DNA of 52,376 nucleotides. Origin: Paraeggerthella hongkongensis. Its GTDB lineage: Bacteria > Actinomycetota > Coriobacteriia > Coriobacteriales > Eggerthellaceae. The notes under the pieces are model-generated. The model saw only the letters and a list, made by a program, of their open reading frames with translations, had not been told where the DNA came from and ran no database searches. Position 1 is the stretch's first letter. Each line of letters opens with the position of its first letter. The DNA lies in assembly GCF_003340345.1 (NCBI RefSeq), contig NZ_PPTQ01000019.1, positions 1 to 52,376 on the forward strand. The letters are read 5' to 3'. Below are positions 1 through 52,376 of this stretch, piece by piece. Both the position numbers and the translations under genes were made by a program.

Positions 1-120
1 CATCCGGCTTCCTTCAGATTCCACCTCACGATGGACACCCTTGCCATTGGCTATGCACTTCCCACTGCCGGGCGTGCTAGGGACTTTCACCCATTAGAAA
101 GCGCGCCATGCTCGGCGCAC
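1..120 (-). mobile_element. Group II intron, 5' end of domain I (partial, runs off the left edge)
   Basis: Read on the minus strand, this stretch starts with GTGCG, the usual first bases of a bacterial group II intron, and a short hairpin (GCGCC...GGCGC). It then shows two hallmark pieces of domain I: GGGTGAAAGTCCC, and near the window edge CGTGAGGTGGAATCTGAAGG. The intron begins one base after the T-run of the cold-shock gene terminator. Insertion behind intrinsic terminators is the known habit of class C bacterial group II introns. The reverse transcriptase and 3' end would lie outside the window, so completeness and class cannot be judged. Confidence 0.85.
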
Positions 121-151
121 CAAAAAAATGGCCCCGCATCTTGCGGGGCCA
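121..151 (-). terminator. Rho-independent terminator of the cold-shock gene
   Basis: On the minus strand a 10-bp GC-rich stem (TGGCCCCGCA / TGCGGGGCCA, 3-base loop) is followed by seven T residues. It lies 27 bases past the stop codon of the cold-shock gene. The group II intron starts immediately after the T-run. Confidence 0.9.
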
Positions 152-177
152 TTTCAGCATTCTATAAGTTAGTCTGC

Positions 178-381
178 TTATGCCTTCGTCACGTTGCTGG
201 CCTGGAGCTTGCCGTTCTGACCGGTCGTGACGTCGAACTGCACTGCAGCACCTTCGTCAAGGGTCTTGAAGCCGTCCATCTTGATCTCAGAGAAATGCAC
301 GAAGAGGTCTTCGCCATCATTCTGGGAGATGAAGCCATAGCCTTTTTCGGGGTTGAACCACTTAACAGTACCTTCCGCCAT
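178..381 (-). CDS. csp: Cold-shock domain protein (CspA family)
   Basis: This 67-residue protein is a complete single cold-shock domain of normal family length. RNP1 is visible as KGYGFI and RNP2 as LFVHF, the surface aromatic patch that binds single-stranded nucleic acid; the N-terminus GTVKWFN is also diagnostic. The family acts in the cytoplasm as RNA chaperones that melt secondary structure, often during cold or growth shifts. The ATG follows an AAAGAGG ribosome site. A strong terminator follows the gene. The leader is about 90 bases and contains an inverted repeat, as in temperature-regulated csp leaders, but regulation here is inferred. Which Csp paralogue it corresponds to cannot be assigned. 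Confidence 0.95.
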
Positions 382-475
382 TTTAAATCCTCTTTCCTCT
401 TCCCGATCCCTCGAGAAGGTAACACTGTGTGCTGCATGGCCGCAACACTCGCCCTCACCTCGAGGGCACGTGTCT

Positions 476-481
476 ACTATA
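476..481 (-). promoter_or_regulatory. Putative -10 box of the cold-shock gene
   Basis: TATAGT on the minus strand lies about 95 bases upstream of the csp start codon. No convincing -35 hexamer is seen. The transcript would begin with a leader containing the inverted repeat CCCTCGAG...CTCGAGGG (roughly 409-465). Confidence 0.4.
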
Positions 482-576
482 CGCTATGGAACAGTGAAAA
501 GGTCTGGGAATCTTCTTTTAGCGCCTTTTTTACCGTTTCGTTGATCAAACGAGCAAATACAAGCGCTCCGTTCGAA

Positions 577-1077
577 TTATTCCCGCTGCCCGTTCGCCTT
601 CTCGACAAGCGGATCCGCCAGCTCGGCAGGGCCCTCGAACCCCATGGTGGCCAAAGACGGCTCCGCAGCCTGCGCCAGCTCGGCATCGACCTCGTCCATG
701 AGCAACGCCAGATCCTCGGGGCTGGCTGGCAGCTCGAAGCCGTATTCGGCGGCTATGGCGCGCGCCTGCGCCTCGCGCACGGCAGCAAGCTCGAACTCGC
801 CGACTTCGCGCAGATAGCCCGAAGCCAGAAGCAAGCTGCGGGCGATGTACTCGGTGACCCGCGGGTCGACTCCCGATATCTGCATCACCGACGCAATGGA
901 CTCGGGAGCGAGCGAGAGCAAAGCCGCCCCGTCCATATCGGTGGCTTGGCCTACGGCATCCTCCAACATATCAGCAGCTCGCTTGGGGTCGTGCTCGTCC
1001 TTCGCCTTCGTCCAGCTGCGACGGACGATCTCTGCGAACTGCAGGATAATGCGCATCAGATAGTCTTGCTCAAGCAT
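577..1077 (-). CDS. Conserved small protein of unknown function (DUF6483-like)
   Basis: A soluble, mostly helical, acidic protein of 166 residues with no signal peptide or membrane segment. The opening residues [11 protein letters not shown] resemble the start of the DUF6483 family of Firmicutes and Actinobacteria, whose function is unknown. The middle (residues 32-110) looks like tetratricopeptide-style helical hairpins rich in Ala and Leu. It lies 97 bp downstream of ruvB on the same strand and may be the last gene of that transcript. The family assignment is from memory of the N-terminal motif only and is moderate. Confidence 0.7.
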
Positions 1078-1174
1078 GGCGGCATCCTTTCAAAGCGAAG
1101 GGGCAGCGCACCCGACAGGTCGCGTCAGCGGCCCCGTCGGTTGCAAACCGGCTTCGCGCTCCAATCCGCATCCG

Positions 1175-2248
1175 TCAAGCAGTCGGAGCGGGCACTCCAA
1201 TATGATGATACGCTCGCTCCGTAGCCTGACGGCCTTTCGGCGTGCGGATCATAAGGCCTTGCTGCATAAGAAACGGCTCGTACACGTCTTCAAGCGTATC
1301 GGGGTCTTCCGACAACGCCGAGGCCAGCGTGGTGAGTCCCACGGGACGACCTCCGAACTGCACCGCGAGTAACTCCAGAATACGGTTGTCCACCGCATCC
1401 AAGCCCAGGGCATCCACCTCGAAAAAGCTCAAAGCCTGCGCAGCGACGTCCTCGTCGATCATGCCGTCGCCGCGAACCTGCGCCCAATCGCGTACGCGCT
1501 TGAGCAGGCGGTTCGCCAAACGTGGGGTCCCTCGGCTGCGACGAGCGATTTCCAGCGCACCGTCTTGCGCAATGTCGACCCCCAAAATAGACGCGGAACG
1601 CTGCACGATGGAACCCAGTTCTGCGGGCGTGTAATACTGAAGCCGGAACACGATGCCGAAACGGTCCCGCAAAGGACCGGTCAGCAGCCCGGTACGCGTG
1701 GTAGCGCCCACCAGCGTGAATCGAGGAAGATCCAGGCGAATCGAACGCGCAGCGGGGCCCTTCCCCACCACGATGTCGAGCGCGAAGTCCTCCAAAGCAG
1801 GGTACAGAACTTCTTCGACCATGCGGTTCAGGCGGTGTATCTCGTCGATGAACAGGACGTCGCCCTCTTCGAGGTTCGTCAGTATGGCCGCCAGATCGCC
1901 CGTACGTTCGATGGCGGGACCGCTCGTCGTCTTGATGTTCGCGCCCAACTCGTTGGCGACCACCGTCGCCAACGTCGTTTTCCCTAAGCCCGGAGGCCCC
2001 GAGAACAGGATGTGGTCGACCACGTCGCCGCGAGCCTGCGCCGCTTCGATCAAAATGGCAAGAGATTCTTTGACCTTCGTTTGCCCCAGGTAATCACCCA
2101 AGCGCTTCGGCCTCAGGCTGCGATCGAGCGCCAGATCGTCTTCCGTCAGATCAGGCGCGACCGTGCGCGGCGCACCGTGCGCGGTCGCGTTTTCGGCCGA
2201 GAACACCAGGCCCTCTATTTCGATGTCTTCGCGTGTCATGCCGTCCAT
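1175..2248 (-). CDS. ruvB: Holliday junction branch migration helicase RuvB
   Basis: A AAA+ motor that drives branch migration with RuvA during recombinational repair in the cytoplasm. Walker A is GPPGLGKTT, Walker B is [12 protein letters not shown], and sensor 1 is in GATTRTGLL. The C-terminal winged helix ([11 protein letters not shown]...GLTTLA) is intact. About 357 residues with this start, the usual length. Three in-frame starts lie close together: GTG at 2260, ATG at 2248 and ATG at 2239. The one at 2248 is preceded by AAGG at short spacing and was chosen, with low certainty. The gene follows ruvA by 30 bp. Confidence 0.97.
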
Positions 2249-2278
2249 TCCGCCTTGCACCGGTAGTCGCGCGCTTCT

Positions 2279-2869
2279 TTACGCGCCCAAACGCTTCAAC
2301 GCGTATTGTAACAGCCTGCCCTCGTCGGCACCTTCGGGCGATCCCTTCAACGCAAGATCAGCTTCCGCCGCCGTAAAGCCCATGGACAGAAGCGCCTCGT
2401 GCGCGCCCTTCAGGCTCTCGGCCTGAACCGGCGCAGCCTCGCTTTCGTCGAAAAGCCCCGCCAATCCCTGATCGAGAGATCCCTTGAGTTCGAGGATGAT
2501 GCGGGAAGCCGTCTTCTTCCCCACGCCGGGAATCCGCTGAACCGCCGCTACGTCCTGCGCCGAAATGGCGGAAACCAACCCGGACGGCGTGAACGACGAA
2601 AGAGCCGCCAAGGCGACCTTCGGTCCCACACCGCTCACGCTGATCAAGCGCTCGAACAGCGCCTTCTCCTCAAGGGAGAGGAATCCGAACAGCGATAAGC
2701 CGTCGTCGCGAACCTGCAGGTACGTATGCACCTCAACCGCAGACCCCGCTTCCGGCAGCTTCGACAAGCTTGCCTGGGACATTCCCACGGCGTATCCAAC
2801 GCCGCTCACCTCGATATACGCCGTCGTCGTAGTCTTTCCGGCAAGCGTGCCCTTCAAAAATGCGATCAT
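2279..2869 (-). CDS. ruvA: Holliday junction DNA-binding protein RuvA
   Basis: RuvA binds four-way junctions as a tetramer and loads RuvB. The 196-residue protein has the N-terminal OB-fold (MIAFLKGTL...), two helix-hairpin-helix motifs (ISVSGVGPKVAL, IQ-type RIPGVGKKTASRI), and a C-terminal helical domain (residues 145-196) that contacts RuvB. Its ATG overlaps the ruvC stop by four bases (ATGA), so translation of the two is probably coupled. Confidence 0.97.
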   Translation of the reverse strand: MIAFLKGTLAGKTTTTAYIEVSGVGYAVGMSQASLSKLPEAGSAVEVHTYLQVRDDGLSLFGFLSLEEKALFERLISVSGVGPKVALAALSSFTPSGLVSAISAQDVAAVQRIPGVGKKTASRIILELKGSLDQGLAGLFDESEAAPVQAESLKGAHEALLSMGFTAAEADLALKGSPEGADEGRLLQYALKRLGA

Positions 2870-3489
2870 GCCGTCTCCTTTCCGGAAGATGGCACGGAAA
2901 ACCGTGCCGGGGCAACATCCGCTGCACGCGTCGGGCAGCTTTCGCGATCCTGCCGAAGCGAAGCGATGCGACCCGCCGCCTGCGCGGATCGCGCGCGATC
3001 CGCAAAACCCTCATGAGTGGTAAAGCAGATCGCAGCAGCCAGCGCATCGGCTGCGTGGTCGGGACGAGGAACGGCCTCAAGCGCCAAAAGCTGACGCACC
3101 ATGTACTGCACCTGGTCTTTGTCAGCAGAGCCCGTTCCCACGACGGCAAGCTTTATCTGGCTGGGAGAAAACTCCCCCACCCGAAGATCTCGCTCGGCGC
3201 ATGCAACCAATGCAGCCCCGCGCGCCTGACCCGTGGCGAACGCGCTTTGGGTGTTCGAGCCGAACCATACCGTTTCCACGCCCGCGCACGTTGGCTCGAA
3301 ACGAGCGATAACGGCGCCCATCTGGCGATGTATCTTCATGAGGCGATGCGCCAGCGGCATATCCTTCGAAGTGGAGATGCAGCCGTACGCGACGCAGGAA
3401 AGACGCGCCCCGCACTGAGACACGATTCCCCAGCCGGTGTTGGCCAAACCGGGATCGATACCGAGAATCGTTCGCTGCACCTGCGTCAT
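2866..3489 (-). CDS. ruvC: Crossover junction endodeoxyribonuclease RuvC
   Basis: RuvC resolves Holliday junctions by paired nicks. The RNase-H-like fold is shown by ILGIDPGLANTGWG (first catalytic Asp), the acidic GVETVWFG, and the C-terminal DHAADALAAA pair. 207 residues from the chosen ATG, slightly longer than typical because of about 30 extra C-terminal residues (QAAGRIASLRQDRES...). The start was chosen because AAAGGGTCAA precedes the ATG; the open frame extends upstream but would run into the promoter and LexA box. First gene of the ruvCAB unit. Confidence 0.95.
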   Translation of the reverse strand: MTQVQRTILGIDPGLANTGWGIVSQCGARLSCVAYGCISTSKDMPLAHRLMKIHRQMGAVIARFEPTCAGVETVWFGSNTQSAFATGQARGAALVACAERDLRVGEFSPSQIKLAVVGTGSADKDQVQYMVRQLLALEAVPRPDHAADALAAAICFTTHEGFADRARSAQAAGRIASLRQDRESCPTRAADVAPARFSVPSSGKETA

Positions 3490-3540
3490 TTGACCCTTTC
3501 CCACCACGCTTGCGCAGCTACGTGGCCGCAAGCGCATCGT

Positions 3541-3563
3541 TATATAGTACAAACGTATGTTCG
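3541..3563 (-). promoter_or_regulatory. LexA (SOS) box and -10 region of ruvCAB
   Basis: CGAACATACGTTTG (3550-3563, minus strand) matches the Gram-positive LexA consensus CGAACRNRYGTTYG at every position. An AT-rich TATATA (3541-3546) just downstream can serve as the -10 box, so LexA would sit over the core promoter. It lies about 60 bases upstream of ruvC. SOS control of ruv genes is well known; its use here is inferred from the site. No lexA gene is in the window. Confidence 0.8.
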
Positions 3564-3693
3564 TTCCCATCCTATCACAAAACGAAACGAACCGAGGGAA
3601 AATATCAAGGTTGACTCGACAAGCGCACAACCCGTCGAACGTCGTCGCATCCTAGACGCAGCAGCGTTTCCGCGCGGTCGAACCTCGACCTGG

Positions 3694-3736
3694 AAAACAA
3701 AAAAGCCGCCGCAGATGCTCTGATCGCGGCGGCTTT
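3694..3736 (-). terminator. Rho-independent terminator downstream of yebC
   Basis: On the minus strand AAAGCCGCCGC pairs with GCGGCGGCTTT across a 13-base loop, and a T-rich tract (TTTTTTGTTTT) follows. It separates yebC from the independently promoted ruvCAB unit. Confidence 0.85.
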
Positions 3737-3754
3737 GATCGTATGCTGCGTGCG

Positions 3755-4555
3755 CTATTCGTCGAGCGCGGCGGCAATCTCTTCGGTGATGTCCATAGCA
3801 TGGTAGACGTTCTGAAGATCCTCGAGCTCTTCCAGCTTGTCCACCAAGCGCATGACCTTCTTCGCGTCGGACACGCTCACCGCCGCAGGCGTGGTGGGCT
3901 CCATGGTCAGCTCGGCGCCCTTCGTGACGACGCCAGCCTCTTCCAAAGCCTTCTTCACGGCCATGAGATCGGTCGGACCCGTGTAGACGATCCACTCGTC
4001 CTCGGCATCCTCGTAGTCGTCGCCGCCGGCCTCGGCCACGGCCAACATGAACTCTTCCTCGTCGGCTGCAGCGCCGTTGGGCCTCACGGGATTCTTCTTA
4101 TCGCCGGTCTCGACCTCTTTCGCCACCATGATCTGGCCCTTGCGCTCGAACATGAACGCCACCGAGCCCGAGGTGCCCAGGTTGCCGCCGGAATGGCTGA
4201 ACGCCGCGCGCACATCGGCAGCCGTGCGGTTGCGGTTGTCGGTCAGCGCTTCGCAGTAGACGGCCACGCCGCACGGGCCGTAGCCCTCGTAGACGACCGT
4301 CTCGTAGTTGGCGGAATCTTTGCCCGAACCGAAGGCCTTGTCGATAGCGACCTTGATCTTGTCCTTCGGCAAAGAGTAGCCTTTGGCCTTTTCAATGGCG
4401 GCAGCAAGCGACGCGTTGTTGTCGGGGTTCGGGTCGCCACCCTCCTTGGCTGCCACCGTAATGTTGCGCGACAGCTTGGAGAACAAGGCCGAGCGCTTAG
4501 CGTCCTGCGCAGCCTTGCGATGCTTTGTAGTTGCCCATTTAGAATGCCCTGACAT
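3755..4555 (-). CDS. yebC: YebC/PmpR family DNA-binding or translation-associated protein
   Basis: A 266-residue protein starting MSGHSKWATTKHRKAAQDAKR, the invariant YebC/TACO1 N-terminus. Family motifs continue with GGDPNPDNNASLAAAIEKAK, GYGPCGVAVYCEALTDNRNRT and the acidic C-terminal domains. Family members have been described as transcriptional regulators and, more recently, as factors that relieve ribosome stalling. The gene is often placed just before ruvC, as here, though a terminator and a LexA-type promoter divide the two. The ATG follows GGAAGGGA. A possible -10 (TAGAAT) lies at 4591-4596. Slightly longer than usual (about 245) because of an insertion near residues 140-165. Confidence 0.93.
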   Translation of the reverse strand: MSGHSKWATTKHRKAAQDAKRSALFSKLSRNITVAAKEGGDPNPDNNASLAAAIEKAKGYSLPKDKIKVAIDKAFGSGKDSANYETVVYEGYGPCGVAVYCEALTDNRNRTAADVRAAFSHSGGNLGTSGSVAFMFERKGQIMVAKEVETGDKKNPVRPNGAAADEEEFMLAVAEAGGDDYEDAEDEWIVYTGPTDLMAVKKALEEAGVVTKGAELTMEPTTPAAVSVSDAKKVMRLVDKLEELEDLQNVYHAMDITEEIAAALDE

Positions 4556-4791
4556 ATGCGTCCCTTCCGATGTTGCAATACCAGCCGCTTATTCTAGCAC
4601 ACACGCCTTATCCCCTGTTCGCATTTGCAGGGTTTTCAAAAACACGGTTGAAAATATCGATCGGTATCAAGATGGCCACAGCACGCCTACGATACCGAAC
4701 GCATGCCCGCAGACGCTAGCCGAGTCCATACAATCGTTAAAGACGAGGGTTTTCGACGGCCCCCGGCAACATCAACGGAAGGAGCACCGCC

Positions 4792-5256
4792 GTGAAGGGA
4801 AACCAAGAACTCATCCAAGCGTTGAATGACTTGCTCGCCGGAGAGCTGACCGCAGTCAACCAGTACATGGTCCATGCCGAAATGTGCGAGGACTGGGGCT
4901 ACGAAAAGCTGCACGCACGTTTCGAGAAACGAGCCATCGCGGAAATGAAGCATGCGGAAATGCTCATCGGACGCATCCTGTTCCTTGAAGGGACGCCCAT
5001 CGTGTCCAACCTCAACGAGATCAAGATCGGCGCAACCGTCCCCCAGCAAATCGACAACGACCATGCAGCAGAAATCGACACGGTTCGGGACTACAACGAA
5101 GCCATCGTGCTTGCCGGGCAGGTGCTCGACTACGCCACGCGCGACATGCTGATGTCCATTCTGCAGGACGAAGACAGCCACGTTGACGAACTTGAAGACC
5201 TTCAAGACCAGATAGAGCAGATGTCCTTGCAGATCTTCCTTTCCACGCAAAACTAG
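4792..5256 (+). CDS. bfr: Bacterioferritin
   Basis: A 24-mer iron-storage protein that oxidises Fe(II) at a dinuclear centre. The 154-residue four-helix bundle keeps the ferroxidase ligands E18, E51 and H54 in the first half (EMKHAEM) and the E/H pair in DEDSHVDEL in the second half. M52 is the residue that ligates heme in true bacterioferritins, so this is Bfr rather than plain ferritin. The start is GTG, preceded by GGAAGGAG. Monocistronic, divergent from yebC, with a GC-rich hairpin behind it. Probably serves iron storage and peroxide protection in an anaerobe. No Fur-like box was recognised upstream. Confidence 0.95.
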   Translation: MKGNQELIQALNDLLAGELTAVNQYMVHAEMCEDWGYEKLHARFEKRAIAEMKHAEMLIGRILFLEGTPIVSNLNEIKIGATVPQQIDNDHAAEIDTVRDYNEAIVLAGQVLDYATRDMLMSILQDEDSHVDELEDLQDQIEQMSLQIFLSTQN

Positions 5257-5281
5257 AGTCGCGGGCAAACCGCCAAGCAGT

Positions 5282-5323
5282 GCGAGCAGCCGCCCATCCC
5301 TCGCGGGGTCGGCGGCTGCTCGC
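5282..5323 (+). terminator. GC-rich hairpin downstream of bfr
   Basis: GCGAGCAGCCGCC pairs perfectly with GGCGGCTGCTCGC across a 16-base loop. There is no T-tract after it, so intrinsic termination is uncertain; it may instead protect the mRNA end. The rest of 5257-5537 shows nothing else recognisable before the next ribosome site. Confidence 0.5.
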
Positions 5324-5537
5324 GCGAGCGCAGCGTTCCCGCCTTGCTGCATGGGGTTCGAGCGCCGCGCAATCCGAGCCGCGCTGGCTTCCCAGCAACC
5401 ACTCCACCGGCCTAAAGTGACGTACGCATGGTTTTTGTTGACAACGGCAAACGCCGAACGCAGTATGAAACCATTGTGCCAAAACTGCGGCGGTCGGGCG
5501 ATGAAGCCGCCGCGCTTCACCTTTCGAAGGAGACGCC

Positions 5538-6704
5538 ATGCGCCACATCCACTGCCTGAACAACATTTCCGCCTACGGAACCGACCTTTTGACCGACGAC
5601 TACGCCCTGACCGACGACCTGTCCCAGGCCGCAGGCGTCCTGGTTCGCAGCGCGGCCATGCACGACATGGAGTTCCCGCAAGAGTTGCTGGCAATCGCCC
5701 GCGCGGGAGCCGGCGTCAACAACATCCCGCTCGACCGCTGCGCCGAAGAGGGCATCGTGGTGTTCAACACCCCCGGCGCCAATGCGAACGCCGTAAAGGA
5801 GCTGGTGCTGTGCGGCATGCTGCTGGGCAGCCGCGGCGTTGTGGACGGCATCGCCTGGTGCCGCGACAATGCGGACGATCCCAATATCGGCAAAGCCGCC
5901 GAAAAGGCGAAGAAGGCGTTCGCCGGACGCGAGATCCAGGGCAAGAAGCTGGGCGTCATCGGCTTGGGGGCCATCGGCGCTCTGGTGGCGAACGCAGCCA
6001 TCGACCTGGGAATGGACGTGTACGGATACGACCCGTACGTATCGGTAGGCGCAGCTTGGCGTCTGTCCAGCTCGGTGCGCCACGTAACGAACCTGGACGA
6101 CCTGCTGCGCGAGTGCGATTACATCACCATCCACGTGCCCGCCATAGAAGGCACCATCGGCATGATCGACGAACGCGCCTGCTCGCTCATGAAAGACGGC
6201 GCGGTGTTCCTGAACTTCTCGCGCGACACGCTGGTGAACGACGAGGCCATGGCCGCCGCGCTCGCCGCAGGCAAGGTGGGCGCCTACGTCACCGACTTCG
6301 CCAACCCCGCCGTCATGAAGATGGAGCGCGCCATCGTGCTGCCGCACCTGGGCGCCTCGACCGCCGAAGCCGAGGACAACTGCGCCGTCATGGCCGTGCG
6401 CCAAACGATGGACTACCTGGAAAACGGCAACATCGTGAACTCGGTGAACTACCCGGCCTGCGACATGGGTCCCTGCCCGGCCGAGGGCGGCCGCGTGGCC
6501 GTGCTGCACGCGAACGTGCCGAACATGATCAGCCAGATCACGAACGTGTTCGGCGATGCCGGCGTCAACATCGACAACCTGACGAACAAAGCGCGAGGCG
6601 AAGCCGCCTACACCCTGCTCGACCTGAACGCCGCCGCTCCCGACGCCGCCGTCGAGAAGCTGGCCGCCATCGAGGGCGTCCGTCGCGTCCGCGTGGTGAA
6701 GTAG
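5538..6704 (+). CDS. serA: D-3-phosphoglycerate dehydrogenase family protein with ACT domain
   Basis: A D-2-hydroxyacid dehydrogenase of 388 residues. The NAD-binding Rossmann motif is LGVIGLGAIGALVANAA (about residues 137-153). The substrate-side Arg lies in ARAGAGVNNIP, the catalytic Arg/Asp positions are LNFSRDTLVND and VTDFANPAVM, and the active-site His is in VLPHLGAS. Residues 315-388 form a regulatory ACT domain (VPNMISQITNVFGDAGVNIDNL) that in this family binds serine. It most likely catalyses the first step of serine synthesis. A strong AAGGAG precedes the ATG. No serC or serB is adjacent, so the pathway role is inferred from the family. Confidence 0.88.
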   Translation: MRHIHCLNNISAYGTDLLTDDYALTDDLSQAAGVLVRSAAMHDMEFPQELLAIARAGAGVNNIPLDRCAEEGIVVFNTPGANANAVKELVLCGMLLGSRGVVDGIAWCRDNADDPNIGKAAEKAKKAFAGREIQGKKLGVIGLGAIGALVANAAIDLGMDVYGYDPYVSVGAAWRLSSSVRHVTNLDDLLRECDYITIHVPAIEGTIGMIDERACSLMKDGAVFLNFSRDTLVNDEAMAAALAAGKVGAYVTDFANPAVMKMERAIVLPHLGASTAEAEDNCAVMAVRQTMDYLENGNIVNSVNYPACDMGPCPAEGGRVAVLHANVPNMISQITNVFGDAGVNIDNLTNKARGEAAYTLLDLNAAAPDAAVEKLAAIEGVRRVRVVK

Positions 6705-6750
6705 CGCCTCGCCTATTCGCCGTCGCATCAAAGAACTCGCCAAAGCGCCA

Positions 6751-6785
6751 TCGGCCGGCTCCGCGAACCTTGCGGGGCCGGCCGA
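6751..6785. terminator. Bidirectional hairpin between convergent genes
   Basis: TCGGCCGGC...GCCGGCCGA forms a long GC-rich stem between serA (plus) and the lipid kinase gene (minus), which converge here. Neither side has a strong T-run, so it is a putative shared terminator. Confidence 0.5.
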
Positions 6786-6815
6786 TCTGATGCTGCGGGC
6801 GCGGACCGCCCGGCT

Positions 6816-7736
6816 TCACGCCATGGGCATCAGCACATGCAAGGCGCCTCGGTCCACGGAGATGTCGAACGTGCGCCCGCTCAGGCGCTCGCCGTCCACC
6901 TGAGCGGGCGGCGCCTGGTCGAATTCCACGCGCAACGTGCGACAGCGCCGCAGCTCGACCTGCCTGAACCCCACATGCTTGCCATCCTTGGCGCGCATGA
7001 AGATGTACAGAGCGCGCGCAACGCTCACGGGAGGATGCGCAATGCAAACGTCCAAGAACCCGTCGTCGACAAGCGCATCCGGGCAAATCTTGAATCCGCT
7101 ACCGTAATACGGCCCGATCTGCACGGCGAACATGATGGATTGCGAGTCGACAGCCTTGCCTCCGTCGAAAGAAGCGCGATACCGGTATAGATCAAGATGG
7201 TGCAGCAGCTGGTCGACGCCGCTTTCCATATAGAGGAGCGCGCCCGTCCGCCCCGTGCGCACGCGACGATCCACCGTATCGTGCGCGATGGCGGCATCCA
7301 ATCCGAACGAAAGCGTTTCAAGGAACCAATCGTCGTTCACGCGCCCCACGTCCACCGGACGAGCCTGCGCCGCCAGCACCTGCGCGCACGCCTCGTCAAC
7401 CTTGTGCGACATGCCCAACGTGCGCGCGTAGTCGTTGCCCGACCCCACGGGAACAACCCCCAGCGCAGGGCGACGATCGAGCGGCCTTCGAAGCAACCCG
7501 CCGGCTACTTCGTAGATAACGCCGTCTCCGCCCAATGCGACCACGGTCGAACAACCCTCGGCACGCTCGGCAATCTCGGACGCATGTCGCGGACCCGCCG
7601 TGCGAGCAAGAACCACCCGATCCTCACCCAGCTGCGCACGCAAGGCGGCAGCCGCCCGGTCGGCAGCCGCCGCTCCGTTGCCGTTTTGCGCCGCAGGATT
7701 CGCGATCAGCAGAATTGTTCCCTCGGATGGCGACAT
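6816..7736 (-). CDS. Diacylglycerol kinase catalytic-domain protein (YegS/DgkB-like lipid kinase)
   Basis: A cytoplasmic lipid kinase of 306 residues. It has the ATP-binding LIANPAAQNGNG at the N-terminus, the GGDG motif in VVALGGDGVIYEVAGG, and VVPVGSGNDYARTLG, all characteristic of the DAGK_cat fold. The C-terminal beta-sandwich (PYYGSGFKICPDALVDDGFLD) is complete. Family members phosphorylate diacylglycerol, other membrane lipids or lipid-linked substrates; the actual substrate cannot be told from sequence. The internal ATG at 7736 was chosen over 7769 because GGAAGGATCTTC directly precedes it. Confidence 0.9.
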   Translation of the reverse strand: MSPSEGTILLIANPAAQNGNGAAAADRAAAALRAQLGEDRVVLARTAGPRHASEIAERAEGCSTVVALGGDGVIYEVAGGLLRRPLDRRPALGVVPVGSGNDYARTLGMSHKVDEACAQVLAAQARPVDVGRVNDDWFLETLSFGLDAAIAHDTVDRRVRTGRTGALLYMESGVDQLLHHLDLYRYRASFDGGKAVDSQSIMFAVQIGPYYGSGFKICPDALVDDGFLDVCIAHPPVSVARALYIFMRAKDGKHVGFRQVELRRCRTLRVEFDQAPPAQVDGERLSGRTFDISVDRGALHVLMPMA

Positions 7737-7789
7737 GAAGATCCTTCCATTCCCGAAAAGCAGGGGCATAGCGCCCCGATAGGTTTCGC

Positions 7790-7818
7790 ATTATAGGCGA
7801 AAGGGATCCCTCGGCAAA
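7790..7818 (-). promoter_or_regulatory. Putative promoter of the lipid kinase gene
   Basis: On the minus strand a perfect TATAAT (7790-7795) is preceded at 17 bp by TTTGCC (7813-7818), a weak -35. It lies about 55 bases upstream of the kinase ATG. Confidence 0.55.
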
Positions 7819-7864
7819 GAAGCCGCCGGGCAGATGCGTTCAATCCCAAACCCGGCCGACAATC

Positions 7865-7890
7865 GGGGCCGAGCAGCAATGCTCGACCCC
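7865..7890 (-). terminator. Hairpin downstream of moaC
   Basis: GGGG-CGAGCA / TGCTCG-CCCC stem with a four-base loop, about 50 bases beyond the moaC stop. No T-tract, so a weak terminator candidate. Confidence 0.4.
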
Positions 7891-7942
7891 GCCTCCACGC
7901 ACCCGGCAAGTCCTGTGCGCCCTATGCGGTCCGCGCGAAACC

Positions 7943-8440
7943 TTAGCGCTCCCACAGACCGGTTTTGCCGCCGTCTTTCTTGAGCAGGCGCACGTCCATG
8001 ATCTCCATGCCGCGATCGACGGCCTTGCACATGTCGTAGATCGTAAGGCACGCCACGCTGGCCGCGGTCAGCGCCTCCATCTCGATCCCCGTCTTTCCGG
8101 TAACGCCGCAGGTGGTCGTCACGTGAACGCCCACAAGCCCGTCCGCGCGCTCCCCTTCGGCTACGGGGGCGCACTCGACCTTCGCCTTCGTGATGTTGAG
8201 CGGATGGCACATGGGAATAAGGTCGCTCGTGCGCTTCGAGGCCATCACGCCGGCCACGCGCGCACACGCCAGCACGTCGCCCTTCGCAGCCTTGCCCTCG
8301 ACGATGAGCGCAAGCGTTTCAGGCTGCATGGCGATGAACCCCTCCGCCACGGCAACGCGCTCGGTGTCGGCTTTCTGCGACACGTCAACCATGCGCACGG
8401 CGCCGTTCTCGTCAATATGGGTGAGGTGCTGATCGGTCAT
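7943..8440 (-). CDS. moaC: Cyclic pyranopterin monophosphate synthase MoaC
   Basis: MoaC converts the MoaA product to cyclic pyranopterin monophosphate, the first stable intermediate of molybdenum cofactor. The 165-residue protein has the conserved [32 protein letters not shown] and TGVEMEA-type ([19 protein letters not shown]) segments and the C-terminal Asp/Lys region ([12 protein letters not shown]). AAGGAGCACCTT precedes the ATG; a longer reading frame upstream has no support. It follows moaA by 116 bp on the same strand. Confidence 0.96.
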
Positions 8441-8556
8441 AAGGTGCTCCTTGGTTCGTGAACTCACAGGTTGAAAACCGCAGGCTGGCACTCGCAAGCC
8501 TGCAAGAAGGGCGAACGGAAAACACGGCTCGGCAATCCGCGGATCGCCGAAAGCCG

Positions 8557-9558
8557 CTACCCGCCAATTTGGCTCATGCCCCTTTCGGTGCCCACCTTGT
8601 CGTGGTGCTCGTCGGGCTTCGCCCCCAACGCGCGCGCGAACACGGCGCGCTGCTCGGCTTCGCCGCCCTCGCGCAGCGCGGTGCGCAAATCGTACTCGTC
8701 GTCCGAGAACAGGCACGGACGAAGCTTGCCATCAGCCGTCAGGCGCAGGCGGTTGCACTCGCTGCAGAAGTGGCGCGACAAGGGGCTGATGAAGCCCACC
8801 GTACCCTGCGCGTTCGGAAACTCGAAGTAGCGCGCGGGACCCCATCCAAGCGGGCGATCGGTGCCGGCAGGAACCAATTCGTCCATGCCCGCAGCACGAG
8901 CACGCTCGTTGATGATGTCGAACAGCTCTTCGCTTGGAACCACGTCCTCTTTGCCCCAGCCGCACCCGTGGCCGCCAGAGCTTTCACCGACGGGCATGTA
9001 CTCGATAAAGCGAACGTGCAGCGGCCGATCGATCGAAAGCTTCGCGAAAGCCAGGTAGTCCTGGTCCAAGCTGCGCACGGCCACCGCGTTGATCTTGACG
9101 GGATTGAACCCAGCCTCCAAAGCCGCATCGATGCCGTCGAGCGTCTGCCGGAGCTCGCCTCGGCGCGTGACCTGACGGAACTGGTCGGGATCGAGCGTGT
9201 CCAGGGAAATGTTCACGCGCGACAATCCCGCATTCTTCAGCTCGTCCGCCATCTTGGGCAGCAAGACGCCGTTCGTGGTCATGGACACGTTCTCAATGCC
9301 GGGCGTATCGGAAATAGCGCGAATCAAATCAGCCACGCCCAGACGAACAAGCGGCTCCCCGCCGGTCAAGCGGATGCTCCTGATGCCCATTCCGGCCGCC
9401 ACGCGCACCGCCTGCTCTATCTCCTCGATGCGCAGGATGTCCTCGTGGGCAAGCGACTGAACGCCCTTTTCGGGCATGCAGTAAATGCAACGGAAATTAC
9501 AGCGATCCGTCAGCGATATCCTCAAGTAATCGATGGTACGACCATGGGTATCCTTCAT
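8557..9558 (-). CDS. moaA: GTP 3',8-cyclase MoaA (radical SAM)
   Basis: MoaA uses two [4Fe-4S] clusters and SAM to rearrange GTP at the start of molybdenum cofactor synthesis. The N-terminal radical-SAM motif is CNFRCIYC; the C-terminal cluster cysteines lie in [10 protein letters not shown] and KLRPCLF. The protein ends in GG, the flexible tail known to be needed for activity. 333 residues, normal length. The start at 9558 is preceded by GAAGGGAG at a rather long spacing; an upstream GTG is possible. A -10-like TATACT is at 9591-9596. With moaC next, it is the cofactor-synthesis arm of the molybdenum block. Confidence 0.95.
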
Positions 9559-9650
9559 GGAGACCACGCTCCCTTCTCGTCTGAGGATATAGTATAGGAC
9601 ATGATCCAGCATTATGAGTCGAACTTCTTTCGCAATCGCACCACAGAAGC

Positions 9651-9680
9651 CCGATCGCAACCGATCGCGGCCGATCGCAA
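9651..9680. repeat. Three tandem 10-bp repeats upstream of moaA
   Basis: CCGATCGCRR is repeated three times head to tail in exact 10-bp register between modC and the moaA promoter. Ten bp is close to one helical turn, so the array could be a protein-binding site, but no known operator was recognised. Confidence 0.6.
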
Positions 9681-9693
9681 CCGGCCGCGCGTC

Positions 9694-9723
9694 CGAGAAA
9701 ACGAAACCTCCCGCTTCGGGAGG
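9694..9723 (-). terminator. Rho-independent terminator of modABC
   Basis: On the minus strand CCTCCCG-AAG-CGGGAGG is followed by TTTCGTTTTC, ten bases past the modC stop. Confidence 0.8.
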
Positions 9724-9733
9724 CTCCGTCGTC

Positions 9734-10846
9734 CTACTTCTCCACCAGGTACACCTTGTCGGACGGAATGCGCATCCATAGCTCGTCGCCTTCGCGCGGC
9801 AGCTTGTCCGCGGCAACGGTCAGCTTGTCCACGCGCCAGAACAGGTGCTGGTGCAGGTACTTCATCTCATCGTCAGTACGCTTCACCGTAGGCACGGCCC
9901 GATCGTCTCGATCGAGAAATCCCAGCAGCGCCGTTCGCTCGAAGCGCGAATCGCTCACCCGGTCGACCCGCACCCGGTACGCATTGGGGCCCGGCCCCTC
10001 CGCCTGCTCGAGGAAGAACGCGCGCACGCCAAGCGTCTCCACGTTTTGCGGCACCTCGTCTTGCGTGTCAACCTCGATGCCCCACTTGGGCAACCATACC
10101 CGATGCGAGCCCGCGCGCTCCGCCGGCGTGGCGTTCTTGCAGCCGGAAAGCTTGATGCCCGCCGTCGATTGCGGACGATTGACCAGGTCGTCGCCCGTCC
10201 CCATCTCCACGATGCACCCCGACTCCACCACAGCGATGCGATCGCAGAAGCGCAGCGCCTCGTCGATGTCGTGGCTCACGTACAGCACGGTTCCGTGGAA
10301 CGCGTCGAACAGGCTGACCAGGTTCTGCTCGAGCACGCTCTTCAGGTGCGCGTCCAAGGCGGAAAACGGCTCGTCCAGCATGAGAATGCCCGGTCGCGCG
10401 GCCAGCATGCGGGCCAACGCCACGCGCTGCTGCTGGCCGCCGGACAACTGCGCAGGGTAGCGGGTCTCGAACCCTTCCAGCCCGAAGCGCTTGAGCTCCG
10501 AGGCGACGCGCGCCGCCCGATCGGCCTTCGGCACGTCCCGCCCGATGCCCGCGCCCACGTTGCCCGCCACGGTCAGATTGGGAAACAGCATGTAGTTCTG
10601 GAACAGCAGGGCCGTCTTGCGCGCCTGAGGCTTCAAATTGATGTTGCGCTCGGAATCGAAGAACACCTGCCCGTTCACCACGATACGTCCCTCATCAGGA
10701 GTTTCGATGCCCGCAATGCAGCGCATGGTCAGGCTCTTCCCGCATCCCGACGCCCCCAGAAAGCCCAACGTCTCGTCGCCCGCCTCGAACGCCACGTCCA
10801 GCTGAAACGACGAGAACTTCTTCTTGATAGCAACCTCAAGGCTCAT
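9734..10846 (-). CDS. modC: Molybdate ABC transporter ATP-binding protein ModC
   Basis: The ATPase that powers molybdate import with ModB. It has Walker A (LGASGCGKSL), the Q-loop (LLFQNYMLF), the ABC signature LSGGQQQRVALARML and Walker B with D-loop (ILMLDEPFSALD), then SHDIDEALRF. The last 150 residues form a C-terminal regulatory domain that is only loosely like the usual MOP domain. 370 residues. The ATG overlaps the modB stop (ATGA), indicating coupled translation. Substrate is assigned from the ModA/ModB neighbours; tungstate or sulfate cannot be excluded from this gene alone. Confidence 0.92.
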   Translation of the reverse strand: MSLEVAIKKKFSSFQLDVAFEAGDETLGFLGASGCGKSLTMRCIAGIETPDEGRIVVNGQVFFDSERNINLKPQARKTALLFQNYMLFPNLTVAGNVGAGIGRDVPKADRAARVASELKRFGLEGFETRYPAQLSGGQQQRVALARMLAARPGILMLDEPFSALDAHLKSVLEQNLVSLFDAFHGTVLYVSHDIDEALRFCDRIAVVESGCIVEMGTGDDLVNRPQSTAGIKLSGCKNATPAERAGSHRVWLPKWGIEVDTQDEVPQNVETLGVRAFFLEQAEGPGPNAYRVRVDRVSDSRFERTALLGFLDRDDRAVPTVKRTDDEMKYLHQHLFWRVDKLTVAADKLPREGDELWMRIPSDKVYLVEK

Positions 10847-12219
10847 AGCGCATCAACTCCTCGCCGATACTTCGTCGTGCGCCGTCCCCACAAGTTGATG
10901 AACAGGATGACCACGAAGCTGAATACCAAAATGACGCACGTCCAGAACAGCGCCACGTCCACGTTGCCGCTCATCCACTCGAAGTAGATGGCGATGGGCA
11001 CCGTGCGCGTAACGCCAACGTAATTGCCGGCCAAGAACAACGTGGCGCCGAACTCGCCCAAAGCACGGGCGAACGAGAGCACCGTCCCCGCCGCGATGGA
11101 CGACCATGAAAGCGGCATCATGAGCTTGAAGAATATCTTGCGATTGGACCAGCCGAGCGTGCGCGCGGCATCCAGCATGTTTCGATCAAGGCTTTCGAAG
11201 GCACCGCGAGCGCTGCGGTACATCAGGGGAAACGCCACCACGACCGCCGCGATGACCGTTGCCGGCCAGCTGAAGATAAGCGGGAACCCTATGTCGATAA
11301 ACCACTGTCCCAGCGCCGTGTTCTTTCCAAGCGCCAGCAGCAGGAGAAAGCCGCACACCGTAGGCGGCAGCACCATGGGAATGGTGAACACGGCATCGGC
11401 GATGTCCTGCGCGCGCTTCGGGATGCGCAGGCTGAAGTACGCCGCGGCAAGCCCCAGCACGAAGATGAACACGATAGCCGTGCCGGTGGTCTTGAGCGTG
11501 ACCCACAGCGGCGACAGGTCTATGCCGCGCAGAAACTCGACAAACGACGCCACGCCCGTTGCGGGCGGAGCTATGTCGACGGCACCGGGTTCGACGATCT
11601 TGAGAAAGTCGACGTGCGTCGGGCGAACCAGCCCGTCCACCGCCGTCGACACCACGTCGGAACCGTCCTCGCCGATAGCCGTGACGTAGTACTTTCCCGT
11701 GCCGACCTCGACGGCGAAGCTGTACACGATGCCGCCCACCGTGAAGCTGGGCTTGTCCGTGAAATGCCAGGGAACGTCGGCGCTCATCACAACGCCGCCG
11801 TTGAGGGCGGCCTTGTCAAGCGCAAGAAAGTACTCCCGCAGCTGGCTCTGGGACGCAGGGTCGGCAACGTCGCACAGCCCGTGCGCAGACGGCGGGACGT
11901 ACACCACGACGTATTCCTCGGAGGCTACGGCGACCGCGTAATCCGCAGAGCTTCCCTGATAGTAGCTGTAGCCCAGGTAGCGTCCCTCCAATTCGCGGTT
12001 CGAGCCCTTCTGAGCGCGGGAAAACTGGTCGACGGCGAACGTCGCGCCCTCGATCAGAGCGGACTCGCCTTCAGCCGAAACGACCACGCCTCCAGTATCC
12101 GACGACGTTTCGACCGACGAACCGCCATCCGCAGGCTCGTCGCAAAACGCGACGGAAGGGCCTGCAACGCCGAAGGCCAAAGCCGCCGCCAGCAAGAAGG
12201 CGCCTATGCGTTTTCCCAT
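10843..12219 (-). CDS. modB: Molybdate ABC permease ModB fused to a large extracytoplasmic N-terminal domain
   Basis: Residues about 240-458 are a ModB-type inner-membrane permease with five or six hydrophobic helices and the cytoplasmic coupling loop (ARTLGWSNRKIFFKL). Ahead of it is a signal-peptide-like segment (residues 1-25) and about 190 residues of soluble, mixed beta-type sequence (residues 30-215) absent from ordinary ModB proteins of about 225 residues. The extra region is not ModA, which is encoded separately upstream. A short linker rich in Pro and Ala (211-222) joins it to the first helix. The start at 12219 follows GTGGGATCAAG; an earlier in-frame ATG at 12297 has no ribosome site. 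The function of the fused domain is unknown. Confidence 0.9.
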   Translation of the reverse strand: MGKRIGAFLLAAALAFGVAGPSVAFCDEPADGGSSVETSSDTGGVVVSAEGESALIEGATFAVDQFSRAQKGSNRELEGRYLGYSYYQGSSADYAVAVASEEYVVVYVPPSAHGLCDVADPASQSQLREYFLALDKAALNGGVVMSADVPWHFTDKPSFTVGGIVYSFAVEVGTGKYYVTAIGEDGSDVVSTAVDGLVRPTHVDFLKIVEPGAVDIAPPATGVASFVEFLRGIDLSPLWVTLKTTGTAIVFIFVLGLAAAYFSLRIPKRAQDIADAVFTIPMVLPPTVCGFLLLLALGKNTALGQWFIDIGFPLIFSWPATVIAAVVVAFPLMYRSARGAFESLDRNMLDAARTLGWSNRKIFFKLMMPLSWSSIAAGTVLSFARALGEFGATLFLAGNYVGVTRTVPIAIYFEWMSGNVDVALFWTCVILVFSFVVILFINLWGRRTTKYRRGVDAL

Positions 12220-12267
12220 CTTGATCCCACTTTCACGTCGCACGGATTTCGCGATCGTACCACAAAG

Positions 12268-12304
12268 AAGAAGGATGGGAAGACCCGGCCCTCCCATCCT
12301 TCTT
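12268..12304 (-). terminator. Intercistronic hairpin between modA and modB
   Basis: A perfect 13-bp stem (AAGAAGGATGGGA / TCCCATCCTTCTT) with an 11-base loop lies between modA and modB. There is no clean T-run, so partial termination or mRNA stabilisation, giving more ModA than ModBC, is the likely role. This is inferred. Confidence 0.6.
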
Positions 12305-12339
12305 GTAAAGTTGCATGCGCCCCCAGCTTGGCGAGTCCG

Positions 12340-13248
12340 CTAGGCTGCCAGCTCGAAGCCCCATTCCTGCCATATCTTGATGGCGCCCTCGTTGGTGAAG
12401 GCCCAGTCCAAGAACTCCTGAGCAGCTGCAGGATTCTTGGAATCGGCGCAGATCGCCGCAGGGTACAGGATCTTCTTGTGCGTATCCGCAGGAACCGTGC
12501 CCACGATCTTCACGCCGCCGAAGCGGTACACGTCCGAGCTGTACACCATAGCCAGATCCACGTCGCCGGAATTGGCGTACGAGCACACGTTGCCCACCGA
12601 GGACCCCTCGGTGACCTTGCCTGCAAGCGGCGTGCCCTCGAAGGTGCCCTCCTTGCCGGAAGATTCCTTGCCGACGGCGCCATCGGCGCTGATCCAGCAA
12701 GGCGGTTCGGTGGTGGACAGCGCCTGCTTGGCATAGTTGCCCGCCGGAACGTTGGCGTCGCCTACGGCCAGCGTGTAGGTCCCGGCCGAAAGATCTTCCA
12801 GCTTGATGTCGGAGACGGCGGCATTGTTCTCGCCCGTAACCAGCACCAACTCGTTAGTGAACATGTCGAAACGGGTCGCCGCGTCAACGTAGTTGGAATT
12901 CACGGCCGTATCCATGGTGGCCTTCGACGCCGTAATCAACACGTCGGCATACGAACCGGCTCCCAGCATTTCGTTCAGCGTACCGGAAGCCTCGTACTGA
13001 GTGTCGGCGAAAGAAACCCAGCCGTGGTCCTGCTTGTACAGGGCCTGAACCTCTTCCATGGCCTTCGACAGCGAGTTCGCCGCGAATATCTGCAGCTCAA
13101 CGGCCTCGTGCGATTCTGCGTTGGATTGGTTTTCCGCGTTCTGAGGCTCTTCGGCCTTCGGCTCGGACGAACAGCCGAAGAGGGCGAATGCGCCCACCAT
13201 GGCGAACGCGCACGCCGCTGCAAGCATGATGCGGGTATGCTTCTTCAT
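12340..13248 (-). CDS. modA: Molybdate-binding lipoprotein ModA
   Basis: The extracytoplasmic binding protein of the molybdate importer. The 302-residue precursor has a lipoprotein signal ending in ALFGC, then a Ser/Glu-rich linker and a periplasmic-binding fold typical of ModA (LQIFAANSLSKAMEEVQALY, YADVLITASKATMD, DVDLAMVYSSDVYR). The start at 13248 is preceded by GAAAGGGATTTC; the reading frame extends further upstream without support. First gene of modABC, downstream of a strong promoter. Confidence 0.93.
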   Translation of the reverse strand: MKKHTRIMLAAACAFAMVGAFALFGCSSEPKAEEPQNAENQSNAESHEAVELQIFAANSLSKAMEEVQALYKQDHGWVSFADTQYEASGTLNEMLGAGSYADVLITASKATMDTAVNSNYVDAATRFDMFTNELVLVTGENNAAVSDIKLEDLSAGTYTLAVGDANVPAGNYAKQALSTTEPPCWISADGAVGKESSGKEGTFEGTPLAGKVTEGSSVGNVCSYANSGDVDLAMVYSSDVYRFGGVKIVGTVPADTHKKILYPAAICADSKNPAAAQEFLDWAFTNEGAIKIWQEWGFELAA

Positions 13249-13362
13249 GAAATCCCTTTCTCGCGCCTTCTCTTGACTATCCCCCGGATCCACCGCGCCT
13301 GCCAAGCAAGCGGCAGCCGCAGCTACCGTACGGAATCAGTCGCAGACCCGAGACAGTTCCTT

Positions 13363-13391
13363 ATATTATTCTTAAAAGAAGATATAGTCAA
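13363..13391 (-). promoter_or_regulatory. modABC promoter with a palindromic spacer
   Basis: On the minus strand TTGACT (13386-13391) and TAATAT (13363-13368) are separated by exactly 17 bp. The spacer and flanks form an imperfect AT-rich inverted repeat (TATATCTT...AAGAATAATATA), a likely repressor site. It is reminiscent of the TATAT half-sites bound by ModE, but the match is loose. The leader would be about 105 bases. Confidence 0.65.
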
Positions 13392-13505
13392 TTGGAAATG
13401 TTCTCTAAAAAGATCAGAGGAAGCGATAGGCAAACCAAGCAGGTCACCAGGCTGCATAGCGGCCAAGCCCCCGGACTTTCGGCCGACAGAGCTTTGCCCG
13501 ACCCA

Positions 13506-14111
13506 TCAACTTCGCCCGGTCAAATCCACCACGCGCGTAGCAATGCGGTCGGTAAGCGCCGGCGAATGGGACACGAACACCAGGCCTATGCCCCGGCGCT
13601 TCGTCTCGTTCACCAAAAAGCGCCAGATCTGAGCCTGCGTCACGGCATCGAGCATAGTGGACACCTCGTCGGCGATCAGGTAACGCGGATGCACCGCCAG
13701 CGCGCGGGCAATGCAGAACCGCTGCAGCTCCCCGCCCGAAAGCTCATGAGGAAACCGGGAAAGCCAACGACGCTGGATGCCCAGGTCGTCAAGGAGATCT
13801 TCGGATACGGGACCCGCTTCTTCAAGTGTTTTCCGCATGCGCATGCGCGGGTCCACAGCCGTTTCCGGATGCTGCCAGATCATCTGCACGGGGCAGGCCC
13901 CGCGCTCGGGCAGCGGGTCGCCGTCCACCAAGATCCGGCCAGCCTGCGGTTGCTCGAACCCGGCCAGCAACCGGCACAGCGTCGTCTTCCCGAATCCGGA
14001 AGGAGCCGACAAGGCTACGCGCTCATCAGGCGCAACCGCCAAGTCGAACCCCTCGTACAGCAATCGGGCGGTCCCGGGATACGCATAGGAAATGCCGCAG
14101 GCCTCTAGCAT
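13506..14111 (-). CDS. ABC transporter ATP-binding protein, second ATPase of the nickel/peptide-type importer
   Basis: A compact ATPase of 201 residues. Walker A is APSGFGKTT (first Gly replaced by Ala, which the motif allows). The signature is LSGGELQRFCIARAL and Walker B is YLIADEVSTMLD, followed by VSHSPALTD. It lacks the C-terminal oligopeptide-binding extension of typical OppF/NikE proteins. The start follows GGAGGCGCGCC; the upstream part of the frame has no protein-like character. Last gene of the five-gene cluster, 127 bp after the first ATPase. Most similar in role to NikE; substrate inferred from the operator and the His-rich partner. Confidence 0.85.
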   Translation of the reverse strand: MLEACGISYAYPGTARLLYEGFDLAVAPDERVALSAPSGFGKTTLCRLLAGFEQPQAGRILVDGDPLPERGACPVQMIWQHPETAVDPRMRMRKTLEEAGPVSEDLLDDLGIQRRWLSRFPHELSGGELQRFCIARALAVHPRYLIADEVSTMLDAVTQAQIWRFLVNETKRRGIGLVFVSHSPALTDRIATRVVDLTGRS

Positions 14112-14238
14112 GGCGCGCCTCCGTCCATCGCAAGCGTCGCGCATGCCGTCGTGCAAACGACGGAGCGAAGCCCCGCCGCGTCCTCGGCCTTCCCGTATCG
14201 GCACCGGCTCCGGTCCGCATTCGAGCGAATCGCCAGCA

Positions 14239-15132
14239 TCAAACCTCACCCTCTTCGAAACCGTGTTCCGGCAGCGCGCGCCAAAGCGCACGGCTGAATT
14301 CGTGCTGCAGCAAGTCGGGCGAAGCGAAGTTCGCAACCGCCGTCTCCTCCACCACCGTCCCGTCGCGAAACACCGCCACGCGGTCGGCCACGCGCAAAGC
14401 CAGCTCGATGTCGTGCGTGATGAGCATGACGCCGCCGCCCGCATCGGCGAAAGCGCGGAAATCGTCGAGCGCGCGAACGGCTAGGTCCAAATCAAGGCCA
14501 GGCGTCGGTTCGTCGGCGATGATGACGCGCGGATCGTCCATGAGCGCGCAGCACAGAAGCACGCGACGCGCCATGCCCCCGGACAACTCGAAGGGATACA
14601 GGTTCGCGACCTCCGCGGAAAGGCCGTACCGCTCGAACAGCTCTTCGCGCCTGCGGCGGCGCTCGGGCCGCGCTGCGCCCGTCCGGGCAAACCCTTCCAC
14701 CTGCTTGCCCACCTTCATAAGCGGATCCAGGTAATTCACGCTTTGGGGAACCAGGGAAATCCCGCGCCCGCGCACATGCGCGAGCGCGGACGCGCTTTGC
14801 GGCTGGCCGTCGAACCAAATGCGGCCGCGCACGGTGGCGTTCGGCTCGAACAGCCCCAACACCGCATCGGCCAAGAGCGTCTTGCCCGACCCCGAGGCGC
14901 CCACCACGGCAACGATCTCCCCCACGTGCACCGAAATGCTCAGGCTTCGAATGACCTCGACCTCGCGCTGCTTCGCTCGAAAGAACGAAACGTCCTCTTC
15001 GTACATCCGAAATCCGATGCTCAGGTCTTCCACTTGCAGCAGGTGATGCCCGTGATCGTGCCGGGACGCTTCCGCATGCGCGTGATGATGGTGGATCTGC
15101 GCATCGGCATGTTGCGTCAGCTCGTGCTCCAT
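14239..15132 (-). CDS. ABC transporter ATP-binding protein with histidine-rich N-terminus (NikD-like)
   Basis: A 297-residue ATPase of the OppD/NikD type. Walker A is VGASGSGKTLLA, the signature is LSGGMARRVLLCCAL and Walker B is VIIADEPTPGLDLDLA. Its first 30 residues contain 11 histidines, including a run of four and several HxH pairs. This resembles metal-binding tails of nickel and cobalt handling proteins and supports a nickel substrate. The ATPase fold starts around residue 31. The ATG at 15132 overlaps nothing and lies 18 bp after the permease stop; the ribosome site is weak. Confidence 0.87.
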   Translation of the reverse strand: MEHELTQHADAQIHHHHAHAEASRHDHGHHLLQVEDLSIGFRMYEEDVSFFRAKQREVEVIRSLSISVHVGEIVAVVGASGSGKTLLADAVLGLFEPNATVRGRIWFDGQPQSASALAHVRGRGISLVPQSVNYLDPLMKVGKQVEGFARTGAARPERRRRREELFERYGLSAEVANLYPFELSGGMARRVLLCCALMDDPRVIIADEPTPGLDLDLAVRALDDFRAFADAGGGVMLITHDIELALRVADRVAVFRDGTVVEETAVANFASPDLLQHEFSRALWRALPEHGFEEGEV

Positions 15133-15149
15133 AGTCGCTCGTCGCCCCC

Positions 15150-16034
15150 CTATTCCTGCGAACTGTGCGGGTCGACCAGCTTGCGCAGGTTCGAGCCCGC
15201 CACGTCGAACAGCAGCACGGTCGCGATCAGCGCCAAGCCCGGAAACACCGCCAGCCACCACATGCCGGCCGAAAGGTAGCCCATCGATTCGCTGAGGATC
15301 ACGCCGATGGCAGGCTGCTCGGGCGGCAGTCCGAATCCGAGGAACGTAATGGCCGCCTCATGCAGGATGGCATGGGGAAACAAAAGGATAAGCCCCACCA
15401 AGAACTGCGGCAGCACGTAGGGGAGCATGTGCTTCACGGCGATGCGCGCAGGGCTTTGCCCCAGCTTGCGCGCTGCGGCCACGAACGTCGATTCCTTGCA
15501 TTGCAGGATCTCCGCGCGCACGACGCGAGCCAAACTCGGCCAGTGCGTGATCGCGACGCCGATGGTCACGCCCCAAAAGCCCTTGCCGAGCGCAAACGAT
15601 ATCAAGATGAGCAGCACGATGTGCGGCACGCCCATCATCAGGTCGATAAGCCAGGTAACGACAGCGTCCACCTTCTTGCCGCCCAGCGCGGCGGCCGCGC
15701 CCAGAACCAGCGCGATCACCGACGAGACGCCCGCGGCCAGCAAGCCCACGAGCACGCTGGTCGACAGGCCCGCCAACGTGCGCAGCAGCATGTCGCGGCC
15801 CATCCAATCGGTGCCGAACGGATGCTCCCAGCTAGGCGCAAGGTTCTTGAGCGCGAAATCGGTGTCCATGGCGGAGCCGGTCACCGCAAGGCCCGCCGCC
15901 ACGATGGCCGCAAGCGCAGCCACGGCCACCGCGAACGCCGCCAGCGTCAGCCTTCGATTGCCCACGCGCGCCTTGCGAGGCCGATAGAGCACGGGCGCCG
16001 GCGCTTCACCGGCTATGCGAGCCAGATCAGACAC
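15150..16034 (-). CDS. ABC transporter permease, NikC/OppC-like
   Basis: A BPD-type inner-membrane permease of 294 residues with a cytoplasmic N-terminus (residues 1-30) and about six hydrophobic helices. The soluble loop HPFGTDWMGRDMLLRTLAG is the hallmark of the DppC/NikC subfamily. The coupling loop is AARKLGQSPARIAVKHMLP. The GTG start is preceded by AAAAGGGGG and overlaps the end of the upstream permease by eight bases. Confidence 0.88.
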   Translation of the reverse strand: MSDLARIAGEAPAPVLYRPRKARVGNRRLTLAAFAVAVAALAAIVAAGLAVTGSAMDTDFALKNLAPSWEHPFGTDWMGRDMLLRTLAGLSTSVLVGLLAAGVSSVIALVLGAAAALGGKKVDAVVTWLIDLMMGVPHIVLLILISFALGKGFWGVTIGVAITHWPSLARVVRAEILQCKESTFVAAARKLGQSPARIAVKHMLPYVLPQFLVGLILLFPHAILHEAAITFLGFGLPPEQPAIGVILSESMGYLSAGMWWLAVFPGLALIATVLLFDVAGSNLRKLVDPHSSQE

Positions 16035-17019
16035 GGGACCCCCTTTTCTCCGAACGTCGCATGCGCGGATCGACCACGCCGTACAAGACGTTGGCAATCA
16101 AATTGCCGCCGAACACGAACGCCGCCGAGAAAAGCGCGATCCCGGCCAGCAGGGCCACGTCGCCGCCCAGGCCGGCCGTCACAGCCGCCTGGCCCAGCCC
16201 CGGATAAGAGAACACCTGCTCCACCAGCACCGACCCGCCGAATATCTCGGAAATCGACGCGAACTGCAAGGTCAGGGCGGGAAGCGCCAGGTTGCGCAAG
16301 CCATGCCGGCGAACGGCGCCCCACGTGGAAAGGCCGCGCGCTCGAGCGAAGCGCACGTAATCGCTTTCCAAAACGTCGATGGTCTTCTCGCGCGTGTGCA
16401 GCGCGATGTTGGCCACGCCCACCACCGACAGCGTGAGGGCGGGAAGCGCCAGATGATGAAGCGCGTCGGCAAAGGTCACGTCCGCCGCAGACACTCCGAT
16501 GGGAACCGAGAAGCCGAACGGGAACCACCCCAGCCACACGGAAAACACGATAAGAAACACCAGGCCGAGCCAGAACGTCGGCACGGATGCCAGCAAAAAG
16601 CAGTACCCCTTCACCACCCGGTCGACCAGCTTGCCGCGGTTCACGCCCGCCAAAATGCCCAAGGCGAACCCCAGCACCCCGCTGACCGCCCAGGCAGTTG
16701 CCATGAGCGCAAGCGAATTCAGCGCGCGCGTGCCGATGACGTCGGCCACCGGCGCGTTGTAGCGCAGGGACGTGCCCATATCGCCGCGCAGGAAGTCGGA
16801 CGCCCAGTTCGCGTACCGCTCCCACAAAGGCGTGTTCACGCCCCAGTACTCCGCCAGCTGCGCACGCTTCGCCTCGCTCATGTTGATGTAGGCGGCCTGG
16901 CCCACGTTCGCCTGCACCGGATCAACCGGCGATACGCTTACCAGGACGAACGTCACCAGGCTCACCGCAATCATGAGCAAGACGAACTTCGCTATGTTCC
17001 GAAAGATGAACCGGGGCAT
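16027..17019 (-). CDS. ABC transporter permease, NikB/OppB-like
   Basis: A 330-residue inner-membrane permease. It starts with a hydrophobic helix (FVLLMIAVSLVTFVLVSVSP) and then the conserved extracytoplasmic loop with NTPLWERYANW and GDMGTSLRY, as in DppB/NikB. Five further helices follow, with the coupling segment SDYVRFARARGLS. It pairs with the NikC-like permease. Stop codon of the binding protein gene lies 17 bp upstream, so all five genes read as one operon. Confidence 0.9.
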   Translation of the reverse strand: MPRFIFRNIAKFVLLMIAVSLVTFVLVSVSPVDPVQANVGQAAYINMSEAKRAQLAEYWGVNTPLWERYANWASDFLRGDMGTSLRYNAPVADVIGTRALNSLALMATAWAVSGVLGFALGILAGVNRGKLVDRVVKGYCFLLASVPTFWLGLVFLIVFSVWLGWFPFGFSVPIGVSAADVTFADALHHLALPALTLSVVGVANIALHTREKTIDVLESDYVRFARARGLSTWGAVRRHGLRNLALPALTLQFASISEIFGGSVLVEQVFSYPGLGQAAVTAGLGGDVALLAGIALFSAAFVFGGNLIANVLYGVVDPRMRRSEKRGSRV

Positions 17020-17035
17020 GAACGAATACTATACG

Positions 17036-18685
17036 CTACATCCACGCCCACTGGTCGACGTTGTTCACGAGCGACCATCCATGACCGTGCGGATGCGGCT
17101 TCTGTTCGGCCACTTTGAGGTTGTCCTTCGCGAAATACAAGTGGTCGATGTTGGCGAACCACACCCACGGAGCCTCGCCCTGCGGCGCGAAGCCTTCGCT
17201 GCCGTCCCATTGGGCTTTCTTCCAGAATTCGTAGGAGTCTTCGACGCGCGGCTGAGCAAGCGCTTCGTCCAGATAACGGTCGGTCGTAGCGCTCTGGTAG
17301 CAGGCGTAGTTCCCCGTGCCCTTGGAATAGAACAGGTTGTAGATCTCGGTGGGTGCGTTCGTGCCCCATCCCCACACCACGGGGTCGCTGAACTGATGCG
17401 GGTACAAATCGTCCCAGCTCACGCCCTTGACAGACACCTCGATGCCCAGCTCCTTCATCTGGTTGGCAAACTCTGACGCGATCGCCTGGCGCACCGTGTC
17501 GCTGGCCGAGTAGTACAGATCGAACGCCGCGCGCGTACCGTCCTTCGCGCGTATGCCGTCAGAACCGGCGGCCCAGCCGGCATCGTCGAGCAGCTTCTTG
17601 GCCTTGTCCCGATCGGTCGCGCACTTCATATCGGGCGACGACCACGGCATGCCGTCGCCGACGCTGTACGCCACCGTGCCGAAACCTCCGAGCACGGCAT
17701 CGATCATCTTGTCGCGGTCGACGCCGTAGTTGATGGCCCGACGCACGGCCAGATCGCTCGTGACCGCGTTGCCCACGGCGTACTCGCCCTTCTCGTCCTT
17801 CTTCGTGCCGCCCGGAGCCGTTACGGGAAGCGAGATGCCACGGGAGTCGACGGACTTGCAGTTCAGCAAATCGTAGCCGCTCGGCTGGTTCGCCGCGAAC
17901 GTCGCAGAGGTGTACGCCACGTCCACCTGGCCGGACTTGGCAGCGGCAAGCGACGCATCCTCTTCCATGAACACCGCCACCACGCGCTCCATGCGCGGAG
18001 CCTCCCCGTAGTAGTCGGGGTTCGCCTTGAGGATGACCTGCTGGCCCTTGTCCCACTGCTCCAGCATGTAGCGGCCGCTGCCAATGGGGTTGGATCCGTA
18101 CTCTTTACCGTACGCGTGCTCGGGCACGATGCCGACCACCGCCAGCGTGTACAGCAGCGCATTGAACGGCTTGGCCATGTTGATCACCACGGTGGTGTCA
18201 TCGGGCGCTTCGGCGGCCTTCACCATGGACAGGTCGCATTCCGACGCATCGGAGTTCAAGATGCCGTTGATGGTGAAGGCGACATCGGACGCCTTGAGCG
18301 GCATGCCGTCGGTGAATTTGATGTCGTCGCGAATCTTGAACGTCCACGTCATGCCATCCTGAGCGCATTCGTACGACGTGGCTACGTCGTTCACGAACTC
18401 CAGATCAGCGTTCGTGGTGATGAGCGTGGATTGGATCAGCGGCTCGTGCACATGCTCGCCGCAGCCCCAGGACACCAGCGGATCGAAGCCCGCCGCCGGC
18501 TCTGATCCCGTGGTCATGGACACCACCACCTGGTTTTTCGGCGCCGTTGCGCCGTCGGTGCCGGCTTCGGGCTTGGACGCCGCGTTGTTGTCGGATGCAC
18601 ACGAAGCAAGCAAGCCGCCCAGCGAAAGCGCGGCAACGCCAGCCGCCGATGCCTTCGCGAAATCCCTTCGGGTAATACCGTTCAT
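17036..18685 (-). CDS. Extracytoplasmic solute-binding lipoprotein, family 5 (NikA-like)
   Basis: A binding protein of 549 residues with an N-terminus combining a twin-arginine motif (RRDF, residues 6-9) and a lipobox ending in LASC with Cys at residue 29. The rest is a complete SBP_bac_5 fold (WTFKIRDDIKFTDGMPLKASDV, IGSGRYMLEQW, AVRRAINYGVDRDKMID). Family 5 proteins bind peptides, nickel or nickel chelates. NikR-like operators upstream and the His-rich ATPase favour nickel. The start follows GGGAGG. Export through Tat would let it fold before secretion. Confidence 0.88.
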   Translation of the reverse strand: MNGITRRDFAKASAAGVAALSLGGLLASCASDNNAASKPEAGTDGATAPKNQVVVSMTTGSEPAAGFDPLVSWGCGEHVHEPLIQSTLITTNADLEFVNDVATSYECAQDGMTWTFKIRDDIKFTDGMPLKASDVAFTINGILNSDASECDLSMVKAAEAPDDTTVVINMAKPFNALLYTLAVVGIVPEHAYGKEYGSNPIGSGRYMLEQWDKGQQVILKANPDYYGEAPRMERVVAVFMEEDASLAAAKSGQVDVAYTSATFAANQPSGYDLLNCKSVDSRGISLPVTAPGGTKKDEKGEYAVGNAVTSDLAVRRAINYGVDRDKMIDAVLGGFGTVAYSVGDGMPWSSPDMKCATDRDKAKKLLDDAGWAAGSDGIRAKDGTRAAFDLYYSASDTVRQAIASEFANQMKELGIEVSVKGVSWDDLYPHQFSDPVVWGWGTNAPTEIYNLFYSKGTGNYACYQSATTDRYLDEALAQPRVEDSYEFWKKAQWDGSEGFAPQGEAPWVWFANIDHLYFAKDNLKVAEQKPHPHGHGWSLVNNVDQWAWM

Positions 18686-18732
18686 GAAAACCTCCCATGC
18701 GAACAAAGCGCGTAGCTTCCCGCACACTTGCA

Positions 18733-18766
18733 GTGTTACGGTTTCTATTTGCGTAACACACTATAG
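18733..18766 (-). promoter_or_regulatory. NikR-like operator 1 abutting the -10 box of the importer operon
   Basis: GTGTTAC-N13-GTAACAC (18733-18759) is a perfect palindrome and matches the GTGTTAC-N13/14-GTAACAC NikR motif described for Geobacter and Desulfovibrio relatives. On the minus strand TATAGT (18760-18765) sits immediately upstream of it, so a bound repressor would cover the transcription start. About 50-75 bases ahead of the binding protein ATG. Confidence 0.85.
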
Positions 18767-18785
18767 CATGCAAAACGGGTACCGG

Positions 18786-18812
18786 GTGTTACGGACCTTC
18801 ATATCGTAACTT
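18786..18812 (-). promoter_or_regulatory. NikR-like operator 2, imperfect
   Basis: GTGTTAC-N13-GTAACTT has one perfect and one 5-of-7 half-site with the same 13-bp spacing as operator 1. The two centres are 53 bp apart, about five helical turns, so both sites face the same side of the DNA. It overlaps the -35 region. Confidence 0.7.
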
Positions 18813-18864
18813 CCTCGGTAGGCGCGCGCTTCCCGCCGCGAACGGCAAGGCGACCCGCAGGACC

Positions 18865-21105
<2,241 letters not shown>

Positions 21106-21139
21106 CTACCATGCGCGCCCGCAGCGAGCGCCGGCAACC

Positions 21140-21667
21140 TTACGCCATCATAGCCTTGCCAGCATTCCATCCGTAGAAGATCATCGACACGCCGCGCATC
21201 AGGACGAACACGGACAAGAACACGCTGAACGAAGCCGGCGAGAAGAAAAACGTCAAGCCGCACAGCACGCTCACCAGGCCGGAAAACGCCATCCAGCCCC
21301 ACAGGGGAACGCCGCTTTTGCGGATCTTGAACGCACCGACAACCTCGAACACGCCGAATGCCAGGAAAAACGCGCCCATGATCCACGGGATGACCGAGGC
21401 GAAGGCCAGCGGATGCAGCAAGAACATCAAACCGATCAAGATGTCCAGCACGGCATAGGCAATCACCCACCCCGACAAGTTCATGGCCTTATGGAACCTG
21501 ATGTAGCTGATGATGTCGAACACGCCGGACACGAGAAACGCCGCGCCCGCGATGGCCGTGATGGTTACAAGCGTCAAACCCGGCGCAAGCAGGAAAAAGA
21601 ACGCACATGCTATGAGCATGATACCTGCGACAACCAGGCCCCAATCATGCTTTTTCGTCGTATCCAT
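21140..21667 (-). CDS. DUF308 (HdeD-like) membrane protein
   Basis: A 175-residue integral membrane protein with six hydrophobic helices arranged as three similar pairs, the pattern of the DUF308/HdeD family. Recognisable family positions include FLVSGVFDIISYI, AYAVLDILIGLMFLLHP and WMAFSGLVSVLCGL. HdeD proteins are linked to acid stress in enterics, but the function in Actinobacteria is unknown. The ATG at 21667 was chosen because AAGGAGCCATCC precedes it. It follows nnrD by 48 bp and may be cotranscribed. Confidence 0.88.
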   Translation of the reverse strand: MDTTKKHDWGLVVAGIMLIACAFFFLLAPGLTLVTITAIAGAAFLVSGVFDIISYIRFHKAMNLSGWVIAYAVLDILIGLMFLLHPLAFASVIPWIMGAFFLAFGVFEVVGAFKIRKSGVPLWGWMAFSGLVSVLCGLTFFFSPASFSVFLSVFVLMRGVSMIFYGWNAGKAMMA

Positions 21668-21715
21668 GGATGGCTCCTTCACAAGCGTTCCGACGCCCCA
21701 ACGGCATCGCTCGAT

Positions 21716-22654
21716 TCATTGTAGCGCACTCGCATGCAGCGGAGTCGCTGTCAGAAGACCGTTTTCGCACTGTTGCGCGCCTGATTCGGCGAGCGACGCG
21801 ACAGCCTGCGGAATGGCCGCGACAACGTCCTGCGCAACAACGCACACCGACGTCAAACGTGCCTCGGCAATCCGGGCGGCGCGGGCATGCAGCGACGCGG
21901 CCAGCACGCTTGCGTCGAACGCGTCCAACCCCTGCGCCAGAAGCGCGCCCGCCATGCCTGCCAGCACATCGCCCGTTCCCGCTTTCGCCAAAGCAGGCGT
22001 GCCTTCGCGCATGCACGCCACCCGATCGCCGTCTGAAATATAGGTGATCGGGCCTTTCACCAAGGCGATCACGCCGTACGAAAGCGCGATCAAGCGCGCC
22101 AGCGCGCACGGATCGTCCGCGGGCAGGTCGAGCGGCGCGGCCAAGCGCGCGGCTTCTCCCGCATGCGGCGTGACCACGGTGGGAAGCCCCCGAACGAAGC
22201 GCCGCTTGAGCAGCCGGCGACCCTTCGCAGACGAAAGCGCGTCAAGCCCGCCGCCGTCCACCAGCACGGGCGCCTCCGCGTGCTTGAGCAGCAGATGAAC
22301 CAGACGCGTCGATTCCGCGTCCTGCACATCGAAGCCGCTGCCCACTGCGTACGCGCACGGCTTCCCCGGACGAGACGACGCCAAGGCTCCCGACTGCAAC
22401 GCCGCGCGCGAGCGCACGACAAGCGAGTAGCTAGCGGCGCGCACCAGGTTCGCAGCCGACTCGTCGGTGAACGTTTCGGTGTAACCGGCGCCCATGCGCT
22501 CGGACGCGCACGACGCCAAACATGCCGCACCGGGATAGCGCGCGCTTCCCACCACGGCCACCAGCTTGCCGCGCGAGTACTTGTTCGCGTCATCGGCCGG
22601 CAACGGGAGCAGCGCGGCCAGCTCTTCCAGGGTATAGGTACGCACATCGTCCAT
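21716..22654 (-). CDS. nnrD: ADP-dependent (S)-NAD(P)H-hydrate dehydratase
   Basis: A ribokinase-fold enzyme of 312 residues that repairs hydrated NAD(P)H. Visible motifs are KYSRGKLVAVVGSARYPGAA, the substrate-side VTPHAGEAARL, LVKGPITYISDG and the anion-hole/catalytic KAGTGDVLAGMAGALLAQG. There is no N-terminal epimerase (NnrE/YjeF_N) domain fused. The ATG at 22654 is preceded by AAAGGCGG; a second ATG nine codons upstream is possible. In related genomes such genes often follow acpS; here a palindromic repeat element and tandem arrays lie between them. Confidence 0.92.
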   Translation of the reverse strand: MDDVRTYTLEELAALLPLPADDANKYSRGKLVAVVGSARYPGAACLASCASERMGAGYTETFTDESAANLVRAASYSLVVRSRAALQSGALASSRPGKPCAYAVGSGFDVQDAESTRLVHLLLKHAEAPVLVDGGGLDALSSAKGRRLLKRRFVRGLPTVVTPHAGEAARLAAPLDLPADDPCALARLIALSYGVIALVKGPITYISDGDRVACMREGTPALAKAGTGDVLAGMAGALLAQGLDAFDASVLAASLHARAARIAEARLTSVCVVAQDVVAAIPQAVASLAESGAQQCENGLLTATPLHASALQ

Positions 22655-22689
22655 AGCGACCGCCTTTCCAAGACGTTTCATGCCGCCAG

Positions 22690-22892
22690 TATACTCCAAG
22701 CGGAAACGGCGTCCCGCACGAGCGCGCGCGAGCGACGCCCCATGCGTCCCCGCACGTGCCAGCGCGATCGACGCTCCTGCGCGCGAATGGCGCCCCATGC
22801 GCGTGCAACACCCCGCACGAGCAAGCGCGAGCGACGCCCCTGCGCACAAGTGGCGCTCCATGCCCGCGCGCACAAGCGCGAGCCGCGCCCCC
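22690..22892. repeat. Degenerate GC-rich tandem array left of element A
   Basis: Roughly 55-60-bp units built on GCACGAGC-x-AGCGCGAGCGACGCCCC and a GGCGC(C/T)CCATGC tail are repeated about three and a half times with many substitutions. The frames are open but low-complexity (Ala, Arg, Ser, Pro rich) and look like by-products of the repeat. The array ends exactly where element A begins. Confidence 0.6.
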
Positions 22893-23099
22893 GCGCACGA
22901 AAAACCGCCTTCGCTGGCAGGTTTTGACGGTTTGAGGTCGTTTGATCCGACCGGACGAACGCCCGCGAAGACGCAGCACAGCAGCCCAACGCTATGACCA
23001 GGGAAAATGAGAAACGCGGCGAACGCCAACGAAAGCGAGGTCCGATTCAACGACTTCTAAACGCAAAAACCTGCCAGCGAGGGCGGTTTTTCGTGCGCA
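22893..23099. repeat. Palindromic repeat element, copy A (207 bp)
   Basis: Bounded by near-identical terminal inverted repeats of about 48 bp that start GCGCACGAAAAACCGCC; about 42 of 48 positions match. The interior shares ATGACCAGG-AAAA-GA with copies B and C. No transposase is present. The element can fold into one long hairpin. It sits in the acpS-nnrD intergenic space. Confidence 0.85.
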
Positions 23100-23245
23100 G
23101 ATCGATCCCCGCAGCGCTCGTTGGGCGCAGATCGATCCCAGCGACGCTCGCTGGACCCAAGATCGACCTCGGCAGCGCTCGCTGGACGCGAAATCGAGTC
23201 CGACGGCGCTCGCGGCGCCCAACGTCGGCCGCCGCGCGCGAACCC
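23100..23245. repeat. Degenerate 30-bp tandem array right of element A
   Basis: About five units of 30-31 bp of the form GCGCAGATCGATCCC-x-GCAGCGCTCG(C/T)TGG, progressively degenerate to the right. The first unit begins with the terminal GCGC of element A. Confidence 0.65.
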
Positions 23246-23337
23246 GGTTGCCGCACATCTTCAAGCAAGGCCAGAAGCGCCCGGTCAAGCCGCATGCGAC
23301 CGCGCCCACGCCCGCATCCGCACCCCAAGCAGCCCGT

Positions 23338-23895
23338 CTACGAGGCGGGGTCGGCCTTCTTCGGCGCGTCCAGCTCGTCGAGCATGCTGCGCGCTTCCTT
23401 GAACTGCTTCGCCAGCTCTTCCATGGGGTTCACGCGCTCCTCTTGCGCGCGCACGGAATCCTCGGTGATGGCCATCGCGCAAGCTACCGCGTCGGTATGC
23501 GTGTAGGACAGCGATAACGGAAGCTCGCGAACGCCCTGCTCGCGCGCCACCTCCTTCGCACGACCCGACAGCACCACGTAGGGACGGCCCTTCGCGTTGC
23601 GCCGCACCTCGATGTCGCGCACGCCGATGCCCTGGGAGAACCCCGTGCCAAGCGCCTTCACCACGGCCTCCTTTGCCGCGAAGCGCGTGGCGTAATGCAC
23701 CTCGGGCGCAGCCGTCGCGTCGCAATAGGCGCGCTCGTCCTCAGAGAACACGCGCGTACGGAAGCTGGGAGTGCGCTGCAGGATCGTCCGCATTCGAGCG
23801 ATCTCCACAATGTCCATGCCCAAACCGACCGCGCCCTCCACGGCATCGAACATGCCGGCGGCATTGGATGAATCCACGCGTTTTCCCTGCTCCAC
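23338..23895 (-). CDS. acpS: Holo-[acyl-carrier-protein] synthase AcpS
   Basis: Transfers phosphopantetheine from CoA to acyl carrier protein. The magnesium-binding GLGMDIVEIARM and catalytic-site FAAKEAVVKALGTGF motifs are intact, followed by LSYTHTDAVACAMAI. With the GTG start chosen (preceded by AGGGAAGGGGAG) it has 185 residues; a second GTG at 23877 is possible. It is longer than the usual 120-130 residues because of about 45 polar, probably helical residues at the C-terminus. Starts just past the glmS stop, hence cotranscribed. Confidence 0.93.
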   Translation of the reverse strand: MEQGKRVDSSNAAGMFDAVEGAVGLGMDIVEIARMRTILQRTPSFRTRVFSEDERAYCDATAAPEVHYATRFAAKEAVVKALGTGFSQGIGVRDIEVRRNAKGRPYVVLSGRAKEVAREQGVRELPLSLSYTHTDAVACAMAITEDSVRAQEERVNPMEELAKQFKEARSMLDELDAPKKADPAS

Positions 23896-23908
23896 GAACT
23901 CCCCTTCC

Positions 23909-25738
23909 CTATTCAACGGTCACGCTCTTCGCCAAGTTGCGCGGCTGGTCCACATCGCATCCTCGCTCGACGGCGATGGCGCGCGCGAACAGCTGCAGCG
24001 GCACGCTTGCGGTGATGGCGGAAAACGCGTCGCGCACCTTCGGGATGTAGATGACATGATCGGCGTGCTGCTCGATCTCCTGGTCGCCCTCGGTGGCGAT
24101 GGCCACCACCATGGCCCCGCGCGCCTTGCTTTCCTGCAAGTTGGAGACCAGCTTGTCGTAGACCGGGCTTTTCGTGGCCACGGCGATAACGGGAAAGCCC
24201 TCGTCGAGAAGCGCGATGGGGCCGTGTTTCATCTCGCCCGCCGGATACGCCTCGGCGTGCAGGTAGCTGATCTCCTTGAGCTTGAGCGCGCCTTCGTAGC
24301 TGATGGCGGCGCCCATGCCGCGCCCCACGAACAGCGCGCTGGCCGCGTCCTTGCACGCGCGCGCCGCCTCGTCGATGGCGGACGTGTCGGCCAGGATGCG
24401 CTCGACCTGATCGGCGGTGTCGGCCAGCTCGCGGAACAGAAGGCGCACTTGGTTCATCTTGAGCTTGCCCTTCACCTGGGCCAACAGCATTGCCAGAAGC
24501 GTCAGCGACACCACCTGCCCCAAGAAGGACTTCGTGGACGCCACCGCGATCTCCTTGTTCGCCTTCGTGTAGATCACGCCGTCGCTTTCGCGGGCAACGG
24601 GCGAACCCACCACGTTGGTAATGCCGAACACGCGCGCGCCCTTCACGCGGGCGTCGCGAATGGCGGCCAGCGTGTCGGCCGTCTCGCCCGACTGCGACAC
24701 GGCAACCACCAGCGTAGTCGGCGTGATGATAGGGTTGCGATAGCGGAACTCGCTGGCAACCTCGACCTCCGTCGGGATGCGCGCCCATCCCTCGATCAGG
24801 TTCTTCGCGATCAGCCCGGCATGGTACGACGTGCCGCACGCAATGACGTACACGCGGTCGATCAAGTTGAGCTCTTCAACGGACAGATCAAGCTCGTCGA
24901 TAGCCAGTGCGCCGTTGACCAGGCGGCCCGCCAACGTGTCGCGGATGACGCGCGGCTGCTCGTGGATTTCCTTGAGCATGAAGTCGGGATAGCCGCCCTT
25001 TTCCGCCACGTCGACGTCCCAGTCCACATGCGTGATCTCAGGCTGGAATCGCTCGCCGCGAACGTTGAAGAACTCGGAGGATTCCGGCGTCAGCTTGGCG
25101 ATGTCGCCGTCCGAAAGCACCGCCACGTCGCGCGTCGCGTCGATCACGGCGATGATGTCGCTGGCCACGTACGCACCGTCGTCGGCAAGCCCCACCACCA
25201 GCGGCGAGTCCTTGCGCGACACCACGAGCGTTCCCGGCTCGTCGGAGCTGACCACCGCGATAGCGTACGCGCCGATCAGGCGCTCTGCAGCCTCGCGCAC
25301 GGCCTGCATGAGGTCGTGGCTTTCGCGATACGCCTCCTCCACTAAATGCGGAATGACCTCGGTATCGGTCTGACTGGTGAAAACGTGGCCCAACCCCTCC
25401 AGCTCTTCACGCAACTCGGCGAAGTTCTCGATAATGCCGTTGTGCACCACCGCGATGCGACCATTGCACGACGTGTGCGGATGCGCGTTCGCTTCGCTCG
25501 GACGTCCGTGCGTAGCCCAACGCGTGTGCCCGATACCGCAGGTGCCGGTGAAATCGAAATGCCCGAGCGTGTGGGCCAAACTGCTTACCTTGCCCTTGCG
25601 ATGAACGACTTCGAGCTTGCCGTCCTGCTCGATGGCCACGCCGGCCGAATCGTAGCCGCGGTACTCGAGCCGCGAAAGCCCCTCGATGAGAATGTCCTGA
25701 ACGGGACGACGCCCCGTATATCCAACGATTCCGCACAT
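23909..25738 (-). CDS. glmS: Glutamine-fructose-6-phosphate aminotransferase (isomerizing)
   Basis: Makes glucosamine-6-phosphate for peptidoglycan. The 609-residue enzyme starts MCGIVGYTG, with the Ntn glutaminase Cys2 exposed after Met removal. The glutaminase half continues with RWATHGRPSEANAHPH. Two SIS sugar-isomerase domains follow (ACGTSYHAGLIAKNLIE, SQSGETADTLAAIRDA) and the C-terminus ends KSVTVE as expected. A -10-like TACAAT lies at 25827-25832. No glmS ribozyme was recognised in the leader. Confidence 0.97.
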   Translation of the reverse strand: MCGIVGYTGRRPVQDILIEGLSRLEYRGYDSAGVAIEQDGKLEVVHRKGKVSSLAHTLGHFDFTGTCGIGHTRWATHGRPSEANAHPHTSCNGRIAVVHNGIIENFAELREELEGLGHVFTSQTDTEVIPHLVEEAYRESHDLMQAVREAAERLIGAYAIAVVSSDEPGTLVVSRKDSPLVVGLADDGAYVASDIIAVIDATRDVAVLSDGDIAKLTPESSEFFNVRGERFQPEITHVDWDVDVAEKGGYPDFMLKEIHEQPRVIRDTLAGRLVNGALAIDELDLSVEELNLIDRVYVIACGTSYHAGLIAKNLIEGWARIPTEVEVASEFRYRNPIITPTTLVVAVSQSGETADTLAAIRDARVKGARVFGITNVVGSPVARESDGVIYTKANKEIAVASTKSFLGQVVSLTLLAMLLAQVKGKLKMNQVRLLFRELADTADQVERILADTSAIDEAARACKDAASALFVGRGMGAAISYEGALKLKEISYLHAEAYPAGEMKHGPIALLDEGFPVIAVATKSPVYDKLVSNLQESKARGAMVVAIATEGDQEIEQHADHVIYIPKVRDAFSAITASVPLQLFARAIAVERGCDVDQPRNLAKSVTVE

Positions 25739-26212
25739 GACGATGCTCCTAACGCACGCGGGTCATTCGGAAAACGCCGCGCGATCGGGATTCGAGCGCG
25801 GCTCGAAGACGTTTTTGACGTGCGCTATTGTAATTCAAGGGGTCGGCCCAAAGCTGCGAGCGTCCGGCGTTGTTGCGAATTTGCTCAATAAACGCATCTT
25901 TCCCGAAGCGCGCGACACGTCTCCACCGCCGCTTCGCGCGTTCCGTCCGGCCGCTTTGCAACGTCGTTTCACCTGATGAGAAGCGCGCGCTTGATCCGCG
26001 CTAGAATTCTGCTAGAACGGCGGAAGGATTAGGGCGGGAACGCGCTGGATCCGCGCAGGCCCCGCGCAAGAACCGTGCTGCATGCGCGCTGGAGGCAGCG
26101 CACAACCGCGTGGTTTTTCGCTAGACGCACGTCATGATCCTGCTAGAACGCCTCGCTATGATGGAGCCACGGCATCGCGCTGGTGCCGCCATCGGCGAGA
26201 AAGGGAACGGCC
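25739..26212. other. Non-coding divergent region between glmS and the surface protein
   Basis: No gene is supported in these 474 bases. The glmS side holds a likely -10 box (25827-25832, minus). The right side is built from loosely repeated pieces: CTGCTAGAACG occurs twice (about 26012 and 26140) and GATCC-x-GC-x-TAGA variants recur. TATGAT at 26157-26162 could be the -10 of the surface protein, without a clear -35. Confidence 0.5.
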
Positions 26213-29167
26213 ATGGATCGGCGTCGCGCAAACAACCGTGCGGAAAGCGGAAAGGGCTTCGAACAGCTGAAGCCCTTTCGCTCCGAAGCATCCGACCGAG
26301 GAGCGCTCATTTGGTTTCTCGCAGCACTGGGCATAGCCCTGATCGTAAGTCTTCCCTGCTGCGCGCCGCAACCGGCGCACGCCGCGCCCTCGACCATCAA
26401 CGGCACCTGCTACGTCGAATGCACGAACCCCGAAATCGACGGGCCGATGGGAGGCAACACGTTCATCGTGCGCTTCCCGCAATACGGAATCGAAGCCACG
26501 GGGCACTGCACGTCGGGCCCGATGTACGGAACCCCGCTTCCGGGGCACTACCCGTTCACGGGAACGCGCCTTGGCAACGGCGGCTATGCGATCGCCATCG
26601 ACTGCTCGGGCGCGGGCATGTACCCGAACCACTACTCGCCCCTAGGTGCGCAGAACGTCGGAGAATTCACTATCTACCTGCACGGATCGGTCGAACTTCA
26701 AAAGCACGGAAACCCGGCGTACGAAAACGCGGTGCCCGAGGCGTCCGTCGAAGGAGCCCGGTACCAATTAGTTGCCGCCGACGGCTCGGCATGCGCCTCC
26801 CTGACCACCGATGCCAAGGGAAAAGCGACGGCAGCCGACGTTCCCCTCGGTCGATACCGGCTGGTGGAAACCGCGGCATCGCCCGGCTACGCCTTGGACG
26901 AATCGGTTCAAACCATCGTTGTCGAAGGGGGCAAAACCTCTTACGCAAACAGCTGGGAGCCTCCTTTGACCGGCTCCATCGGCGTGCAAAAGACGTCGTC
27001 AGCGCCCGCGGTAACGAACGAAAACCCCTGCTATGCCCTTTCCGGCGCCGTGTACGGCGTATACGATGACGCCGCTTGCTCCAACCAGGTGCAGACCATC
27101 GTAACGGACGCAAACGGTTTCGGGCAAAGCGAAGCAACCCTATGGCCCGGATCATATTGGATCAAAGAGGTTTCAGCACCGAAAGGCTACGCCCTGGATG
27201 CGCAAAGCTATCCCGTTGCGCTAAGCGTGAAAAGCTGCCTCGACGGCAAGGCTCCCCTTGCAAGGGTCGTCGACGAACCGCAGCTTGCCCTTGTCGAGCC
27301 CGTCGCACTGAAGATCGATGCGGAATCGGGGACCTCGCAGGCACAGGGCGATGCGACCCTTGCCGGAGCGGTTTTCCAAGTTGAGCATTTTGCCGGCGTG
27401 TTCGCAACGCCGGAAGAAGCCGCCGCATCGGGGCTCTCGCCCACGCTCACCCTCACGGCCGTCGCCGACGAGCAAGGCGTTGCGCGTATCGACCCCGCTT
27501 TGCTTCCGTCGAACGGCGCCGGATCGGGGCTGCCGCTGGGAACCCTCGTGGTTCGCGAAGTCTCGGCACCGCAAGGGTACCTGCTTTCCGAATCGCCGGC
27601 CTTCGCCTGCCCGATCACGGCATCGGGCGACAAGCCGCTCGACGCGCTGTTTCACGCCGCCGAAGTGCCCGATCGGGTAATTCGCGGAGACATCGCCATC
27701 CTCAAGGTAGGCGCCGGCGAAGGAACCACAGGAGACAAGGCCGAGAAGCGCCCGCTCAAAGGCGTGGCGTTCGACATCGTGCACAAGGCAAGCGGGCAAG
27801 TTGCAGCGCGCATCGTCACCGACGACCAAGGCCGCGCCGCCACCGCGCACGCGAAAGACCCCGAACAGGCGGGGGCGCTGCCCTTCGGCACGTACCTTGT
27901 GCAGGAGGATCCCGCCACCACGCCCGCCGGGTACCAGGCCGCCCCCGCGTTCCCCGTCACCGTGGCGGATCACGGGCGCACCTATTCCTACACGGTCGAA
28001 AACGATACCGGGACGTTTCTGAAGGTGATGAAACGCGATGCGGATACGGGCCGAACGGTAGCCGGACGCACCGTGTTTCGAATCCTGGACCGCTTCGGCA
28101 ATGCAGTGCCCTTCAATGCCGATAGCGATGGCAACGCGAAGGCCGAAACCGAGTTCGCCACCGACGAATCGGGCAGCTGCCTGCTGCCCGGAAAGCTCAA
28201 CGGCGGAGAAACGTACTGGGTGCAGGAAATCGCACCGCCGTACGGCTACGTGCTGGACGCAAATCCCGTGCCGTTCTCTCTCGCTGCCGGAAACGGGCAC
28301 AATCCGAAAGACCCCCTGATCGTCACGATCGAGAACAAGCCCCAAACGGCTTGCCTGACCCTTCACAAGACCGATGCCGCAACAGGGCTGCCCCTAGCCC
28401 GACCCGACATCAGCTGGGAAGTGCGCGCCGCTCAAGACGTGGTCAGCGCCGACGGAACCACGCACGTATCCCAAGGAGAAACGGTTGCAACGCTGACCTC
28501 GGACGACAGCGGTTCGGCATGCGCAACGGGGCTTCATCTGGGCACGTACGAGATCATCGAAACGCAGGCGCCGCAAGGCTACGTCCGCGCAACCGAGCCC
28601 CTGCGGGTCGAGCTTGCCTACGGCGACCCGTCGCAGCCGTGCGTCCATGCAGAAGTCCAGTTCCCGAACCAGTCGGCCCAAGGCTGCATAACCATCGCGA
28701 AAACCGATGCCGTCAGCAAAGAGCCGCTTGCCGAAGCGCTGTACGAGATTCGCGCAGCGCACGACATCGTCGCCGCCGACGGGTCGGTGCTTTTGCGAGC
28801 CGAAGACGTAGCGGCCACGCTGCTCACCGACGATTCGGGAGCGGCAACCACCGCGCCCTTGCCGCTCGGCCGCTACGAAGCGGTCGAAATCCGAGCCCCG
28901 AAGGGCTACCAGATTGACGAGGCCAAGCACCCCGTGGAGCTTGCGTACCAAGATCAAGAGACGCCCCTGGTAGAAGCGCGCTTAGACCTTGCCGACAACC
29001 CCCTGCCTGACGATCAGCCCGAACCCGCTATCGCCGAAACCGGGGACGGTGCGCAATCCGCAGCGCTCTCGATCACGGGCATCATAGCCGCCGCGGCCTT
29101 CCTGGCAGTCGCATCGTTCAAGAAAGCTGCAAGACCTTCCGTCCGAGCGGGAACCCGATGCGCCTGA
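26213..29167 (+). CDS. Large cell-wall-anchored surface protein with seven CnaB-type domains
   Basis: A 984-residue secreted protein. A basic cytoplasmic tail of 30 residues precedes a hydrophobic signal (31-50) with a likely cleavage after AHA (about 57). Residues 60-158 are a unique Cys-containing N-terminal domain. Seven CnaB/SpaA-like beta domains follow (about 159-247, 254-357, 361-487, 491-599, 601-712, 713-817, 822-928), each ending in an E(V/T/I)xAPxGY-type strand. The last two are similar to each other. The anchor is IAETG (940-944), a hydrophobic helix and a basic tail (KKAARPSVR). This is an adhesin or pilin-like protein by architecture; ligand unknown. AAAGGGAACGGCC precedes the ATG. 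No sortase gene is near. Confidence 0.88.
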   Translation: MDRRRANNRAESGKGFEQLKPFRSEASDRGALIWFLAALGIALIVSLPCCAPQPAHAAPSTINGTCYVECTNPEIDGPMGGNTFIVRFPQYGIEATGHCTSGPMYGTPLPGHYPFTGTRLGNGGYAIAIDCSGAGMYPNHYSPLGAQNVGEFTIYLHGSVELQKHGNPAYENAVPEASVEGARYQLVAADGSACASLTTDAKGKATAADVPLGRYRLVETAASPGYALDESVQTIVVEGGKTSYANSWEPPLTGSIGVQKTSSAPAVTNENPCYALSGAVYGVYDDAACSNQVQTIVTDANGFGQSEATLWPGSYWIKEVSAPKGYALDAQSYPVALSVKSCLDGKAPLARVVDEPQLALVEPVALKIDAESGTSQAQGDATLAGAVFQVEHFAGVFATPEEAAASGLSPTLTLTAVADEQGVARIDPALLPSNGAGSGLPLGTLVVREVSAPQGYLLSESPAFACPITASGDKPLDALFHAAEVPDRVIRGDIAILKVGAGEGTTGDKAEKRPLKGVAFDIVHKASGQVAARIVTDDQGRAATAHAKDPEQAGALPFGTYLVQEDPATTPAGYQAAPAFPVTVADHGRTYSYTVENDTGTFLKVMKRDADTGRTVAGRTVFRILDRFGNAVPFNADSDGNAKAETEFATDESGSCLLPGKLNGGETYWVQEIAPPYGYVLDANPVPFSLAAGNGHNPKDPLIVTIENKPQTACLTLHKTDAATGLPLARPDISWEVRAAQDVVSADGTTHVSQGETVATLTSDDSGSACATGLHLGTYEIIETQAPQGYVRATEPLRVELAYGDPSQPCVHAEVQFPNQSAQGCITIAKTDAVSKEPLAEALYEIRAAHDIVAADGSVLLRAEDVAATLLTDDSGAATTAPLPLGRYEAVEIRAPKGYQIDEAKHPVELAYQDQETPLVEARLDLADNPLPDDQPEPAIAETGDGAQSAALSITGIIAAAAFLAVASFKKAARPSVRAGTRCA

Positions 29168-29248
29168 TCCCGCAGCCGCCGCACGCGTCCCGGAAGCTGC
29201 CAAGCCCAACGTCGAGCAAACCTTGGCGCAGCGCGGGTTCAACACATG

Positions 29249-29283
29249 AAAAAGCGCGCCGCCCGAACGAACGGGCGGCGCGC
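29249..29283 (-). terminator. Terminator between the convergent surface protein and EF-G-like genes
   Basis: GCGCGCCGCCCG-AACGAA-CGGGCGGCGCGC is a perfect 12-bp stem. On the minus strand a TTTTT run follows, so it terminates the EF-G-like gene and may block read-through in the other direction. Confidence 0.88.
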
Positions 29284-29316
29284 CTCAGACCTTGCAAACG
29301 CACCTCGCAAACGATG

Positions 29317-31389
29317 CTAGTTCCCTGCGGCCCTTGCTTCCTGATACGCTTCGACCAGCTTCTTCGTCACTTCGGCGGGCGCGGGCTCGTATCCTTCCAG
29401 CTCGATGGAGTACGACCCCGATCCGCGCGTGATCGAGCGCAGGTCCTTCGTGTACGTAACCACCTCGGCGTACGGCACGCGCACCATGATGACCGTCTCT
29501 CCCGCATCGTTGGAGTCGGTGCCCACGATGCGCCCGCGGCGCGTGGAGATATCGCCCATGACGGGGCCGGCGTACTCCTCCGTCACGGTCACGTCAAGCG
29601 TGGCCATCGGCTCGAGCAGAATGGGAGAGGCTTTCTCGCATGCCGCGCGGAAGCCTATGCGCGCTGCGGTCTTGAAAGCCATTTCATTGGAGTCGACCGC
29701 ATGGTAGGAGCCGTCAAACACGGCGCACTTGACATCGACCATGGGATACCCGGCCAAGAAGCCCTCGGTCATCGCGTCTTGCACGCCCTTGTCGACCGCC
29801 GGGATGAACCCGCGCGGAATCTTGCCGCCCACGATCTCGTCCAAGAACTCGTAGCCGCCGCCGGGATTCGGCTCCAAGCGCAGCCAGCAATCGCCGAACT
29901 GACCGGCGCCGCCCGTTTGCTTCTTGTGACGGCCCTGCGCTTCGGCAACCTTGCAGATGGTCTCGCGATACGGAATGCGGACGGGCACCAGCTTCGCCTC
30001 GACGCCCGTCTGCTCCTTGAGTCGGGCCAGCAACGTGTCCACCTGGGCATCGCCCATAGCGGTCACGACGGTCTGGTGCGTCTCCTCGTTGCGGCTCACG
30101 CGCAGCGTGGGGTCGTTTTCAACGGCGCGCGTCAGGAACGTGCCCAGCTTGTCCTCGTCCTTCTTGTTGACGGCCTCGATGGCAACCGGATACTGCGGAA
30201 TGGGAAGCGGCAAGGGATCGATAGCCACGGAGCCCGACTTCGACAGCGTGTCTCCGGCGCGCGTGTCCGTCAGCTTCGGGACCACGATGATGTCGCCCGC
30301 CTTCGCGCTCTTCACGTCCGTGGCTTCCTTGCCCATCATGACGTACAGGTGACCCAGCCGGTCCTTCTTCCCCGTGCGGGCGTTCACCAGCTCCATACCC
30401 GGCTCAAGCACGCCGGATATGACCTTGAAGAAGCTCAAGCGACCGACGAACGGGTCCGATACCGTCTTGAACACGAACCCGGCAGGCTCGCCCGTCTCGT
30501 CCACGAACGTTTCCTCGCCGTTGGCCAAGCGGAAACGGCCATGATGGCGCGGGTGGGGGAAGTAGGTGGCGATGTCTTCCATGACGCCCTGTATGCCCTG
30601 CTTGATGATGGTGGACCCCACGAACACGGGAATGAACAGCTCTTGCGCGATAGCCTTGTCCAACAGCTGCTCCAGCTCCGCCTGCGTAAGCTGCTCTTCG
30701 CCGTCCAGGTACTTCATCATCAGCTCGTCGTCAGCCTCTGCCACCAGGTCGCACAGCTTGTCGCGCGCCGCCTGGGCCGCATCGGCGTAATCGGCGGGGA
30801 TGTCCTCGACGCGCTCCGCGTCGCTGCCCTCGTCGAAATAGCGCGCCTTCATGCGAATGACGTCGATGACGCCCTTGAAGTCCGCATCGACGCCGATGGG
30901 GATGGTCACCGGGCCCAAACGCGACCCGAAGCGCGCATGCAGAAGCGCCATAGCGGTGTCGAAGTCGGCGTTCTCGCGATCGATATGATTGATGAACACG
31001 GCGCGGGAAAGACGCATGTCCTCGGCCTCGCGCCACAGTTTGGTGGTCATGACCTGCGGTCCCGCCACGGCATCCACCACGAACAAGGCCATCTCAGCGG
31101 CTTGCATGGTAGCCAGCGTATCGCCGATGAAATCCGGGTGCCCCGAAGTGTCCAGCAGGTTGATCTTGTAATCCTTGTACGGAACGGGAGCGATGGACGT
31201 GCCGATGGTGAATTTGCGCCGGATCTCCTCATCGTCGTAATCGAGGTAGGATTTCCCGTCGTGCGTCGTGCCCATGCGGGGCGTACGACCGCTGACGTGC
31301 AGCATCGCTTCGGCGAGCGACGTCTTGCCGGCGCCGTCTTGGCCCACCAGCACAATGTTGCGCACGTGTTCGGTAGCAGGAGCTGCCAT
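29317..31389 (-). CDS. Elongation factor G-like GTPase (EF-G2/FusA2-type)
   Basis: A translational-GTPase-family protein with all five EF-G domains, about 690 residues. G1 is VGQDGAGKTSL, G3 is LLDTSGHPDF (Ser for the usual Pro) and G4 is INHIDRENADF, where NKxD is expected. Domain IV has TGGAGQFGDCWLRLEP and domain V has RRGRIVGTDSND. The departures from canonical EF-G mark it as the EF-G-like paralogue found in Actinobacteria rather than the essential FusA, which normally sits with rpsL/rpsG. Its role is not settled. Three starts are possible (31455 GTG, 31434 ATG, 31389 ATG); the last gives the family-like MAAPATEHVRNIVLVG. Confidence 0.9.
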   Translation of the reverse strand: MAAPATEHVRNIVLVGQDGAGKTSLAEAMLHVSGRTPRMGTTHDGKSYLDYDDEEIRRKFTIGTSIAPVPYKDYKINLLDTSGHPDFIGDTLATMQAAEMALFVVDAVAGPQVMTTKLWREAEDMRLSRAVFINHIDRENADFDTAMALLHARFGSRLGPVTIPIGVDADFKGVIDVIRMKARYFDEGSDAERVEDIPADYADAAQAARDKLCDLVAEADDELMMKYLDGEEQLTQAELEQLLDKAIAQELFIPVFVGSTIIKQGIQGVMEDIATYFPHPRHHGRFRLANGEETFVDETGEPAGFVFKTVSDPFVGRLSFFKVISGVLEPGMELVNARTGKKDRLGHLYVMMGKEATDVKSAKAGDIIVVPKLTDTRAGDTLSKSGSVAIDPLPLPIPQYPVAIEAVNKKDEDKLGTFLTRAVENDPTLRVSRNEETHQTVVTAMGDAQVDTLLARLKEQTGVEAKLVPVRIPYRETICKVAEAQGRHKKQTGGAGQFGDCWLRLEPNPGGGYEFLDEIVGGKIPRGFIPAVDKGVQDAMTEGFLAGYPMVDVKCAVFDGSYHAVDSNEMAFKTAARIGFRAACEKASPILLEPMATLDVTVTEEYAGPVMGDISTRRGRIVGTDSNDAGETVIMVRVPYAEVVTYTKDLRSITRGSGSYSIELEGYEPAPAEVTKKLVEAYQEARAAGN

Positions 31390-31651
31390 GTTGACCACCA
31401 ACTTTCGTGTTGCGTGATCCTGCGCCTTCGCCATGAATTCCCAGGCGCGAACCACAGTCGAGCCTTACATGCCTACTTCACTCTCGCGCTCGATGCGCGA
31501 AAACCGCTGCCATCAGTGTATCGCATGCAAGCGCCGGTCGCGAGCAGATAATGACCGCAGACCTTTGAAGAAGTCGCAAAGAATTCGTTACCGAACGATG
31601 ACAATGCCGCGAAGAGAAGCAATATCGGATGCCGAGCGAAAACGCGCCCCG

Positions 31652-31657
31652 TATAAT
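31652..31657 (+). promoter_or_regulatory. -10 box of the PGPG-motif protein gene
   Basis: A perfect TATAAT lies 50 bases upstream of the ATG. No good -35 is seen at 17 bp. The remainder of 31390-31706, between divergent genes, holds nothing else recognisable. Confidence 0.55.
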
Positions 31658-31706
31658 CGAGGAAACCACACCGCGGGTTCAGCCCGCCGACCGCAAGCGA
31701 GGACGT

Positions 31707-32048
31707 ATGAGCAAGCACGCACCCATCATCGACGTCAGCCCCGTTGCCAGCGCACGCGACAACGCAGGTCAGACGCCTTCCAGCCACGATCGCTTCGTGG
31801 CACCGTCGTTCGGAAAGCAGGCGGCGAAGAAGCCCACAGCCCCTGCCGCTTCGGCAACGGTCATAGGCGCGGACGGGACCGCCGCCAGCAAGCCCAACCC
31901 CATAGGAGGCGCGGTGCAAACGGTCGTCGGCGGCGCGATCATGCTGCTGGGAGTCCCCATGCTCGTTTTGCCCGGCCCCGGCTTGGTCGCCATAGGAGGC
32001 GGAGCCGTCATCGCCGGGAAGGGCATCAAGAAGATCTTGGGCAAATAG
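31707..32048 (+). CDS. Small membrane protein with PGPG motif (PGPGW-family-like)
   Basis: A 113-residue protein. The first 65 residues are polar and low-complexity (Ser, Ala, Lys, Pro rich), probably disordered and cytoplasmic. Residues 66-105 contain a hydrophobic hairpin with GVPMLVLPGPGLVAIGGG, close to the PGPGW transmembrane family of Actinobacteria but with Leu in place of Trp. It ends in a basic KGIKKILGK. Function of that family is unknown. The ATG follows GCGAGGACGT. Convergent with modD. Confidence 0.75.
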   Translation: MSKHAPIIDVSPVASARDNAGQTPSSHDRFVAPSFGKQAAKKPTAPAASATVIGADGTAASKPNPIGGAVQTVVGGAIMLLGVPMLVLPGPGLVAIGGGAVIAGKGIKKILGK

Positions 32049-32091
32049 CCCCGCACGCAACCGGACGCCCCGACGGCGAGACCGGACGCTC

Positions 32092-32934
32092 TCACACCGC
32101 ACGCATGCGCACGCTCATATCGAGCGGCTTTGCCGAAAACGGCGCGGTCGTAGCCAACCCGTCAACGCCCGTCGCAGCATACGCGCCGGCGTTGCGGGGA
32201 TTCACGCCCCCCGCCGCGACGAGCGTGCAGCGCGGGTCGATCCGACGCAGCTCTTGAACCAGCAAGGCCAACTCGTCCGTCGGGATCTTGTCCAGCTGCA
32301 GGCCGTCCACCCCGGCGCGCACCAACATGCGCGCCTGCTCGGCATTCGCCTCTACGAACAGCTTCTTCTCGATGCAGCGGGCTTTGATGGTCGGCAGCTG
32401 CTCGATGAACGCGTCGAATCCGCCGAAGAACGTAAGGTGATGCTCGAACACGAGCACCGTTTCGGACAGCCCCAGCCGATGAGGGAACGCGCCGCCCGCC
32501 ATGACGGCCTCGGTCAACAGATCCTTCGCACCCGGCATGCTCTTGCGCGTGGTCAGCACCTCGCAGCGAGGGTTTTCCGCATGCGCGGCATCCACCATAG
32601 CGCGCGTCTTCGTGGCTACGGCCGACAGATGGTCGAACACGTTGAGGCACACCTTCCATGCCGCATGCAAGTCCGCCGAGCGACCGCGCACGGTCATGAA
32701 CGTCTCGCCAGCCGCCACGCGATCCCCGTCGGCCGCAGCCGAAACCACCTGGCAGCCCAGCTTCGCCATGATGCGCGTCACCACTCCGACGCCGGCCAGC
32801 ACGCAATCCTCGCGCGTGAAGTAGTCCATCTCCCCCGACTCGTCGCCAATGCCCAGCACGGCGCACGTCAAATCGACGTACGGCACATCCTCGGCAATGA
32901 ACCCATCGATTCGCGCATCGGGCATCCTCAGCAT
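32092..32934 (-). CDS. modD: ModD, nicotinate-nucleotide pyrophosphorylase-like protein
   Basis: A QPRTase-fold protein of 280 residues. It starts IDGFIAEDVPYVDLT, the N-terminal signature of ModD, and continues with the phosphate-site residues of the fold (VLTTRKSMPGAKDLL, VEANAEQARMLVRAGVDGLQLDK, VAAGGVNPRNAGAYAATGVDGL). ModD is usually found with molybdate transport genes and is thought to act on a molybdenum-related metabolite, but its reaction is not established. Here it stands more than 18 kb from modABC. The start at 32934 is preceded by GGAGGGAG; an earlier ATG at 32958 overlaps that site. Confidence 0.85.
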   Translation of the reverse strand: MLRMPDARIDGFIAEDVPYVDLTCAVLGIGDESGEMDYFTREDCVLAGVGVVTRIMAKLGCQVVSAAADGDRVAAGETFMTVRGRSADLHAAWKVCLNVFDHLSAVATKTRAMVDAAHAENPRCEVLTTRKSMPGAKDLLTEAVMAGGAFPHRLGLSETVLVFEHHLTFFGGFDAFIEQLPTIKARCIEKKLFVEANAEQARMLVRAGVDGLQLDKIPTDELALLVQELRRIDPRCTLVAAGGVNPRNAGAYAATGVDGLATTAPFSAKPLDMSVRMRAV

Positions 32935-33365
32935 AGAACCGGCTCCCTCCATCGACATGTTCGATCACCAGCGCAAACCAAGCCGCGCAACGCCCGCGCA
33001 GCAGACGACGAGCGACGCGCGGCAGACGGCAGGCGGCTTGACCGCTGCAGAATTATCACCAATCCAGAATAGTGCTTTTCCGCCCGTTCGCCTAGCTGAA
33101 CTTTCCGCAGCGCCGCGGGGGCTCGCCCGCGCTTGCCGACGAGCCAGCATAAATGCGAGGCGGAAAGCAGGCACGCGAAATGCGGGCGCGAATGAAGACC
33201 CGTGACAGTTTCGAGCGCAACCGGAACCGCGTGCCAATTCGCGCCCACCTCCTGAGTGCAGGCCGCCAAGCAAGAGTCGACGCGGCTACGCCCGGAACCG
33301 CCGAGCGCAGCGACCATGCGCTGCGCTCGGCAACCTCGAAGCAAGCGTTGCCAACCGGCGAACCT
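32935..33365. other. Intergenic region with one strong hairpin
   Basis: No gene is supported in 431 bases. At 33300-33331 a perfect 12-bp stem GCCGAGCGCAGC / GCTGCGCTCGGC with an 8-base loop follows the anti-sigma gene and may end its transcript, though no T-run follows. The modD promoter should lie near 32960-33060, where the AT-richer AGAATTATCACC stands out, but no clear hexamers are seen. Confidence 0.45.
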
Positions 33366-34982
33366 TTAAGCGAACGACACGGTCTGCGCCGCATCCGACT
33401 CCTCGCGGTATTCACCGAACGCGCTGTGATAGCCGTAGCTCGTCAACCCGCGCAGCTCTTCGTCGCTCGCCGCGTAATACGACGTCATCTGCACCAGTTC
33501 GCCCGTCAAGTAATCGCGCTTCCTCCATACGATGGCCGAGTGGTAGCCTTGCCCCGTCTCGCCGGTTTCAGGATTCGTCCACGTGCTCACCAGGGGCGTT
33601 GCATCTTCTTCGGGAATAAGCTCCATATAGCCGCCCATGGCCTGCCAGCCGTAAGGCTTGAGCGTGATGCTCACCGTCCTACCCTTCACGTCCCAGCCGG
33701 CCAACTCGTAGCCGCCGTATTCGCTCGTGGGCAACTTCGCGCCTATCTGCGAAACGTCGATCTGCTGCGAGTTCCCGTCGTCGAGCGCCTTGCGCTCGCC
33801 AACGGAGAGGGACTCCCAATCCACCGCGTTCAACATAGGCGTGAACGTGACGCTCTTCGCATCGGGGGAAAGGTTCGCGTACTCCACCACGTAGTCCCCC
33901 GCCGGATCGATGCCCCCTCCATCGCCCGCTCCTACCGGCACCAATACGTTGCCCCGGTCATCGGCAACCTTGAGCATGCCGGGCGCCAGCGCGCTATCCG
34001 GCACGCGGTACAGGGGCCGACCGCTCTCCTCGGTAGTTTCCACCTCGTCGTTGCGAACCACCATCACCGTGCCCAGCTCGGACGACGTGAAGCGCTTGAT
34101 GCCCATGGTCTTCTCGCCTGCGCTCGTGGAGAACGTCAAATCCTGCGACCCCAGCTCGCGCGGCTGGTCGACCGTGCTCAAATCCAAGCCGGCGTCCATC
34201 GAGAAGTTCGCCGTACCGCTTTCGGCATCCGCGCTCCAAGGAGCCCAGCCTTTCAGCACGACGTCCACCTGGTCGGGCAGCGTAGACTCCGGCACGATGC
34301 GCTGCATGACCTTCACCTTGCCGTCCTCCATGTACGCGTCAAGCTGGTTAACGGAGCCGGTGCCCAAAGTTTCGCCGTTGCTTGTCAGCTCGTATCCAAA
34401 ACGTGGAGCCAAGTTCTGCAGCTTCGACCAGTCGTTTTCCTGAGAACCCTGGTAGTTCGACAACTCCGACAAGTCGAAGCCGCCGTCTTTTTCAAGCGTG
34501 AAGAACAGGTTCACGATGCTGCGATCGCACGACACGGAGTCCAGCGTCACGCGCACGCCTTCCACTTCCGCCGTCTGCCCCACATCGGCCTGCAAGCTGG
34601 AAACCCCCTTCTGCAAGCTGCTGTACACGGGCAGGTTCTTGCCGCCCTGGAAAAACAAGGCGTCGCCCGGCTGCATCTGCAGCAAGCGGGATCCCGCATA
34701 CGCCGCGCCGCCCAGCATGGCCGCCGCCGCAACAGCGGCCGCAGCCACCACAAAGCCGCGCCTGGTCAGACGCTTTCCCGTAACCGGATGCACGGCCTCG
34801 TCCTCGCTTGCCGACGCATTCGAACCCGCAGCCGTCCCGGATACCGCCGGCATCTGGGGGATGGAATCGAGCGAGGCGTACGTGCGCTCAAGCTTGGCGC
34901 GGGCCTCGGGGGGCATCGGGTCGTTCATGCCGCGCGCCAGCAGGCGACGCAGTTCATCATCGTTGTTCATAGGGTGCGTCAT
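33366..34982 (-). CDS. Membrane-anchored anti-sigma-type protein with DUF4179 domain
   Basis: A 538-residue protein in ATGA overlap with the ECF sigma gene, the standard sigma/anti-sigma arrangement. Residues 1-70 are cytoplasmic and helical (DDELRRLLARGMNDPMPPEA), suited to bind sigma. A single membrane segment follows (about 77-97), preceded by Arg-Arg (LTRRGFVVAAAAVAAAA). The remainder is extracytoplasmic and begins with a DUF4179-type module (VEGVRVTLDSVSCDRSIVNLFF). No zinc-binding HxxxCxxC anti-sigma motif is present. It probably senses an envelope signal; the signal is unknown. Confidence 0.85.
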   Translation of the reverse strand: MTHPMNNDDELRRLLARGMNDPMPPEARAKLERTYASLDSIPQMPAVSGTAAGSNASASEDEAVHPVTGKRLTRRGFVVAAAAVAAAAMLGGAAYAGSRLLQMQPGDALFFQGGKNLPVYSSLQKGVSSLQADVGQTAEVEGVRVTLDSVSCDRSIVNLFFTLEKDGGFDLSELSNYQGSQENDWSKLQNLAPRFGYELTSNGETLGTGSVNQLDAYMEDGKVKVMQRIVPESTLPDQVDVVLKGWAPWSADAESGTANFSMDAGLDLSTVDQPRELGSQDLTFSTSAGEKTMGIKRFTSSELGTVMVVRNDEVETTEESGRPLYRVPDSALAPGMLKVADDRGNVLVPVGAGDGGGIDPAGDYVVEYANLSPDAKSVTFTPMLNAVDWESLSVGERKALDDGNSQQIDVSQIGAKLPTSEYGGYELAGWDVKGRTVSITLKPYGWQAMGGYMELIPEEDATPLVSTWTNPETGETGQGYHSAIVWRKRDYLTGELVQMTSYYAASDEELRGLTSYGYHSAFGEYREESDAAQTVSFA

Positions 34983-35590
34983 CGGGCCACCTCCGCTTTC
35001 TGGTTGTCGTTTCCGCAGTACGCGTCCTTGAATCGAGAGCGTGCACGCGCCAGCCGCGCGCGCACTGCGCCAACCGACACGTTCAACATGGTCGCAATCT
35101 GCTGCGTGGGAAAATCGTCGAGGTAGAACAGCGTGAGCACCAGGCGATCGTCAGGGGGAAGCTGGGCGATCGCGCGGCGCACGTCCATCGCTTCGTCCCG
35201 GTCGGCTCGGTGCTTTCCCCCGGCGATCACGCGAAAGTCGTCAAGAGGAACCGTATCGGCCCCGCCCCTCTCGCGGTCGTCGCGGCTTGAGGGCGCATCG
35301 GTCTGAAACGCCTCGGGAGCGTAAGGGGCTTCGCGGCTTCGCTTGTCGCGCATATCGAAGGAAACCCTCAACGCGATGCGCATGAACCAGGTTTCCACGT
35401 TGCTGCGCCCTTCGAATCGAGGGATGGCCTGCCAGGATTTGACGGCCACCTCTTGCAGCGCATCGGCCGCATCGCACTCATTCCCAAGCACCGCCAAGAC
35501 CGCTCGCCATAGCACAGGCCTGCTTCGCTCGAACAGCGCGACGAACGCCTCGCTGTCGCCTTTTCGGGCTCGTTGCATCAAATCTTCCAA
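34979..35590 (-). CDS. ECF-family RNA polymerase sigma factor
   Basis: A sigma-70 family protein with region 2 (EAFVALFERSRPVLWRAVLAVLGN...DALQEVAVKSWQAIPRFEGR) and region 4 (IAQLPPDDRLVLTLFYLDDFPTQQIATMLNVSVGAVRARLARAR), joined by a 45-residue acidic linker. No region 1 or 3, as expected for the ECF group. The TTG at 35590 was chosen because AGGAGG sits at proper spacing; a TTG at 35644 would add 18 acidic residues but has no ribosome site. Followed by its anti-sigma gene. Confidence 0.9.
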   Translation of the reverse strand: MEDLMQRARKGDSEAFVALFERSRPVLWRAVLAVLGNECDAADALQEVAVKSWQAIPRFEGRSNVETWFMRIALRVSFDMRDKRSREAPYAPEAFQTDAPSSRDDRERGGADTVPLDDFRVIAGGKHRADRDEAMDVRRAIAQLPPDDRLVLTLFYLDDFPTQQIATMLNVSVGAVRARLARARSRFKDAYCGNDNQKAEVAR

Positions 35591-35721
35591 AAGCGCGTCC
35601 TCCTCATCTTCGGCCGTTTCATCATTAGACGGCCCGGCCGGCAAAAACGTTACGCGCTTTTGCCCGGTTTCTCGAAAAAGGGCGAATACGCGAAGAATGC
35701 GGCGCGCTCGGAACCGGCCCG

Positions 35722-35755
35722 CAATGAAAAGGAGGGCCTTCGCATGAAAGCCCTC
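35722..35755 (-). terminator. Terminator of the amidohydrolase gene
   Basis: On the minus strand GGAGGGC...GCCCTCC forms a 7-bp stem, extended by TTT/GAA pairing, followed by TTTT. Confidence 0.8.
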
Positions 35756-35842
35756 CCCTATGGATTTCGGCGCCGAACCGTCCGGCCAGCAGCCGGAACC
35801 CCTTAAAGCGCAAGAAATAGAAATACCTGATCAGAACCTTTT

Positions 35843-37144
35843 CTACAACTCCCCGATGATGCGCTTCGTGCACGCGGACACCTCGGCCTTGGCGCGCTCG
35901 ACGTCGATCGTGGGCCACGCGCCGTCGCGGTACACCACGCGCCCGTCGCACATGGTCAGGCACACGTCGGCGCCATGGCCCGCGTACACCGCGTTCGAGA
36001 GCGGGTCGGTCATGGGCGCCCAGGACGGGCCCGACGCGTCGAGCACGCACAGGTCGGCCCGCGCCCCTTCGGCCACCAGGCCGCAGTCCTCGCGCCCCTG
36101 CGAGAGCGCGCCCGCGCGCGTGGCGGCGGCGAGCGCCTGCTTGGGCGAGACCGCCGCCGGGTCCTGCGTCGACCCCTTGTACAGCAGGGCCAGCAGGTAC
36201 AGGTCCTGGAACATGTCGTGGTTGTTGTTCGAGGCCATGCCGTCGGTGCCCAGGCACACGCTCACCCCGCGCTCGAGCATCTTGGGGACGGGGGCGAAGC
36301 CGCTGCCCAGCTTCATGTTGGACGCGGGATTGGCGGCCACGTGCACGCCCTTGGCCGCCAGCACGTCGATGTCCCCATCGTCCACCCACACGCAGTGGGC
36401 CGCGGTCACCGGGCCGTCCAGCACACCCAGGCTCTCGAAGTAGCGCACGGGCGTCAGGCCGCCGTGGCGCTGCTTGCACTCCTCGTGCTCCAGCTGCGTT
36501 TCCGACACATGCACCTGCAAGCGAAGCCCATGCTCGCGCGCGAACTCGGCCATGTCGGAGACCGCCCGCGGGTTCGACGTATACTCGGCGTGGATGTTGC
36601 AATCCACCACAATGCGCCCGTCGGCCGCGCCTTGGAAATTCGCGATCAGGTCGATGAGCTGCGACCGCAGCGGCAAATCGTCCAGCCCCACGTCGCCGAA
36701 CGCGATCAGCGAGTCGCTCAGGTTCATCTTGATACCCGCATCGATGGCGGCGCGAGCGCCCTCCTGCATGTGGTAGTACATGTCCGAAAAGCTCACCACG
36801 CCGTAGCGCACCATTTCGGCGCATGCCAACAGCGTGCCCCAGTAGCAATCTTGCGGGGTGATCTTGGCCTCGAACGGAAACACCGCGTCGTTGAGCCACG
36901 CCTGCAAGGGAAGGTTCTCCGCGTAGCCGCGCAGCAGCGTCATGGGCGCGTGCGCATGCGCGTTGTACAGCGCGGGAAGCAAGAGCTTTTCGCGGCCGTC
37001 GTACACTTCGCCGAACGCTTGCGCGGCGACGGACTCGGGCGGCGTGTCGCCCAAGTAGGTAATGCGCCCGTCCGCAACACCCACCCATTGATTTTCGCGA
37101 AAGTCCAGGTTATCGTCGAGTAGATTGATATTTGCAAACAGCAT
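35843..37144 (-). CDS. Amidohydrolase family protein (S-adenosylhomocysteine/methylthioadenosine deaminase-like)
   Basis: A 433-residue cytoplasmic metal-dependent hydrolase. The first metal-binding motif is LPALYNAHAHAPMTLLRG, followed by VHVSETQLEHEEC, VTAAHCVWVDDGDI and the catalytic LGTDGMASNNNHDMF. These match the TRZ/ATZ-MtaD group, which deaminates adenosine nucleoside derivatives such as SAH, MTA or 5'-deoxyadenosine, or dechlorinates triazines. A SAM-recycling role is plausible given radical-SAM enzymes such as MoaA, but is inference. The ATG follows GAAAGGGCGCGC. Confidence 0.87.
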   Translation of the reverse strand: MLFANINLLDDNLDFRENQWVGVADGRITYLGDTPPESVAAQAFGEVYDGREKLLLPALYNAHAHAPMTLLRGYAENLPLQAWLNDAVFPFEAKITPQDCYWGTLLACAEMVRYGVVSFSDMYYHMQEGARAAIDAGIKMNLSDSLIAFGDVGLDDLPLRSQLIDLIANFQGAADGRIVVDCNIHAEYTSNPRAVSDMAEFAREHGLRLQVHVSETQLEHEECKQRHGGLTPVRYFESLGVLDGPVTAAHCVWVDDGDIDVLAAKGVHVAANPASNMKLGSGFAPVPKMLERGVSVCLGTDGMASNNNHDMFQDLYLLALLYKGSTQDPAAVSPKQALAAATRAGALSQGREDCGLVAEGARADLCVLDASGPSWAPMTDPLSNAVYAGHGADVCLTMCDGRVVYRDGAWPTIDVERAKAEVSACTKRIIGEL

Positions 37145-37216
37145 GCGCGCCCTTTCTTTCGCGGACCGCATCGTGCGTAGCCCGCTTTCTATCCGTTTCG
37201 TTGCTTCAGCTTATGC

Positions 37217-37222
37217 TATCAT
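37217..37222 (+). promoter_or_regulatory. Putative -10 box of the mrp gene
   Basis: GCTATCAT contains a TATCAT hexamer 65 bases upstream of the mrp start codon. The -35 is weak (CGTTTC at about 17 bp). Confidence 0.4.
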
Positions 37223-37286
37223 GCGCGGTACGACGAGAGACGCGCCCGCCGCAGACGGGCGTTGAAAACCCAGAAAGAAGGAAGTC

Positions 37287-38132
37287 ATGGCAGAAGAATG
37301 TTCGCATGAGTGCGGCAGCTGCGGCGTGTCCGGTTGCGGCGATCGCACGGCCCAAGGTCCCTCCACCATCGAAACCAACTCCCGCAGCAACATCAAGCAC
37401 GTCATCGGCGTCGTATCCGGCAAAGGCGGCGTGGGCAAGTCGCTCGTGACCAGCCTGCTGGCCAGCCAAATGCAGAAGCGCGGATTCAACGTGGGCATTC
37501 TGGACGCAGACGTCACCGGTCCTTCCATTCCCAAGACGTTCGGCATCACCAACCCCCTGGCAGCCGACGCCGACGGCATCCTGCCGTCGCAGACGCAAAG
37601 CGGCATCAAGGTCATGTCCACCAACCTCATGCTTCCGAAAGACGATGTGCCGGTAGCATGGCGCGGGCCCGTGGTCAGCAACGCCATCCGCCAGTTCTAC
37701 AGCGAAACGAACTGGGGCGAGATCGACTACCTGTTCGTCGACATGCCTCCGGGAACCTCCGACGTGCTGCTCACCGTGTTCCAGTCGCTGCCGGTTGACG
37801 GTATCGTCACCGTGTCGGCCCCGCAGGAGCTTGTGGCCATGATCGTGGGCAAGGCCGTGAACCTGGCTCACGACATGAACGTCGAGCTGCTGGGCCTGGT
37901 GGAGAACATGGCCTACTTCAAGTGCGACAACTGCGACAAGGAGCATCATATCTTCGGCGAGCCCCAGGGCTCCGTCGTGGCAGAGCGCTACAACATCCCC
38001 GCCTACGCCACCCTGCCCATCGATCCGGCGTTCGCGCGCCTGTGCGATGCCGGCCGCGTGGAGGATTACGACGTGGACGGAGCGCTCGACCCCATCATCG
38101 CCCAAATCGAGCAGGCCTGCGCCGCGGAATAG
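37287..38132 (+). CDS. mrp: Mrp/NBP35-family P-loop ATPase (Fe-S cluster carrier)
   Basis: A 281-residue SIMIBI-class ATPase. The N-terminus is Cys-rich (CSHECGSCGVSGCG), resembling the ferredoxin-like cluster site of Nbp35. The deviant Walker A is VVSGKGGVGKS (residues about 38-48), followed by DADVTGPSIPKTFG and VDMPPGTSDV. A C-terminal CDNC (about residues 213-216) is the conserved CxxC that holds a bridging cluster between monomers. Such proteins assemble and transfer Fe-S clusters. GAAGGAAG precedes the ATG. Monocistronic. Confidence 0.93.
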   Translation: MAEECSHECGSCGVSGCGDRTAQGPSTIETNSRSNIKHVIGVVSGKGGVGKSLVTSLLASQMQKRGFNVGILDADVTGPSIPKTFGITNPLAADADGILPSQTQSGIKVMSTNLMLPKDDVPVAWRGPVVSNAIRQFYSETNWGEIDYLFVDMPPGTSDVLLTVFQSLPVDGIVTVSAPQELVAMIVGKAVNLAHDMNVELLGLVENMAYFKCDNCDKEHHIFGEPQGSVVAERYNIPAYATLPIDPAFARLCDAGRVEDYDVDGALDPIIAQIEQACAAE

Positions 38133-38175
38133 AGAACCCGGCAAGGCATCGCTAGACACCCCTCCCCAACCTCGA

Positions 38176-38228
38176 CGAAGACCTCCTCGGACGTTGCTGC
38201 AAGCGTTCGGGGAGGCCTTCTTGGTTTT
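38176..38228 (+). terminator. Terminator of mrp
   Basis: GAAGACCTCCTCGGACG pairs imperfectly with CGTTCGGGGAGGCCTTC across a short loop, and TTGGTTTT follows. 44 bases after the mrp stop. Confidence 0.7.
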
Positions 38229-38265
38229 GAGGGAGAAGCGCGGCCCATTGGACAGGAGCGACCCA

Positions 38266-38409
38266 GCCCTGCGCCGCAGCCGCCCCGAGCCGCGGACGTG
38301 CGTCGAAGGCGCCCTCCGGGCCGCCGATCCGCACCGCAGCCGCTCCCGAGTCGCCGACCCGCCCCGCAGCCGCCCTCCGGGCCGCCGTTCCGCCTCATTC
38401 CCATCGGCT
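38266..38409. repeat. Degenerate GC-rich tandem array left of element B
   Basis: Units of about 30-33 bp with cores CCGCAGCCGC(C/T)C and CCGAG(C/T)CGCCGA or CCGGGCCGCCG repeat four to five times with substitutions. The last 35 bases (ending CCCATCGGCTGCGCACG) are nearly the same as those left of element C. Confidence 0.65.
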
Positions 38410-38615
38410 GCGCACGAAAAACCGCCCTCGCTGGCAGGTTCTGACGGTTGGGGGTTGCCGAGTTGGTCGCCCTCTTCGCCGCCGCCGGACCCGTTTTGCG
38501 TTTTGCCTGATCATGGATCCTAGCTGCTGAATTGCATTTTCCCGGGCGCCCGTCCCGCCGGATCAAACGACCTCAAACCGTCAGAACCTGCCAGCGAGGG
38601 CGGTTTTTCGCGCGC
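38410..38615. repeat. Palindromic repeat element, copy B (206 bp)
   Basis: Same 48-bp terminal inverted repeats as copies A and C, with 44 of 48 positions matching between its arms. Both arms carry GGTTCTGACGG where copy C has GGTTTTGACGG in both. The interior is inverted relative to copies A and C, although the left flank matches that of C. Confidence 0.88.
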
Positions 38616-38695
38616 AATGCCTCGACGGACGCAATGCGCTGGCCGAAAACGGCCCCTTGGCAGAAGCCCGGCCCTTCGCGGCGCAGCCGCGACAA

Positions 38696-40033
38696 TCATC
38701 CACGCATCCGAAAAGCCGAAAATGTCCTTCTTCGAAGAGCAATGCAGGTAGGAACCAGCGTCGAAGCAAGCACCAGGCCAAATCCCACCGCCGAGACAAC
38801 AAGACCTTCAGTGAAAGCCAAGCCGTCGAAAAGGGACAAGCCGGCGGCGTTCGCCACGATAGCCTCCGACGCCAATACAGCGAGCATGCCCAGCAAAGTG
38901 GCGTTAACCGCATGAATAAACGCCTCCCACGCAGCAGCAGCCAACAAAGCGGCTGATCCGACGCCACTTACAGAAAGAACGGCGACATCGCGAGCGCGCG
39001 ACCTGGAAGACATCACCACGCCGGCTGCCGCGCCAACCGAGCACAACAGCACGGGACCGCCAAGAAGCAAAACGGACGACGTCCAATCCAGGCTCGTGCT
39101 CAGGTCAGCCATATCCTGCTGCTGCGCGTATATTCCCAGCAGCCCCGAAAGGGAAAATATACTTGCAGCAAAGCCAAATCCCACCATGATGGGCGTTTCG
39201 ATCGAAACGCTCGCAGCAAGGCCGTAGCAAGCGAAACGACGCGCCAGCTGCCAAACGCCTCCGCACCGCTGCGGCACAATCGCGGTCCACGCTCTCATCA
39301 ACGCCGGAAGCACAAGAGGAGCGGCAACCGCCAGCAACGTCATTATAAGAATAGGGGGATACAGCGAGCTGGACACCACGGCACCCGGATCCGCTTCGGC
39401 CATGAAAGCGGAAAGCCGGCAAATACCCACGAGCACTCCCACGAACAGCGCTCCTCGCACCCACGTCATTCCCCTACCCTTCGCTTCCCGCTCACGCAAG
39501 ATCACGATAGGCTCCGTTTTTCCCGCAAGACGGGCCCCTTTGGACCCTCCTACAAGAAACGCCCCCGCAACCGCAAGCCAAACCAACGGCATCAAAGACA
39601 CGCCTACGTCGAGCGCCGCCTGATCGATCGAACGGTAATTAGGAGAATCGAACACCCAGGGAAACAGCGGAACAAACGTAGCCGCTTCAATCAACGTACC
39701 GCATGCAGCACCAAGCACCGCGACCACAGCCAGCTGAACAAGGACCACCAAACTCACCAAGCGCGGGTCGACGCTGGCGAGTCGCCACAAGGCGTAGGAG
39801 CGACGCTGCGCCGCGACCGTCAAGTTCGCAACCGACACGATAACCGCCATCGCCGCAATAGCCGAGAACACGAGCACAACCCAACCGAGATCTCGAAGGC
39901 TTTCGCAGGTGCTCGCGGATGCGGCAAGCGAGGCGACCCATCCCCCAACATAGCCGCATGCCAACGCGACAGCAAACGCCCCGACCCATACAAGGATATG
40001 ATCGCGAAGATCGGCGAATGCGAGCTTGATCAT
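38696..40033 (-). CDS. ABC transporter permease, FtsX/MacB-like
   Basis: A 445-residue inner-membrane protein with about eight to ten hydrophobic helices. It has the layout of FtsX-domain exporters: one N-terminal helix, a short loop, a three-helix FtsX unit (VFSAIAAMAVIVSVANLTVAAQ...RLASVDPRLVSLVVLVQLAVVA), then a second half. There is no large extracytoplasmic domain as in MacB. The start overlaps the ATPase stop (ATGA). Such pairs export antimicrobial peptides or lipids, or sense them; the substrate is unknown. It is the last gene of a regulator-ATPase-permease operon bracketed by two palindromic elements. Confidence 0.85.
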   Translation of the reverse strand: MIKLAFADLRDHILVWVGAFAVALACGYVGGWVASLAASASTCESLRDLGWVVLVFSAIAAMAVIVSVANLTVAAQRRSYALWRLASVDPRLVSLVVLVQLAVVAVLGAACGTLIEAATFVPLFPWVFDSPNYRSIDQAALDVGVSLMPLVWLAVAGAFLVGGSKGARLAGKTEPIVILREREAKGRGMTWVRGALFVGVLVGICRLSAFMAEADPGAVVSSSLYPPILIMTLLAVAAPLVLPALMRAWTAIVPQRCGGVWQLARRFACYGLAASVSIETPIMVGFGFAASIFSLSGLLGIYAQQQDMADLSTSLDWTSSVLLLGGPVLLCSVGAAAGVVMSSRSRARDVAVLSVSGVGSAALLAAAAWEAFIHAVNATLLGMLAVLASEAIVANAAGLSLFDGLAFTEGLVVSAVGFGLVLASTLVPTCIALRRRTFSAFRMRG

Positions 40034-40764
40034 CTTGACACCTCCATAGCCTCAAGTATCTCAGCCGCAGTAGACCGTCCCATCTCTCGCACGATGAGAC
40101 CGTCCTTAAGCACGAGAACGCGATCGGCCAAAGAAGCAGCTTCCAGATCATGAGTCACCATCACTACCGACCGTCGCCCGTCGTTGCTAACGCTGCGCAA
40201 CATGCCCAAGACATCACGGCCGCTCTTGGAATCGAGCGCACCCGTCGGTTCATCGGCGAACACCACGTCCGCATCGCTCGCAAGCGCGCGAGCTATAGCT
40301 ACACGCTGCTGCTCGCCTCCAGACAACTCGGACGGATAGCTGTTCCACCGATCCGCAAGCCCCATATCGTCGAGCAAGGCGCGCACGTGCTCCTTCGTTG
40401 TCGATCGATCCGCCAACCGCGCAGGTAGCCATACGTTTTCGCCCGCATTCAGCGAGGGTATCAGGTTGTACGACTGGAAAACGAATCCCAGATGATCTTT
40501 TTGGATCTTGAAAAGAGAACGCCGGCTCGCTTTCGTGATTCGCTTTCCCATCACTTCGACAAAACCCGACCCGACCGACTCCAGCCCGGACAAGCAATAC
40601 AGCAAGGTCGATTTACCCGACCCGCTCGGACCGACAATGCTCACCATCTCGCCAGCATCGACAGTAAGGCTGACGCCCTTCAGCACATCAACTGCCCGAC
40701 GATTGTTTTTTCGGCCCGTATCAAACGATTTCCACACATTGCGCGCGACGATTGCAGCACCCAT
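40030..40764 (-). CDS. ABC transporter ATP-binding protein, LolD/MacB-type
   Basis: A 244-residue ATPase. Walker A is [15 protein letters not shown], the Q-loop is [13 protein letters not shown], the signature is [15 protein letters not shown] and Walker B is [16 protein letters not shown], the [10 protein letters not shown] form typical of MacB/LolD/BceA exporters. Followed by [16 protein letters not shown]. Partner of the FtsX-like permease with overlapping stop and start. The regulator gene lies 121 bp upstream; that gap is AT-rich and shows no clear terminator. Confidence 0.92.
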
Positions 40765-40885
40765 GAGCCCTCCTTAGAACAGGTGAACGAGACAGCAGAA
40801 CCCTAGAGCGAATACCTCCGCCCAAGAAAAGAACGCAATTGAAAAGATCCATTGAAATAAAACGAGCGAATATGGCTTTCCGCCC

Positions 40886-41845
40886 TTAATTCCGCATAGA
40901 GCACAATGCCTTAATCGCAACGTACACCAAGCCGCCAATAGGCCACGAAAGAAGAAAGAGCCTGTTCAACGCTGGGATGAATATCATGATCAACCCCGCC
41001 ACGGTAGCAGCGCTCATGATGACCACGAGCAAGTTCCGTTCCCGTCTTGCCCGCCGAGCCCGAGAAGCAAGATCCTCGTCATCTAAAGCCTCTATCTGGA
41101 GCTCGGTCATGCTACGCAGCGAGGTCCAATTGTATTTGGGCAAATCGCAGCGCAACGACAGCAACCGCCCACGCACCATCACGAACACGCCGACCGAAAA
41201 GAACGCCAACCCGGTCGCGGTGGCCGTCCATACGTCGGCCCACAGCACAACAGCACCCGCCAAGCCAGTCAAGATCAACCCGACGCCCGCAACAAGCCCG
41301 ATCGCCATAGCCGCACGGGACTGGCTTTTTTGATCGGCAGTATAAAAATCTTCCACGAAGGGGTGAGCCTTACGAAATTCACGACGATCGAATATCGCCG
41401 GTAAAGCAAATGCACATCCGACAGCAATCCCCAAAAACGCCAATACGCTCGCATAGCTTTGGTTGATCGCTCCTTGCACGGGCATGAACCCCGAAAAAAG
41501 AACAGCAAGGGCAATTCCCATCATGGACGCAGACAAACCTAAAGGGGCTTTCCAGGCAAACGCACGCATCGCCTGATCGTACCCCGTCACATCCTGCAAT
41601 GCCTCCACGCGAGGTACGGCGGCGACGGCCTTTCCCGGTCTTCCTGTTAGATCCCCCGAGACCAGCTCATCAAGCGTGCATTCAAACAAATCGCACATCC
41701 TGAGAAGCTTATCCATCTCGGGATACGCACGCTCCGCTTCCCATTTCGACACAGACTGGCGGCTTACCCCTAACAGCATGGCAAGTTGTTCTTGCGTCAT
41801 GTTGCGCGTTGCGCGTAGGTGTTGCATGTTAGCGCGAAAGCCCAT
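40886..41845 (-). CDS. XRE-family regulator with C-terminal membrane domain
   Basis: A 319-residue protein. Residues 1-65 form a helix-turn-helix of the XRE/Cro type (MTQEQLAMLLGVSRQSVSKWE). A linker (66-90) leads to five or six hydrophobic helices (LGLSASMMGIALAVLFSGF, YASVLAFLGIAVGCAFALP, AIGLVAGVGLILTGLAGAVVL, the last at the C-terminus). The DNA-binding domain is thus tethered to the membrane. It likely controls the downstream ABC exporter in response to a membrane signal, which is inference from context. The start at 41845 follows AAGGATGGGAT; the upstream open frame lacks support. Confidence 0.88.
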   Translation of the reverse strand: MGFRANMQHLRATRNMTQEQLAMLLGVSRQSVSKWEAERAYPEMDKLLRMCDLFECTLDELVSGDLTGRPGKAVAAVPRVEALQDVTGYDQAMRAFAWKAPLGLSASMMGIALAVLFSGFMPVQGAINQSYASVLAFLGIAVGCAFALPAIFDRREFRKAHPFVEDFYTADQKSQSRAAMAIGLVAGVGLILTGLAGAVVLWADVWTATATGLAFFSVGVFVMVRGRLLSLRCDLPKYNWTSLRSMTELQIEALDDEDLASRARRARRERNLLVVIMSAATVAGLIMIFIPALNRLFLLSWPIGGLVYVAIKALCSMRN

Positions 41846-41964
41846 ATCCCATCCTTTACCTGAAATCGAATCATCGAACAAAAGGATTCTTCGCATATGA
41901 ATCAACGCTTGCCATAATGGCGACGCCAAGACGGGCAATCAACCAACTTGCGGCTGCGTTTTTC

Positions 41965-41992
41965 TTGATAACATGACAACTTTTGGTATCAA
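41965..41992. promoter_or_regulatory. Possible operator upstream of the XRE regulator
   Basis: TTGATA-N16-TATCAA is an inverted repeat about 120-147 bases upstream of the regulator ATG in an AT-rich stretch. Could be an autoregulatory site; no match to a known operator. Confidence 0.35.
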
Positions 41993-42224
41993 ATCGCAGG
42001 TCAACAGCATAATGTACAAGCAACGATCAAAAACGATAAGCAAGATCGAACAAGGTAAACGGCTGCAGGGAGCAGCGTAAAGCACCGACTGCGCGTACGA
42101 ATCCATGGATCCAGCCTGATGCCGCAGACCCCCCAGCGTTCGACTCCGCTCAAACGGCAATTCGGCTTGCGCAAGTCAACAGCTGCACCTCCCATAAGCC
42201 AGCTTCAACATGCACCGGTTTCGT

Positions 42225-42303
42225 CTGCGCCGCAGCCGCTCCCGAGCCGCCGACGTGCCGCAGCCGCCCTCCGGGTCGCCGTTCCGCCCCATTCCCATCG
42301 GCT
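42225..42303. repeat. Degenerate tandem array left of element C
   Basis: About two and a half units of the same GCCGCAGCCGCTCCCGAG type seen left of copy B, ending in CCCATCGGCTGCGCACG at the element border. Confidence 0.65.
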
Positions 42304-42509
42304 GCGCACGAAAAACCGCCATCGCTGGCAGGTTTTGACGGTTTGAGGTCGTTTGATCCAGCAGGATGGGCGCCCAGGGAAACACAACCCAGCAGCTAGG
42401 AGCCATGACCAGGCAAAACGAAAAACGGGTTCGGCAGCGGCGAAGAGGGCGACCAACTCGGCAACCCCTAACCGTCAAAACCTGCCAGCGAGGGCGGTTT
42501 TTCGTGCGC
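42304..42509. repeat. Palindromic repeat element, copy C (206 bp)
   Basis: Terminal inverted repeats of 48 bp (44 positions matching), starting GCGCACGAAAAACCGCC on both outer ends. The interior includes CTAGGAGCCATGACCAGG, resembling a ribosome site and start codon of an Arg-rich mini-frame that runs out through the right arm. Same interior orientation as copy A. Confidence 0.88.
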
Positions 42510-42756
42510 AAGTTCCTTGTAGACGTTAATTCACCAGCAAAACTCGCTCGTTTTGACAGAAGGTCGAGCTTTCGCGGCACCGCGAAAAACTCGGTTCCAT
42601 TTCGCAGTCCATACGCATGCGCGACGCGGCGTGCCCCACAGGCCGATCGCCGTATATCGTGCTGCACCCCGTGTCCCGTGCGCATCGCGCCGCTCACGAG
42701 AACGTACGGTGAAAATTCATGGGGGGGGGGCACATTTGTGACATTTCCCCAAACAT
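42510..42756. other. Non-coding stretch with a run of ten G
   Basis: No gene is supported. The stretch contains CGCGGCACCGCG-type short hairpins and a homopolymer of ten G at 42721-42730 directly after an ATG. The region 41846-42224 on the other side of element C also holds no supported gene beyond the regulator's upstream region. Confidence 0.5.
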
Positions 42757-42791
42757 AAAAAAGCAGGCCAGGCAATCACTGCCTGACCTGC
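42757..42791 (-). terminator. Terminator of tRNA-Ala
   Basis: On the minus strand GCAGGTCAGGCA-GTGAT-TGCCTGGCCTGC (one mismatch) is followed by TTTTTT. Confidence 0.9.
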
Positions 42792-42802
42792 GTAATTAAT
42801 GG

Positions 42803-42875
42803 TGGAGCCTAGGGGGATCGAACCCCTGACCTCATGGCTGCCAGCCATGCGCTCTCCCAGCTGAGCTAAGGCCCC
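42803..42875 (-). tRNA. tRNA-Ala (anticodon GGC)
   Basis: On the minus strand 73 bases fold as a full cloverleaf. The acceptor stem is GGGGCCT/AGGCTCC with discriminator A, the D-arm is GCTCAGCTGGGAGAGC, the anticodon stem-loop is CATGG-CTGGCAG-CCATG with anticodon GGC, and the T-arm is AGGGG-TTCGATC-CCCCT. CCA is not encoded. A promoter and a terminator flank it closely, so it is a single-gene transcript. Confidence 0.97.
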
Positions 42876-42893
42876 TTCAAAAGTGCGAGGACT

Positions 42894-42921
42894 AGTATAC
42901 CCGAATCAGATCGAGGGTCAA
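42894..42921 (-). promoter_or_regulatory. Promoter of tRNA-Ala
   Basis: TTGACC (42916-42921) and TATACT (42894-42899) on the minus strand with a 16-bp spacer, about 19 bases ahead of the mature 5' end. Confidence 0.8.
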
Positions 42922-43011
42922 GCGGTTTTTTGAAAAAATTTTTGAGCATGGGCACAAGCACCCTCGAGCACTTTCGAGCGCCCTCAAGCAGCCGCACTGT
43001 GCCTCGCGCGC

Positions 43012-43047
43012 AAAAAAGAAAGGCGGCCGTTCGATCGACCGCCTTTC
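43012..43047 (-). terminator. Terminator of the 99-residue protein gene
   Basis: On the minus strand GAAAGGCGGTC...GGCCGCCTTTC forms a GC-rich stem followed by TTTTTTG. Confidence 0.88.
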
Positions 43048-43054
43048 GGCTTTG

Positions 43055-43354
43055 CTATTCGGTTTTCTCGGACGCGTAGAATGTCGCTTCGTCAAACAAG
43101 TCGGCGATCGATTTCCCGTCCGCAAAAGGAAGCGTCAAGAACTCGCTCACCGTAGGCACCAGGTCGCTCGCGTCGACATAGTGCCCCTTGTCGTTGAGCC
43201 GATCGGTAGCCTGAGCGCGCCAGTACCGGTCGTTCACGTCGGTAAGGTAGTACGTTGCGCTGCCGACCTCCATGTACACGGAATGCTTCGCGTGCAGGTA
43301 GTTCGGCAGCTCGTCAAAGGATACGTCGAGCGCCTCCGCTGCTTTCGTTCCCAT
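43055..43354 (-). CDS. Small acidic protein of unknown function
   Basis: A 99-residue soluble protein that I do not recognise. It is acidic, rich in Asp, Tyr and Ala, with no Cys and no membrane segment. The centre (YMEVGSATYYLTDVNDRYWRA) looks like beta strands, and the ends (AAEALDVSFDELPNYL, SIADLFDEATFY) like helices. It is judged real because a good AAAGGGG ribosome site precedes the ATG, a strong terminator follows the stop, and the composition is protein-like. Monocistronic. Confidence 0.8.
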   Translation of the reverse strand: MGTKAAEALDVSFDELPNYLHAKHSVYMEVGSATYYLTDVNDRYWRAQATDRLNDKGHYVDASDLVPTVSEFLTLPFADGKSIADLFDEATFYASEKTE

Positions 43355-43457
43355 AACAACCCCTTTCGTCCGGGATTACCTTGCGCTTATCATAGCAAGA
43401 AGCGCGGGGCGTTTCGTCGAAAAACAAATATTAGCTGTCCGCGAATCGAAGAAACGC

Positions 43458-44291
43458 CTAGGCTCGCCCGCGCGACGCGCTGCGCGACTTCGCGAAAGAC
43501 ACAAGCATTGGCAGCCCGCCAAGAGCGCAGAGGACCCATACGGCCACAGCCGTCACCGACGACACCTCGAGCACATGCACGCCAACGCCCACTAGAGCCC
43601 ATAGAAACACCAGCTGAAACGTCACATCGCCAAACTTCGCCCACATGAAAAGACCCAGGGAAACAACGCCCGCCGTCAACACCACGACGGACAACCCGTT
43701 CAAAAGCGGAACGCCCCCTCCAACCGCCCGTGTGACCACGATAGCCAGATTCGACAACGTCGCAACCGTCACCCATGCCGTATAGATGGAAACGGGAACC
43801 CAGCCAGCAAGAGAATCGGTCCCCCGCCTGACGGTCAAATACAGCGCCGCCAGAACAAACCAGTCGATCAGAATAACGACGAAGGAAGCAGCGATCATCT
43901 GAAAATGCCACAGCACCAGCCAGAGCACGTTCAAAACGCTGCTCGCAACGAACAAGCCAGCCGTCGGCGTGAAGAGCCTACGTCGGGCAGAAGCGCCTTT
44001 GGTGTAGGAAACCAGCCACACGATCAGCGCCACATAGATCAAGGACCAGATGGAAAACACGTAGCCCGCCGGCGTGAACCAGGCGAACACCCCGTACGCG
44101 ACCGTCGCCGACGTGACACTCCCAAGCCGCCCGGCCTCTATGGCCACGTTTCCCGCAACGGTAAGCACGTACGCAGCCCACATAACCACTGCCTCGGGCG
44201 TTAGGCGGCCGCGATGCCCGCCCGATTCGACGGCGCCCGAACGACGCGCGGCGACGGATGCGGTTGAAGCACGATACGCACGACCGGACAT
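43458..44291 (-). CDS. TspO/MBR-related tryptophan-rich membrane protein
   Basis: A 277-residue integral membrane protein with a basic Ser/Arg-rich N-terminus (residues 1-32) and about eight hydrophobic helices. FTPAGYVFSIWSLIYVALIVW fits the TspO motif (FxPPGWVFGxxWxxLY), and further Trp-rich helices follow (VLWLVLWHFQ, YTAWVTVATLSNL). It is longer than bacterial TspO (about 160 residues) and resembles the larger TspO-like proteins. Ligands of such proteins include tetrapyrroles, but the function here is unknown. GAGGTGCACC precedes the ATG. Confidence 0.75.
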   Translation of the reverse strand: MSGRAYRASTASVAARRSGAVESGGHRGRLTPEAVVMWAAYVLTVAGNVAIEAGRLGSVTSATVAYGVFAWFTPAGYVFSIWSLIYVALIVWLVSYTKGASARRRLFTPTAGLFVASSVLNVLWLVLWHFQMIAASFVVILIDWFVLAALYLTVRRGTDSLAGWVPVSIYTAWVTVATLSNLAIVVTRAVGGGVPLLNGLSVVVLTAGVVSLGLFMWAKFGDVTFQLVFLWALVGVGVHVLEVSSVTAVAVWVLCALGGLPMLVSFAKSRSASRGRA

Positions 44292-44409
44292 GGTGCACCT
44301 CGCTTTCCTAGGAGCATTGAAGCTGCTGAGGATCGATACCTCAGCATAGCCCCAAGCAGGCGCGACAAGCGTAACGGGACCCTCTCGATAAGGGATCGCT
44401 TCGGTACAC

Positions 44410-45654
44410 TCAGCTCATGCGGATGCGCAGGAAGTCGCCCGGCCGAAGCTCGGCCTCGACCAAGAACGCATAAGACTCGGCAGCGCGGTTCGCAACGGCC
44501 ACCGGCACGGGCGCCGGGCAAGGATCGTCCTCGTCGGGCCGAGGAACCCACGCAAGGTTTCGCGCCGACACGAAGCCCACCGGCCGACGAGGCGAGAGAA
44601 CCTCCAAGCGGTCGCCTTCGCAGAACCGGTTCCGACAGGTCGCGCGCACGCGCCACAGTCCTTCTCCGGCGGGCTCGCACGACTCGACCGTGCCCGCGTG
44701 CAGGCATTCCTTCAGGTAGCCGTCGCGGTCGGGCGCCTGCTCGGCGTCGCCGTAGTAGAACCCCGTGCCGTACGGGCGATGGGAAATGGCAAGCAGCTCC
44801 GAAGCAACCTCGGCCGGATCGGCCCCGTCGAGCACCGAGCGGTACGCGTGCACCACCGAGGCCACGTAGAACGCCCGCTTGTTGCGCCCCTCGATCTTGA
44901 ACGAATCCACGCCCGCGGAAGCCAGGTCGTCCAGATGCGCCAGCATGTTGAGGTCCTGCGCGTTCATGACGTAGGAGCCGCGCACGTCCTCCTCGATGGG
45001 ATAGTACTCGCCCGGGCGCTTCTCCTCCACCAACGCGTAGCTCCAGCGACACGGCTGCGTGCAGTGCCCCTTGTTGCCCGAGCGCCCCGCCATGACCGAG
45101 CTGATCAGGCAACGACCGGACACCGCCATGCACATGGCCCCGTGTACGAACGCCTCGATCTCCAGCTCGCGCGGCGCATCGGCGCACATGCGGGCAATGT
45201 CCTCCACGCTCATTTCCCGCGCGCACACCACGCGCGACGCCCCCAGCTCATGCCAAACGCGCGCCGCTTCGGCATTGGCTACGGAAGCCTGCGTGCTCAC
45301 GTGCAGCGCCACGCTGGGCGCATGCCTCTGCGCAAGGCGAAACGCCCCCAAGTCGCTCACGATGAACGCGTCCACCTGCGCGGCGGCAAGCGCCTCGAGG
45401 TATTCCGGCAGCGCCGCCAAATCGTCTGCATGCATAAGCGTGTTCATGGTCACGAACACGCGAGAACCCGCAGCGTGCGCGAACGCGACCGCGTCGGGGA
45501 TATCGGATAGCGCGAAGTTCTCGGCACGCTGGCGCATCCCGAACCGATCGGCAGCTAAGTACACCGCGTCCGCGCCGAAGCGCACGGCAGCCTCTAGCTG
45601 CGCGCGCCCTCCAGCGGGGGCAAGCAGCTCGGGAGTACGATTTTGACCAAGCAT
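44410..45654 (-). CDS. Peptidase U32 family protein (RlhA/TrhP-like)
   Basis: A 414-residue cytoplasmic protein with a TIM-barrel start ELLAPAGGRAQLEAAVRFGADAVYL. The diagnostic U32 block is EAFVHGAMCMAVSGRCLISS and GNKGHCTQPCRW, which supplies the four conserved cysteines of an Fe-S site. A C-terminal beta domain follows (about 330-414). Despite the name, characterised members (RlhA, TrhP) hydroxylate 23S rRNA or tRNA using prephenate-derived chemistry; which applies here is unclear. The ATG at 45654 follows GAGG; earlier ATGs in frame lack support. Confidence 0.9.
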   Translation of the reverse strand: MLGQNRTPELLAPAGGRAQLEAAVRFGADAVYLAADRFGMRQRAENFALSDIPDAVAFAHAAGSRVFVTMNTLMHADDLAALPEYLEALAAAQVDAFIVSDLGAFRLAQRHAPSVALHVSTQASVANAEAARVWHELGASRVVCAREMSVEDIARMCADAPRELEIEAFVHGAMCMAVSGRCLISSVMAGRSGNKGHCTQPCRWSYALVEEKRPGEYYPIEEDVRGSYVMNAQDLNMLAHLDDLASAGVDSFKIEGRNKRAFYVASVVHAYRSVLDGADPAEVASELLAISHRPYGTGFYYGDAEQAPDRDGYLKECLHAGTVESCEPAGEGLWRVRATCRNRFCEGDRLEVLSPRRPVGFVSARNLAWVPRPDEDDPCPAPVPVAVANRAAESYAFLVEAELRPGDFLRIRMS

Positions 45655-45827
45655 AGTCGAAACCTCGTTGTTCGTAAGCGAGCAAAAGGCCGTGCAGCGT
45701 CCGAAACCGCCGCGATGCATCGCCGAGCGCACGGCAAGCGCGCGAAAGCGGCGATCAAGCGACGGAACCGTGCTGCACGACCCCGTAACGTCATCCGGCC
45801 TCGTCAGCCGGCAAATCTACAGACAGC

Positions 45828-47330
45828 CTAAGCCAGAGAAACCCGCGGCCCCTGCGGGGTGTCCTCGATAACGAACCCAAGGGCGCACAGGCCGTCTCGA
45901 ACGGCGTCGGCACGACCCCAGTCCTTGGCCGCACGCGCCTCCGTGCGAGCCGCCAGCAGCGCTTCCACGGCCTCGGACGCATCCGAGCCAACGTAACCGG
46001 CCACGTCCGCCGCCAAGGGAACAACCTCGGCGGGATACGCGTCGGACTCGTCGCAGTCGGCAGCCGCCGCCACGTCGATGCCGAACACGCCCACCAGCTC
46101 CACGATGGTATCGCGCACCTCGCGCACGATGGGCACATCGGAAAGCGAGAGCGTTTTGCCCGTAACCTGCGCGTTCACGTCGGCCACCAGGTCGAACACC
46201 TCGCCCAGGGCGCGGCACGCATTGAAATCGTCGTCCATGGCCAAGATGAACGAGACCTTGGCCTCTTTCGCGCGCTTCATCAGCTCGCGCGTATCGAGCG
46301 GCGACGGAACGTCCTCCACGTTCTCAAGCTGCCAATCCAGATTGCGAACCGCGTTCTCGATGCGTCCGAGCGCCGCTTCGGCCTCGGCCAAGCGCTCGTC
46401 GGAGAAATCCAAGGGGCTGCGGTAATGCGTCTGCAGCATAAGGAAGCGCAGCACTTCGGGGCGCGTCGTTTCCAGCACGTCGCGCAGCAGCATGAAGTTG
46501 CCCAGCGACTTGCTCATCTTCTCGGCGTTGATCTGCAGCATGCCGCCGTGCATCCAGTAGTTCGCGAACGTGCAGCCGCACGCCGCTTCGCTTTGCGCGC
46601 ATTCGTTCTCGTGATGCGGAAACACCAGATCGGCACCGCCGCCGTGAATGTCGAACGGCAGTCCTAGGTACCTGCGCGACATGGCCGAGCATTCGATATG
46701 CCAACCGGGACGGCCCTGGCCCCAAGGCGACTCCCACGAAGGCTCGCCGGGCTTCGCCGCCTTCCACAGCGCAAAGTCGAGCGGATCGCGCTTGCGGTCC
46801 TCGATGCCTTTGCCGTCAGCGCGCAGCTCGCGGTGGCCGCATTCCATCTCGTCGACGTTACGGCCCGACAGCTGGCCGTACGCGGGGAACGACCGCACGG
46901 CGAAGTACACATCGCCGTCCACTTCGTACGCATGGTCGCCGTCGATCAGCTCCTGGATAAGCTCGATCATGGCCGGGATCTCTTCGGTCGCCTTCGGCCG
47001 AATGTCGGGATCGAGCACGTTCGCCTTGCGCATGTCCTCGATGAACGCAGCCGTGTACTCGGCCGCCACGGCAGACGCCTCGCGCCCTTCCTCGTTCGCC
47101 TTCGCGATGATCTTGTCGTCGACGTCGGTGACGTTCTGAACGAACGTCACGTCGAAGCCGCGCCACATGAAGTAACGACGGATGACGTCGAAGCTGATAA
47201 ACGTACGCGCGTTGCCGATGTGGATGTAGTTGTACACCGTGGGCCCGCACACGTACATGCCCACTTTGCCGCGCTCGCGCGATTCGAACGGCACCTTTTC
47301 GCGCGCTTTGGTGTTGTAGAGTTTGATCAT
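45828..47330 (-). CDS. cysS: Cysteinyl-tRNA synthetase
   Basis: Class I synthetase, 500 residues, complete. The zinc/active-site start is [20 protein letters not shown] (HIGN in place of HIGH, common in CysRS). Further zinc ligands lie in WHIECSAM and [13 protein letters not shown], and the second signature is [10 protein letters not shown]-terminal DALR-type anticodon-binding region follows (about 360-500). Its ATG overlaps the cysE stop (ATGA), giving a coupled cysE-cysS pair that links cysteine synthesis with its use. Confidence 0.97.
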
Positions 47331-47998
47331 GAGCGCCCCTTCTGCTCCTCAAGTTCCTTCAGCCTGCGTTCGAGCGCCTCGATACGCTCGCATTGGTTCG
47401 CGCACCGCTCCTCGATGGGATCGGGCAGGTTCTCCTTGTGCTGCGCCGCATCCTTCGCTTCGCTTTCAACGCGGTGCCCGTCGCGCACCACCACGCGACC
47501 GGGAATGCCGACCACCGTGGAGTTCGGCGGCACGTCGTTCACCACCACGGCGCCGCCGCCCACTTTCGAGCCGTCGCCTATGGCGATGTTGCCGAGCACC
47601 GCCGCACCCACGCCCACCAGCACGTTGTTTCCCAGCGTAGGATGGCGCTTTCCGGTTTCCTTGCCGGTACCGCCCAGCGTGACGCCCTGGTACAGCGTGC
47701 AATCGTCGCCGATGATCGTGGTTTCGCCGATGATGACCCCCATGGCGTGGTCGATGAAGAAACGTCGGCCTATCACGGCCGCCGGGTGAATTTCCACGCC
47801 GGTCATGAAGCGCGTGAACTGCGACGATATGCGAGCGAGGCTTTTCAGCCCGTGGTTCCACAGCCAATGTTCGACCACATGGGACCAGCGGGCATGAAGA
47901 CCCGGGTACGTCAGCCAGATGACGAACGAGTTCTGAGCTGCGGGATCGCGGTCCTTGACCGCTCGGATGTCCTCGCCAATGGTTTTGAATATGTTCAT
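47327..47998 (-). CDS. cysE: Serine O-acetyltransferase (CysE/EpsC type)
   Basis: Makes O-acetylserine from serine and acetyl-CoA for cysteine synthesis. The 223-residue protein has a short N-terminal helical domain and a left-handed beta-helix of hexapeptide repeats with catalytic His in [25 protein letters not shown]-like sequence, then [19 protein letters not shown]. The short N-terminus marks the EpsC/Gram-positive type. A C-terminal coiled coil ([16 protein letters not shown]) is unusual and may aid oligomerisation or contact. Overlaps cysS. Confidence 0.95.
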   Translation of the reverse strand: [223 protein letters not shown]

Positions 47999-48070
47999 GA
48001 ATACCCTAACTGTCGATATGGAATTGTAGCATAGCGAAGCGTGCCGGCTGCAATTCGGGGCAGCCGACCC

Positions 48071-48583
48071 CTAACGACATCGACAGAGCAAACAGACTGC
48101 GGTAGCGGATATGCCCTCTTCACGGCCTTCGAAACCCAAACGCTCGGTCGTGGTGGCCTTCACGCCCACGCTGTCGACCGAAACTCCCATAGCCTGCGCA
48201 AGGTTCTGACGCATTTGGTCGCGATACGGCGAAAGCTTCGGGGCCTGCGCCGCTATCACGCTGTCCACGTCAAGGATCTCGTAGCCGCGATCGCGCACGA
48301 ACGCCGCCACGGCTTCCAAAAGCTTGAGGGAATCGGCGTTCTTGTAAGCGGGATCGGTATCGGGGAACAGCTTTCCGATATCCCCGCCGCGCACGCCGCC
48401 CAAGAGCGCGTCAGAGATCGCATGCGCCAGCACGTCGGCATCCGAATGGCCCAAAAGCCCCCGATCATGCGGAATGTCCACGCCCCCCAAAATCAGTTTG
48501 CGACCCTCGGCGAACGCATGCACATCGTAACCCTGCCCGATGCGCAGGTTCGACAACGGATTGTCGCTGCAGGACATGCTCAT
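48071..48583 (-). CDS. ispF: 2-C-methyl-D-erythritol 2,4-cyclodiphosphate synthase
   Basis: The fifth enzyme of the MEP isoprenoid pathway, acting as a trimer with an active-site zinc. The metal ligands are D20 and H22 in GYDVHAF and a third His in LLGHSDADVLAHA. Substrate-binding FPDTDP and the ATTTERLGFEGREEGI segment are present. 170 residues, normal length. GGAGGTCCGCCC precedes the ATG. It lies 34 bp downstream of ispD. Confidence 0.97.
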   Translation of the reverse strand: MSMSCSDNPLSNLRIGQGYDVHAFAEGRKLILGGVDIPHDRGLLGHSDADVLAHAISDALLGGVRGGDIGKLFPDTDPAYKNADSLKLLEAVAAFVRDRGYEILDVDSVIAAQAPKLSPYRDQMRQNLAQAMGVSVDSVGVKATTTERLGFEGREEGISATAVCLLCRCR

Positions 48584-48617
48584 GGGCGGACCTCCGGAAA
48601 AGTCGTCGCGCCCGCCA

Positions 48618-49460
48618 CTATTCTTCCATCCCCTTCATGTACATGGCCCGCACCGCCGCTACCAGCATCAGGTAGTCCTCGGGCACGGTCAGCTTGATGT
48701 TGTCGCGCTTTCCTTCGACCACGAGCACCTTGCCGCCCAGACGCTCGATGAGCGACGAATCGTCCGTGCCCATGAACCCGTCGGACAGCGCCGACGCGTG
48801 GGCGCGCCGGTAGATGCCCGCGCGGAACACCTGCGGCGTCTGCGCGTTCCAGAACACACGGCGATCGGGCGTTCCCATGATGACGCCGTTTTCGACCACC
48901 TTGAGCGTGTCGACCGCCGGATGCGCCACCACGGCGCCGTCCGACTCGATGTTCCCCTTGAGCGTGTTGATGGTGTGCGAGATGAGCTCCGGCGTGATGA
49001 GGGGCCGTGCGCCGTCATGCAGGATGACGTAACCGTAGTCGTCGGGCACGTACTCCAAGCCCGAGAACGCCGACTCCTGGCGGCTGGGACCCGCAGGGGC
49101 CACCACCACGGGCGTCACGAACGGGAACGGGTCGATGGCGCGCTTGAGGTATTCGCTGCAACGCTCCTCCGGACACACGATAACGATGAGCCCGATGTCG
49201 CCCACCGCGTCGAACGCCTCGGCCGACCAGGTAAGAATGGGCTTGCCGGCAATCTCCACCAGCTGCTTGCCGCCCTCTTTGCCAAAGCGGTCGCCCGTGC
49301 CGCCGGCCAGTATGATGGCTGCGGTTTGCGGGTTCTTGTCGACCTCCCCTTTAAGCCCTCCCATCGCCTGCGAGATCGCATCGAAGTCGAAGTGGTCGAA
49401 GGCAAGCTCCGGAGATTTCAGAACCTCCGAGGAGAATACGGGGTCGATGGTCTTGGTCAT
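48618..49460 (-). CDS. ispD: 2-C-methyl-D-erythritol 4-phosphate cytidylyltransferase with N-terminal extension
   Basis: The third MEP-pathway enzyme. The CTP-binding loop AAIILAGGTGDRFG starts only at residue 47. HDGARPLITPELI, QTPQVFRAGIY and the C-terminal GKRDNIKLTVPEDYL are all present. The extra 46 residues (acidic, Phe-rich: SPELAFDHFDFDAISQAMGG) precede the usual start of the fold; AAGGAACGGT before the ATG at 49460 supports them as translated. 280 residues versus about 230 usual. Upstream of ispF on the same strand. Confidence 0.95.
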   Translation of the reverse strand: MTKTIDPVFSSEVLKSPELAFDHFDFDAISQAMGGLKGEVDKNPQTAAIILAGGTGDRFGKEGGKQLVEIAGKPILTWSAEAFDAVGDIGLIVIVCPEERCSEYLKRAIDPFPFVTPVVVAPAGPSRQESAFSGLEYVPDDYGYVILHDGARPLITPELISHTINTLKGNIESDGAVVAHPAVDTLKVVENGVIMGTPDRRVFWNAQTPQVFRAGIYRRAHASALSDGFMGTDDSSLIERLGGKVLVVEGKRDNIKLTVPEDYLMLVAAVRAMYMKGMEE

Positions 49461-49498
49461 ACCGTTCCTTCTTATAGGTCGTTCGTGGCATCATACAG

Positions 49499-49524
49499 TT
49501 CCGGCGGCCATTCGACCGCCGGAA
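49499..49524 (-). terminator. Hairpin downstream of clpC
   Basis: TTCCGGCGG...CCGCCGGAA, a perfect 9-bp stem with an 8-base loop, six bases past the clpC stop. No T-run, so read-through into ispD-ispF is possible. Confidence 0.5.
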
Positions 49525-49529
49525 TCTTG

Positions 49530-52094
<2,565 letters not shown>

Positions 52095-52140
52095 GTAAGC
52101 CTCGATTCTCGCGGCGATACTTCAGTGTTACCCGTCCATG

Positions 52141-52167
52141 TTAGCACTCGCACTGATCGAGTGCCAA
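52141..52167 (-). promoter_or_regulatory. CIRCE element (HrcA operator) over the clpC promoter
   Basis: TTAGCACTC-N9-GAGTGCCAA matches the CIRCE consensus TTAGCACTC-N9-GAGTGCTAA with one substitution. On the minus strand TTGGCA and TAACAT, 18 bp apart, could be the -35 and -10, both embedded in or touching the palindrome. About 47 bases upstream of the clpC ATG. Confidence 0.9.
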
Positions 52168-52252
52168 TTCACCTGGACGCCGCACACGGCGGCTCCACAA
52201 GTCGAGCCGTTGAGGCGACGGGATCCATCGTATCACGACCTTCCGCGCCTCG

Positions 52253-52376
52253 CGCACGAACCGCCGGATTATCCCGAGACGCCCGCATTTGCCAAGACGT
52301 CTTGCAGCGCGTTGCGGGTGCGAACAACCGCGGGTGGCGGGTGCGGGCGTCTCGGGATAATCCGGCGGTTCGTGCG
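52253..52376. repeat. Perfect 35-bp inverted repeat at the right edge
   Basis: The first 35 bases (52253-52287, starting CGCACGAACCGCC) are the exact reverse complement of the last 35 (52342-52376), with a 54-base loop. The pairing may extend past the window end. The outer sequence resembles the tips of elements A-C (GCGCACGAA...CCGCC). Confidence 0.85.

Follow-up and report, generated by a model that had tools for sequence, protein, structure and literature searches.

The locus

The window, which is the whole stretch of 52,376 nt from Paraeggerthella hongkongensis analysed here, contains three copies (A, B and C) of a short element whose positions are collected in Table 1. As called, copies B and C are each 208 bp long, with inverted arms of 47 nt that enclose 114 nt, and the arms of B are 94% complementary to each other. 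The block between B and C harbors genes for a 445-aa protein without Pfam match, an ABC ATPase and an HTH regulator. Its G+C content is 54-61% versus 58-69% around it (750-nt steps), no relative of the protein at 38696-40033 was found in a scan of the genome contigs, and the region 38230-42745 has no substantial match in the sister genome (P. hongkongensis DSM 16106, G001). Judged by its sequence, the block may have been acquired, with the two copies as its borders.

A sequence scan revealed an outward-pointing terminator-like hairpin in all four arms of B and C. Since each arm carries the same kind of hairpin, a flipped interior leaves the ends of the element alike. The region 38100-42800 holds 18 terminator-like sites versus 7.9 in shuffled sequences, and one promoter-like site (41890-41918, outside the elements) versus 1.7 expected in shuffles when the sigma-70 consensus is used. 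A comparison of 38100-42700 with Rfam gave no hit at E values of 5 or less. Two minor features lie to the right of copy C. A 27-nt sequence at 42533-42559 recurs several times, exactly or almost so, in the sister genome and perhaps represents a second short repeat family, and a run of ten G (42721-42730) is located between copy C and a tRNA-Ala gene.

Table 1. Positions of the element copies, their parts and the adjoining flanks in the window
Feature	Position	Strand	Remarks
Element copy A	22892..23099	-	208 bp; flank similarity to B or C looked for, none found
GC-rich flank left of B	38274..38408	.	TRF: degenerate array 38274-38393
Element copy B	38409..38616	+ (family orientation +)	208 bp; covariance-model match 1-208, 209 bits
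B left inverted arm	38409..38455	+	terminator-like hairpin pointing left, 38437-38422, minus strand
B interior	38456..38569	+	114 nt; opposite in sense to C and the C15 copy
B central asymmetric motif	38501..38513	+	family consensus TTTTGCCTGGTCA, element positions 93-105
B right inverted arm	38570..38616	-	terminator-like hairpin pointing right, 38588-38603
Flank copy beside C	42224..42302	.	89% to 38328-38408
Element copy C	42303..42510	- (family orientation -)	208 bp
C left inverted arm	42303..42349	+	terminator-like hairpin pointing left, 42331-42316, minus strand
C right inverted arm	42464..42510	-	terminator-like hairpin pointing right, 42482-42497

Copies B and C carry opposite interiors beside a common flank

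The left flanks of B and C are identical at 43 of 45 positions over their last 45 nt (ungapped). With gaps allowed and the low-complexity filter off, the shared stretch comprises about 80 nt at 89% identity (E 6e-25). The sequence-only reading of this DNA had placed both copies in the same outside orientation by means of this flank, and the alignment agrees with it. No similarity was found between the right flanks in the copy-versus-copy comparison. Ungapped alignment of the interiors gives 100/114 matches in inverted orientation versus 32/114, which is chance level, in direct orientation; the earlier statement that the interior of B is the reverse complement of that of C is thus confirmed. 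The arrangement is also visible in short words on the plus strand of the window: CCCATCGGCTGCGCACG occurs at 38400 and 42294 only, while GGGTTGCCGAGTTGGTCGCC lies at 38452 and, in reverse-complemented form, at 42448, and nowhere else. In direct comparison the left arms of B and C agree at 43/47 positions, as do the right arms; the inverted fit is slightly better (45/47 for the right arm), a difference of few positions that would place the breakpoints near the outer ends.

A family of 208-bp intergenic elements

A DNA search together with a covariance model built from 40 copies detected at least 47 full-length copies in the window's genome. This number is a minimum since 150 of 1737 candidates were scored, and three weak matches (C2:120277, C3:90 and C4:29199; 25-30 bits) are kept outside it. 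The general layout consists of inverted arms of about 50 nt with about 108 nt between them. Exactly 208 bp were found in 38 of the 47 copies, the remainder having 207 (four), 206 (three) or 209 bp (two); some copy ends were placed by hand, and the covariance-model matches likewise span 206-209.

The majority arm sequence is TGCGCACGAAAAACCGCCCTCGCTGGCAGGTTTTGACGGTTTGAGGTCGT. Over 703 pairs of 208-bp copies, compared ungapped, the arms are 81% identical and the interiors 51%, versus 28% in an inverted control of the interiors. Arm pairing extends over 36 columns, nine of which show at least one two-sided change, and hairpin z-scores calculated for single-stranded DNA are -7.2 for B and -11.6 for C. 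For the interior, the search for helices gave none above the null (best score 0.62; null mean 0.59, maximum 0.80). Allowing up to three mismatches, the central motif TTTTGCCTGGTCA is found in 39/47 copies, always at element position 92 or 93. When gaps are allowed, close interiors have no fewer gap openings per mismatch (25/240) than orthologous intergenic DNA (94/1409); the argument for a fixed length rests on net length and the ungapped register. Taken together, the comparisons show B and C to be members of an old, dispersed intergenic family of 208-bp elements with hairpin-forming arms, an interior of fixed length and a central motif.

None of the genes predicted by a home-made gene finder contains a copy, and three copies overlap a gene edge by 7 to 36 nt. 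Among the 42 copies with two neighbours, 14 lie between convergent, 19 between tandem and 9 between divergent genes. A strict terminator role was rejected in view of this gene context, which lacks a strong bias. No description of the family was found in open-licence papers, searched mostly by title and the opening of the abstract, and viral contigs gave no match to one arm pattern. Five copies have a contig end no more than about 200 nt away (C15, C16, C20, C25 and C45); the hairpin is perhaps hard to sequence or assemble.

Copies that share flanking sequence

The 159 nt left of B were used as a query against the window's genome and one other genome of the genus. Besides B itself, two places were matched: C, over 81 nt at 89% (E 2e-23), and a copy on contig C15, over 35 nt at 86% (E 6e-5). 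The sister genome gave no match, and no flank copy without the element was found in the two genomes of the genus. Chance similarity within the degenerate array, which the sequence-only reading had considered as an objection, does not account for the resemblance: the flank is found only beside these three copies, and each match touches the element. Between B and the C15 copy the similarity extends to both flanks (37 nt at 86% on one side, 57 nt at 74% with E 3e-4 on the other), and their interiors agree at 99/114 positions inverted and 34/114 direct. The interior of C agrees with that of the C15 copy at 101/114 positions directly and has the same sense relative to the flank. Because this flank was found nowhere else, it appears to have been duplicated together with the element. 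It follows, as far as sequence similarity can tell, that B, C and the C15 copy would be descendants of one duplicated unit including the flank.

Among the 47 copies there are three flank-sharing groups (E up to 1e-3, with no more than 30 nt between the element and the start of either match). Flipped interiors occur in two of the three, one of which rests on 40 GC-rich nt. This is the pair L012/L017, with a flank of 40 nt at 83% (E 3e-4) and interiors that are 75% alike when flipped and 45% in the other sense; it is probably a second, weaker example, the flank being GC-rich and aligned with the low-complexity filter off. L035 and L036 have both flanks in common and an unflipped interior. These two are direct copies 8.7 kb apart, and a single sister-genome locus (L057 2318-2485) matches one of them on its left side and the other on its right. 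For several close pairs, such as L034/L042 with interiors 90% alike, no flank similarity was found.

Orthologous loci and matches in other genera

An exact arm match was found on two contigs of the sister genome, and no other record was returned from the named collection, in a search that may omit records of the genome under study. At 11 of the 13 sister-genome loci retrieved, the sequence corresponds to the locus of a copy in the window's genome; some are intact and several decayed. The interior can be aligned at seven shared loci (76-96% identity, one over only 44 nt), and its orientation is unchanged at all seven. In this count L035 and L036, which fall on one sister-genome locus, are taken once, and L018, L028, L011 and L031, whose interiors gave no useful alignment in the sister genome, are excluded. 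The sister-genome copy orthologous to L046 carries in its right part a 1.57-kb insertion (L055, about 3189-4759) with an open frame of 491 aa, which by eye is insertion-sequence-like. At the B-C site the contigs of the sister genome stop on both sides, in sequence that reads as putative insertion-sequence ends.

Within the Eggerthellaceae, the model matched in 21 of 138 genomes under stricter filters, own and sister genome included. In other genera, 17 of 20 regions entered the motif test, three of G083 being excluded. The motif TTTTGCCTGGTCA was present with at most three mismatches in 7 of these 17 matches and missing or weak in 10; for each of the seven, that level was reached in at most 6 of 200 shuffles. 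Seven matches in G021, G068 and G054 measure 206-209 bp and those in G070, G088 and G098 152 to 210 bp, their ends being set by the model and so biased towards its own length. The matches in G083 are short, with 47-68 bp under the stricter filters and some of 87-166 bp under laxer ones. Three G083 loci (L097-L099) are short arm-matching palindromes with little interior, perhaps a shortened version of the element in a different genus.

How the interior may turn

We regard it as probable that the family is an old hairpin-armed repeat whose interior is occasionally turned by arm-anchored recombination or conversion, slowly and not as a switch. The arms are inverted repeats and thus would permit alignment in either sense, both within a copy and between copies, so that the interior would sometimes be reversed. 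Arm-anchored recombination, gene conversion in a flipped alignment, or template switching at the hairpin could each set the interior in reverse while the flanks stay in place. The B/C/C15 group would have undergone at least one such event, the pair L012/L017 probably one. To judge from the orthologous loci, it would be slow, may accompany duplication and would not constitute a phase switch.

The inversion between the arms put forward by the sequence-only reading stands as the simplest account of B versus C and the C15 copy; exchange between the arms did not emerge strongly. Complementarity is higher between the two arms of a copy than between arms of different copies (85.2% vs 82.7%; 0 of 5000 permutations). 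Against nearest relatives only, the effect has p = 0.07, and therefore frequent exchange between arms is not claimed. Flips in two of three flank-sharing groups versus none of seven orthologous loci (about p = 0.07, one-sided, calculated by hand) give a hint, in numbers that are too small, that the interior turns more in connection with duplication or conversion than by inversion in place.

Among the alternatives, the flank could have been duplicated first, with elements arriving separately at the same position in opposite orientations. The pair L034/L042 speaks for this, as an element alike in its interior but lacking flank similarity can evidently spread or be converted without its flanks. 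Three arrivals at the same base by mutual closest relatives would however be needed, the flank without the element was not found in the two genomes of the genus, and target-site duplication is absent in the 47 copies; we thus consider separate arrival unlikely.

Still less probable is an assembly artefact in which short reads were joined the wrong way through the inverted arms of B or C. The genome is a draft assembly of 53 contigs, the B arms agree exactly over about 35 nt (read off the sequence), and the five copies near contig ends fit such an error. This exact arm match is short, however, C and the C15 copy agree with each other, and a second flipped pair exists at other loci.

We give the least credence to an invertible DNA switch as suggested by the sequence-only reading, in which a site-specific recombinase acting on the arms flips the interior and alters expression of a neighbour: inverted arms, both orientations beside the same flank and a genome with 2 resolvase-type (PF00239) and 11 tyrosine-recombinase (PF00589) matches would suit it, but none of these matches lies on the window's contig (C11), B and C contain no promoter-like site in a scan limited to the sigma-70 consensus, all seven alignable orthologous loci keep one orientation, and the at least 47 copies are spread over many contigs in mixed gene contexts. 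The resemblance to invertons, as PMC11892184 presents them, consists in inverted repeats that bound the segment, as in B and C, and in an interior present in both orientations; the differences are that no promoter-like site matched the sigma-70 consensus, that no invertase was found on the contig and that orientation is fixed at the seven alignable orthologues.

Comparison with known repeats

ERIC and Correia elements are short, dispersed and intergenic, with long inverted ends and a near-fixed size. The 208-bp element resembles these and MITEs in the same respects, and its inverted ends, many copies and absence of a gene inside are MITE traits. In contrast to MITEs, the copies lack target-site duplications: none was recognized in the 47 copies (lengths 2-12, best of 16 offsets), with 9 matches versus 5.5 expected at 2 nt, 4 versus 1.9 at 3 nt and none at 6 nt or more. 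Among the arm matches listed for the own genome, which lie in 208-bp copies, no autonomous transposon with these arms was found. The family also differs from this whole group of repeats in that its copies are old, as the correspondence of 11 of the 13 sister-genome loci, several of them decayed, indicates.

Palindromes in intergenic position and, by eye, a CGTC few nt before the arm hairpin recall REP/BIME and RAYT-linked repeats as described in PMC3733652. REPs have 20-40 bp according to the same paper, whereas the element is a fixed pair of about 208 bp. A RAYT as mobiliser is not supported: the window's genome has no match to the Y1 transposase (PF01797), and at 16 of 46 Y1 matches from 40 genomes the arm profile, which finds all six arms in the window, gave nothing significant (best E 0.83). 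Two of the Y1 loci in relatives (L117 2318-3409 and L118 2454-3311) possess inverted repeats of 36-39 nt, 97-100% complementary and unlike the arms of the element.

Putative role and significance

That length, arms and central motif are conserved suggests that selection acts on a hairpin or cruciform whose gap is fixed. The element is plausibly a putative protein-bound site which may also end transcription from both sides. A more far-reaching proposal, which we hold to be rather doubtful, is an undescribed, slowly evolving chromosomal element of Eggerthellaceae selected for geometry more than for sequence: hairpin arms at a fixed distance of about 108 nt, with an asymmetric putative protein site (about TTTYRCCTGGTCA) between them, would be bound as a cruciform or single-stranded hairpin, and the interior would be a cassette that may turn or be exchanged from copy to copy. 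If geometry and motif do reflect binding, these gut bacteria would contain an unknown chromosome-associated protein.

Irrespective of its role, the family offers a test bed for the question whether long inverted arms mediate inversion or conversion in bacteria. It also carries a warning, in that an interior found in both senses next to the same flank is not necessarily a phase switch. Finally, it shows how the length of an element is kept while its interior drifts and turns round.
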